A stretch of 42,450 nt of DNA from an uncultured Oscillatoriales cyanobacterium (GTDB taxonomy: Bacteria; Cyanobacteriota; Cyanobacteriia; Cyanobacteriales; Microcoleaceae), in NCBI GenBank assembly GCA_903893625.1, contig CAITND010000094.1, forward strand, positions 1 through 42,450, read 5' to 3'. Position numbers and translations under genes: made by a program. The notes beneath the pieces are model-generated. The model was given only the letters and a program-made list of their open reading frames with translations. It was not told the origin of the DNA and ran no database searches. This document shows positions 1 to 42,450 of this stretch, in pieces; positions within the stretch are counted from its first letter, which is position 1; the number at the start of each line of letters is the position of its first letter.

Positions 1-488
1 ATATTTTCAGACCGGAAATGATAAACTAGAAATTGATTATTTTGCCAAAACCAAACTTCACGCACTCCCAATCTTTGATAAACTTCTAAGCGATTAATTC
101 CCCCACTGGTAATCACAACTTCTATGGCTAAATCAGGAATTTCTTTATTAGTTCCAATACAATAACTTTCATCGGGTTCAGTTCCCCCTCGTTGTTCTGG
201 GTTCCGTAATGTCATCGAACCTGTGGGATAATATTCTGTATCTGTTTCTAAAAAATAGATTTCTAAAAGGGTTCCAATTCGGGTTTTAATACTTTCATGA
301 TTGCGACTCGGTGACATAACTTCTAAAATTCCATCTAAATAGGTTAAACGAAACTCTAAACTATCCTGTAATTGAGTTAATAGGGTTTCATAATATTGCC
401 AACTCACCTTATCCGTGATATAACGAACTTCTGAACCTTGTAAATTTTCTTCAGGATTAAGTAACATTTCGAGTTTACTAGCTAACAT
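1..488 (-). CDS. Uma2-family putative endonuclease (DUF820), 3' end outside the window
   Basis: A minus-strand reading frame starts with ATG at 488 and runs off the left edge, so only about 162 N-terminal codons are visible. It is a near copy of the next gene (553-1188) at a constant offset of 700 bp. The Uma2/DUF820 family has a PD-(D/E)xK-like nuclease fold and is greatly expanded in cyanobacteria; its biological role is not established. The visible part includes the family's acidic stretch, with a PDLAIEV-type strand near residue 118 and an EVWF strand further on. A patch at about 259-279 differs markedly from the other copy while the flanks are almost identical, as expected after gene conversion or separate divergence. 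Confidence 0.8.
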   Translation of the reverse strand, partial: MLASKLEMLLNPEENLQGSEVRYITDKVSWQYYETLLTQLQDSLEFRLTYLDGILEVMSPSRNHESIKTRIGTLLEIYFLETDTEYYPTGSMTLRNPEQRGGTEPDESYCIGTNKEIPDLAIEVVITSGGINRLEVYQRLGVREVWFWQNNQFLVYHFRSEN

Positions 489-552
489 CGTTAAATCTCC
501 TATTTAACAAAAAAATTATATCAAAAACCCGTTGTTGCGCGAAGCGCTATAA

Positions 553-1188
553 TTACTGATTTAAGGTTTGACGAAATGATTTTGCAGCAATTAAAGGATT
601 AGGATGTTGTACATATTCCGCTAATACAGCTAAATCGAGATGGGTAAGAATTTCACTTTTATTGATTAATTCATATCCTGATGTTTGCTGAAATTGTTCA
701 ATATTTTCAGACCGGAAATGATAAACTAGAAATTGATTATTTTGCCAAAACCAAACTTCACGCACTCCCAATCTTTGATAAACTTCTAAGCGATTAATTC
801 CCCCACTGGTAATCACAACTTCTATCGCTAAATCAGGAATTTCTTTATTAGTTCCAATACAATAACTTTCATCGGGTTCAGTTCCCCCGCGTTGTTCTGG
901 GTTCCGTAATGTCATCGAACCTGTGGGATAATATTCTGTATCTGTCTCTAAAAAATAAATCAGTAATAAATCCCCAATACGGGTTTTAATACTTTCATGA
1001 TTGCGACTGGGTGACATAACTTCTAAGATTCCATCTAAATAAGTTAAGCGAAACTCCAAACTATCTTGTAATTGAGTTAATAGGGTTTCATAATATTGCC
1101 AACTCACCTTATCCGTGATGTAACGAACCTCTGAGCCCTGTAAATTTTCTTCAGGATTAAGTAACGTTTCGAGTTTACTAGCTAACAT
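553..1188 (-). CDS. Uma2-family putative endonuclease (DUF820)
   Basis: This is a 211-aa complete copy of the Uma2/DUF820 family, which has a predicted restriction-endonuclease-like fold and unknown substrate. Visible landmarks are the early YLDGILEVMSPS strand (about residues 50-60), the central PDLAIEV strand with the acidic residue (about 118-124), and the REVWFW strand. The ATG at 1188 is preceded on the minus strand by an AGGAGAT Shine-Dalgarno-like run. The gene lies directly upstream of its own duplicate in the same orientation. Family membership is secure from the motifs; function is not. Confidence 0.85.
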   Translation of the reverse strand: MLASKLETLLNPEENLQGSEVRYITDKVSWQYYETLLTQLQDSLEFRLTYLDGILEVMSPSRNHESIKTRIGDLLLIYFLETDTEYYPTGSMTLRNPEQRGGTEPDESYCIGTNKEIPDLAIEVVITSGGINRLEVYQRLGVREVWFWQNNQFLVYHFRSENIEQFQQTSGYELINKSEILTHLDLAVLAEYVQHPNPLIAAKSFRQTLNQ

Positions 1189-1263
1189 AATTAAATCTCC
1201 TATTTAACAAAATTATATCAAACATCTCAATCCGTTGTTGCGCTTCAGCACATCCTAACCCCC

Positions 1264-2217
1264 CTAATCTTTAACCTGACTTAAGTTTAAAACATCCGTA
1301 AAATTTGAACAGTAGGCGGGTAAGTTATAAACCGCAGGATGAACAGGATTTTGATAAGTAAAATGACGATAATTGAGACAAAATCGATCCCATTCTGCCA
1401 TTTGGATTCTAAATAACCAGATAAAAAAGTTAGCTAACCTCAGAGATAAATCAAACCGGAAATAAATCGGTTTATGATAATATTTACAAGCGGTTTCTAT
1501 AGCTTGATTTAAGGTAATTTCTGGATTTCCTAAAACAAATTGTTCTGTTTCCAGGGAAATCGGAGGATGATTCACTAAATAATACACTACTTCAGCAATA
1601 TCGGCAGCATGAATAAAATGAAAACTCGCATCCGCTTGAAACCAACGAATTAAATTCATCCATTTAACAACATCACCAATACCCCCGGATAAATGAGAAT
1701 AGGGTTTATTATCGTCTCCTCCTAAAACTAAAGTCGGAAATAATACCCTCAAAGGAGGTAAACTAGGGGCAATTTTTAATAATTCCTGTAAACATTCATA
1801 TTTTGTTCTAATATAATCCGTCCCAATTTCTCCCGCTTCGGGTAATAAATTATTATTTTGACCTAAAATACTAGCCGTTGAAAAATATAAAATTTGCTCA
1901 CAAATTTGAGGATTTAATAATTTAACTAACTCTAAATTAGCTTTAACATTAATCTCTAAAACCTCTTGATATCCACCCCAAGCTGTAGCAATTAAAATTG
2001 CTATATTAATGGTAGATAATAAATCTTTAAATTGATTGATGTCTCTTAAATCACCTTGAATAATATTAATATTAGGACAACTATTGTAATCAAATCCTAA
2101 TTTATCGGGATTTCTAACTAATAGAAATAATTCATCATCTGTATTTTGAATCAGTTTCTCTACAATATAATGACCAATACAACCACTAGCACCAGTAACA
2201 AAAATTCGTTTTTTCAT
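1264..2217 (-). CDS. NAD-dependent epimerase/dehydratase family (atypical SDR)
   Basis: This Rossmann-fold protein is of the extended or atypical short-chain dehydrogenase type. Directly after the chosen ATG at 2217 comes KKRIFVTGASGCIGHYIVEKL, holding the TGxxGxxG dinucleotide-binding motif of the family. A further upstream ATG at 2244 would add nine residues, but the family normally begins just before the first beta strand, so 2217 is preferred. The catalytic region contains a YIRTKYECL segment that resembles the YxxxK signature (about residues 135-142 from the long start). The substrate is unknown; nucleotide-sugar or plant-type reductase-like activity is possible. No operon partner is evident, and hemE follows upstream at a 230-bp distance. 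Confidence 0.8.
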   Translation of the reverse strand: MKKRIFVTGASGCIGHYIVEKLIQNTDDELFLLVRNPDKLGFDYNSCPNINIIQGDLRDINQFKDLLSTINIAILIATAWGGYQEVLEINVKANLELVKLLNPQICEQILYFSTASILGQNNNLLPEAGEIGTDYIRTKYECLQELLKIAPSLPPLRVLFPTLVLGGDDNKPYSHLSGGIGDVVKWMNLIRWFQADASFHFIHAADIAEVVYYLVNHPPISLETEQFVLGNPEITLNQAIETACKYYHKPIYFRFDLSLRLANFFIWLFRIQMAEWDRFCLNYRHFTYQNPVHPAVYNLPAYCSNFTDVLNLSQVKD

Positions 2218-2402
2218 ATTATTAATAATTACTCGAACCCTCATAATGGGCGGGTTTAGATAATCTATTGGTGGGTATTCAAGATTGACTCGAACCCGCC
2301 CCTACAACCGTTATAAATCTTGAATATATCCTCTTTGTGTCTTCGTGTCTTTGTGTTTTTTTCAGAAAATTAACAATACCAAAAACTTCCGACATTGGAT
2401 TT

Positions 2403-2427
2403 CTAGGGTGGGGAAACCCAACCCTAG
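2403..2427. terminator. Hairpin downstream of hemE
   Basis: A 7-bp stem CTAGGGT/ACCCTAG continues, after one mismatch, into GGG/CCC closed by an AAA loop. It lies 24 bp past the hemE stop codon on the minus strand. There is no long T run, so it may be an RNA-stabilising structure rather than a true intrinsic terminator. Confidence 0.4.
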
Positions 2428-2450
2428 ATGTGCTGAAGCACCACAACAAA

Positions 2451-3515
2451 TTAAGCGTTAACCTTCAATAATTGATCCGCTTGTTTTGCAGTTTCAAAGA
2501 AATAGGCAACGTTTTCTTCCGGGGTATTTTGGAGAACACCATGCCCTAAATTGAGGATATGACCTCGATTTCCAGCTTTTCTAATAGTGTCTAAAATCCG
2601 CTCACGGATCGTTTCTTTAGACCCAAATAAAACACAAGGATCAAGATTACCTTGAACCCCAATATTTTGACCCATACGTTGACGCGCATCCGCCATATCA
2701 ACCATCCAGTCAACACTGATAAAATCAAACCCAGTTTTAGCCATTCGTTCTAATAATCCCGAACTACCATTAATATAAAGAATTAACGGGGTATCAGGAT
2801 GGGTTTGTTTAACTTGATCAACCACTCGTTTTTGATAAGGAAGGGCAAAAACTTCATAATCTTGAGGGCTTAATTGACCCGCCCAAGAATCAAACATTTG
2901 AATCACTTGAGCGCCAGAATCAATTTGATAGCGCACATAAACAGCGATCGCATCTGCAATTTTTTCCAAGAATTTATGCAGAATTGCAGGTTCAGAAAAT
3001 GCCATTTTTTTAATCACAGCATAATCTTTAGAACTCTTGCCTTCAACCGCATAAGCTGCCAACGTCCAAGGAGCACCAACAAACCCTAATACAGTGGCTT
3101 GATTTCCCACTTCCCGACGTAAAGTTTGCAGAATTTCCCGAATAAAAGGTAGGGTTTCTTCCGGTTCAATGGGATGCAGTTTTTCAACTTGTTCTAAACT
3201 GCGAATTGGAGGAGTAATAATCGGCCCTTTGCTTTCAATAATATCAAAATCAATGCCAATTCCAGGGAGAGGTGTTAGAATATCGGAAAATAAAATCACC
3301 CCATCCGGTTGAAAAGCACGGAAAGGTTGCAGGGAAATTTCAACAGCGATATCCGTTTTTTCGGAGCGCTCGCGGAAAGAAGGGTATTTTTCCCGCAGAT
3401 CACGATATGCTTTCATATAGCGACCCGCCTGTCGCATCATCCACACGGGGGGACGATCCAGTTTTTCACCACGAGCGGCACGCAACAGATAGGGAATTTG
3501 GGTCGATTCGGTCAT
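2451..3515 (-). CDS. hemE: Uroporphyrinogen III decarboxylase
   Basis: HemE removes the four acetate carboxyls of uroporphyrinogen III to give coproporphyrinogen III, the branch shared by heme, chlorophyll and bilins. The 354-aa length is normal for the family. The N-terminal signature [14 protein letters not shown] (residues about 21-34) carries the substrate-binding arginines, and [12 protein letters not shown] and [16 protein letters not shown] are the usual central motifs. C-terminal [19 protein letters not shown] is also typical. The gene stands alone here, far from the other tetrapyrrole genes at 27.5-31.5 kb. Assignment is very secure. Confidence 0.97.
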
Positions 3516-3535
3516 TTTAACGTTACTAAAGTTTA

Positions 3536-3867
3536 AAAAAAGTTTTTAGGCCAATTCTTAGCTTACCACTGATAGGGTATTGGGTTTCAGGTTTCGGGTT
3601 TTGGGGAAGAAAAGCAGGAGGTGCTTCCCCAGTTAGGAAGGGGAAGAATTCCTCATAAGAAATCTCTCGGAGATTTAACCCCCTCTAACTCCCCCTTCCC
3701 TACAAGGGAAGGGGGTTGGGGGGTTAGGTCTTAGGGGAAGAAAGACCAGATAACGTAGAGATGTGCCATGGCACGTTTCTACAGCCCGAAATGCGAGTTC
3801 AGAGCCTTTGGCGTTAAGTTGACAATGATGGGGAAACCCCGCCCCTACCCGTCAACAGTCAACACAT
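3536..3867. repeat. Gene-free stretch with a perfect C/G-rich hairpin
   Basis: This intergenic region carries an 11-bp perfect stem (CCCCCTTCCCT at 3691-3701, AGGGAAGGGGG at 3705-3715) with a 3-base ACA loop. Outer arms at about 3677-3727 (TAACCCCCT against GGGGGTTAG) also pair. It is a typical interspersed cyanobacterial palindromic repeat. No coding frame or tRNA is seen. Runs such as GGGGAAACCCCGCCCCTACCCG near 3832-3850 resemble other scattered repeats. Confidence 0.6.
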
Positions 3868-4893
3868 TCAAAACCGATAGACTTGCCCATCAATTAACAG
3901 TCTGGTGATTCCTTTTGCCTGTAGATAGGGAGCCGCTTTTCTCAGGAGTCGGCCATCGGGAACTTTAAACACCCGTTGGTTCCGTCCTGAGAAACGACTG
4001 GCTACCCGGTGATTATCAAATACAGGAAGGGTTTTTTCCAGAACTTCCTCCTCTGGAATGGTTCCTAACTCACTAAACGCTCTCAGGGGTTTAGCAATCA
4101 ATTCAGAGGAACGGTCAATGACTAAATAGCAAGTTCTAGGTAGTACCGTTTCCGTTAGGGGCAAAATCTTGACTAATGTTGCACCGCCACTGACTAGAGC
4201 ATTTGAAAATAGGCTGCGCCGATCTCCGTCATCCTCCTCATCCTCCTCATCCCCAAACTCGTCTAGGTAATCCTCCTCATCCTGATTCTCGTCCCCGTCA
4301 TCCTGATTCTCGTCATCCTGATTCTCGTCATCCTCTTCATCATCATAGTCCCCAAAGACATGACCCCTGGGTTCAAGCAGATCTGCTGCTAACAGTTCCA
4401 CTAAGCGAGGAGTAGATGGGTGATAATTAGACTTTTGAGTCTCCATAGAATCCAGTTCTAAGGGATGAGAAGGGTCAGATTCTAAAATCTCCGAATCAAG
4501 CGCAGATGAACGTTTGCGCTTTCGAGGCAGTATAAGTGTAGATTCGCGAGAAACCTCCACAGGTTCCGGCATCTCTAGGTGAACGTCCTGTTGAGGCTCA
4601 TCCAAATCACCTGTATCCTCTGAGGAACGTTTACCCACACGATGAAGACGCTGTTTTTGAGCCGTCAGAATGTCATAGACATCTTTAGGAACAGCACTTT
4701 GCAGGACTCGTCTCACCGTTGAGCTACTGACTCCATAACGTTCTGCCAAAGTAATCGTTGTTTCCTCTGGCACATCTTGATAGAGCCTAATAATTTCCTG
4801 TTTTTCCGATTCAGACAGTTTCGTGGATGTCATTGAGTTAGGAGTCTCTTGATGTCGAAGGATTAGGGTGGACTCTCCCCGGGCAGAAGCCAC
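3868..4893 (-). CDS. HTH-containing protein with a long acidic repeat linker (unknown function)
   Basis: This 341-aa protein has an N-terminal helix-turn-helix of the resolvase/transposase or sigma-like kind (KQEIIRLYQD...TLAERYGVSSSTVRRVLQ, about residues 31-67). A proline- and serine-rich middle follows with a basic PRKRKRSS segment, then a very acidic tract of D/E/N/Q repeats (about 184-225). A conserved-looking C-terminal domain ends in ITRLLIDGQVYRF. I do not recognise a characterised family; it looks like a cyanobacterial conserved hypothetical, probably DNA-binding. The start is uncertain: GTG at 4893, or ATG at 4833 giving MTSTKL. The ESTLIL peptide occurs both in the disputed N-terminal extension and at about residue 118, which mildly supports the long form. 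It is on the same strand as the next gene upstream, 102 bp away. Confidence 0.6.
   Translation of the reverse strand: MASARGESTLILRHQETPNSMTSTKLSESEKQEIIRLYQDVPEETTITLAERYGVSSSTVRRVLQSAVPKDVYDILTAQKQRLHRVGKRSSEDTGDLDEPQQDVHLEMPEPVEVSRESTLILPRKRKRSSALDSEILESDPSHPLELDSMETQKSNYHPSTPRLVELLAADLLEPRGHVFGDYDDEEDDENQDDENQDDGDENQDEEDYLDEFGDEEDEEDDGDRRSLFSNALVSGGATLVKILPLTETVLPRTCYLVIDRSSELIAKPLRAFSELGTIPEEEVLEKTLPVFDNHRVASRFSGRNQRVFKVPDGRLLRKAAPYLQAKGITRLLIDGQVYRF
4228..4345. repeat. Intragenic acidic minisatellite
   Basis: Imperfect repeats of a TCATCCTGATTCTCG-type unit, alternating with TCCTCCTCA runs, encode the DDENQD/DEEDEED tract of the HTH protein on the minus strand. Units in multiples of 3 bp keep the frame open when the copy number changes. 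Confidence 0.65.
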
Positions 4894-4995
4894 GAGGTTT
4901 CCAACGAGGCTTCCTTATGAGGAGGGGAGAAGGATTAAACTGGATTTCCATTGATCTCGATCTTGTTGAAATCGAAACCCCAACAGGTGAATCGA

Positions 4996-6048
4996 TTAAC
5001 CTTTCGCCGTGCGTCTACCCCGTCGGCTTTGACGAGAACGGGTTGAGATGTCGTACTCCAAAATCGCTCCAACAGCAAATAAAACACCCGTAAACACAAA
5101 GAAGACTTCTAATAAGCCCCCACTTTCATATTCGCCTTGCAGTCGGGAGTCAGCCCATTTGAAGTACATATCCGCAATGTAGAGGGAAAAGATAGCAAAC
5201 GCAATCATCCGCCATGACTGAGAAAACCGTCCCCCCCAAAAGGCTAAAATTAGGGCCGTTGCCAAAATCAACAGGAAAACATCCCCAATGATATAAAACA
5301 AATTCACCCCAAATTCTAGGGGTTCAAGTTTGCTATCAAGGGCTTCTACCCATAAAGGGGCAGAAGTGGTTTCGTCCTTTGGTTCGATTTCAGCAGCAGC
5401 CTGAGTTTTAGCCCCAGGTTTCTCCAATTTAGGAGCAGATTTAGGGGCAGATGCCACAGTGGATGGAACTGAAGCCTTGGCAACTGGTTGTTCAATGGCC
5501 ACAGGTTCCGGTGAACCCAGCAATCCAAAAAAGGTGGGGCTTGCAACCCATAGACCAAAGGCAGTTCCAGCAACAGCTACCCCCAACAAGGCAATCCACT
5601 GGGCAATTTCTAAATCCACTCGTTTAGAGAGGACAGCCAGAATCATCCCAGCCCCAAGAAAGATATAGCTGAGAACGTAAAAAGCATCGGCGATGGAAAC
5701 CGCCGGGTCTAAATGCCAGACGAGTTCCCACACACCAAAGAGGACACCCCCGACAAAGTAGAAAAACACCCCTAAACCGATACACAACCAGACGTTGCGA
5801 CCGCTAACCATCTGGGGACTTTGCCAGTTTCTATAACAGACAATCGCTGCTGCCAGAAATGCCCCTAATTCAAAAACGTAGGTTCCGATGGAGTACCACA
5901 GAGGTAACTCCTCTCCTTCCACCGTCACACTAAACAGCAGGAAGAATAACAAGGCAAGAACAGCCCACACAATCCCTGTAATCACCATGCCCTGTGCCGA
6001 AAACAGGGAGGAAGATAAGGAGGACTTTTGTTGTGAAGTGCTACTCAT
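4996..6048 (-). CDS. Multi-pass membrane protein with a proline/alanine-rich cytoplasmic or lumenal loop (unknown function)
   Basis: This 350-aa protein has about eight predicted membrane helices: five in the first half (roughly residues 20-43, 50-72, 84-110, 118-143 and 147-168) and three in the second half (about 250-274, 282-303 and 312-335). Between them is an approximately 80-residue hydrophilic loop rich in A, P, K and E. The tail is strongly basic (TRSRQSRRGRRTAKG), which favours a cytoplasmic C-terminus. I do not recognise a named family. It is transcribed in the same direction as the HTH gene downstream. The ATG at 6048 looks right because the hydrophobic helix follows a short polar N-terminus. 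Confidence 0.7.
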   Translation of the reverse strand: MSSTSQQKSSLSSSLFSAQGMVITGIVWAVLALLFFLLFSVTVEGEELPLWYSIGTYVFELGAFLAAAIVCYRNWQSPQMVSGRNVWLCIGLGVFFYFVGGVLFGVWELVWHLDPAVSIADAFYVLSYIFLGAGMILAVLSKRVDLEIAQWIALLGVAVAGTAFGLWVASPTFFGLLGSPEPVAIEQPVAKASVPSTVASAPKSAPKLEKPGAKTQAAAEIEPKDETTSAPLWVEALDSKLEPLEFGVNLFYIIGDVFLLILATALILAFWGGRFSQSWRMIAFAIFSLYIADMYFKWADSRLQGEYESGGLLEVFFVFTGVLFAVGAILEYDISTRSRQSRRGRRTAKG

Positions 6049-6181
6049 AGGATTAAAATAACTAGCAACTTAAAGAATCAAGACAAAGTTTAGAGGCTGA
6101 TCGTCTTTAACTTCAGCATTTCAACAATAGTCTTTAGTAAGATCGTCCCATATTTAGGTCAGATCAGCTAGTCTAACATTC

Positions 6182-6303
6182 TTGACATTCCCCCCTGCTT
6201 CTAGCCGGGGGATTGGTTCAACGATTCAACTTGCGCTCTGTAGGTATTGTTACCAGAGATTTGGGTTTAAAGCCTTGCCATTGCGGATATCCCCAGCCCC
6301 ATG
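6182..6303. repeat. Hairpin and possible IS200/IS605-type relic downstream of psbN
   Basis: A CCCCC/GGGGG hairpin around CTGCTTCTAGC (about 6190-6213) is followed by roughly 90 bp without a coding frame that ends at the psbN stop. The sequence resembles structured ends of cyanobacterial tnpB elements as I remember them, but no transposase frame remains. The hairpin could also terminate psbN transcription on the minus strand. The mobile-element identification is tentative. Confidence 0.25.
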
Positions 6304-6435
6304 TTAGTCTTCGTGTTCTTCAAATGGGTCGCGCAGGTCAGTAGAAGCAGGGCCGAAAGCTGTGTAAATCGCATATCCCGTCAGGGCGATAACAACCGCA
6401 GCGATGGAAATGCTAAGAGCTAATGCGGGTTCCAT
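6304..6435 (-). CDS. psbN: PsbN, photosystem II assembly membrane protein
   Basis: This 43-codon gene begins with [15 protein letters not shown], has one hydrophobic helix (about residues 5-27) and ends with the family-typical DPFEEHED. PsbN is a small thylakoid membrane protein needed for photosystem II assembly and repair rather than a stable subunit. It lies head to head with psbH, the arrangement conserved in cyanobacteria and plastids. Length and both termini match the family closely, so the call is secure despite its small size. Confidence 0.95.
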
Positions 6436-6667
6436 TATGATTAATCCCTTGTTATTCGTGTGCTTCTATAATAAAATACTCATAAAAATTAAGACAATTT
6501 AACAATTGTTTCGGTACTGGAGCCGGGACAGAGTGTTTAACCTGAAATTGGGACACCCGAAATCGGGTAACATTAGCCTAAGCCTCCCATATCTTCCCTA
6601 ACCGGAAGCGGTGGGGGTGTCCAAAATCCAGATAAAATTTTGTTGATGTAAAAAATTTAGGTGAACT
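6436..6667. promoter_or_regulatory. Divergent psbN/psbH control region
   Basis: This 232-bp region separates the divergent start codons of psbN and psbH and must contain both promoters. A GGTGA ribosome-binding-like run lies just before the psbH ATG. GGGACACCCGAAATCGGG and CGGTGGGGGTGTCC can pair with each other, giving a possible leader hairpin. No promoter boxes can be fixed with confidence. Confidence 0.4.
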
Positions 6668-6871
6668 ATGGCACAACGGACTTGGTTAGGAGATGTACTA
6701 AGACCTTTAAATTCTGAGTATGGTAAAGTTTCTCCAGGTTGGGGGACAACTTCTGTAATGGCAGTGTTTATGGGGCTGTTTTTCGTGTTTCTGTTAATTA
6801 TTTTACAGATTTATAACTCCTCACTGCTACTTGAGAATGTGGATGTGAACTGGGCTAATTTAACCCGCTAA
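6668..6871 (+). CDS. psbH: Photosystem II reaction centre protein H
   Basis: PsbH is a single-helix subunit of photosystem II that stabilises the QA/QB region and bicarbonate binding. The 67-aa product has the typical start ([27 protein letters not shown]), one transmembrane helix (about residues 29-50) and a short lumenal tail. As in other cyanobacteria it lacks the phosphorylated N-terminal extension of plants. It is divergent from psbN and followed 188 bp later by tatA. Confidence 0.97.
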
Positions 6872-6893
6872 TCAAGTTTCAAATCCGGTTAAT

Positions 6894-7003
6894 CGTGAAC
6901 TGTGATCAGCGATTTAGGAGATGGGTTTGAAGTATTATTATTGAAAATCCTCAACCTAAATCCTGTATTTCTACTTGTTGAAAGTCGAAAAGCACAGTTC
7001 ACG
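6894..7003. repeat. Nested inverted repeats between psbH and tatA
   Basis: Outer arms CGTGAACTGTG (6894-6904) and CACAGTTCACG (6993-7003) are perfect 11-bp inverted copies. Inside them GATTTAGG (6911-6918) pairs with CCTAAATC (6955-6962). The whole could fold into a 110-nt branched hairpin, suggesting a small MITE-like repeat or a processing structure for the psbH transcript. Confidence 0.5.
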
Positions 7004-7059
7004 GTTTTCTATTTATAATGTATAAAGGTTATTTTTTTAGAACTTAGGAGACTATTTTA

Positions 7060-7320
7060 GTGAATATATTTGGAATTGGTTTACCCGAAATGGCCGTGAT
7101 TTTGGTTTTGGCACTTTTAATTTTTGGCCCCAAAAAATTACCCGAAATTGGGAGTAGTTTGGGGAAAGCGCTCAAAGGGTTTCAACAGGCTTCCAGAGAG
7201 TTTGAGAATGAATTTAAACGGGAAGCCCAACAGTTAGAAGAAACGACGAAAATTAAGCCAGAAAATAACTCAACGGTAGCATCCAGCCCAAAAGAGGAAA
7301 AAATCAACTCCATTGATTAA
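7060..7320 (+). CDS. tatA: Twin-arginine translocase subunit TatA/E
   Basis: TatA oligomers form the translocation element of the Tat pathway, which moves folded proteins across plasma and thylakoid membranes. The 86-aa product has the short N-terminal helix (about residues 4-21, GLPEMAVILVLALLIFG), the FGPKKLPEIG hinge and an amphipathic helix (SLGKALKGFQQASREFENEF). A charged unstructured tail follows. It starts with GTG at 7060, preceded by a strong TTAGGAG at 7044-7050. No tatC is nearby, which is usual in cyanobacteria. Confidence 0.92.
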   Translation: MNIFGIGLPEMAVILVLALLIFGPKKLPEIGSSLGKALKGFQQASREFENEFKREAQQLEETTKIKPENNSTVASSPKEEKINSID

Positions 7321-7367
7321 TGCTTAACGAGAATCAAACGGCTATACTTCAGGATGAATGTTAGTGA

Positions 7368-8027
7368 GTGATATCAACGATTATGATCATGGAGGTTACA
7401 CCTGCCAAGACATTAATTGTTCCGCAATTAATTGTAGGTTTAGGAAATCCCGAAGCTAAATATAATCAAACCCGACACAATATTGGTTTTGAGGCTATCG
7501 ATGCTTTAGCAACAGCTTGGCGAATTCCAATTTCAGAAAATCGCAAATTTAAAGGGAAATTCGGCGAAGGGGTAACATCCTCTGGAGAGAAAATTCGCTT
7601 GTTAAAGCCACTGACCTATATGAACTTATCAGGACAAGCCATTCGTGCTGTCGTTGATTGGTATAAACTACCTCCAACCTCCGTATTAATCATTTATGAT
7701 GATATGGATTTACCATTAGGACGGTTGCGGCTGCGGTTGTCCGGTTCCGCCGGAGGTCATAATGGTATGAAATCCACTATTTCCCATTTAGGAACTCAAA
7801 ATTTTCCTCGGTTGCGAATTGGAATTGGTAAACCCAAGTCAACTTCTGTCACCAGTGAGCGGGAAACGGTTTCTTACGTTCTGGGAAAATTTTCCTCAAC
7901 AGAAATGCAAGTCATGGAACAAGTTCTAAAATGGGTGGGAGAAGCGATTGATTTGAGTTTACATCAAGGTGTCGAAAAAGCAATGAGTCTATACAATAAT
8001 CGTAGTCTTGTTGATAGTACAGAGTGA
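7368..8027 (+). CDS. pth: Peptidyl-tRNA hydrolase
   Basis: Pth cleaves peptidyl-tRNAs released from stalled ribosomes and recycles the tRNA. The core begins at LIVGLGNPEAKYNQTRHNIGFEAID, containing the substrate-contacting Asn and the catalytic His of the family. The motifs KPLTYMNLSGQA, IIYDDMDLPLG and GSAGGHNGMKSI-like GGHNGMKST follow in order. The start is ambiguous: GTG 7368, ATG 7383 or ATG 7389; the in-frame GTG gives 219 aa. Its stop overlaps the next start (GTGA), so the DUF3146 gene is probably translationally coupled. Confidence 0.95.
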   Translation: MISTIMIMEVTPAKTLIVPQLIVGLGNPEAKYNQTRHNIGFEAIDALATAWRIPISENRKFKGKFGEGVTSSGEKIRLLKPLTYMNLSGQAIRAVVDWYKLPPTSVLIIYDDMDLPLGRLRLRLSGSAGGHNGMKSTISHLGTQNFPRLRIGIGKPKSTSVTSERETVSYVLGKFSSTEMQVMEQVLKWVGEAIDLSLHQGVEKAMSLYNNRSLVDSTE

Positions 8028-8290
8028 GTTCTCAAAGTTTACCTGAAACAACAGCGTATGTTAGAATTACGCGGCAATCTTGGCAACAGGGTCTTCTCGA
8101 AGGAGAAGTCAGTGCTGGTGATTATGAGTGGCGATTTCAATGGCGATTTCGACACACCAAAAAACTCACAATTCAACCGTCCCAAGGACGAGCATTAATC
8201 CAAGAACCCTTGGGACGGTTTTTAGAAAAGTATGATTATCAATTAGAACCTGGTGGCGATTATTCCTTTACTGTTCGCGCTCAATTTTAG
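8024..8290 (+). CDS. DUF3146 family protein
   Basis: This 88-aa protein is highly conserved in cyanobacteria and has no known function. Recognisable features are the ITRQSWQQGLLEGEVSAGDYEWRFQWRF block and the C-terminal YQLEPGGDYSFTVRA. It starts with GTG overlapping the pth stop by four bases, so translation is probably coupled to pth. No membrane helix or signal peptide is present. Assignment to DUF3146 is from memory of the family pattern and is fairly firm. Confidence 0.75.
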   Translation: MSSQSLPETTAYVRITRQSWQQGLLEGEVSAGDYEWRFQWRFRHTKKLTIQPSQGRALIQEPLGRFLEKYDYQLEPGGDYSFTVRAQF

Positions 8291-8342
8291 GTTAGGTAGA
8301 AGTGTTGCGTATACCCCAACAATTGAATAATCAAGGACAGAT

Positions 8343-8405
8343 ATATACCGAAAGTTTCTGCTTTTTGTCCGATAGGGGTTGAATATACCGAAACTTTTGG
8401 TATAT
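8343..8405. promoter_or_regulatory. Palindromic operator-like site plus upstream half copy
   Basis: A near-perfect 23-bp palindrome lies at 8383-8405 with arms ATATACCGAAA and TTTTGGTATAT (one G-T position). The left arm ATATACCGAAA is repeated in direct orientation exactly 40 bp upstream at 8343-8353. The site ends 37 bp before the radical SAM start codon, a plausible position for a repressor or activator site or a leader hairpin. Confidence 0.5.
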
Positions 8406-8442
8406 TTAATCCTTAGACAGATAGCAGATAAGGAAAAAAACA

Positions 8443-9876
8443 ATGGATTGTAATTCAAACCATAGTATCTTTTTGCGAGCGAATGGCTCCTTGGCCTGTT
8501 GGGACGATTATGGGAGTTTATTAACTCTACAACCCTTTGAAAGCGTTGTTGATTATGGGCAAGATGTTTATTTGGGGAAGACTTTTCAACAGATCAGAAA
8601 TAAACTTTCTGAAAATGAAATGCCGTTTCCTGAGTTTTGTACCCAATGTTATTGTCTCGCCAAACATCTGCAATACAACTCCTCCTTTTCGGAGAATAAA
8701 GAAATCCTTGTCTTCCAGGTCGAGCCGACCATTCGGTGTACCCTGGTATGTCCCGGTTGCATGACTCCTGGGGAACGAAAAACCCGAATATCGCCTCCCT
8801 ATGACTTGGATATTGCCGTCTTGGAAAAAATTCTGTGCGACCTACAACGCCAGCACATTCACATTCAGACGATTGATTTTCAAGGACACGGTGAACCTTT
8901 ATTGAATAAGAATCTTTGCCAAATGATTCAACTGGCTAAACAGTTGTTTCCAACGACAAGAATCACAATGTGTACTAATGCTCATGGTTTTTATCAGCCA
9001 GAATATGTGTCTTCTGGACTGGATGAGATCATCTTTGCGATCGATGGAATTGATCAGCCATCATATCTCCCTTATCGTCAGAATGGAGACTTCCAAAAAG
9101 CCTTTAAATTTATGAAAGATTTTGCGAGTGATGCTCGTCAGCAACAGAAACCGATTAAAACAATTTGGAAGTATATTTTATTTTCCCATAATGATACTCC
9201 TGAGCAATTGCGACTTGCTCAAGAATTAGCAAAAGAGGCTGGAGTAACGGATTTATTATTTATAATTACTCAATTAGGCCCGAAATCATCACGAATATTT
9301 GATGCGGAACAAATTCCAATGATTGATAATGGAGTAACTGTCTCTGTGTGGAACTATTTGGTAGATCTTCAGAGTATTCAGCAAAGCATAGATGAGGCGA
9401 GAAATTGGTGTGACAAGCAAGAATATGCAAAAGCAGAGGATTGTTTACAATACAGTGCAATGATGATACATCGCCGATTTCGTTATAATACAGAAGAGAC
9501 TCTTATTCCTGAAGCCTATCAAGAAGCTATTTATGAATTAGTTGATGTTCATGAACGCTTCAGCAAACATTGCGGGGAAAATAAAATATCAAAATTGCAT
9601 AGGGTCAATTTTCTTTTTAATCAAGCCATACGATCAAAATTACAAGCCCAAAATGCCGTGATCCAGCAGCAAGCCCAGGAGATTCAGCAACAAGCCCAGG
9701 AGATTCAACAACAAGCTCAGGAGATTCAACAGCAAGCTCAAATCATTGATAGGATAGAGAATAGCCTGTCATGGAAAATCACGACACCGATGAGAAGCAT
9801 CCGCAACCATCCTGATGTTGTTTATTGTTTAAAACATCTGCAAAAATTTATAACTGTCAAAACTGATTTAAAATAA
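8443..9876 (+). CDS. Radical SAM protein with N-terminal cysteine cluster and C-terminal coiled coil
   Basis: The 477-aa product has the radical SAM CxxxCxxC motif at Cys99, Cys103 and Cys106 (RCTLVCPGC), followed by IDFQGHGEPLLNKN, the usual GGE-like strand for SAM binding. Before this core lie further cysteines at 3, 19, 66, 69 and 71, which resemble a SPASM-type auxiliary cluster domain; that domain usually follows the core rather than precedes it. The C-terminus has four 7-residue IQQQAQE repeats (about residues 407-434), predicted coiled coil, then SLSWKITTPMRSIRNH. That ending resembles tails of cyanobacterial glycosyltransferases in polysaccharide clusters. The substrate is unknown; a glycan or peptide modification is possible. 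An AAGGA run near 8430 supports the ATG. The stop overlaps the convergent Crp gene by 20 bp. Confidence 0.8.
   Translation: MDCNSNHSIFLRANGSLACWDDYGSLLTLQPFESVVDYGQDVYLGKTFQQIRNKLSENEMPFPEFCTQCYCLAKHLQYNSSFSENKEILVFQVEPTIRCTLVCPGCMTPGERKTRISPPYDLDIAVLEKILCDLQRQHIHIQTIDFQGHGEPLLNKNLCQMIQLAKQLFPTTRITMCTNAHGFYQPEYVSSGLDEIIFAIDGIDQPSYLPYRQNGDFQKAFKFMKDFASDARQQQKPIKTIWKYILFSHNDTPEQLRLAQELAKEAGVTDLLFIITQLGPKSSRIFDAEQIPMIDNGVTVSVWNYLVDLQSIQQSIDEARNWCDKQEYAKAEDCLQYSAMMIHRRFRYNTEETLIPEAYQEAIYELVDVHERFSKHCGENKISKLHRVNFLFNQAIRSKLQAQNAVIQQQAQEIQQQAQEIQQQAQEIQQQAQIIDRIENSLSWKITTPMRSIRNHPDVVYCLKHLQKFITVKTDLK
9661..9744 (+). repeat. Four 21-bp in-frame repeats encoding IQQQAQE heptads
   Basis: Four adjacent 21-bp units start at 9661, 9682, 9703 and 9724 and differ only at synonymous or single positions; the last ends in AAATC. 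They encode consecutive heptads of a coiled coil in the radical SAM protein. The unit length of 21 bp preserves both frame and heptad register if copies are gained or lost. Confidence 0.85.
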
Positions 9877-10429
9877 TACAATGACGACCCGGACGTTGAA
9901 TTAATCCATCTTGTTCCAGCTTAATCATCATACGAGTGACACTCACTCTTGTTGTACCAATGACATCAGAAATATCAGCATGGGTCAGACGTAAATCGAT
10001 CAATAATCCTTCCGGTGTCAACCGACCAAATTTTTTCGCCAGCCATTTTAAACAATTCAATAAACGTTGTTCTGTTCGTTGGGTATGGAGAATGCTTTGC
10101 AGTTCTTCCGTTTGGCGAAGATGGATTAAAATTGCATCCGTATAATTTGACCAATCTGCTGAAGGGATGAGACTGACTTCAACGCGGGTAACAGATTCAA
10201 TTTGATATGCTTCCAGTTGGGTTAAGGGTTTACCGATAACATCGTTGTGTCCCCAATATCCTAAACTAATCAAGGTTCCATCTTCTGTCCAGGTGAGGGT
10301 GCGAACAACACCCCGTTCAATTTTCCACAAGGCATTAGACCAAAGGGGAATTTGTTCACGGGGGTTAAATGTACGGAATTTCGCAGCTAATGGAAGACTA
10401 ACAAGGGTTGGAATACTCACAGGAAGCAT
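9857..10429 (-). CDS. Crp/Fnr-family transcriptional regulator
   Basis: This 190-aa protein has a shortened cyclic-nucleotide-binding-like beta domain (about residues 20-100) and a C-terminal Crp-type winged helix. The recognition region reads LTHADISDVIGTTRVSVTRMMIKLEQDGLI (about 149-178), closely matching the HTH_crp pattern shared with NtcA-type regulators. The length is short compared with the roughly 220 aa of NtcA, and I see no clear cAMP-binding RxSE motif, so the effector is unknown. It overlaps the 3' end of the radical SAM gene by 20 bp in convergent orientation. Its target could include the divergent PadR-RND genes, which start 170 bp away. Confidence 0.85.
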   Translation of the reverse strand: MLPVSIPTLVSLPLAAKFRTFNPREQIPLWSNALWKIERGVVRTLTWTEDGTLISLGYWGHNDVIGKPLTQLEAYQIESVTRVEVSLIPSADWSNYTDAILIHLRQTEELQSILHTQRTEQRLLNCLKWLAKKFGRLTPEGLLIDLRLTHADISDVIGTTRVSVTRMMIKLEQDGLIQRPGRHCIILNQF

Positions 10430-10598
10430 GATTGAATGTTTACGCCCACTTTAAAGGTTTGAGGTTAAATTCCGTTTCAGTCTGGGTTAAACTTCTCTAA
10501 TATTGCTAGAAAAGACAACTGGAAGAAACGACAACCTTATTGACTAAAAATCAATCGAGTAAAATAAAAGTAATTTAATAAACTATCAACTTGATATA

Positions 10599-11168
10599 AT
10601 GTTAGAGTTATCTGCCCTGGGACTATTACAGCGAGAACCCTTACATGGCTACCGACTAAAACAGCGACTAGAGTTGTTTCTCAGTAGTTGTATGAGTGTG
10701 AACTATGGAGCGATTTATCCCTTACTCAAACGTTTAGAAGAACGGGGTCACATCCAAGTGTTGCTAGAAGAGTCTGGGGATGCAGGAGCTAGTCGCAGAA
10801 TTTATGCTATTACTCCTAGCGGACGCGCTCGTTGGCGGGAAAAAATGTTAGAACATCCTCAAGAAAGCTGGGTTAAAAGTCGCGCTCGATTTTTAGTCAA
10901 ATATTTCTTTTTTGCGGATTTAGAATCTTCAGAACGAGTGCAATTAATTGAAAATCGTTTAAGGGTTTGTCATCAAAGAAAAGCTTATTTAGATAGTCAA
11001 GAAATGGGAAATTTGGTGACGGACTCTTTTCAAGCTGCAACTTCGGAGCGTGCAAAAATCATGTTGAGATCAGAAATGGATTGGCTATATGAATGTTTAG
11101 AAAAAGAAAATTTGTGCGATTCCACTTCTATCCTCCGAAAGAGGTTCGGTGAGTTGAATATCTTGTAA
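10599..11168 (+). CDS. PadR-family transcriptional regulator
   Basis: The N-terminal winged helix LSALGLLQREPLHGYRLKQRLE...SVNYGAIYPLLKRLEERGHIQV...RRIYAITPSGRARW is the classic PadR domain (about residues 1-80). A C-terminal helical dimerisation region follows, giving 189 aa. PadR regulators commonly repress adjacent efflux genes and release DNA on binding a toxic ligand. Here the next genes, in the same direction, encode an RND adaptor and pump, so local control of that pump is a reasonable inference. Confidence 0.9.
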   Translation: MLELSALGLLQREPLHGYRLKQRLELFLSSCMSVNYGAIYPLLKRLEERGHIQVLLEESGDAGASRRIYAITPSGRARWREKMLEHPQESWVKSRARFLVKYFFFADLESSERVQLIENRLRVCHQRKAYLDSQEMGNLVTDSFQAATSERAKIMLRSEMDWLYECLEKENLCDSTSILRKRFGELNIL

Positions 11169-11248
11169 AGTTAGAGCAAAATTCTGAGTTGACCTCTATC
11201 TTCTTCTTATTCTGCTCCATGAAAAATAATCTCGATTTTTGCTTAAAA

Positions 11249-12844
11249 ATGTCTGATTTGCAATCCCCAAAATCTACCGTGAAAGAGCAGGATCAAGAGT
11301 GGGTTGAGCCAGAGTTTTACCCCAATAAAACCGATCTCCACCCTCAATTCTTACCCCCAAAAACCACCCTAGAACCTGCAATTTTTCAAACAGGATGGTT
11401 AAAAATGCTCCTGGTTATTTTAATAACATTAGGCATTGGTTTTTTCGGTGGACAATGGTGGCAATCTACTGCTAAGAACGGGGAAAGCCCAACAGCAGAA
11501 AGATCTGATCGACCTAAAGGAAATGCAGTTAGAATTGCTTCGGTCGAAAATTTTAATATTGAAGAAACCTCTGAATTTGTGGGAACCTTAGAGGCAAAAC
11601 AGGCGGTGGATATTAAGCCTGAAATTGAAGGTCGAATTACCCAAATTTTAGTAGAATCGGGACAAATGGTTCAAGCCGGAGATGCGATCGCACGGCTAAA
11701 AAGTGATGATGTAGTAGCGAATTTAACCCAAACTAAAGCCAATTTACTTCGATCTCAAGCCCGGTTAGCAGAATTACAAGCCGGAAGTCGCCCGGAAGAA
11801 ATTGCTCAGGGACGGGCGAAATTAGTGGAGGCTAAAGCGAAATTAGCCGATGCGGAATCGGGGAGTTTTTTAGCAGAAATTAATGAAGCCAAAGCTCAAA
11901 TTGATTCAATTCGAGCTTTGGCACAATTAGCCGAAAATCGGGTCAATCGTTTTGCAGAATTAAGCAAATCGGGGGCAATTTCTCAGGATGAATTTGATGC
12001 GTTGTTATCTCAAAAAACCAGTGCTGAAGCGAATTTAAAAGCGTCTCAACGTCGTCTGGAACAATTACAGCAAAATCGACAATCAGAAATTAATTTACGT
12101 CGGGCGGTTGTTGAACAAGAACAACAAGCTTTAAGACAATTAGAAAACGGGACTCGGATTCAAGAAATTCAACAGGCGGAAGCACAGGTTGCTGAAGCAG
12201 TGGCTCAAGTTCGCAGTATTGAAGTCGATTTGCAAGAAACTGCCGTTTTAGCACCGTTTACCGGAGTTGCAGGAAATGTGGATATTAAGGTGGGAGATTA
12301 TGTTAGTAAAGGAGATATCATCACCCGTTTAACCGCTAATGATCAGTTAGAATTAAGTTTACCGATCGCCTTAGAACGGAAGGAGGATTTAAAATTAGGA
12401 TTACCTGTGAAAATGGTTGATAATCAGGGAAAAGTATTAGCAACCGGACGCATTAGTTTTATTTCCCCCTCTGTGAATCAAGACTCTCAAACGATTTTAG
12501 CAAAAGCTAGTTTTGATAATAGTCAAGGAGTATTTAAAGATGGTCAATTTGTCCGGGCTGAAGTGGTTTGGAAACAAAAAAACAATGTTGTTGTCATTCC
12601 CATGACAGCCGTTAAATTTCAAGGCGATCAACGATTTGTATTTCTAGCCGAAGGACAGGAAAAATTAACCGCAAAACGACAACCTGTTAAATTAGGTTTA
12701 ATTCAAGGCGATCGCGCGGAAATTTTAGAAGGACTTCAACCCGGACAAAAACTAATTGTTTCCGGTACACAAAAATTATCCGATGGCGCGACTATTAATA
12801 TTTTACCTCCCAATTCTGATAACAATTCCACAGGTCAACATTAA
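11249..12844 (+). CDS. RND efflux system periplasmic adaptor (HlyD/AcrA family)
   Basis: This membrane fusion protein links an inner-membrane RND pump to an outer-membrane channel. After a roughly 55-residue cytoplasmic N-terminus comes one membrane anchor (GWLKMLLVILITLGIGFFGG). The lipoyl half-motif VDIKPEIEGRITQILVESGQMVQAGDAIARL, a long alpha-helical hairpin rich in A, E and Q, the second lipoyl half (VLAPFTGVAGNVDIKVGDYV) and a beta-barrel region follow. The start is uncertain: TTG 11189, ATG 11219 or ATG 11249, none with a clear ribosome-binding site; the shortest is listed. The RND pump follows 49 bp downstream. Confidence 0.9.
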   Translation: MSDLQSPKSTVKEQDQEWVEPEFYPNKTDLHPQFLPPKTTLEPAIFQTGWLKMLLVILITLGIGFFGGQWWQSTAKNGESPTAERSDRPKGNAVRIASVENFNIEETSEFVGTLEAKQAVDIKPEIEGRITQILVESGQMVQAGDAIARLKSDDVVANLTQTKANLLRSQARLAELQAGSRPEEIAQGRAKLVEAKAKLADAESGSFLAEINEAKAQIDSIRALAQLAENRVNRFAELSKSGAISQDEFDALLSQKTSAEANLKASQRRLEQLQQNRQSEINLRRAVVEQEQQALRQLENGTRIQEIQQAEAQVAEAVAQVRSIEVDLQETAVLAPFTGVAGNVDIKVGDYVSKGDIITRLTANDQLELSLPIALERKEDLKLGLPVKMVDNQGKVLATGRISFISPSVNQDSQTILAKASFDNSQGVFKDGQFVRAEVVWKQKNNVVVIPMTAVKFQGDQRFVFLAEGQEKLTAKRQPVKLGLIQGDRAEILEGLQPGQKLIVSGTQKLSDGATINILPPNSDNNSTGQH

Positions 12845-12852
12845 AGAGTAGT

Positions 12853-12887
12853 GATAACTGATAACTGATAACTGATAACTGATAACT
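12853..12887 (+). repeat. Short tandem heptamer repeat (GATAACT) x5
   Basis: Five exact copies of the 7-mer GATAACT plus a partial GAT fill most of the 49-bp gap between the adaptor stop and the pump start. Cyanobacteria are known for such short tandemly repeated heptamers. The array occupies the place of the ribosome-binding site of the pump gene, and no Shine-Dalgarno run is visible there. Confidence 0.9.
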
Positions 12888-12893
12888 GATTTT

Positions 12894-15800
12894 ATGTTTA
12901 CTAATTTTTTTATTAAAAGACCTGTTTTTGCGTCGGTTTGTTCATTGCTGATTATTATTTTAGGAATAGTGGGTTATACTCGCCTTCCCGTACAGGAATA
13001 TCCTAAAATTGATCCGCCGATTGTTACTGTAAGCACCAGTTATCCAGGGGCGAGTCCGCAGGTTGTGGAAACTGAAGTTACGGAAATTTTAGAAGCACAA
13101 ATTAACGGTATTGCTGGAATTAAAACATTAACTTCTAGTAGTCGGGAGGGAAGTAGTTCTATTTCGGTACAATTTGAATTAAATCGAGATTTAGAAGTCG
13201 CCGCCCAAGAAGTTAGAAGTCGGGTAGCCAGAGGAGCAGGAAAATTACCCGATGATGTTGATGTTCCAGTGGTAGAAAAGCGATCGGGAGATGATGAACG
13301 GATTTTATGGATCGCCTTTTTTGGTAAAACTTTATCTCCTTTAGAGTTAAGTAATTACGCAGATCTTTATATTAAAAATGCTTTAGAAACTGTTGATGGG
13401 GTGAATAGTGTTTCTATCTCAGGAGAACGTCGTTATGCGATGCGATTATGGTTAGATCCCGTAAAAATGGCAGCCCGTCAAATTACCGCTTTAGATGTTG
13501 AACAAGCCTTAAGAAGACAAAATGTTGAAATTCCTAGTGGCAGAATTGAAGGAAAAGAAACAGAATATCCCGTGAGAACCTTGGGGAAACTGGAAACTCC
13601 CCAAGATTATGAAGACTTAATTATTAAGCGAAATGATAATAGCTCACAAATTAAAATTAGAGATATAGGACGGGCAGAAATTGGGGCAAAAGATGATCGG
13701 GTAATTGCTCGTTTTAATGGAACTCCTGCTGTGGGATTAGGGATTAGTAAACTTTCCGATGCGAATTTAATTGAAGTGGCGCATGGGATTAAAGCCAAAT
13801 TAGCGGAACTCAAAAAAAGTTTTCCTGAAGGAGTCAGCTATGAAATTGCTGTGGATTATTCCGAATTTGTAGAACTGGCGATTGAAGAAGTTTGGGTTAG
13901 TTTGCTAATTTCAATTGGATTAGTGGTTTTAATTATCTTTTTATTCCTGCGAAATTGGAGAGCTACCTTAATTCCTGCGGTTACGATTCCTATTTCTTTA
14001 ATTGGGGCATTTAGTGTGATGTTTTTTATGGGATTTTCCATTAATACCTTAACACTATTTGCCTTAACGTTAGCAACAGGTTTAGTCGTAGATGATACGA
14101 TTGTAGTCTTAGAAAATATCATCCGTTATATGGAAGAAAAACGGCTAGATGCGTTTCCAGCGACTTATGCCGCCGTTGGAGAGGTTGTTTTTGCCGTAAT
14201 AGCAACAACGGTTGTTCTAGTTGCGGTATTTGTTCCCGTTGCCTTTGCAGGAGGAACCAGTGGACGATTATTTAATGAATTTGCTTTAACTTTAGCCGCT
14301 TCTGTGGTGTTTTCAAGTATCGTTTCCTTAACCTTAGCACCTCCGATGTCGGCGCGATTATTACGTCAAGAAACTCGCCCCAAGGGATTGATGAAACTGT
14401 TCTCTTTACCCCTGGATTTATTTGAGTGGTTTTTGAATCAAATCATTGCTATTTATTCTTGGACATTGCGAATCATGATGGTAATTAAACCCATAATAAT
14501 TTTAGGATTTATTGCCTTTTTAGGGTTAACAGTTTGGTTATTCTTGCAATTACCCCAAGGGTTTTTACCCACAGAAGATCGAGGTCGAATTTTTGCTCCG
14601 ATTACGGCTCCAGAAGGCGTGAGTTTAAACTATACAAATCGTGTGGTTCAACAGGTTGAAAAAGTTTTAAGTCAAGTGCCGGAAGTTGATAGTTATTTTG
14701 CTATTGCAGGTTCGAGTCGAGGAGGATCTCAAGCGAATACAGGATTCTCTTTTGCCCGTTTAAAACCTTGGTCTGAACGCACAAAACCAGAACAATCTCA
14801 ACAATCTCTTGTTAAGCAATTATTGGGTAAATTTTCAACAATTACCGATGCTTTAGTTTTCCCCACAAATCCAGGGGGATTACCTGGAGGCGGTCAAGGT
14901 CAACCGATACAATTTGTTTTACAAGGCAATGATTTAGAACAACTCGCACAAGTCTCTCAAGACTTTGTAATTCGCGCTAGAGATTTACCTGAATTGGTCA
15001 ATATTGATACTAATTTAAAGCTGAATAAACCCGAATTAACGATTACTGTAGATCGTTCCCAAGCGGGAAATTTAGGAGTTTCTGTACAGGATATTGCTCG
15101 AACCTTACAAATCTTAGTCGGAGGACAGGAAATCACAAATTTTAATCAGGGAAATCAACGTTATGAAGTTGTGGTTCGAGCCGAGGAAAAGTATAGAGCA
15201 AATCCAGAAGATTTAAAGGAATTATATGTGCGTTCCCAACAGGGAGAAATGATTGCTTTAAGTAATTTAGTCACCCTTTCAACGGCAACAACACCGCCCC
15301 AAATTAACCACTTTAATCGCTTTCGGTCTGCGACTTTAGAAGGCAGTCCAGCATCGGGCGTGAGTTTAGGAGCAGCGTTAAAGGCGTTAGAAAATTTAGC
15401 GAAAGAAATTTTACCTCCTGAAATGCAAACGGCTTACTCTGGAGAATCTTTAGAATTTAAAGAAGCGGGTCAAGCGACTAATTTTATTTTTGCTCTAGCT
15501 TTAATCTTTATTTTCCTTACCTTAGCCGCCCAATTTGAAAGTTATATTGATCCAATTATTATTTTATTAGCAGTTCCTTTGTCGTTATTAGGGGCATTTG
15601 GGGCGTTATGGATCGCACAACTCGACTTAAATGCCTATAGTCGGATTGGGTTAATTATGTTGATTGGATTAGCCGCTAAAAACTCAATTTTAATTGTAGA
15701 ATTTGCCAACCAATTGCGAGAAAAGGGGTTATCGATTCAACAAGCGGCTTTAGAAGCCTGTCGATTACGATTTCGACCGATTATGATGACGGCTTTATCG

Positions 15801-16142
15801 ACCATTTTAGGGGTTCTACCTTTGGCTTTTGCCACAGGAGCCGGGGCGGGGAGTCGAGTGGCGATTGGAATGGCTGTGATGGGGGGAATGATTGTCTCGA
15901 CGTTCCTGAGTTTATATATTATTCCGGTCTTTTATGTGATTGCCACAAGCCTACAATCCCGTTTGATGGGGCATGATTCTCAACCCAAAGATTTAGAAAA
16001 TGTCGCACTGAATACAGACAGGGAAGCTGATTCTAAGGGAAATGGTAGTAGCAATGGAAAGGAGACGGTTCAGTCTGTTACCTATCCTGGGGATCACTCA
16101 ACAAAATCTTCACAAATTTCTGATCAAACACGGAATTTATAA
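12894..16142 (+). CDS. RND efflux pump, HAE1/AcrB family
   Basis: The 1082-aa protein is a proton-driven drug exporter of the AcrB type, forming a trimer in the plasma membrane. It starts MFTNFFIKRPVFASVCSLLIIILGIVG, the usual TM1. It carries the two large periplasmic loops and the TM4 segment LATGLVVDDTIVVLENI with the paired aspartates of proton translocation. The second half repeats the fold (FIFLTLAAQFESYIDPIIILLAVPLSL; RFRPIMMTALSTILGVLPLA). The last 60 residues are polar and poorly conserved. It forms an operon with PadR and the adaptor; no TolC-like channel gene is adjacent. Confidence 0.95.
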   Translation: MFTNFFIKRPVFASVCSLLIIILGIVGYTRLPVQEYPKIDPPIVTVSTSYPGASPQVVETEVTEILEAQINGIAGIKTLTSSSREGSSSISVQFELNRDLEVAAQEVRSRVARGAGKLPDDVDVPVVEKRSGDDERILWIAFFGKTLSPLELSNYADLYIKNALETVDGVNSVSISGERRYAMRLWLDPVKMAARQITALDVEQALRRQNVEIPSGRIEGKETEYPVRTLGKLETPQDYEDLIIKRNDNSSQIKIRDIGRAEIGAKDDRVIARFNGTPAVGLGISKLSDANLIEVAHGIKAKLAELKKSFPEGVSYEIAVDYSEFVELAIEEVWVSLLISIGLVVLIIFLFLRNWRATLIPAVTIPISLIGAFSVMFFMGFSINTLTLFALTLATGLVVDDTIVVLENIIRYMEEKRLDAFPATYAAVGEVVFAVIATTVVLVAVFVPVAFAGGTSGRLFNEFALTLAASVVFSSIVSLTLAPPMSARLLRQETRPKGLMKLFSLPLDLFEWFLNQIIAIYSWTLRIMMVIKPIIILGFIAFLGLTVWLFLQLPQGFLPTEDRGRIFAPITAPEGVSLNYTNRVVQQVEKVLSQVPEVDSYFAIAGSSRGGSQANTGFSFARLKPWSERTKPEQSQQSLVKQLLGKFSTITDALVFPTNPGGLPGGGQGQPIQFVLQGNDLEQLAQVSQDFVIRARDLPELVNIDTNLKLNKPELTITVDRSQAGNLGVSVQDIARTLQILVGGQEITNFNQGNQRYEVVVRAEEKYRANPEDLKELYVRSQQGEMIALSNLVTLSTATTPPQINHFNRFRSATLEGSPASGVSLGAALKALENLAKEILPPEMQTAYSGESLEFKEAGQATNFIFALALIFIFLTLAAQFESYIDPIIILLAVPLSLLGAFGALWIAQLDLNAYSRIGLIMLIGLAAKNSILIVEFANQLREKGLSIQQAALEACRLRFRPIMMTALSTILGVLPLAFATGAGAGSRVAIGMAVMGGMIVSTFLSLYIIPVFYVIATSLQSRLMGHDSQPKDLENVALNTDREADSKGNGSSNGKETVQSVTYPGDHSTKSSQISDQTRNL

Positions 16143-16446
16143 AGGATTGTGTTGATGATTCTAACAACTTTTCCCTTGTTGCAACGGGGTTAATAAGTGT
16201 ATAATATAGTTAACATAACTTAATTCAAAAATTGTTAAGTTATGATGATTTGATAACATCACAAGATTAACCATTTTCATCAGGGTTGCACAGAAGCATC
16301 AGGACAAGTCTATCCAACGTTAGTCAAGATAGATCACGTTCCCGGTTTTTAACCCGGTCTGTGATTCCTCCCCTGTCCCTCACCCTTAACTGAAAAGTTG
16401 AGAAATTTCAAAACAGTCCTTTAAAACCCAACTTTAATAAAAGATC
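16143..16446. promoter_or_regulatory. Gene-free region with a 10-bp inverted repeat
   Basis: CATAACTTAA (16214-16223) and TTAAGTTATG (16235-16244) are perfect inverted copies with an 11-base spacer. A TATAAT hexamer lies just upstream at 16200-16205, preceded by TTGCAA at 16179-16184 (15-bp spacing, slightly short). Together they could be a promoter with an operator for the DUF1830 gene, or a terminator-like stem after the pump. No ORF or tRNA is seen in the rest. Confidence 0.4.
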
Positions 16447-16707
16447 ATGCAAACAGTACACTTGCCTGTAGAGTCGATTAAAACTGAAATTTTATGCAGT
16501 TATAAAAACCCCACTAAACAACTGCAAATTCTGCGGATGGAAACTACAGTTCGAGGTTATTTTGAACGGGTTGTTTTTCCGGGAGAATATTGCTTATTTG
16601 TTGGAGAATCTAATATAGATTTGGAGGTTTATTCGAGTGGAGATCCGACCCGAATTGAACTCGAAAAAATCCCCTGTAATTCCTTAAAAGTTGAAGAAAC
16701 TGAATAA
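16447..16707 (+). CDS. DUF1830 family protein
   Basis: This 86-aa protein matches the cyanobacterial DUF1830 pattern: ILCSYKNPTKQLQILR near the start, then YFERVVFPGEYCLFVGE and an LEVYSS strand, ending with the IPC motif. Function is unknown. The protein is soluble, with no signal peptide. It is convergent with the ABC transporter genes and separated from them by a strong hairpin. Confidence 0.8.
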   Translation: MQTVHLPVESIKTEILCSYKNPTKQLQILRMETTVRGYFERVVFPGEYCLFVGESNIDLEVYSSGDPTRIELEKIPCNSLKVEETE

Positions 16708-16716
16708 TTTTCTAAC

Positions 16717-16748
16717 TTCGGAGTGAGGCGTTCACGCCTCACTCCGAG
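16717..16748. terminator. Bidirectional terminator-like hairpin
   Basis: CGGAGTGAGGCG (16719-16730) and CGCCTCACTCCG (16735-16746) pair perfectly around a TTCA loop, and the stem extends one or two pairs further out. It lies between the convergent DUF1830 and permease genes, fitting a shared transcription stop, although the T tract is weak. Confidence 0.75.
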
Positions 16749-16765
16749 GGAAAAGGGGTTAATGA

Positions 16766-18493
16766 TTACAAAAGTTGGTATTTTGAGCGAGCATATTGAT
16801 ATAATCTTCGCCAAATTAAACGGTTTGTTAAGACCACTAATAACGACATTACAGCCGTAGAAGCAAATAATAGAGGATAGTTCCCTGTTTCAGTAGCCTG
16901 AGAAATCAGTGATCCTAACCCTGGTGTTGTTAACGTTTGGTTTTGAAATTGAACATATTCACTGACAATACTGGCGTTCCACGCCCCACCCACAGCCGTA
17001 ATCATTCCTGTAATTAAATAGGGAAAAATTCCGGGTAAAATTACTGTTTTCCATCGGTGTATTAACGAGAGTTTATAAATACTGGCCGCTTCAAATAACT
17101 CCGAGGGAATTGCCTGCGCCCCGGCAATCACATTAAATAAGATATACCACATCGTTCCTAACATCATCAGTGCCACTGAACCGATTTGTAATCCTCCTCC
17201 TAAACGGGCTAAAAATAGTAATAAGACGGGAAATAAAGCTGTTGCTGGAACCGATGCAGCAATTTGAACTAAGGGTTGTAAACTTTGGGCGAGTCGAGGA
17301 TTTCGGCCAATAGCAACTCCCACAGGTACAGTCCATAATAAAGATAAACATAAGGCAATCACAACCCGTAAAGCGGTTAAAATAGCCCCTACAATCACTT
17401 GTTTCCAGTCTTGAAAATCCAATTTTTGTAACAATAAAACTGCTTCCCAGGTTCCCCATAAAATAATAAATCCAAACCCGGTTAAAAACAGACGACTCCC
17501 CCAATTATGATGGGATTTTGATGGTAAAACGGGGGTGAGATGGGGATGAGTTTTTCCGATAGTCTGACCCATTTTTTCTGACCAAAGCTGGCTAAAGCGT
17601 TCGGTTACAATTCGCCAAGTTGGGGAACGTCGCAGGAAATCTAATACAATCGATTGAGGAACATTTTGGGATTCAACGGTTTCTAACTTAAATTTTTCTG
17701 CCCAAGCAATTAACGGCTTCCAGACCAAAAAATCCAGAATAATAATAATTGCAATTAAAACTCCTAACCCCCAAGCAATAGAGATGAAATCACCTTGATC
17801 TGATGCTTGGGCTAAAAATGATCCTAAACCGGGAAGGCGGAAACTGCGAGCACCTAATGTAAAGGATTCAATTGCCATTAGAAAAAACCATCCCCCAGCA
17901 ACGGACATGACACTATTCCAAACTAATCCTAAGATTCCCGAAGGTAATTCCACTGACCAAAACCGTTGCCAAGAATTGAGATGATAGACTTTTGCGACTT
18001 CTAATAATTCTCTGGGAATATTGGATAAAGATTGATAGAAACTAAACACTAAATTCCAAGTCATCCCCGTAAAAATTAACAGAATAGCAGCTAATTCAAC
18101 GCCTATTCTTTGACCCGGAAATAGAGTAATTAAAGCGAGTACAACCCCAGGTAAAAATGATAAGACCGGAATCGATTGTAAAATATCTAATAGGGGAATT
18201 AAAATTTTAGCAGCCCATTGATAACGATAAGCAGAGTAGGCATAAACCAAACTAAAAATTAAGGATAAAAAATAAGCACATCCCATTCTTAATAAGGTTT
18301 GGGCGGTATAACTCGGAAGTTGATCTAAATGGGTGGAAATTCTAACATCAGGTTCATAATCTCCTACGAATTGAGAAGCTGTGCGAACAATGACTAACAG
18401 TACGGTAATAACCGCTAGAATTAATAAACCATCTTGCCATGTGAAACGAGAACGATCTGAGGTTTGATTTTCAGGGGTAAGAGAACGAGTCAT
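16766..18493 (-). CDS. ABC importer permease, two fused BPD_transp_1 domains
   Basis: The 575-aa membrane protein contains two copies of the binding-protein-dependent permease fold: about residues 60-265 and 350-570. Each has an EAA-type cytoplasmic loop for ATPase contact (IPRELLEVAKVYHLNSWQRF and IPSELFEAASIYKLSLIHRW) followed by a conserved G(S)xxxG region. This fused layout is seen in the nitrate/sulfonate/taurine-type transporter relatives of cyanobacteria. The substrate is not predictable, and no periplasmic binding protein is adjacent. It starts five bases after the ATPase stop, so both are in one operon. Confidence 0.9.
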   Translation of the reverse strand: MTRSLTPENQTSDRSRFTWQDGLLILAVITVLLVIVRTASQFVGDYEPDVRISTHLDQLPSYTAQTLLRMGCAYFLSLIFSLVYAYSAYRYQWAAKILIPLLDILQSIPVLSFLPGVVLALITLFPGQRIGVELAAILLIFTGMTWNLVFSFYQSLSNIPRELLEVAKVYHLNSWQRFWSVELPSGILGLVWNSVMSVAGGWFFLMAIESFTLGARSFRLPGLGSFLAQASDQGDFISIAWGLGVLIAIIIILDFLVWKPLIAWAEKFKLETVESQNVPQSIVLDFLRRSPTWRIVTERFSQLWSEKMGQTIGKTHPHLTPVLPSKSHHNWGSRLFLTGFGFIILWGTWEAVLLLQKLDFQDWKQVIVGAILTALRVVIALCLSLLWTVPVGVAIGRNPRLAQSLQPLVQIAASVPATALFPVLLLFLARLGGGLQIGSVALMMLGTMWYILFNVIAGAQAIPSELFEAASIYKLSLIHRWKTVILPGIFPYLITGMITAVGGAWNASIVSEYVQFQNQTLTTPGLGSLISQATETGNYPLLFASTAVMSLLVVLTNRLIWRRLYQYARSKYQLL

Positions 18494-18498
18494 GTAGT

Positions 18499-19824
18499 TT
18501 ATCCCTCCGGTGTCATTGAACTAAAATCAGATGTTTCTAAAAAGATTTCCCCACTGGGTTCATCATAGGCATAAAGTTCTGCATAACGTCCCCAGTCAAT
18601 GGCTGTATTTAACTGTCGTTGAGCTTCTTTAGGACTAAAATGATTATTCAAAATATCTAAGACTAAATCTTCAGGAATACGATGATTCTGTTTTGACTGA
18701 CAAAGGGTATAAATTTGTTGAACTAGGCGAATATGTCTGAGTAATTGTTGACGAATAATTTGTTTTCGCTGATCAATATTTCCCTGAATAAACTCTAGGG
18801 CGATTGGTTTTAAGTTCAAATCTCCTTCTCGAATTTCGATTAAATCCATGAATTTTGCTGCCTCTACAATGGGAAGTAAATCATCAACTTCCAGTTGCAG
18901 TTCTTGTCCTAAACGATATAAATCAGGATTTTGTCGATCTTCTAAGAGTTCTAATAAACCCGCAATAGAACCAATGCGGACGTAGGATAAAGATTGATAT
19001 TTATTCGGAGTATTTTTAACGGTTGTTTGAGGTTCTAAGGTTTCTAATTCTGGGTTGGTGAGAATTTTATAAACTTGATCGACTAAGGCTTGGAAACTGG
19101 GACTTTTGCGATCGCGATAATGACTTAATTTAATTGATAAATTTGCCCGAATTCGCCCCGGATTTCTACCTAAAACAATCACCCGATCTGCTAAGGTGAT
19201 CGCCTCTTCAATCCCATGAGTTACAATTAAAATTGCTTGGGTAGGAATACGTTTTTCTAACCACAAATCTAACAGTTCAATTCGCAAGTTTTCTGCGGTT
19301 AAAACATCTAAAGCCGAGAAAGGTTCATCCATACATAATAATTCGGGTTCAACGGCTAAAGCTCTAGCAAACCCAACCCGTTGTCGCATTCCCCCTGATA
19401 GTTCTTTTGGATAAGCATTTTCAAACCCATCTAACCCAATAATATCTATCATTTTTAGGGCTTTTTGTCGTCGCCAGTCTACCGGAAATCCCCTGGCTTT
19501 TAATCCTAATTCGACATTTTCTAAAACCGTTAACCAAGGGTAAAGGGCAAAGCTTTGAAAGACAATAGCCACCCCTGGATTGATCCCAATCAAAAGTTTT
19601 CCATGACAAAGAACTTGTCCTTGGGTCGGAGAAATTAACCCAGCAATCATTCGCATTAAGGTCGATTTTCCTGAACCCGACGGCCCTAATAAAGCGACGA
19701 TTTCTCCCCGGCGCAATTCTAAGTTAATGTTATTAAGAATCGGAATTTGCTGTCCATTTGGCTGTTGATAGGATTTACCAACGTCTTTGAGGATCATCAA
19801 AGGTGCTATTTTGGAATCACTCAT
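18499..19824 (-). CDS. ABC importer ATPase with C-terminal AAA-associated domain
   Basis: The first ~250 residues are a nitrate/sulfonate-type ABC ATPase with Walker A GPSGSGKST, signature LSGGMRQRVGFARAL, Walker B LLCMDEPFSALD and the switch histidine (IVTHGIEEA). The remaining ~180 residues form the AAA_assoc_C extension found on this subgroup (YVRIGSIAGLLELLEDRQNPDLYRLGQELQLEVDDLLPIVEAAKFMDLIEI...), a likely regulatory module. It is the promoter-proximal gene of the operon with the fused permease. Substrate unknown. Confidence 0.92.
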   Translation of the reverse strand: MSDSKIAPLMILKDVGKSYQQPNGQQIPILNNINLELRRGEIVALLGPSGSGKSTLMRMIAGLISPTQGQVLCHGKLLIGINPGVAIVFQSFALYPWLTVLENVELGLKARGFPVDWRRQKALKMIDIIGLDGFENAYPKELSGGMRQRVGFARALAVEPELLCMDEPFSALDVLTAENLRIELLDLWLEKRIPTQAILIVTHGIEEAITLADRVIVLGRNPGRIRANLSIKLSHYRDRKSPSFQALVDQVYKILTNPELETLEPQTTVKNTPNKYQSLSYVRIGSIAGLLELLEDRQNPDLYRLGQELQLEVDDLLPIVEAAKFMDLIEIREGDLNLKPIALEFIQGNIDQRKQIIRQQLLRHIRLVQQIYTLCQSKQNHRIPEDLVLDILNNHFSPKEAQRQLNTAIDWGRYAELYAYDEPSGEIFLETSDFSSMTPEG

Positions 19825-20152
19825 ATCTCAAGAATTCCTGTTAAATTTGCTTCTATTGTGTCATTTTTGTTAACCTGAGAGTTATTTTAACAGAAATTAT
19901 GATCTTTAAAAAATATTTTTTTAAAGATCATAATAGGTTAATTCCATTCGCTATTTCTGTTTGGCTATATTTAAGACGAAAATTTAGTATTATGATGGTA
20001 TGGTAATCCCTAACAATTGAAATCAATAGACTTCTGGGCTAAAATGTAACCTATAATATTTCTGCATCTAGTCTGTTTTACCTGATCGCAGGCTATAATT
20101 ATAATAAATATTAGGGTAATGCCTAACAATTGAAATCAGAGGTAGATTTATT
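19825..20152. promoter_or_regulatory. AT-rich divergent intergenic region with long hairpin and direct repeats
   Basis: An 18-bp perfect stem with a 3-base TAT loop spans 19896-19934 (arms beginning ATTATGATCTTTAAA and ending TTTAAAGATCATAAT). A 24-bp direct repeat, GGTAATNCCTAACAATTGAA plus ATCA, occurs at 20002-20025 and 20115-20138 with one mismatch. TATAAT-like hexamers lie at about 20051 and 20093. The region separates the ABC importer operon (minus) from the sORF-ParA-HEPN operon (plus) and should hold both promoters. Confidence 0.6.
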
Positions 20153-20284
20153 GTGAAATTTCAAGTAATTTTCACAGTAGATGTAGATCTGATCGCATTC
20201 CGATTTAGTAGTTTAAAACCAATGGTTGGTTTAGCAGAATTATCCGGTATACTTTATGGAGAAGGCAAAAGAGGAAGTTTATGA
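20153..20284 (+). CDS. Small 43-aa ORF coupled to ParA (unknown)
   Basis: A GTG at 20153 opens 43 codons (first residues KFQVIFTVDVDLIAFRF, last YGEGKRGSL) ending in a TGA that overlaps the ParA ATG as ATGA. An AGAGGT run at 20138-20143 lies at a good distance before the GTG. The ATGA overlap and ribosome-binding site argue that it is translated and coupled to ParA. No homologue is recognised; the product has no membrane segment. It could be a small regulator or antitoxin-like partner, or only a leader peptide. Confidence 0.45.
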   Translation: MKFQVIFTVDVDLIAFRFSSLKPMVGLAELSGILYGEGKRGSL

Positions 20285-21312
20285 GTAAGAGAATAGTTGC
20301 TTTTAATCATAAGGGTGGAGTCAGTAAAACAACTTCTATATACAATATTGGATGGATGTTGTCAAGAAACTACAAAGTTTTAGTTGTAGATGCTGATCCG
20401 CAGTGTAATTTATCAAATTTAATTTTAGGCGATGATTTTGAGAAATATTATTTTGAAGATTCTACGAAGCACCACAATATTAAAGATGGAGTTCAGCCTG
20501 CTTTTGCTGGAAAACCATTTCCCATTCAAGCTGTAGACTGTTTTTCACCAGCAAGGGCTCCATCTTTGTATCTACTTGCGGGACACGCTAACTTATCAGA
20601 ATATGATGCTGCATTAACATTTGCTCAAACATCCAACAATGCTATAACAACGCTGCAAAATTTACCTGGGGCATTTTCTGAGCTAATTAAAGTTACTGAA
20701 AATAAGTATTCCATTGACTATACCTTAATAGATTTGAACCCAGGTCTAAGTGCAATTAACCAAAATTTGTTTTTGTCGTCTCATGCCTTTATAGTGCCTA
20801 CTAACCCAGATCCATTTTCATTGATGGCGATAAATGCTTTAAAAAATATCTTGCCAAAGTGGGTTTTGTGGAAAAAAAATTCTGTTGAACTATTTGCTGA
20901 TTCTGCCTATCCATTACTAGAAGGAGAACCTAAATTTGTTGGAACTTTAATTCAGCGATTCAATATTCATAAAGGGCGGGCTGCAAAGCCTTATAGAGAT
21001 AACATTACAGAAATTAAAGCTCTGATAAGTGGAGAGTTTTTTGAGTCTATTTCTAGGGTAGGAATGACACTAAATTCAGAACAGTACACACAGGATTTTA
21101 TTGAAAGTGGTTATTGCCTTGGTGAAATACAAGATTTTCAGGGTTTGTTACCAAAGTCATATCAAGCTGGGGTGCCTGTTTTTGATTTATTGGATACCGA
21201 AATAGGTGAGGCTGGTCTTGTTCTAGGGCAGATGATAAAGAACAGAAATGTTTTTGAAGAAAGATTTCAATTGCTAACTAATAAATTAATTGAATTATTA
21301 CAATATGCGTAG
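20281..21312 (+). CDS. ParA/MinD-like ATPase in a HEPN operon
   Basis: This 343-aa P-loop protein has a deviant Walker A (KGGVSKTT, residues 11-18), the Walker A' region VLVVDADPQCNLSNLI and a Walker B-like YTLIDLNPGLS near residue 155. It is longer than a minimal ParA, with a C-terminal region of about 100 residues of unknown role. No ParB and no obvious parS sites are seen, so plasmid or chromosome partition is unlikely. The ATG is preceded by AGAGGAAG. Its stop overlaps the HEPN gene start (ATGCGTAG), so the two proteins are probably made in balanced amounts and act together. Confidence 0.85.
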   Translation: MSKRIVAFNHKGGVSKTTSIYNIGWMLSRNYKVLVVDADPQCNLSNLILGDDFEKYYFEDSTKHHNIKDGVQPAFAGKPFPIQAVDCFSPARAPSLYLLAGHANLSEYDAALTFAQTSNNAITTLQNLPGAFSELIKVTENKYSIDYTLIDLNPGLSAINQNLFLSSHAFIVPTNPDPFSLMAINALKNILPKWVLWKKNSVELFADSAYPLLEGEPKFVGTLIQRFNIHKGRAAKPYRDNITEIKALISGEFFESISRVGMTLNSEQYTQDFIESGYCLGEIQDFQGLLPKSYQAGVPVFDLLDTEIGEAGLVLGQMIKNRNVFEERFQLLTNKLIELLQYA

Positions 21313-21922
21313 TGCATTAACACTCTTTAAGAAGAATATGCAAGAGGCGAAGGATCTAACTTCTCTTTATGAGTATCTAGAAAGCAATATAAAATCACCA
21401 CTTTCATTTGATGATTTATTACGATCTCAAATAGTCTACTCTGTAAGTGCTTTTGATAAACTTATCCATGATGTCATTCGTATAGGAATGGTGCAAATTT
21501 TCATGGGTCAAAGAAACCCAACGCCGCAATATCTTGCAGAATCAATATCAATATCGGCTTATAATGAACTGATTAATGCAACAGTTCCTCCAAAAGAATA
21601 TATATTTGAGCAAGCAATTATCAGAAAGCTGAAGATTATTGCCTATCAAGATCCTAAAAAAGTAGCTGAAGGATTAAGCTATATATGGGACGAAAAGCAA
21701 AAATGGCAAAAAATTGCTATGAAAATGGCAATGAATGATAAAACTGCTAAAACTACATTAAAATTGATTGTAGACAGAAGAAATGTAATTGTTCATGAAG
21801 CTGATATTGATCCTTTAACAAACAAAAAATATTCAATTAGTAAAAGTGAATGTCAATCTATAACAGACTTTCTTTTTAAATGTGGAGAAGAAATAGTCGG
21901 TTTGGTTAATTTAACCAGCTAA
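21305..21922 (+). CDS. HEPN (RiboL-PSP-like) putative ribonuclease
   Basis: The all-helical ~205-aa protein ends with the HEPN active-site signature in VDRRNVIVHEADID (about residues 165-178), an RNxxxH motif seen in RiboL-PSP and similar HEPN nucleases that cut RNA in defence and toxin-antitoxin systems. The N-terminal half (LSFDDLLRSQIVYSVSAFDKLIHDVIRIGM) also matches the RiboL-PSP pattern. The ATG at 21305 overlaps the ParA stop by eight bases; an upstream TTG at 21290 would add five residues. A ParA-regulated RNase is the simplest reading, but the pair is not one I can name. Confidence 0.75.
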   Translation: MRSALTLFKKNMQEAKDLTSLYEYLESNIKSPLSFDDLLRSQIVYSVSAFDKLIHDVIRIGMVQIFMGQRNPTPQYLAESISISAYNELINATVPPKEYIFEQAIIRKLKIIAYQDPKKVAEGLSYIWDEKQKWQKIAMKMAMNDKTAKTTLKLIVDRRNVIVHEADIDPLTNKKYSISKSECQSITDFLFKCGEEIVGLVNLTS

Positions 21923-22078
21923 CAACATTATCTATGAAAACTCACAACTAAACTCTGATAACCAAAGAGATATCTCATGATTTAATCAAAAGATATTTTG
22001 AGACTCAACTGGTTAAGTAGTCATGGCAAAGATGAAGGGTAAAGAACCTAGAAAGGGAAAGTGACAAAGGGGCAAAAG

Positions 22079-22200
22079 ATGGCAATAACAAAATTAACGA
22101 ATTCTGGACAAGTTGCAATTCCTTTATAAATTATACAAGGGCTTAAACTGCAACCTGGCGACTAGATTGATTTGGCGATCGCTTATTCTTCTAAATCAGA
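22079..22200 (+). pseudogene. AbrB/MazE-type antitoxin remnant
   Basis: Read from ATG 22079, the frame gives AITKLTNSGQVAIPL, stop, IIQGLKLQPGD, stop, IDLAIAYSS. This is the N-terminal swapped-hairpin pattern of AbrB/MazE antitoxins (GQVxIPxxIxxxLxLxxGD) broken by stops at 22127 and 22163. The remnant is dead unless stops are read through. It shows that a toxin-antitoxin module once sat between the HEPN operon and the restriction remnant. Confidence 0.6.
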
Positions 22201-22220
22201 AGATTCTTCTAATTATAAAT

Positions 22221-22664
22221 CTAAAGACAACTGTGTTCTCTTAAAATCATTCTAGCTTTTTTAAAGTTATCTTTCATTCGATTAATTTGATCGGAATTAC
22301 CCCAGCTTATTCCTGATTTAATCCCAACGATATAATAAATTCCTTCTCTCTCAAATTCCAAATCAACACTATTAAGAGTTGATTTGACTCCTCGGTATAG
22401 TGTTTCTGAGATACAGATAGCTAAATCTTTTAGTAATAAGTTTAGAAAGATTTCTCCTTGGGTTAATAAGAATGAATCAATTAAATATTTAGCAAATTCG
22501 TTGACTGTCTGATTTTTTGCATTTCTCCATAAATAAGGATTTTTGTTAATTAGAAGATCATCAATTGTTAACTGGCTTAGTTTTTTAATTTGTTGAGGAT
22601 AGTAAGAATCTATAAAATTATTGATCATATAATTAATATCAACATTACAATTATATATTTTCAT
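22221..22664 (-). pseudogene. Truncated PmeII-like type II restriction endonuclease
   Basis: The 147-aa product matches the N-terminal half of PmeII-family restriction enzymes: KNPYLWRNAKNQTVNEFAKY, then the PD-(D/E)xK core SVDLEFEREGIYYIVGIKSG and WGNSDQINRMKDNFKKAR. The known family is roughly 250-270 aa, so about the C-terminal 40% is missing after ILRE. No methyltransferase is adjacent. It is probably an inactive remnant, though the catalytic residues survive. Confidence 0.65.
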
Positions 22665-22724
22665 AGATATGGTTTTAGGTTCCTAGGTCAAACCCAGGAG
22701 CCTAAAATGCTTTTTTATTCTAAA

Positions 22725-23582
22725 TTAACGGCGTCTTCTGCTGCCACTTCCAGAGGAAGAACGACTGCGGGAACCACTACCGAAACTGGGTTTGCGTTGT
22801 TGGGTTGAACCTTTATTCGGCGACTGACGTAAATCCGTTGCTCCGAACCCAGAACCCGTTGAACGGTTGGAATTGCGGGATGTGGAACGATTTCCAGAGG
22901 AATTCGGACTAGAGTTGCGGATATTTCCGGTGGTGCGTAAGGTGGTGCTATTTTTTACCGCCGCCGGGGGGCTATTGTAACGAGTCCGATAGTCGTTGAC
23001 GGCTTGGTTATAGTTGGAACCGTAACCGCCATACCCGGTCATAACACCGCCAGGTTGATACACCGGAGGCACATAATAACGGGGGGCAAATAAGGTATTG
23101 GCTATGGCACTTCCAGCCAAAGAAGCGGCAAAAGGTGTCCAGAAACTCGATTCTTGACGCACGACAACGGTTTGCGGTTGACCAGTGGCGGGGTTAGTTT
23201 GAGTTTCGGTAACGTTATGAACGTATTCAATGCGGAAATCTGGCGTTAAATAAAAAATGGGTTGACCATTATTAATATTTAAGCTGCTTTTTTCTCCGGC
23301 TTTGATTTGTTCCTCTGTTAACTGTGCCATCTGTAAATTCGTGGTGCGATAGGTGGCAGATTTACCCGCAGGAGTATTTAATAACATCAAGGTATACTCC
23401 CCATCGACATCATTATATTGGGCTTGTTGAACGGGATATTTACCGTCTGTGACTTGATTTTTTGGAGCCGATGTCACCGCCGTTGATTGTTGTGGAGTCG
23501 ATGAAGTTGTTGAAGATCCACAGGCAACTGTTGTCCAACAAAAGGTGAGGGAAATGAACAGAATTAAAATTTTTTTCCACAT
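22725..23582 (-). CDS. Putative lipoprotein with Ser/Arg-rich tail
   Basis: Starting from ATG 23582 the protein opens WKKILILFISLTFCWTTVAC, a lipoprotein signal peptide with a TVAC lipobox. A Ser/Thr-rich linker, a compact domain with GEYTLMLLNTPAGKSATYRTTNLQMAQLTEEQ, and a segment of low complexity follow. The tail is serine-, glycine- and arginine-rich and ends RRRR. I do not recognise a domain family. An upstream start at 23639 would bury the signal peptide and is less likely. The basic tail could bind nucleic acid or acidic surface polymers (inference). Confidence 0.65.
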   Translation of the reverse strand: MWKKILILFISLTFCWTTVACGSSTTSSTPQQSTAVTSAPKNQVTDGKYPVQQAQYNDVDGEYTLMLLNTPAGKSATYRTTNLQMAQLTEEQIKAGEKSSLNINNGQPIFYLTPDFRIEYVHNVTETQTNPATGQPQTVVVRQESSFWTPFAASLAGSAIANTLFAPRYYVPPVYQPGGVMTGYGGYGSNYNQAVNDYRTRYNSPPAAVKNSTTLRTTGNIRNSSPNSSGNRSTSRNSNRSTGSGFGATDLRQSPNKGSTQQRKPSFGSGSRSRSSSGSGSRRRR

Positions 23583-23671
23583 AAATCTATTAACGTTTGT
23601 GAACACTATTAAACCGAAAATTTCTGGAGTGAAGAACATTGTTTAACTTCAAAGAAAACCGATATTATTCC

Positions 23672-24274
23672 TTAAAGGGGAATCAGTTCGGGAAAATTTT
23701 GTAACAATTGCTCTTCGGTTAATTCATCCCCTAAACGGGCTGGAGAAAAATGAACTTGAATTCCTCTGAGTCTGCCTTGATAGTGAAGATTAATAATTGC
23801 TTTTAACCCACTATTCATCGCCTCCAAACTGGCTAAATCCGTTTCTAAATCGGGAACTTCCCCTTCACTGACTATTGTAATCATTACCACTAAATTGTGG
23901 GTGATGGGTAAAGAAAGCGGTTGATTTTCATCAAGCGGTTGAGATAAGTCGGGTTGGCTCAAATAGCGTTGGCCAGAGTCCGTGAACAGTTCGTTAAAGT
24001 AATCTGCCGCTTCTCCTTCATTCCAAACCACATCTCCTTCATTGGCGGCTGACTGCCAATAGGTATCATACTGAAGTAGACTTTGGCAGACTTCCACTAA
24101 CGCTTCTCCTGTAACCTCCAAGTCTCCCTCCGCATCCATGACATTTCTGGCGGCTTGGTTGAGTACCCCTAACAGTGGCGCGACATCAGCACCTCCTAAA
24201 TGCAGAAACAAACGAATGACGACAAACCGGGTTTTCCCGATCATGCGATTAAAGCGATCGCCTAAAGCAGCCAT
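23672..24274 (-). CDS. DUF1517 family protein
   Basis: The ~200-aa protein has a helical N-terminal half and a C-terminal half NLVVMITIVSEGEVPDLETDLASLEAMNSGLKAIINL...VHFSPARLGDELTEEQLLQNFPEL, which fits DUF1517. Family members in cyanobacteria and chloroplasts are of unknown function, often membrane-anchored; this copy lacks an anchor. A GAGGAG ribosome-binding site sits 10 bp before ATG 24274, which decides against the longer TTG start at 24292. The gene is 89 bp upstream of the lipoprotein gene on the same strand. Confidence 0.7.
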   Translation of the reverse strand: MAALGDRFNRMIGKTRFVVIRLFLHLGGADVAPLLGVLNQAARNVMDAEGDLEVTGEALVEVCQSLLQYDTYWQSAANEGDVVWNEGEAADYFNELFTDSGQRYLSQPDLSQPLDENQPLSLPITHNLVVMITIVSEGEVPDLETDLASLEAMNSGLKAIINLHYQGRLRGIQVHFSPARLGDELTEEQLLQNFPELIPL

Positions 24275-24391
24275 AATTGGATAACTCCTCAATGATTATT
24301 GCTATTTAATCAGCATATCGTTTTAGGCTATCCTGTTGTCAGCCATCCCTTCTTAATTTTAGGAGGGCAATGTTCTCTGATATTAATACTT

Positions 24392-25819
24392 ATGAACTCA
24401 ACCCCTTCTTCAACAGTTCCTCCGGCAAAAAAGCTCGATTTTTGGACAAAATTAGCCTTTGGCGCAGGGGATTTAGGCCCAGCAATTACGGCGAATATTT
24501 CTGTGTTTTATACTCTGTTTTTTCTGGCGAGTGTTGCCCATTTAGAAATAGGGGTAGCAGGAAATGTATTAATGGTGGGGAAAATTTGGGATGCGATTAA
24601 TGATCCGATTGTGGGGGTTTTAAGCGATCGCACGGTTCACCCTTGGGGACGCCGTTATCCTTGGATGGTTTTTGGTGCAATTCCCTTTGGAATTTTATTT
24701 TTTTTACAGTGGATTGTTCCAGGCAATAACACCTCATTTCTATTTTGGTATTATGTGATTATTGGGATTCTTTTTAATACAGCTTACACCGCCGTTAATT
24801 TACCTTATACGGCTTTAACGCCTGAATTAACCAAGGACTATAACGAACGAACCAGTTTAAATAGTTTTCGATTTGCCTTCTCCATCGGGGGGGGTAGTAT
24901 TTTTTCCTTAATTCTAGCTAAAATTATCTTTAGTTTTTTTCCTGAACGCTCCTATGAACCCTATGAAATTTTAGGGGCAATTTGTGGGGTTTTGTCTGTT
25001 CTTTCGCTTTTTTGGTGTGTTTTAGGAACTCGTCATCAAGTTTTAGCCAGGAAGTCTGGAGAGATCAATCAGGATGATTCCGTTAGTTTACCCCTTGCTG
25101 AACAAATTAAAGTAGCTTTTAGTAATCGACCTTTTTTATTGGTGATTGGAATTTATCTTTGTTCCTGGTTAGGAGTTCAATTAACCGGTTCTATTTTGCC
25201 TTTTTTTGTGGTGAATTGGATGAAACTTCCCGAAGCCACTTTTCCTCAAGTTGCCATTGCAGTTCAAGGAACGGCTTTAGTAATGTTATTTGTCTGGAAT
25301 TTAGTCAGTCAACACTATGGAAAAAAAGCCGTTTATTTTATGGGAATGGGGTTATGGATTATTGCCCAAGCAGGTTTATTTTTCCTGCAACCCGGACAAA
25401 TTACTTTCATGTATATTCTGGCAATTTTAGCCGGATGTGGAGTAGCAACAGCCTATTTAGTGCCTTGGTCAATGATTCCTGATGTGATTGATTTAGATGA
25501 ATTAAATACCGGACAACGACGAGAAGGTGTTTTTTATTCGTTTATGGTGTTATTACAAAAAATTGGATTAGCGATTGGTTTATTTCTCGTTGGACAAGCT
25601 TTACATATAGCTGGATTTGATTCCGGTGTTCAGGGTCAACCCGCACCCATTCAACCCGACTCGGCTCTGTTAGCGATTCGGTTTGCCATTGGCCCTTTAC
25701 CCACAATTATTTTGATCATTGGCATGATTTTTGCATTTTTCTATCCCATTACTAAAGAAGTTCACGCAAATATATTACTCCAACTCAGCGAGAGAAAACG
25801 CAACGAAAATGTGGATTAA
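24392..25819 (+). CDS. GPH/MFS-type cation symporter
   Basis: The protein has 12 predicted helices and the glycoside-pentoside-hexuronide symporter pattern: LDFWTKLAFGAGDLGPAITANISVFYTLFFL near the start, DAINDPIVGVLSDRT after helix 2, RYPWMVFGAIPFG, and ELTKDYNERTSLNSFR. The family co-transports sugars or related solutes with a cation; the substrate is not predictable. ATG 24392 gives the expected N-terminus; a longer frame opens at 24299. A strong AGGAGG at 24361 precedes an out-of-frame ATG at 24370, so the true initiation signal is unclear. Confidence 0.85.
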   Translation: MNSTPSSTVPPAKKLDFWTKLAFGAGDLGPAITANISVFYTLFFLASVAHLEIGVAGNVLMVGKIWDAINDPIVGVLSDRTVHPWGRRYPWMVFGAIPFGILFFLQWIVPGNNTSFLFWYYVIIGILFNTAYTAVNLPYTALTPELTKDYNERTSLNSFRFAFSIGGGSIFSLILAKIIFSFFPERSYEPYEILGAICGVLSVLSLFWCVLGTRHQVLARKSGEINQDDSVSLPLAEQIKVAFSNRPFLLVIGIYLCSWLGVQLTGSILPFFVVNWMKLPEATFPQVAIAVQGTALVMLFVWNLVSQHYGKKAVYFMGMGLWIIAQAGLFFLQPGQITFMYILAILAGCGVATAYLVPWSMIPDVIDLDELNTGQRREGVFYSFMVLLQKIGLAIGLFLVGQALHIAGFDSGVQGQPAPIQPDSALLAIRFAIGPLPTIILIIGMIFAFFYPITKEVHANILLQLSERKRNENVD

Positions 25820-25821
25820 AA

Positions 25822-25859
25822 ATTAGGTAGGAACAATTACTTAAAAGTTCCTACCTAAT
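25822..25859 (+). terminator. 13-bp stem hairpin after the MFS gene
   Basis: ATTAGGTAGGAAC (25822-25834) pairs perfectly with GTTCCTACCTAAT (25847-25859) around a 12-base loop, starting three bases past the MFS stop. It lacks a strong T tract but is well placed for a transcript end. Confidence 0.6.
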
Positions 25860-25899
25860 CCCGAATATTAAAAGGCGATCGCAGTTTTCAATTTATCTG

Positions 25900-26215
25900 A
25901 AAATGTGGTAATATAGTAAACAAATAATATGAATACCGCTATTGAGTCCTGACAGTCAGCACCCCGCGCTGAAGCGACGGGGCTATGCGCGGAGCGCAGG
26001 CTACGCCAACGTGCCTCACCGACCGTGTTAGTTGACCAGCCTAAGTCTTGATTGACTACGTTTTTTGAGTCATGACACCCTGTTGGATGCGTTCGCGTAG
26101 CGTGTGCGAAGCACTCAGCTAACTTTACCCTAGAAATAGGTGTGTTTGAGGGCAACCATACCCTCCTCCCCGAAAGGGGAAAAAATCTAAAGCCTAACTA
26201 GAAGTTAGGGGTTTC
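25900..26215. repeat. Structured repeat relic, possibly an IS200/IS605 (tnpB) end
   Basis: A gene-free block carries a chain of strong hairpins: CCCCG...CGGGG at 25962-25982, TGCGC-GGA-GCGCA near 25985-25997, TTCGC...GCGAA near 26093-26111, TCCCC-GAAA-GGGGA at 26167-26180 and CCTAACT-AGA-AGTTAGG at 26193-26209. GC content and structure are unlike the neighbours. The sequence resembles the RNA-rich ends of cyanobacterial tnpB elements as I remember them; no transposase frame remains. It ends 20 bp before the ArsR start codon. Confidence 0.4.
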
Positions 26216-26229
26216 TACCCATTTTTCCG

Positions 26230-26625
26230 ATGACAAACTCCACTTTAAAATCTATGCAACCCACTTCAAATTGCCACTATTTGCAATTATCTCCCTCCGC
26301 CTTAGCGTTGATGGCAGACTTTTTTAAAGTGTTATCGGAAGTTAGTCGGTTACAAATTATTTGCTGTTTAAAATCTGGGGCTAAAAATGTTACCCAGATT
26401 ATTGAAAGCACTGGGTTGGGACAGGCGAATGTTTCTAAGCATTTAAAAGTTTTAGCTCAAGCTGGAATTGTCACGAGAACTCAGCAAGGCGTGAGCGTTT
26501 ACTATGATATTGCAAATCCTTTTCTATTTGAAGTGTGCGATTTAGTCTGTGAATCTTTAGTCGCTCAAATGCAGCAACAAAATCAACATTTAGAACAACT
26601 GCGAGCTATTCAAATCGCCGTCTAG
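26230..26625 (+). CDS. ArsR-family transcriptional regulator
   Basis: The winged helix LMADFFKVLSEVSRLQIICCLKSGAKNVTQIIESTGLGQANVSKHLKVLAQAGIVTRTQQGVSVYYDI (about residues 30-98) is the ArsR/SmtB pattern. The ELCVCD metal site of SmtB/ArsR is absent, so it is not an obvious heavy-metal sensor; redox or other ligands are possible. It sits between a repeat relic and a pentapeptide-repeat gene 37 bp downstream, with which it may be co-transcribed. Confidence 0.9.
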   Translation: MTNSTLKSMQPTSNCHYLQLSPSALALMADFFKVLSEVSRLQIICCLKSGAKNVTQIIESTGLGQANVSKHLKVLAQAGIVTRTQQGVSVYYDIANPFLFEVCDLVCESLVAQMQQQNQHLEQLRAIQIAV

Positions 26626-26662
26626 TCGATTTTTTTTAATTGCTGATTTACTTGATATTATT

Positions 26663-27406
26663 ATGAATGTTGATGAATTTCTGCGAAGATATGCCGACGC
26701 CGAACGGAACTTTCCTGATATTGACTTGTCTGCCGTTGATTTGCAAGAGGCAAATTTAGTCAATTTAAACCTGACTGGAGCTAACTTAAGTTATGCCGAT
26801 TTACGAGAAGCAAGATTAGGAAAAGCTAACCTTTCTCAAGCTAATCTTTCCCATGCTAACTTAAGTGAAACAATTTTATGGGGAGCCGATTTAACGGAAG
26901 CCAATTTACAACAAGCTCAGTTACGAGAAGCAGACTTAACTGGGGCAAAACTTCTAAAGACATTCTTAGAAAAAACTCAATTAATTAAAGCTTGTTTATC
27001 AGGATGCAATTTAAGAAACGCTAATCTTTCCCAAGCGATTCTTTTTGAAGCCAATTTTCGCCCCAACCATAATCAACAAACGGATTTAAGTTATGCAATT
27101 TTAGCCGAAGCAGATTTAAGTTATGCCAATTTTAGTGGGGCGATTTTACATCACGCCAATTTAGAAAAAGCCAAGCTCTGTCACGCCATTTTTGGTGTTT
27201 CGGGTTTAGGGGTTTTAAGTGTTGAACAAAGCTATCATACAGATTTGAGCGAAGTAAATTTGCAAGGTGCGGATTTAAGTTATTCTGATTTAAGTGGGGC
27301 TAATTTATCCAATGCTGATTTGCGAGGTGCCGACTTAACCCGCACGATTTTAACCGATGCTAATCTCAACGGAGTGATTATGCCCGATGGTACAATTCAT
27401 GATTAA
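26663..27406 (+). CDS. Pentapeptide-repeat protein
   Basis: The 247-aa protein is mostly A(D/N)LxX pentapeptide repeats (for example ANLSYADLREARLGKANLSQ), which fold as a right-handed quadrilateral beta helix. A short helical N-terminus (VDEFLRRYADAERNF) precedes it. An interruption of about 12 residues (RPNHNQQTD) and another at about 175-190 break the register. The function of most cyanobacterial members is unknown. It follows the ArsR gene in the same direction. Confidence 0.92.
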   Translation: MNVDEFLRRYADAERNFPDIDLSAVDLQEANLVNLNLTGANLSYADLREARLGKANLSQANLSHANLSETILWGADLTEANLQQAQLREADLTGAKLLKTFLEKTQLIKACLSGCNLRNANLSQAILFEANFRPNHNQQTDLSYAILAEADLSYANFSGAILHHANLEKAKLCHAIFGVSGLGVLSVEQSYHTDLSEVNLQGADLSYSDLSGANLSNADLRGADLTRTILTDANLNGVIMPDGTIHD

Positions 27407-27424
27407 TCCGTCACTTCAGTCTTG

Positions 27425-27464
27425 ATCTATCAAATTGATAGATAGGAGGTGGGCAGAGCCCACC
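27425..27464. terminator. Two adjacent hairpins between convergent genes
   Basis: ATCTATC/GATAGAT (27425-27431 and 27437-27443) and GGTGGGC/GCCCACC (27448-27454 and 27458-27464) form two short stems between the pentapeptide-repeat gene and the acsF stop. They may end transcription from both sides. Confidence 0.55.
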
Positions 27465-27470
27465 CGACAG

Positions 27471-28547
27471 TTAATGGACTTCTGCGCGTAATGCTTCGGC
27501 ATCAATGGGTTTGGCTAAATAAATTCTGAATAAATTCCATAACGTGGAACAATTGGAGGGTAATTTCAATAAGAATTTAACCCATTTTGGATTTTGGCTG
27601 GCATCAACTTTTTGGTTTTTGACATTATTCTCCGAACATTGTTCTAAGCGCCGGAAAAAGTCGGGGTGTTCGGTATCTAAAACCTCTGGAAATGCTCTTA
27701 ACGAGGTTTCATTGGTTTTCCGCACAACATGACGATTATATTCCCGTGCATCTAACCCCAAGGTATCATAGAAATCCGCCCGTTCATCAACCGTTAAGGT
27801 ATGGGTTGCAAATACCGTTAACAGGAAAAATCTTGCCCATAATCTCCCTTGCCAACCTTGCCACATTTGAGGCTGAGATCTCAATAAAACCTTAAAGAAA
27901 TCTCCATGTCGGTTTTCATCTTGACACCAGCTTTCAAAATAGCGGAATAAGGGATAATATTGATGTTCAGGATGGGCTTCTAAATGGCGGAAAACGGTAA
28001 TATAACGCCAATAACCAATTTTTTCTGATAAATAAACGGCGTAAATAATCCACTCCGGTTTAAAGAAAGTGTAGGTACGGTTTTTAGTTAAATATCCTAA
28101 ATCCAACGATAAATTAAAATCCGACATGGCTTTATTAATAAATCCCGCATGACGCGCTTCATCTCTAGCCAATAAAGTAAACGCTTCAGATAACAGGGGA
28201 TTTCGGTTTTTGAGTTGACGAGATAACTCTTTAAACAGTAAAAATCCAGAAAATTCCGAGGTACAAGACCGTTCTAAAAAGTCAACAAACGCCATTCGCG
28301 TTCTCTGATCAATTTGTTCCCAACTTTGTTCAAATTCTTCATCCCGAACAAAATGGTGGCGGTTATAGTCAGAGCGTAACTCCTCTAAAACCGACGCAAA
28401 TTCCTCCTCATGGGCGGATAAGTCCAGGTTCGCCATCGCGTCAAAGTCTGTGGTGTAGAAGCGAGGGGTCAGCAATGTCTCTTGAACAGGATTTTTAATT
28501 CCTGGGCGCAGTTCCTGAGTTCCGGGGTTTTGGACAGTATTCACCAT
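27471..28547 (-). CDS. acsF: Mg-protoporphyrin IX monomethyl ester oxidative cyclase
   Basis: AcsF (ChlA) is the diiron oxygenase that forms ring E of chlorophyll. The 358-aa product shows the two diiron ExxH motifs, DEARHAGF and DENRHGDF, and typical stretches such as RFYTTDFDAMANLDLS and GYWRYITVFRHLE. Cyanobacteria have two paralogues, one used in air and one at low oxygen; the divergent partners here (heme oxygenase, hemN) match the low-oxygen chlAII-ho2-hemN set of Synechocystis, so this copy is probably the low-oxygen one (inference from context). The C-terminus carries a tail (WNLFRIYLAKPIDAEALRAEVH). Confidence 0.94.
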   Translation of the reverse strand: MVNTVQNPGTQELRPGIKNPVQETLLTPRFYTTDFDAMANLDLSAHEEEFASVLEELRSDYNRHHFVRDEEFEQSWEQIDQRTRMAFVDFLERSCTSEFSGFLLFKELSRQLKNRNPLLSEAFTLLARDEARHAGFINKAMSDFNLSLDLGYLTKNRTYTFFKPEWIIYAVYLSEKIGYWRYITVFRHLEAHPEHQYYPLFRYFESWCQDENRHGDFFKVLLRSQPQMWQGWQGRLWARFFLLTVFATHTLTVDERADFYDTLGLDAREYNRHVVRKTNETSLRAFPEVLDTEHPDFFRRLEQCSENNVKNQKVDASQNPKWVKFLLKLPSNCSTLWNLFRIYLAKPIDAEALRAEVH

Positions 28548-28774
28548 CGCTGCGAGTCCTTAAATATTACTGTCTAGTTATTAAACTATAGAATTTCGGT
28601 TTTGTCTAGTGTTTTGCCTAATTTTTTCCATAGGTAAAGAATTGTTAAGGTTATATAACCATTCGGTGATATAGTGATATGCTCATTCAAGTGATGAACA
28701 CGAAACCTCGTTGTCATCTGCTGGCAATGTAACCATTGTTCAGAAAAGTTCTAATTTTATTCATCAATACAACC
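28548..28774. promoter_or_regulatory. Divergent acsF / heme oxygenase control region with palindrome
   Basis: The region between the divergent starts contains the perfect 12-bp palindrome GGTTATATAACC at 28649-28660. It is well placed to be an operator serving both transcripts. In Synechocystis the orthologous set is controlled by the MarR-type regulator ChlR; whether this palindrome is its site cannot be decided from sequence. Confidence 0.5.
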
Positions 28775-29422
28775 ATGACTAATTTAGCTGAAAAACTCAA
28801 ACTCGGAACCCAACAATCTCACACTAATGCCGAACATACCGGATTCATGAAAAACTTTTTATCCGGTGGCATCACTAAAGAGTCTTTTTGTCAACTTTTG
28901 AGTAATTTATATTTTGTTTATAGCCAATTAGAATCGGAATTACAATCTCATCAAACCGATCCAATGATTAGCAAAATGTACTTTCCCGAACTGAATCGGA
29001 AAGCCAATTTAGAAAAAGACTTAAGCTTTTATTATGGAGAACATTGGCCCGATAATATCACGCCTTCTCCGGCTGCACAAACCTATGTTTCCAGACTGCG
29101 TGAACTTTCAACTACCGAACCCACGTTATTAATTGCTCACTCCTATACTCGCTACATGGGTGATTTATCGGGCGGACAAAGCTTGAAAAAAATTGTCCAA
29201 TCTGTCTTTAATTTAGAGGAACATCAAGGGATTTGTTTTTATGAATTCGATGAAATTCCTGATTTGAATGAGTTCAAAAATCTATATCGTCAAAGATTAA
29301 ATGAATTAATCCTGAGTGAAGAACTCCAAGATCAAGTTGTAGCAGAAGCTAATAACGCCTTTGCCCTCAATATTGCCATGTTGCGAGATCTAGGAGAAGC
29401 TCCAACTCCAGCAACTGTTTAA
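28775..29422 (+). CDS. ho: Heme oxygenase
   Basis: Heme oxygenase opens heme to biliverdin IX-alpha, the precursor of phycobilins, using ferredoxin electrons. From ATG 28775 the protein reads TNLAEKLKLGTQQSHTNAEHTGF, with the proximal histidine in SHTNAE, and includes YTRYMGDLSGGQSLKKI, the distal helix glycine motif. Length about 215 aa is typical. A TTG at 28736 gives a longer frame but is unlikely. In context it corresponds to the low-oxygen-induced Ho2 type, followed by hemN 50 bp on. Confidence 0.95.
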   Translation: MTNLAEKLKLGTQQSHTNAEHTGFMKNFLSGGITKESFCQLLSNLYFVYSQLESELQSHQTDPMISKMYFPELNRKANLEKDLSFYYGEHWPDNITPSPAAQTYVSRLRELSTTEPTLLIAHSYTRYMGDLSGGQSLKKIVQSVFNLEEHQGICFYEFDEIPDLNEFKNLYRQRLNELILSEELQDQVVAEANNAFALNIAMLRDLGEAPTPATV

Positions 29423-29472
29423 TTCAATACCTTTGTTATCTGCAATTACAAGTTATTTGGGAGAATATATCA

Positions 29473-30858
29473 ATGGTTTTTTCCGTTGCCAACGTTGCCT
29501 TTGATTTTGATCTAATTGAAAAATATGGGAATGCGGTGCCTCGGTACACTAGCTATCCCCCGGCGACAGAATTAAAAGATGAATTTACGGCCTTAGATTG
29601 GGAATTTGCTATCACTGAATCGAATCAACGTCAATCTCCCTTATCTCTCTATTTTCATATTCCCTTTTGCCAAAGTGCCTGTTATTTCTGTGGCTGTAAT
29701 GTGATTGTTTCTAATAACAAAGAGGCAGCCAATAGTTATATCGATCATTTGTCAAAAGAAATTGAATTTACCACCCAGTTTATCGATACTCGGCGTAAAG
29801 TTTCTCAACTCCATTGGGGCGGAGGAACACCCAACTACTTATCTTTAGAACTGGTTGATTCCTTATGGGGAAGCATTAATAAACAGTTCACCTTTGACGA
29901 TAAAGCTGAAGTTTCTATTGAAATTAATCCTCGATATGTCGATAAAAACTATATCTTTTTCCTCAAAGAGATTGGGTTTAATCGGATTAGTTTTGGGATT
30001 CAAGATTTTAATCCCTTAGTTCAAGAAGCAGTGAATCGAGTTCAGTCGGAAGAACTGCTGTTTAATGTGATGGACTGGATTAGAGAAGCCGGGTTTGAGA
30101 GTGTAAATGTAGACTTAATTTATGGATTACCCTTTCAAACTCTGTACACCTTTAAAGAAACGATTCAAAAAACCATTGCTATCGATCCAGATCGCATTGC
30201 AATTTTTAACTTTGCCTATGTTCCCTGGATGAAGCCTGTACAAAAAAATATTCCTCAATCTGCCTTACCCAAACCCCATGAAAAACTGGAAATTTGGCAA
30301 ATGTCAATCCAAGAATTAACGGATAATGGGTATGTGTTTATTGGCATGGATCACTTTGCTAAACCAGGTGATGAATTAGCGATCGCCCAACGAAATTCAA
30401 CGTTAAAACGGAATTTTCAAGGTTATACAACACAACCGGAAGCCGAACTTTATGGATTTGGGTTAACATCCATTAGTATGTTAGAAGATACTTATGCTCA
30501 AAACCATAAACGCTTAAAAGAGTATTATCAAGCCATTGATCAAGGGATTTTACCTGTGAGCAAAGGGTTTAAATTGAGCCGAGATGATATTCTGAGACGA
30601 GATATCATTATGCAAATTATGTCTAATTTTTACTTAGATAAATCTGTGATTGAATCCAAATATCACCTCGATTTTGACACCTACTTTGCTGAAGAATTAA
30701 TCGAGATGCGTCCGTTAATTGCGGATGGCTTAGTTCAATCCAATTATGATTCCATTGTGGTCACGAACTTAGGCAGACTCTTAGTAAGAAATGTTGCCTT
30801 TTTATTTGACACCCACACTCCAGCCCAACAGCAACAAAGATTATCAAGGGCAATTTAA
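29473..30858 (+). CDS. hemN: Oxygen-independent coproporphyrinogen III dehydrogenase
   Basis: This radical SAM enzyme decarboxylates coproporphyrinogen III when oxygen is scarce. The HIPFCQSACYFCGCN motif gives the cluster cysteines 66, 70 and 73 plus the extra Cys75 typical of HemN. WGGGTPNYLSLEL and GFNRISFGIQDFNPLVQEAVNR follow as expected, and the C-terminal HemN domain is complete at 461 aa. It lies 50 bp after the heme oxygenase gene, probably in one transcript. Confidence 0.97.
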   Translation: MVFSVANVAFDFDLIEKYGNAVPRYTSYPPATELKDEFTALDWEFAITESNQRQSPLSLYFHIPFCQSACYFCGCNVIVSNNKEAANSYIDHLSKEIEFTTQFIDTRRKVSQLHWGGGTPNYLSLELVDSLWGSINKQFTFDDKAEVSIEINPRYVDKNYIFFLKEIGFNRISFGIQDFNPLVQEAVNRVQSEELLFNVMDWIREAGFESVNVDLIYGLPFQTLYTFKETIQKTIAIDPDRIAIFNFAYVPWMKPVQKNIPQSALPKPHEKLEIWQMSIQELTDNGYVFIGMDHFAKPGDELAIAQRNSTLKRNFQGYTTQPEAELYGFGLTSISMLEDTYAQNHKRLKEYYQAIDQGILPVSKGFKLSRDDILRRDIIMQIMSNFYLDKSVIESKYHLDFDTYFAEELIEMRPLIADGLVQSNYDSIVVTNLGRLLVRNVAFLFDTHTPAQQQQRLSRAI

Positions 30859-30882
30859 TTGCCAGATTGTCCAGAATCCGGT

Positions 30883-30910
30883 AAGGTGGGTTATGCCCAC
30901 CTTTATTTTT
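30883..30910 (+). terminator. Intrinsic terminator after hemN
   Basis: AAGGTGGG (30883-30890) pairs with CCCACCTT (30896-30903), followed by TATTTTT. It lies 24 bp past the hemN stop and would partly separate hemJ from the ho-hemN transcript. Confidence 0.75.
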
Positions 30911-30927
30911 AGGTTTTCATTGGATCT

Positions 30928-31485
30928 ATGACTTATTTTTGGTTTAAATCCTTTCATATCATCGGAATGGTTGTCTGGTTTGCGGGTTTATTTTATCTAG
31001 TCAGATTATTTGTTTATCACGCCGAAGCCGAAGACAAACCTGAACCCGCCCGCAGCATTTTAAAAGAACAATATGAATTGATGGAAAAACGCCTTTATGG
31101 TATGATCACAACCCCTGGAATGGTGGTGACAGTGGTAATGGCGATCGCACTTTTAATCACAGAACCCAATCTTTTAAAAGATATGTGGCTGCATCTAAAG
31201 TTAGGATTAGTTGCAGTTTTAATCGCTTATCATTTTTATTGTGGTCGGCTGATGCGACAATTAGCAACTAATAAAATTCGGTTCACCAGTCAACAATTCC
31301 GAAGTTTAAATGAAGTTCCAACGGTACTTTTATTAGTGATTGTTTTACTAGCAGTATTCAAAAATAATTTACCCCTTAATACTGCTATTGCTGTGATTGG
31401 TAGTTTTGTTTTAGGGATGATTATTTTCTTTCAACTGTATGCCTTACATCGACAAAAAAACACCCAGCAAGCACTCAGTCAGTAA
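30928..31485 (+). CDS. hemJ: Protoporphyrinogen IX oxidase HemJ
   Basis: HemJ is the membrane-bound protoporphyrinogen oxidase used by most cyanobacteria. The 185-aa protein begins MTYFWFKSFHIIGMVVWFAGLFYLVRLFVYH, which contains the conserved His of the first helix, and has four to five membrane helices. KEQYELMEKRLYGMITTPGM is another family landmark. It ends the tetrapyrrole group, downstream of a probable terminator, so it may have its own promoter. Confidence 0.93.
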   Translation: MTYFWFKSFHIIGMVVWFAGLFYLVRLFVYHAEAEDKPEPARSILKEQYELMEKRLYGMITTPGMVVTVVMAIALLITEPNLLKDMWLHLKLGLVAVLIAYHFYCGRLMRQLATNKIRFTSQQFRSLNEVPTVLLLVIVLLAVFKNNLPLNTAIAVIGSFVLGMIIFFQLYALHRQKNTQQALSQ

Positions 31486-31507
31486 GCGAATATTAACAGA
31501 CTATTGA

Positions 31508-31544
31508 TAAAAGAACTATGATTCAATCAATTGTGGTTCTTTTA
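31508..31544 (+). terminator. Terminator after hemJ
   Basis: TAAAAGAAC (31508-31516) pairs perfectly with GTTCTTTTA (31536-31544), and TTTTCC follows. It lies 22 bp after the hemJ stop and before the convergent Uma2 gene. Confidence 0.65.
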
Positions 31545-31566
31545 TTTTCCTTAAATGTTCTACTAT

Positions 31567-32109
31567 TTAACTCAGTAATCTTTCAACAGATATCTCAATC
31601 TCAGGAAAAGCTAAGGGGGTAATCATTCCTTGATTAATAATTTGTTGACTCAAATAAGTATTATTTTCAGGATTTCTAAATACGATTAATTGTTTTTGGG
31701 ATAAATCTAAAACCCAATATTCTTGAATGTTGGCTTGAGCGTAAATTGATAATTTTAATTCTAAATCTTTTTTTAAACTACTTTTAGCCACTTCAATGAT
31801 CCAAAAAATATCCTCAGCATAGGGATGATGATTTTTATAGGTTGACTTGGGTAGTCGGACAATAGCAATATCCGGTTCAGGCTCAGAATCCGAAAGGGTA
31901 ACAGGGCCATTAAAACGAACATGAGCTTTACTTGCTAACAATGTTTGTAAGTATTGTGTACCTTCCTCAGCCGTATAATAATGAATCGGAGTTTCTGGAC
32001 TCATTTCAACGATTTCACCTACTAATAATTCAACTTTGCGATCGCACAAAATCCCAGCATTAATCATCTGGTGATAATCCTCGATAGACCATTTTGCTAA
32101 CATCTTCAT
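31567..32109 (-). CDS. Uma2-family putative endonuclease (DUF820), tandem copy A
   Basis: This 180-aa member of the Uma2 family opens KMLAKWSIEDYHQMINAGILCDRKVELLVGEIVEMSPE and has the acidic PEPDIAIVRLP strand and the IFWIIEVAKSSLKKDLELKLSIYAQA core with E and K of the PD-(D/E)xK fold. The copy at 32271-32813 is about 85-90% identical by eye. Function unknown. It belongs to a different Uma2 subgroup from the pair at the left edge of the window. Confidence 0.88.
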   Translation of the reverse strand: MKMLAKWSIEDYHQMINAGILCDRKVELLVGEIVEMSPETPIHYYTAEEGTQYLQTLLASKAHVRFNGPVTLSDSEPEPDIAIVRLPKSTYKNHHPYAEDIFWIIEVAKSSLKKDLELKLSIYAQANIQEYWVLDLSQKQLIVFRNPENNTYLSQQIINQGMITPLAFPEIEISVERLLS

Positions 32110-32161
32110 GGCCGAATTACCTGTTTTTATTATAGAAAGGATATTATAACAAAAATTTAGA

Positions 32162-32193
32162 GCGATGCCGACAGGCGGCGGCTACGCCATCGC
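32162..32193. repeat. Interspersed palindromic repeat
   Basis: GCGATG at 32162-32167 and CATCGC at 32188-32193 flank a GC-rich centre (CCGACAGGCGGCGGCTACGC). The sequence is of the GC-rich palindromic repeat type common in filamentous cyanobacteria. It lies between the two Uma2 copies. Confidence 0.6.
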
Positions 32194-32270
32194 ATGATTC
32201 AACAACAGGAGGGTAATTCATGATCAAAACAAAACAGATCTGTAATTAAATATGAGATTTTCCTCTTTTT

Positions 32271-32813
32271 TTAATTTAACAGTCTTTCAACGGATATCTC
32301 AATATCAGAAAAAGCTAAAGGAATAATCATTCCTTGATTAATAATTTGTTGACTCAAATAAATATTATTTTCAGGATTTCTAAATACGATTAATTGTTTT
32401 TGGGATAAATCTAAAACCCAATATTCCTTAATTCTAGCTTGAGCATAAATTGATAATTTTAATTCTAAATCTTTCTTTAAACTACTTTTAGCCACTTCAA
32501 TGATCCAAAAAATATCTTCAGCATAGGGATGATGATCTTGATAAGTTGACTCTGGTAGTCGGACAATAGCAATATCCGGTTCAGGTTCAGACTCGGAAAG
32601 GGTAATGGGCCCATTAAAACGAATATCGGCTTTACCCGTTAACAAGGTTTCTAAGTATTTTGTACCTTGCTTGGCAGTATAATAATGAATAGGACTTTCT
32701 GGACTCATTTCAACGATTTCACCTACTAATAGTTCAACTTTGCGATCGCACAAAATCCCAGCATTAATCATCTGGTGATAATCCTCTACAGACCATTTTG
32801 CTAACGTTTTCAT
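32271..32813 (-). CDS. Uma2-family putative endonuclease (DUF820), tandem copy B
   Basis: This 180-aa protein is nearly identical to copy A at an offset of 704 bp and shares the same motifs (KTLAKWSVEDYHQM, PEPDIAIVRLP, IIEVAKSSLKKDLELKLSIYAQA). Differences are mostly in residues 75-95 and at the C-terminus. It stands 38 bp from the DUF29 gene. A 40-bp piece of a closely related gene reappears at 34296-34338. Confidence 0.88.
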   Translation of the reverse strand: MKTLAKWSVEDYHQMINAGILCDRKVELLVGEIVEMSPESPIHYYTAKQGTKYLETLLTGKADIRFNGPITLSESEPEPDIAIVRLPESTYQDHHPYAEDIFWIIEVAKSSLKKDLELKLSIYAQARIKEYWVLDLSQKQLIVFRNPENNIYLSQQIINQGMIIPLAFSDIEISVERLLN

Positions 32814-32851
32814 TATCGGTTTACCTCTTAATATTGCAGAATTAAGTTCAT

Positions 32852-33364
32852 TTACGATTCTAACAAAGTGGATTCTGAGGGTAAAAAATGATCATCTAAG
32901 ACCTGTTCAATAGTAAAAGGAGGGACTTCAGGGAAAATTTCTAAGGGGAATCCCGTTTCATCAGCAGCATTGGCTCTAGCTAAAGTATAACATTCTAAAA
33001 AAATATCTTGAGGATAGGATTTTAAACTCGGACTTTCCTGAATACGTTTATGAATTCCCCAACGACTATTCCGAATTGAACCTCTCCAACTGCCACTCCG
33101 ATGTCCGGGTTGATATTTCCATTTTAATAGATGCAATAATAGAACATTTAGATAGGATTCAATTGCTCGTTTTTCGCTTTTCCCCATTGATTCGATTTCT
33201 TCGATTAAGTTCGGAATATCCAAGTCAGAGAAACGACCTTCTGCCAATAAATAAGCCGTTTCGTTTAACCAGTAGTAATAGTCTTTTTCGTAAAGATTGA
33301 TATTCTTATGATTCGTTAGTTCTGAAAAATTCTCTTGAATTTCGGTAACATCAACGTTAGTCAT
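32852..33364 (-). CDS. DUF29 family protein with an N-terminus taken from a Phd antitoxin gene
   Basis: From about residue 20 on the protein is a standard DUF29 protein (NINLYEKDYYYWLNETAYLLAEGRFSDLDIPNLIEEIESMGKSEKRAIESYL...KYQPGHRSGSWRGSIR), a cyanobacterial family of unknown function. The first 16 residues (MTNVDVTEIQENFSEL) and the leader are instead those of the Phd gene at 33746-34036. Normal DUF29 proteins lack them. The gene therefore now uses a Phd-type promoter, ribosome-binding site (GGGGAGTT before ATG) and start. Translation in frame looks intact. Confidence 0.8.
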   Translation of the reverse strand: MTNVDVTEIQENFSELTNHKNINLYEKDYYYWLNETAYLLAEGRFSDLDIPNLIEEIESMGKSEKRAIESYLNVLLLHLLKWKYQPGHRSGSWRGSIRNSRWGIHKRIQESPSLKSYPQDIFLECYTLARANAADETGFPLEIFPEVPPFTIEQVLDDHFLPSESTLLES

Positions 33365-33480
33365 TTTTAACTCCCCTTGAACCCGATGGAAAACTTAGCC
33401 CAAAATTAATTTTAACTTGACAAATACTTTGGGTGTTAACGGCTAAAATCAAAGCAGTATAGACTCTATAAATTTCCTCA
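33318..33480. repeat. Phd leader/start cassette, copy A (in front of DUF29)
   Basis: From 33318 (AGTTCTGAAAAATTCTC) outward the sequence matches the start codon region and leader of the Phd genes at 33990 and 36448, including TTTTTAACTCCCCTTGAAC and GGAAAACTTAGCC. An approximately 20-bp insertion with ACTTTGGGTG lies in the leader of this copy. It is the recombination product that joined a Phd start to DUF29. Confidence 0.75.
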
Positions 33481-33483
33481 AAG

Positions 33484-33753
33484 TTATAAGTTTCGGTAAA
33501 CTTCATCATCATTCCGTTTTCCCACTTTGAAGATGCGAACCTCACCTTCAATAATCGAGTAGAGAATCCGAAACTCACCTTGATCAACCCGATAACTCCC
33601 AGAATACCCTTGTAACATTTTACAATCTTGGGGGATGGGATTTGATTGTAAAGAAAAAATTTTCTTCACCACCTGCTTAAATTGCTTCGGGGGTAAATCA
33701 TACAAGTCTTTCTCCGCCGATTTAGTCAAGCGGATGGCGTAACGTTCAGTCAT
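33484..33753 (-). CDS. RelE/ParE-family toxin
   Basis: The 89-aa protein shows the RelE/ParE pattern: YAIRLTKSAEKDLYDLPPKQFKQVVKKI, then LQGYSGSYRVDQGEFRILYSIIEGEVRIFKVGKRNDDEVYRN. Family members act as ribosome-dependent mRNA interferases (RelE) or gyrase poisons (ParE); the Arg-rich core and terminal Tyr favour the RelE type. It overlaps the antitoxin gene by eight bases, the usual type II module arrangement. Confidence 0.9.
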   Translation of the reverse strand: MTERYAIRLTKSAEKDLYDLPPKQFKQVVKKIFSLQSNPIPQDCKMLQGYSGSYRVDQGEFRILYSIIEGEVRIFKVGKRNDDEVYRNL

Positions 33754-34036
33754 TGATAATATTTTCTAAAGTTAAATCAGTTCCATGCAAAGCATTGTAA
33801 CCTTGAATGACATCTTCTAAGGTCACTAATTCTTGATCATTTTCTGAATTATTACTACTTTGATCAATATATTTTACAAATTCTAATTTTTGCAATCGCT
33901 TTAATTCCTCATAACTGATTAAAACAGCAACCGCTTGACCATTTTGCTCAATCACAACTTTTTCGCCCTGCTGTTCAACACGACTCAAAAGTTCTGAAAA
34001 ATTCTCTTGAATTTCTGTAACATCAATATTAGTCAT
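33746..34036 (-). CDS. Phd/YefM-family antitoxin
   Basis: The 96-aa protein begins MTNIDVTEIQENFSELLSRVEQQGEKVVIEQNGQAVAVLISYEELKRL, the Phd/YefM DNA-binding N-terminus. The C-terminal tail, which neutralises the toxin, ends YNALHGTDLTLENIIND. The gene precedes and overlaps relE. Strong GGGGAGTT ribosome-binding site. It is divergent from a broken copy of mnmG, which shares its leader. Confidence 0.92.
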   Translation of the reverse strand: MTNIDVTEIQENFSELLSRVEQQGEKVVIEQNGQAVAVLISYEELKRLQKLEFVKYIDQSSNNSENDQELVTLEDVIQGYNALHGTDLTLENIIND

Positions 34037-34294
34037 TTTTAACTCCCCTTGAACACGATGGAAAACTTAGCCTAAGATGATATTAATTTTAACCGCTAAA
34101 ATCAAAAAATAAGTCTATAAAACCTTAACCTAACCCATGACCCTAACATCCTCAGTAGAATTTTTAGATGAATTTGACATTATTGTGGTCGGGGCCGGAC
34201 ATTCGGGCTGTGAGGCGGCGCTGGCTGCGGCCCGGTTGGGAAGCCGTACCCTACTCTTAACCCTCAACCTGGATAAAATCGCTTGGCAACCCTG
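33749..34294. repeat. Direct repeat, left copy (phd + mnmG 5' end)
   Basis: This 546-bp block holds the phd coding region, its leader and the first 158 bp of mnmG. It recurs at 36309-36752, with an offset of exactly 2458 bp across the start regions, apart from a 102-bp deletion in phd. In the mnmG part only about six of 158 positions differ, so the duplication is recent. Confidence 0.85.
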
Positions 34295-34295
34295 A
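34137..34295 (+). pseudogene. mnmG: Truncated 5' copy of mnmG
   Basis: The frame from ATG 34137 reads [35 protein letters not shown] and stops after KIAWQP, where the intact gene continues with CNPAVGG. The stop (TGA at 34293) arises exactly at the junction with a foreign piece. It encodes only the first 52 residues, including the FAD-binding GxGxxG, and is surely non-functional. The intact gene is at 36595. Confidence 0.92.
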
Positions 34296-34338
34296 CTTCA
34301 CCTGCTAATAGTTCAACTTTGCGATCGCACAAAATCAC
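34296..34338. pseudogene. Uma2 gene scrap fused to the mnmG fragment
   Basis: About 40 bp, including CTAATAGTTCAACTTTGCGA and TCGCACAAAATC, match the Uma2 genes (compare 32725-32768). The match begins right at the end of the mnmG fragment, so the junction joins mnmG and uma2 sequences. It marks one end of the ATPase-TOPRIM cassette. Confidence 0.75.
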
Positions 34339-34359
34339 AATTAAAAGAGAAATATTGCT

Positions 34360-34950
34360 TTATTTTACTTCATCTATCCAGTCTTTAATTCGCTGTTCTA
34401 AATTCAACAAATCTTCTGGACAAAGTTGTCGTAGTCGTTTATAGTTTCCAGCAGCTTTTTCAGCCATAATTTTTCGACCCTCTCCTGGAGTTTCTAACAA
34501 ATTTTGTTGTTTAGCTAAGGGGATAAAATATCGTTCTTTTGGATGTTCTTCTTGACGGACTTCTTGCCATTTCCATTCCGATGATAAATCATATCCAGCT
34601 AACACCCATACCTCTATTTCCTGCCAAGCATTTTCCGCTAAAAGCAAACTCTGACGAGATGTTAAAATTTTTGCAGCTTCTTGTTCTAGTTTGTTTAACG
34701 CTTGTTTTCGTCCCTCTTTTCCATCACGGTCAACACATAATATAAATAAATCAGCTTTTCCGCGATACTGTTCAATAATAGCTAATATATTTTCAAGTTT
34801 TAAAGCTTCATTAACTCCACCTAATAGGGGATCTTGACAAACTTGAACCTGAGCTTTTGTTTTCCCTAAGTTTGACATCATTGCTTTAATAATGGGTTTA
34901 AGCATATATTGATCTTTACGGAAGTCTTCAGGAATAACTAAAACTTTCAT
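34360..34950 (-). CDS. TOPRIM-like protein paired with an AAA ATPase
   Basis: The 196-aa protein starts KVLVIPEDFRKDQYMLKPII and contains FILCVDRDGKEGR. The early acidic residue (PED) followed by a hydrophobic strand and DxD is the arrangement of TOPRIM domains, used by OLD-type nucleases for metal-dependent DNA cleavage. Its remaining regions (AENAWQEIEVWVLAGYDL, EHPKERYFIPLA) look like a conserved family often found beside an ATPase, which I cannot name with certainty. It is separated from the ATPase stop by three bases, so the two are one operon. A split OLD- or PARIS-like defence pair is the best guess. Confidence 0.6.
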   Translation of the reverse strand: MKVLVIPEDFRKDQYMLKPIIKAMMSNLGKTKAQVQVCQDPLLGGVNEALKLENILAIIEQYRGKADLFILCVDRDGKEGRKQALNKLEQEAAKILTSRQSLLLAENAWQEIEVWVLAGYDLSSEWKWQEVRQEEHPKERYFIPLAKQQNLLETPGEGRKIMAEKAAGNYKRLRQLCPEDLLNLEQRIKDWIDEVK

Positions 34951-34953
34951 AAA

Positions 34954-36282
34954 TTATTCCTCCTCCTGAGAAAATTCCATAATATTTTCTAACCATCCTG
35001 ACTCATGGAGACGGGCTAAACTTTGTTCTTTAATTAAAGTTTCTGTTTCTGGGGAGATATCAAAAATTCTTTTAATTTTGGCATCGGGTTGATTTTCTAA
35101 GCGATAAGTTAAAGACGTATTTTGTAAGGTCTCATAACTTAATAATCTTAGTAGTTGCGAGGAATGGGTTGTGGCAATAATTTGCAAGTTAGTTTGTTTA
35201 ACACGGGTTTCAAGTAATTCTATGAGAAGATGTAAACGGGTGGGATGAAGACCGTTATCTAATTCTTCCAAAAAATAACAACTAAAATTAGGTAAATCAT
35301 CAGATTCATTAAATAACGCTGCAATGATAGCTAAAAATCTTAAAGTTCCATCTGATGCACTAATAATCGGGATTTTTTGCCCATTCGCTTCTATTAATAC
35401 CAGTAAGATTTTACCCGTTATATCTGTAACAAATTCTAAATCCGTCGCATCCATTGGCGTTAATGCTTTTAACCATTCTAATACAGCAATTTTACGGTTT
35501 TGATTTTCACAAATTGCTTGTAATACTGAGGATAAGTTTTCTCCGCGATCTCCTAAAATATTTTGACCCGGGTTAGAGGGTCTTCGCATCGCATCAGGAA
35601 CTAAATCTAAGAATTTTAAACTACTTAATTCGTTGAAAGTATCATCAATACTCCAACCAATTTTATCTTTATCTATTATGTCATTCTTTTTTAAAATATT
35701 GTTTAGTGAGTTACTATCAGTAAAGGATTTATTGTTATTTTTTGAAAATTCTATTTCTTTTATATCTTCTGACTCAGAAAATACATAAAGTAACATTTTT
35801 GCAGAATTATTAGGTGATTCATTGACCTTAAAGATCAGATTTTTTTCCTTTGAACGTCCTAAATTATATAAACTTTCCTCTATAACTTTAGGCTGTTTCT
35901 CATTAATTCCTGGATTAATCTCTATACGATAGATTAATTCATATTCACCCACTCTTACCCTTGGCTTTAAGTAATCTTCTTTTTCATCTATTATAGGCAA
36001 ACTAAAAGTGACTTCTATAGCAAAAGTTGGAGAATTTTGAAATGTAATATTTTGTTTTCCTCCTCTAATACCTTCCCATTCTAAAAAACCTCCTTGTCCC
36101 CACTTTTCCCCTAATATTTCAGCTAAATTGTAACCTCGACTAATTCCATGTAAAAAACGTAAAGCGTCACCGATATTACTTTTACCTGTAGCATTAGTAC
36201 CCACTAAAATTGTAAAATCACCCAAGGTTAATTCGGCTTCTTTAAAATTTTTAAATCGTTCTAAACGTATTTTTTTTAGCAT
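34954..36282 (-). CDS. ABC-type/OLD-like AAA ATPase
   Basis: The ~442-aa protein (ATG 36282; a TTG at 36294 is less likely) is a RecF/OLD-type ATPase: MLKKIRLERFKNFKEAELTLGDFTILVGTNATGKS with Walker A GTNATGKS, signature SASDGTLRFLAI, Walker B YFLEELDNGLHP and switch IATTHSSQLL. No nuclease domain is fused, so catalysis is presumably supplied by the adjacent TOPRIM protein. The gene follows a shortened Phd gene by 23 bp in the same direction, which may put the pair under Phd autoregulation. Confidence 0.88.
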   Translation of the reverse strand: MLKKIRLERFKNFKEAELTLGDFTILVGTNATGKSNIGDALRFLHGISRGYNLAEILGEKWGQGGFLEWEGIRGGKQNITFQNSPTFAIEVTFSLPIIDEKEDYLKPRVRVGEYELIYRIEINPGINEKQPKVIEESLYNLGRSKEKNLIFKVNESPNNSAKMLLYVFSESEDIKEIEFSKNNNKSFTDSNSLNNILKKNDIIDKDKIGWSIDDTFNELSSLKFLDLVPDAMRRPSNPGQNILGDRGENLSSVLQAICENQNRKIAVLEWLKALTPMDATDLEFVTDITGKILLVLIEANGQKIPIISASDGTLRFLAIIAALFNESDDLPNFSCYFLEELDNGLHPTRLHLLIELLETRVKQTNLQIIATTHSSQLLRLLSYETLQNTSLTYRLENQPDAKIKRIFDISPETETLIKEQSLARLHESGWLENIMEFSQEEE

Positions 36283-36305
36283 ATAGCAAATCAATTTTAT
36301 ATTTA

Positions 36306-36494
36306 TTAATTATTGGTAATACTTTCTAAAGTAAAATTAGTTCCATACAGCACATTATAACCTTTAATGACATCTTCTAATGTAACTAATTCTTGATCGT
36401 TTTGCTCAATCACAACTTTCTCACCCATCTGTTCAACACGACTCAAAAGTTCTGAAAAATTCCCTTGAATTTCGGTAACATCAACATTAGTCAT
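36306..36494 (-). CDS. Phd antitoxin with internal deletion, no toxin partner
   Basis: The 62-aa product keeps the Phd DNA-binding start (MTNVDVTEIQGNFSELLSRVEQMGEKVVIEQN) and joins it directly to the tail DQELVTLEDVIKGYNVLYG. Compared with the full antitoxin, 34 codons (102 bp) are missing in frame. Short direct repeats (GATCATTTT and GACCATTTT on the plus strand) flank the lost segment in the intact copy. No RelE follows; instead the ATPase and TOPRIM genes do. It may still bind DNA and regulate them. Confidence 0.75.
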   Translation of the reverse strand: MTNVDVTEIQGNFSELLSRVEQMGEKVVIEQNDQELVTLEDVIKGYNVLYGTNFTLESITNN

Positions 36495-36752
36495 TTTTAA
36501 CTCCCCTTGAACTTTATGAAAACCTTAGCCTAAGATGATATCAATTTTAACCGCTAAAATCAAGAAATAAGTCTATAAAACCTTAACCTAACCCATGACC
36601 CTAACACCCTCAGTAGAATTTTTAGATGAATTTGACATTATTGTGGTCGGGGCCGGACATTCGGGCTGTGAGGCGGCACTGGCTGCGGCCCGGTTGGGAT
36701 GTCGTACCCTGCTCTTAACCCTCAACCTGGATAAAATCGCTTGGCAACCCTG
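36309..36752. repeat. Direct repeat, right copy (deleted phd + mnmG 5' end)
   Basis: This copy matches 33749-34294 apart from the 102-bp deletion and scattered substitutions. It continues into the intact mnmG. Recombination with the left copy would excise 34295-36752 and restore a simple phd-relE/mnmG divergent arrangement. Confidence 0.85.
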
Positions 36753-38511
36753 TAACCCGGCTGTTGGAGGCCCTGCTAAGTCCCAACTCGTCCATGAAGT
36801 CGATGCTTTGGGGGGAGAAATTGGCAAAATGGCCGACCGCACCTATTTACAAAAACGGGTGCTGAATATTTCTCGTGGCCCGGCGGTGTGGGCTTTACGC
36901 GCCCAAACGGATAAACGGGAATACGCCGCCGTGATGAAAAATATTGTGGAAAATCAGGATAATCTTACCGTCCGAGAAGGGATGGTCACGGATTTAATTT
37001 TAGGTAAAAATCAAGAAATTATTGGGGTAGAAACTTATTTTGGAGTTGCTTTTAAATGTCAAGCGGTAATATTAACAACGGGTACATTTTTAGGCGGTAT
37101 TATTTGGGTTGGTAATAAATCAATGGCTGCTGGACGGGCGGGAGAATTTGCCGCCGTTGGGTTAACAGAAACCCTCAACCGTTTAGGCTTTGAAACCGGA
37201 CGATTAAAAACCGGAACTCCGGCGCGAGTTGATAAACGTTCTGTGGATTATTCTAAATTAGAACCGCAACCAGGAGATACAGAAGTTCGGTGGTTTAGTT
37301 TTGACCCAGAAGTACAAATTGAACGAGAACAAATGTGTTGTCATTTGACTCGAACTACGGCCGAAACTCATCGAATTATTCGGGAAAATTTGCATTTATC
37401 TCCGGTTTATGGCGGTTGGGTAGATGCGAAGGGCCCCCGTTATTGTCCAAGTATTGAAGATAAAATTGTTCGATTTGCGGATAAAGAAAGTCATCAAATT
37501 TTTATTGAGCCAGAAGGTCGAGATATTCCTGAGTTGTATATTCAAGGATTTTCGACGGGTTTCCCTGAAACTTTGCAATTGCAAATGTTAAGAAGTCTTC
37601 CGGGGTTAGAAAATTGTGCCATGTTGCGTCCGGCCTATGCGGTGGAATACGATTATTTACCCGCAACTCAATGTTATCCAACGTTGATGACGAAGAAAGT
37701 TGAGGGGCTATTTTGTGCAGGACAAATTAATGGCACAACCGGATATGAAGAAGCCGCAGCCCAGGGTTTGGTGGCGGGAATTAATGCGGTGAGATTTGTT
37801 AAACATCAACAGATGATTGTGTTTTCCCGTGAACAAAGTTATATTGGAACTTTGATTGATGATTTGTGTACAAAAGACCTCCGGGAACCCTATCGGGTGT
37901 TAACCAGTCGGTCGGAATATCGGTTATTATTACGGTCTGATAATGCCGATGAACGATTAACACCATTGGGTCGAGAAATTGGGTTAATTGATGATCGTCG
38001 CTGGGCGTTATTTGAACGGAAACAAGGGAATATTATTGCTGAAAAAGAACGATTATATGCTACTCGAATTAAAGAAAATGATCCCGTAGGAATTGCCATT
38101 GTTAATGATACCCAACAAAAAATCAAAGGGTCAATTACCTTAGCTGATTTGTTGCGCCGTCCTGGGTTCCATTACGTTAATTTAGAACGATATAATTTAG
38201 GTAATTCCAAGCTGAATCAAGTGGAAAAAGAAGGGGCAGAAATTGAGATTAAATATTCGGGATATCTGCAACGGCAACAAAACCAAATTGACCAAGTTAG
38301 TCGCCAATCTAATCGAGCATTATCGGAAGATTTGAATTATCTCAAAATCGAAACTTTGTCAATGGAAGCGAGAGAAAAGTTAATGAAGGTTAAACCTTTA
38401 ACCATTGGTCAAGCGTCGAGAATTGGGGGAGTAAATCCGTCAGATATTAATGCGTTGTTGATTTATTTGGAAGTCATAAATCGTCAACAACCTGTTAGTC
38501 TCAATTCCTAA
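36595..38511 (+). CDS. mnmG: tRNA uridine 5-carboxymethylaminomethyl modification enzyme
   Basis: MnmG (GidA) with MnmE modifies U34 of several tRNAs. The 638-aa product has the FAD-binding [21 protein letters not shown], the [22 protein letters not shown] motif with the catalytic-region cysteine, the second motif [17 protein letters not shown] and the C-terminal GidA-associated domain. Length is normal. The gene shares a divergent intergenic region with a phd gene. It is intact, unlike the 5' fragment at 34137. Confidence 0.96.
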
Positions 38512-38530
38512 TATTAATTTATTTTTTGTG

Positions 38531-38564
38531 TGTTGGGTTGAGTGTTTGATCGCTTAACCCAACA
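38531..38564. terminator. Hairpin between convergent mnmG and restriction gene
   Basis: TGTTGGGTTGAG (38531-38542) pairs with CTTAACCCAACA (38553-38564), 11 of 12 positions. It lies in the 73-bp gap between two convergent genes and is well placed for a bidirectional stop. Confidence 0.65.
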
Positions 38565-38584
38565 TAGGATTACCGATCAGCTAG

Positions 38585-39562
38585 TTATTCATCAATAAGC
38601 CACCCACGCTCTATACCTTGTTCAATTCCACCAGTCCAGTCTCTTATTAGATGGGTGCGTATTTTATTAAATAGATGTTGAACAACAGTTGGGTTGATAG
38701 GATTTTTTATATATGTTTCTTCATATCTAAATTCTCGATCAGTATTTTTTTGTTGACGGAGTACATAAATTTGATCCACTTTATATTTACGAAGATTAAC
38801 ATCACGGGTTAGTTTAATCCATTCCATCAGAACCATATACAAACTATTAGGATTTCTGGCTTTTAAATCCTCTGCTGCTCTGGATGAACCTTCAAGCATC
38901 GCTTTATCAAGATAGGTTTTACATTCAATCACAACCACTGGAATATCAAAAAGATGTGTCTCTGCATTACCTGTAACTGTAACTTCTGAATAGCTTTCTG
39001 GTTCTTCTTGAACAATTGCCACCAATTCACCAGAGGTTTCATCTTGTTCTGGTGGGGTTGCTGCTTCAAAAGATGCTTGAATTGTTGCTCCAATCACAAA
39101 ATCATGATCTTTCTTCTCAATGCGTGCGTAAGGTCGCTTTAACATCTCCGAGTATTTAGGAGGAGCAAAGAAAATATCTTTGAAAGTATGAGATTTTCCA
39201 ATCAAAGCATTTGAGCCAAAATCTCTGGCTAAGTCTTTAAATAAATAGTAAACAAACTCCTCTAATACTGTAGAGTGAAGATTAGATCGAGAATCAAATT
39301 TTTCAGCATAATGTTGCTGGTCTAAAAAATCTTTATAATCTGAGAGAAGTTCTACCCTTTTAACAATAATTTCATTATCCTCGTCCTTTAGTATTGAGGT
39401 TGGCCCAATCAATTCGAGATTGGCTGAGTGCCATTGATCATACTTAGTTCTAATCTCCTTGAGAAATTTTTTACTCTCAACATCGTTGTATTTTTTACGA
39501 TTATTTTCTTTTTGTTCAAGATTGGAACCATGAACTAAAGGGTTTCTATCACTTGTGGGCAT
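38585..39562 (-). CDS. Bpu10I-family type II restriction endonuclease
   Basis: The 325-aa protein fits the Bpu10I family: IEKKDHDFVIGATI...FDIPVVVIECKTYLDKAMLEGSSRAAEDLKARNPNSLYMVLMEWIKL. IECKTYLDK gives the E-x-K of a PD-(D/E)xK active site, with the acidic DHD upstream. Bpu10I itself has two subunits and cuts an asymmetric site; only one endonuclease gene is present here, so a symmetric site as with DdeI is possible (inference). The start overlaps the methyltransferase gene by 28 bases. Confidence 0.82.
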   Translation of the reverse strand: MPTSDRNPLVHGSNLEQKENNRKKYNDVESKKFLKEIRTKYDQWHSANLELIGPTSILKDEDNEIIVKRVELLSDYKDFLDQQHYAEKFDSRSNLHSTVLEEFVYYLFKDLARDFGSNALIGKSHTFKDIFFAPPKYSEMLKRPYARIEKKDHDFVIGATIQASFEAATPPEQDETSGELVAIVQEEPESYSEVTVTGNAETHLFDIPVVVIECKTYLDKAMLEGSSRAAEDLKARNPNSLYMVLMEWIKLTRDVNLRKYKVDQIYVLRQQKNTDREFRYEETYIKNPINPTVVQHLFNKIRTHLIRDWTGGIEQGIERGWLIDE

Positions 39563-40776
39563 AGCTCTAATTTTTCTTTAAGATGCAGTGCAATTGCTTT
39601 AGCCAGTAACGGAGGAACAGCATTACCAATCTGATTATACTGACAAAGGAACTTTTCATCAAATCTTTGCTCACGGTGTAATAACTTGTGAGATACAACC
39701 GTCTTTTTTCCTAAAAAACGATAGGTATCAGGAAAAGATTGAATCCGCGCTCCTTCCCGTGCTGTTAAATTTCGGTGTTGGAAAGGGTGAATAAAATTAG
39801 CATAGAATGAAGCAGTTATTGTATGAGATGGTTTATACGGATACAAACGGCGATTATTTTGGTCATAACTTTTTCCCGATAACTCACCATTTCCGCTTCG
39901 ACGCCTTGCCCCATATTCTTTAGATACATCAGCACTTGATTCACCCCATTTAATTTGTTTAAAGCGTTCTACAAGTCTTTGAGAGTGATCCATTGCCACA
40001 TGATTGTAGAGAGTTTGACTACCCTTTCTTATCCAGTCCTGATAGTCATTTTGCGCTTCTAAAATATAAGGCTGTTCCTCCTGACCTTCACGGGCATTCA
40101 CAGGTGGTAAATCTGATATAGCATCCCATAGAGTGAAAGCAGGAAATAACTGCTCATGGTCTAATATGGATAATTGAAAATGATTAAAATTTAATAAGCC
40201 TAAAGAATAGCGTTTAGGAGGAGACCCAATTTTTTGCCCGGTATTATTTCCAACAATAAAAACACGCTCTCTTATTTGAGGAACACCATATCCAGCCGCA
40301 TTTAATAACCAAACTTCAACAAAATACCCCAATTCTTCAAAAGTATTTTTTATAATATCTATAACCTTTATTCCATCAACATTTTTCCGTGAGAGTAAGC
40401 CTTTAACATTTTCCATGACAAAAGCTTTAGGTTGCAGAAAACTAATCCATTGAGCGAAGTTAATAAATAAAGTATTTCTAGGGTCTTTAGGATCTTTTTT
40501 TGCTGGCCCAGCAATGCTAAAACCCTGACATGGAGGCCCACCAATAATAATATCAGGTTTAAAGATACAAATTTCTTTAACCTGACTTTCGGTGTTAAAA
40601 TCACGAATATCATACTGAATAACAGTCATATCAGGATGATTATAACGGAGTGTGTCACAAGCCCAAGCATCAATTTCCACTGATAACGGAATAGAGAAAC
40701 CTGCCATTTTGAACCCTAAACCAAACCCACCTGCACCAGCAAACAGATCAACAGCAATAGGTTGTGCTAATGTCAT
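39535..40776 (-). CDS. DNA (cytosine-5) methyltransferase
   Basis: The 413-aa C5 methyltransferase has motif I DLFAGAGGFGLGF, motif IV GGPPCQGFSIAGP with the catalytic cysteine, motif VI ENVKG, motif VIII RRLYPYKPSHTITAS and motif X QIGNAVPPLLAKAIA. A variable target-recognition region lies between VIII and IX. It is upstream of, and overlaps, the Bpu10I-like endonuclease, so the two form a type II restriction-modification system and the methyltransferase protects the host genome. Confidence 0.95.
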   Translation of the reverse strand: MTLAQPIAVDLFAGAGGFGLGFKMAGFSIPLSVEIDAWACDTLRYNHPDMTVIQYDIRDFNTESQVKEICIFKPDIIIGGPPCQGFSIAGPAKKDPKDPRNTLFINFAQWISFLQPKAFVMENVKGLLSRKNVDGIKVIDIIKNTFEELGYFVEVWLLNAAGYGVPQIRERVFIVGNNTGQKIGSPPKRYSLGLLNFNHFQLSILDHEQLFPAFTLWDAISDLPPVNAREGQEEQPYILEAQNDYQDWIRKGSQTLYNHVAMDHSQRLVERFKQIKWGESSADVSKEYGARRRSGNGELSGKSYDQNNRRLYPYKPSHTITASFYANFIHPFQHRNLTAREGARIQSFPDTYRFLGKKTVVSHKLLHREQRFDEKFLCQYNQIGNAVPPLLAKAIALHLKEKLELCPQVIETL

Positions 40777-40835
40777 AGACTTTTACTATTACTTGTATAA
40801 TTTTAAATTTTAATAATACTTTATTAATTCCCATT

Positions 40836-40866
40836 AAAAACCCCACCTGACGAATCAGGCAGGGTC
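40836..40866 (-). terminator. Intrinsic terminator of psbDC
   Basis: On the minus strand, a stem with a central TCGT-containing loop (core CCTGA/TCAGG, with outer CCC/GGG pairs) is followed by a T5 run. It lies 44 bp after the psbC stop. Together with the T tract it fits a rho-independent terminator. Confidence 0.75.
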
Positions 40867-40909
40867 TTTAATTAACAATCTAAGCTGTAATCAGAGCCAA
40901 AGTTAAACC

Positions 40910-42450
<1,541 letters not shown>

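Follow-up and report, generated by a model that had tools for sequence, protein, structure and literature searches.

Pairs of a HEPN protein and a ParA-type ATPase have already been proposed to act as toxin-antitoxin systems. Anantharaman et al. (2013; PMC3710099) described, as a less common dyad, a gene for a HEPN protein of the MAE_18760 family together with a gene for a ParA/Soj-like ATPase. There the ATPase is postulated to be the antitoxin and the HEPN protein the RNase toxin, phosphorylation is also considered as the mode of action of ParA, and a table places the RiboL-PSP family of HEPN proteins in an operon with ParB. An earlier note on the DNA studied here had described a ParA-type switch controlling a HEPN RNase as a system that it could not name; in view of the 2013 proposal this does not hold. 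Within the open-licence full-text literature, no later test of the pair was found; HEPN with Soj, and MAE_18760, led to PMC3710099 alone, and HEPN with AAA_31 led to no paper. The retrieved passages of PMC2701414, PMC7159879, PMC7549136, PMC10675462, PMC11341870, PMC6813254 and PMC5512222 hold nothing on the pair, and those of the DefensePredictor paper (PMC13092281) contain HEPN in the main text and lack the word ParA.

The window, by which we mean the whole analysed stretch of 42,450 nucleotides from an uncultured Oscillatoriales cyanobacterium, carries such a pair on its forward strand. The first gene (20281-21312, +) encodes a ParA/Soj-like ATPase of 343 aa, the proposed antitoxin or regulator, and the second (21305-21922, +) a HEPN protein of 205 aa counted from the ATG at 21305, the proposed RNase toxin; the two frames overlap at ATGCGTAG (21305-21312). 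As the earlier note had read from the letters, the ATPase has the deviant Walker A of the ParA/MinD type (KGGVSKTT; Pfam match AAA_31, E 1.8e-23), its fold and Walker motifs being those of Soj/ParA, and its partner bears the R-N-x3-H active site of HEPN proteins, which is kept among relatives and reads RNVIVHEAD here. The latter protein matches HEPN_RiboL-PSP (PF18735) with an E-value of 2.8e-13 and 50.6 bits against a curated cut-off of 28.4. The ATPase shares its fold and deviant Walker A with ParA/Soj and MinD, but it is longer, has the signature FNHKGGVSKT and is partnered by a HEPN protein instead of ParB. In the MNT-HEPN (MntA-HepT) system the partner is a minimal nucleotidyltransferase, whereas here it is a P-loop ATPase of the ParA type (AAA_31); the model of the window HEPN resembles the MNT-HEPN toxins in fold. 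A second, diverged pair exists in the same genome, its ParA 38% identical and its HEPN 33-37% identical over two stretches.

The likeness to the 2013 dyad is that in both the window and PMC3710099 a ParA/Soj-like ATPase gene adjoins the gene of a HEPN protein whose RNase motif is active. The difference lies in the HEPN family, MAE_18760 there and RiboL-PSP (PF18735) by Pfam here. The window HEPN gave no match to PF18737 (MAE_28990/MAE_18760-like) at E up to 1, and the paralogue L002 matches both PF18735 and PF18737, the latter below its cut-off (24.7 of 26.8 bits). PF18737 has matches in 57/120 genomes of the window's order, and none of the 30 best loci had a ParA of the window type within the approximately 1.5 kb examined on each side. 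Therefore, either the window HEPN falls under the family assignment of 2013, or there are dyads of this kind whose HEPN belongs to a second family.

We next consider the surroundings of the pair, which differ from the three linked frames described in the earlier note. A short ORF (20153-20284, +) is indeed joined to the ParA frame by ATGA (20281-20284), and the coordinates and both overlaps stand; the three-gene operon does not. Window positions 20112-20182 match DNA of the same-genus genome G294 at 91.5% over 71 bp (E 4.6e-24), the match running up to and into a hicB gene, so that the first ~30 nt of the short ORF are homologous to hicB, to about position 20182. From this match we conclude that the short ORF is a truncated 5′ stub of hicB, the first codons of a lost antitoxin gene running into other DNA until the ParA start codon. 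It has no family match and no relative at E below 2 (tblastn) among the other loci compared, and was therefore rejected as an operon gene. In G294, an assembly that is 73% complete, the same site holds an intact pair of HicB (PF15919, E 1.1e-8) and HicA (PF07927, E 1.5e-16). The ParA-HEPN pair thus stands where a relative of the same genus has the toxin-antitoxin genes HicB-HicA, which it may have replaced either directly or once they had decayed. In two further genomes of the genus, G255 and G295, the site is empty: the segment 19971-22176 is missing and 21 bp lie between the counterparts of 19970 and 22177.

Two copies of a 27-nt direct repeat lie upstream of the pair (19999-20025 and 20112-20138, both +), 93% identical to each other, separated by 86 bp, the second adjoining the start of the hicB stub; the repeat pair is perhaps a recent local duplication or insertion. 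Its 16-nt core, allowing up to 1 mismatch, occurs at only these two places in the whole genome, a single copy of the repeat precedes hicB in G294, and no exact 12-nt repeat was found in the 350 bp upstream of the pair in 11/12 relatives, the twelfth (L034) having an unrelated one. A conserved parS-like or operator element is therefore not supported. A local operator role is possible; promoter-like consensus hexamers at 20017-20045 and 20077-20105 lend it weak support, because the stretch is AT-rich and the scan returned 21 sites of this sort where 10.6 would be expected. Downstream, the earlier note had seen remains of a MazE-like antitoxin and of a restriction enzyme. The former is a stub of 16 codons and a stop (22079-22129, +), too short for a family search, which we take to be MazE/AbrB-like from a motif recognised by eye. 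The latter is borne out as a decayed EcoO109I-type endonuclease gene (22221-22664, -; PF14511 RE_EcoO109I, E 1.2e-36, profile positions 3-137 of 198), which lacks, among other differences, an internal ~340 bp present in G294 and G295; its counterpart in G294 covers profile positions 6-198 (E 9.6e-84).

The pair is not confined to this genus. Scanning genome_contigs (84,980 species) with a ParA profile gave 457 relatives, of which the best 80 were analysed. In 79 of these 80 loci a HEPN gene lies directly downstream of ParA, in a few cases shortened or broken, and the remaining locus (L107) runs out at a contig edge. Judged by record titles, these pairs belong to Cyanobacteria, Pseudomonadota, Bacteroidota, Bacillota, Spirochaetota, Chloroflexota, Acidobacteriota and other phyla. 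Starting from the HEPN protein instead, matches were found in 23/291 cyanobacterial genomes, all 23 with an adjacent ParA; a HEPN profile adds a 24th genome with a distant HEPN (L288) and no ParA in its locus. After removal of 10 duplicates and 8 short frames, 138 pairs left 120 full-length ones, a few near-identical phage copies included. All 120 have a motif of the RNxxxH type, and R159 and H164 of the HEPN protein are invariant in 78 sequences. KGGxxKT is present in 117/120 ParA proteins, the other three reading KGDVSKT, KGGVGST and HEAGLGKT. The HEPN start lies at or before the ParA stop in 94/120 pairs, up to 24 nt from it in 25 and 151 nt from it in one. Moreover, tree distances of ParA and HEPN correlate at 0.84, compared with a maximum of 0.12 in 1000 shuffles.

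In 56 diverse loci, no third gene keeps a constant position next to the pair. One candidate, the gene after HEPN in 6/20 cyanobacterial loci, was rejected since it is confined to one family, where it reflects synteny. In two cyanobacterial groups, one a family (f6) and one a genus (g23), the pair itself occupies a stable syntenic place. By gene position, what stands directly behind ParA in 79 of the best 80 loci is the HEPN gene and not ParB; to this extent the absence of a ParB partner noticed earlier holds in relatives. Neither of the outcomes named beforehand as refuting the pair, a ParA always accompanied by ParB or partition loci and an unconserved RNxxxH, was found. The ParA-HEPN pair is real and is strongly and widely conserved.

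Mobile elements also carry it. The record AY324828 (L200), entitled 'Pseudomonas phage Pf1, complete prophage' and 10,675 bp long, has a ParA at 8717-9748 that is 59.5% identical to that of the window; its annotation names a putative regulatory protein resembling Soj. Overlapping it is an unannotated HEPN frame (9741-10268) that keeps RNSIVHEAD and has a shorter C-terminus than the HEPN of phage WX-TY, which likewise carries the pair. According to PMC7379572, Pf1 measures 7.3 kb and Pf5 10.6 kb, and a ParA-domain gene is unique to Pf5; the word HEPN does not occur there. We therefore take AY324828 to be a filamentous Pseudomonas prophage of the Pf5 type, as its length fits and it has the ParA gene. 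PMC3820363 lists the Pf5 gene PA14_49030 as a putative regulatory protein with no homologue in Pf4, and the ParA-domain gene of Pf5, PA14_49030 and the AY324828 ParA are presumably one and the same gene. Plasmids of Burkholderia glumae carry the pair too; in one of the records the HEPN match spans no more than 63%.

What, then, might the pair do? We consider it probable that ParA and HEPN form a two-gene module of toxin-antitoxin character in which a HEPN RNase toxin is kept in check by ParA, depending on the nucleotide that ParA binds. This reading draws on the order of the genes and their overlap, on a site that holds HicBA in a relative, on the presence of the pair in mobile elements, on the RNase motif and on a HEPN fold resembling that of the MNT-HEPN toxins. 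The tight pairing, the correlated trees, the anti-phage systems with a PF18735 HEPN and the 2013 proposal likewise favour it. Other HEPN toxins work as dimers, and the HEPN protein would likewise be an RNase that acts as a dimer and arrests growth when free. The frame overlap would couple its translation to that of ParA, and ATP-bound ParA would bind and silence it, a nucleotide-dependent grip being the simplest mode. The RNase might be freed when the state of ParA is disturbed, be it through the ATP/ADP ratio, through the nucleoid DNA that ParA-type dimers bind, or through loss of ParA itself. The element that carries the pair would thereby be maintained, and phages might be warded off by abortive defence.

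The broken copies also count in favour of this reading. Among 126 classified pairs (two further pairs are cut by contig ends), a HEPN of fewer than 190 aa or without the motif stands beside an intact ParA in 8 independent cases, the Pf5 type being counted once for L122 and L200. The reverse, a broken ParA with an intact HEPN, was seen once (L073); a further flagged ParA (L115) has only an N-terminal extension. The asymmetry of 8 vs 1 (length-corrected binomial 0.002) is a biased figure, as most loci were fetched through a ParA match, which favours intact ParA, and several to many of the assemblies are drafts. One HEPN (L046) has lost its middle and active site in frame, and at least three of the eight cases (L076, L104 and the Pf5 type) still have the motif within a shortened frame.

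Other observations speak against a tight mutual need. In IMG/VR, HEPN is present in 21 of the 80 ParA loci analysed and absent in 59, and no more than 203 bp follow ParA in one of the latter (L167). A search by HEPN gave 38 viral loci; 20 have a ParA, and the 18 without it, like the distant cyanobacterial locus L288, hold more distant HEPNs. Therefore, in the wider families neither partner needs the other. Moreover, the stable syntenic place of the pair in the two cyanobacterial groups is less like a mobile addiction module. Six genes near viral HEPNs without ParA were scanned, giving three integrases, one HsdM methylase and two without a match. On one viral contig (L314, 773-3645) a PF18735 HEPN gene overlaps an HsdM methylase gene, a different neighbour for HEPNs of this family.

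A midpoint-rooted tree built from 170 ParA proteins places the 47 without HEPN in seven groups, one of which is the locus at a contig end (L107); the largest has 34 members and weak support (0.53). Gain or loss has probably occurred more than once, in one order or the other. In the P22-like phage SE1 (L202, 6001-7074) a ParA without HEPN adjoins the CI repressor gene, and genes for superinfection exclusion and antirestriction are close by. Further relatives of this kind occur among P22-like phage genes in Pantoea (L038, 7968-9077) and in E. coli (L037, 10001-11077), where the frame ahead of ParA is presumably repressor-like. Many phage contigs carry a ParA relative of this kind, possibly as a countermeasure.

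An anti-phage function of the pair is plausible on the evidence of sequence, and its strongest form is a system dedicated to that end: ParA would sense nucleoid damage, foreign DNA or a change in nucleotides and HEPN would be an abortive RNase effector, with no addiction module involved. We hold this reading to be credible, if short of probable. PF18735 HEPNs are listed in a table of PMC10952713 for anti-phage PD-T4-2, PD-T4-5, PD-T7-3 and ApeA, and the first three share the Pfam HEPN family of the window protein, with a ParA partner unmentioned in that passage. Carriage by the Pf5-type prophage and phage WX-TY, the patchy presence (23/291 cyanobacterial genomes) and the phage-borne ParA genes without HEPN, as potential countermeasures, would also fit. 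The earlier note had in addition inferred a defence setting, and locally this stands, the window carrying other defence-like genes at 34-41 kb. An AAA ATPase gene (34360-36294, -; best PADLOC match PDC-M07A, E 9.4e-65) is followed by a gene whose small product matches HEC-01B weakly, together a candidate defence pair. A DNA methyltransferase gene (38585-40776, -; PADLOC MTase_II, E 4.4e-132) overlaps a frame of 325 aa that has no match in PADLOC and may encode the restriction partner of the methyltransferase. Elsewhere in the window, two tandem duplications (3-1188 and 31567-32813) encode similar proteins that are presumably Uma2-like.

However, clustering in defence islands as a general feature is not supported. 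In a weak test with PADLOC and Pfam, which compared the 25 commonest families listed, defence families were no more frequent among 143 neighbour proteins from other genomes than among 120 controls. Of 194 neighbours called at 50 loci, 148 were taken and five of these set aside; the controls come from 124 called in 18 cyanobacterial stretches with four left out. Gene calls followed a longest-frame rule, and the controls are cyanobacterial while the neighbours come from many phyla. At E 1e-20 the most frequent of the listed PADLOC families reached 2/143 in neighbours (94 families) and 3/120 in controls (67 families), and at E 1e-5 Pfam gave 135 and 180 families, respectively. Single neighbours match Uma2, Csc2 (Cas7), a DNA methylase and a type I restriction domain; among the controls, DNA methylases, Uma2 and AAA_21 each occur twice. 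Moreover, PADLOC matches of the pair itself are weak and partial (ParA to PDC-M28B over 37 residues, HEPN to RTasHEPN with 18 bits), which also counts against a dedicated defence system. A more detailed scheme, which we regard as unlikely, would join these strands: an ATP- and nucleoid-bound ParA dimer would hold HEPN inactive, nucleoid destruction or nucleotide depletion caused by a phage would free the RNase, and the HEPN-less ParA proteins of P22-like and other phages would be antitoxin mimics that silence the HEPN of the host.

A ParA-type ATPase is normally a DNA-bound positioning motor. The pair could accordingly be a plasmid or phage partition or regulatory ATPase with HEPN as an accessory adaptor in place of ParB, in keeping with the Soj/ParA fold and Walker motifs and with the annotation of the AY324828 ParA and, in PMC3820363, of PA14_49030 as putative regulatory proteins. 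We find this improbable, as the pair also occurs in chromosomes among ordinary genes, no third gene keeps a fixed place and HEPN retains an RNase motif that an adaptor would not need. That HEPN is instead a non-toxic RNA-processing enzyme kept under ParA control for house-keeping purposes, as the stable synteny in two cyanobacterial groups might suggest, is slightly more improbable still in light of the patchy distribution, the phage and plasmid carriage and the place shared with a HicBA locus.

In summary, the ParA-HEPN pair is a real, widely conserved and under-studied module of a kind already proposed in 2013. It can now be put to the test, being present in many phyla, in a place where a relative has HicBA, and in a Pf5-type prophage whose HEPN gene is unannotated. 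If ParA does control HEPN, a partition-type ATPase would have been put to new use, as an antitoxin or as a sensor of infection, and the lone ParA genes borne by phages would gain a possible function.
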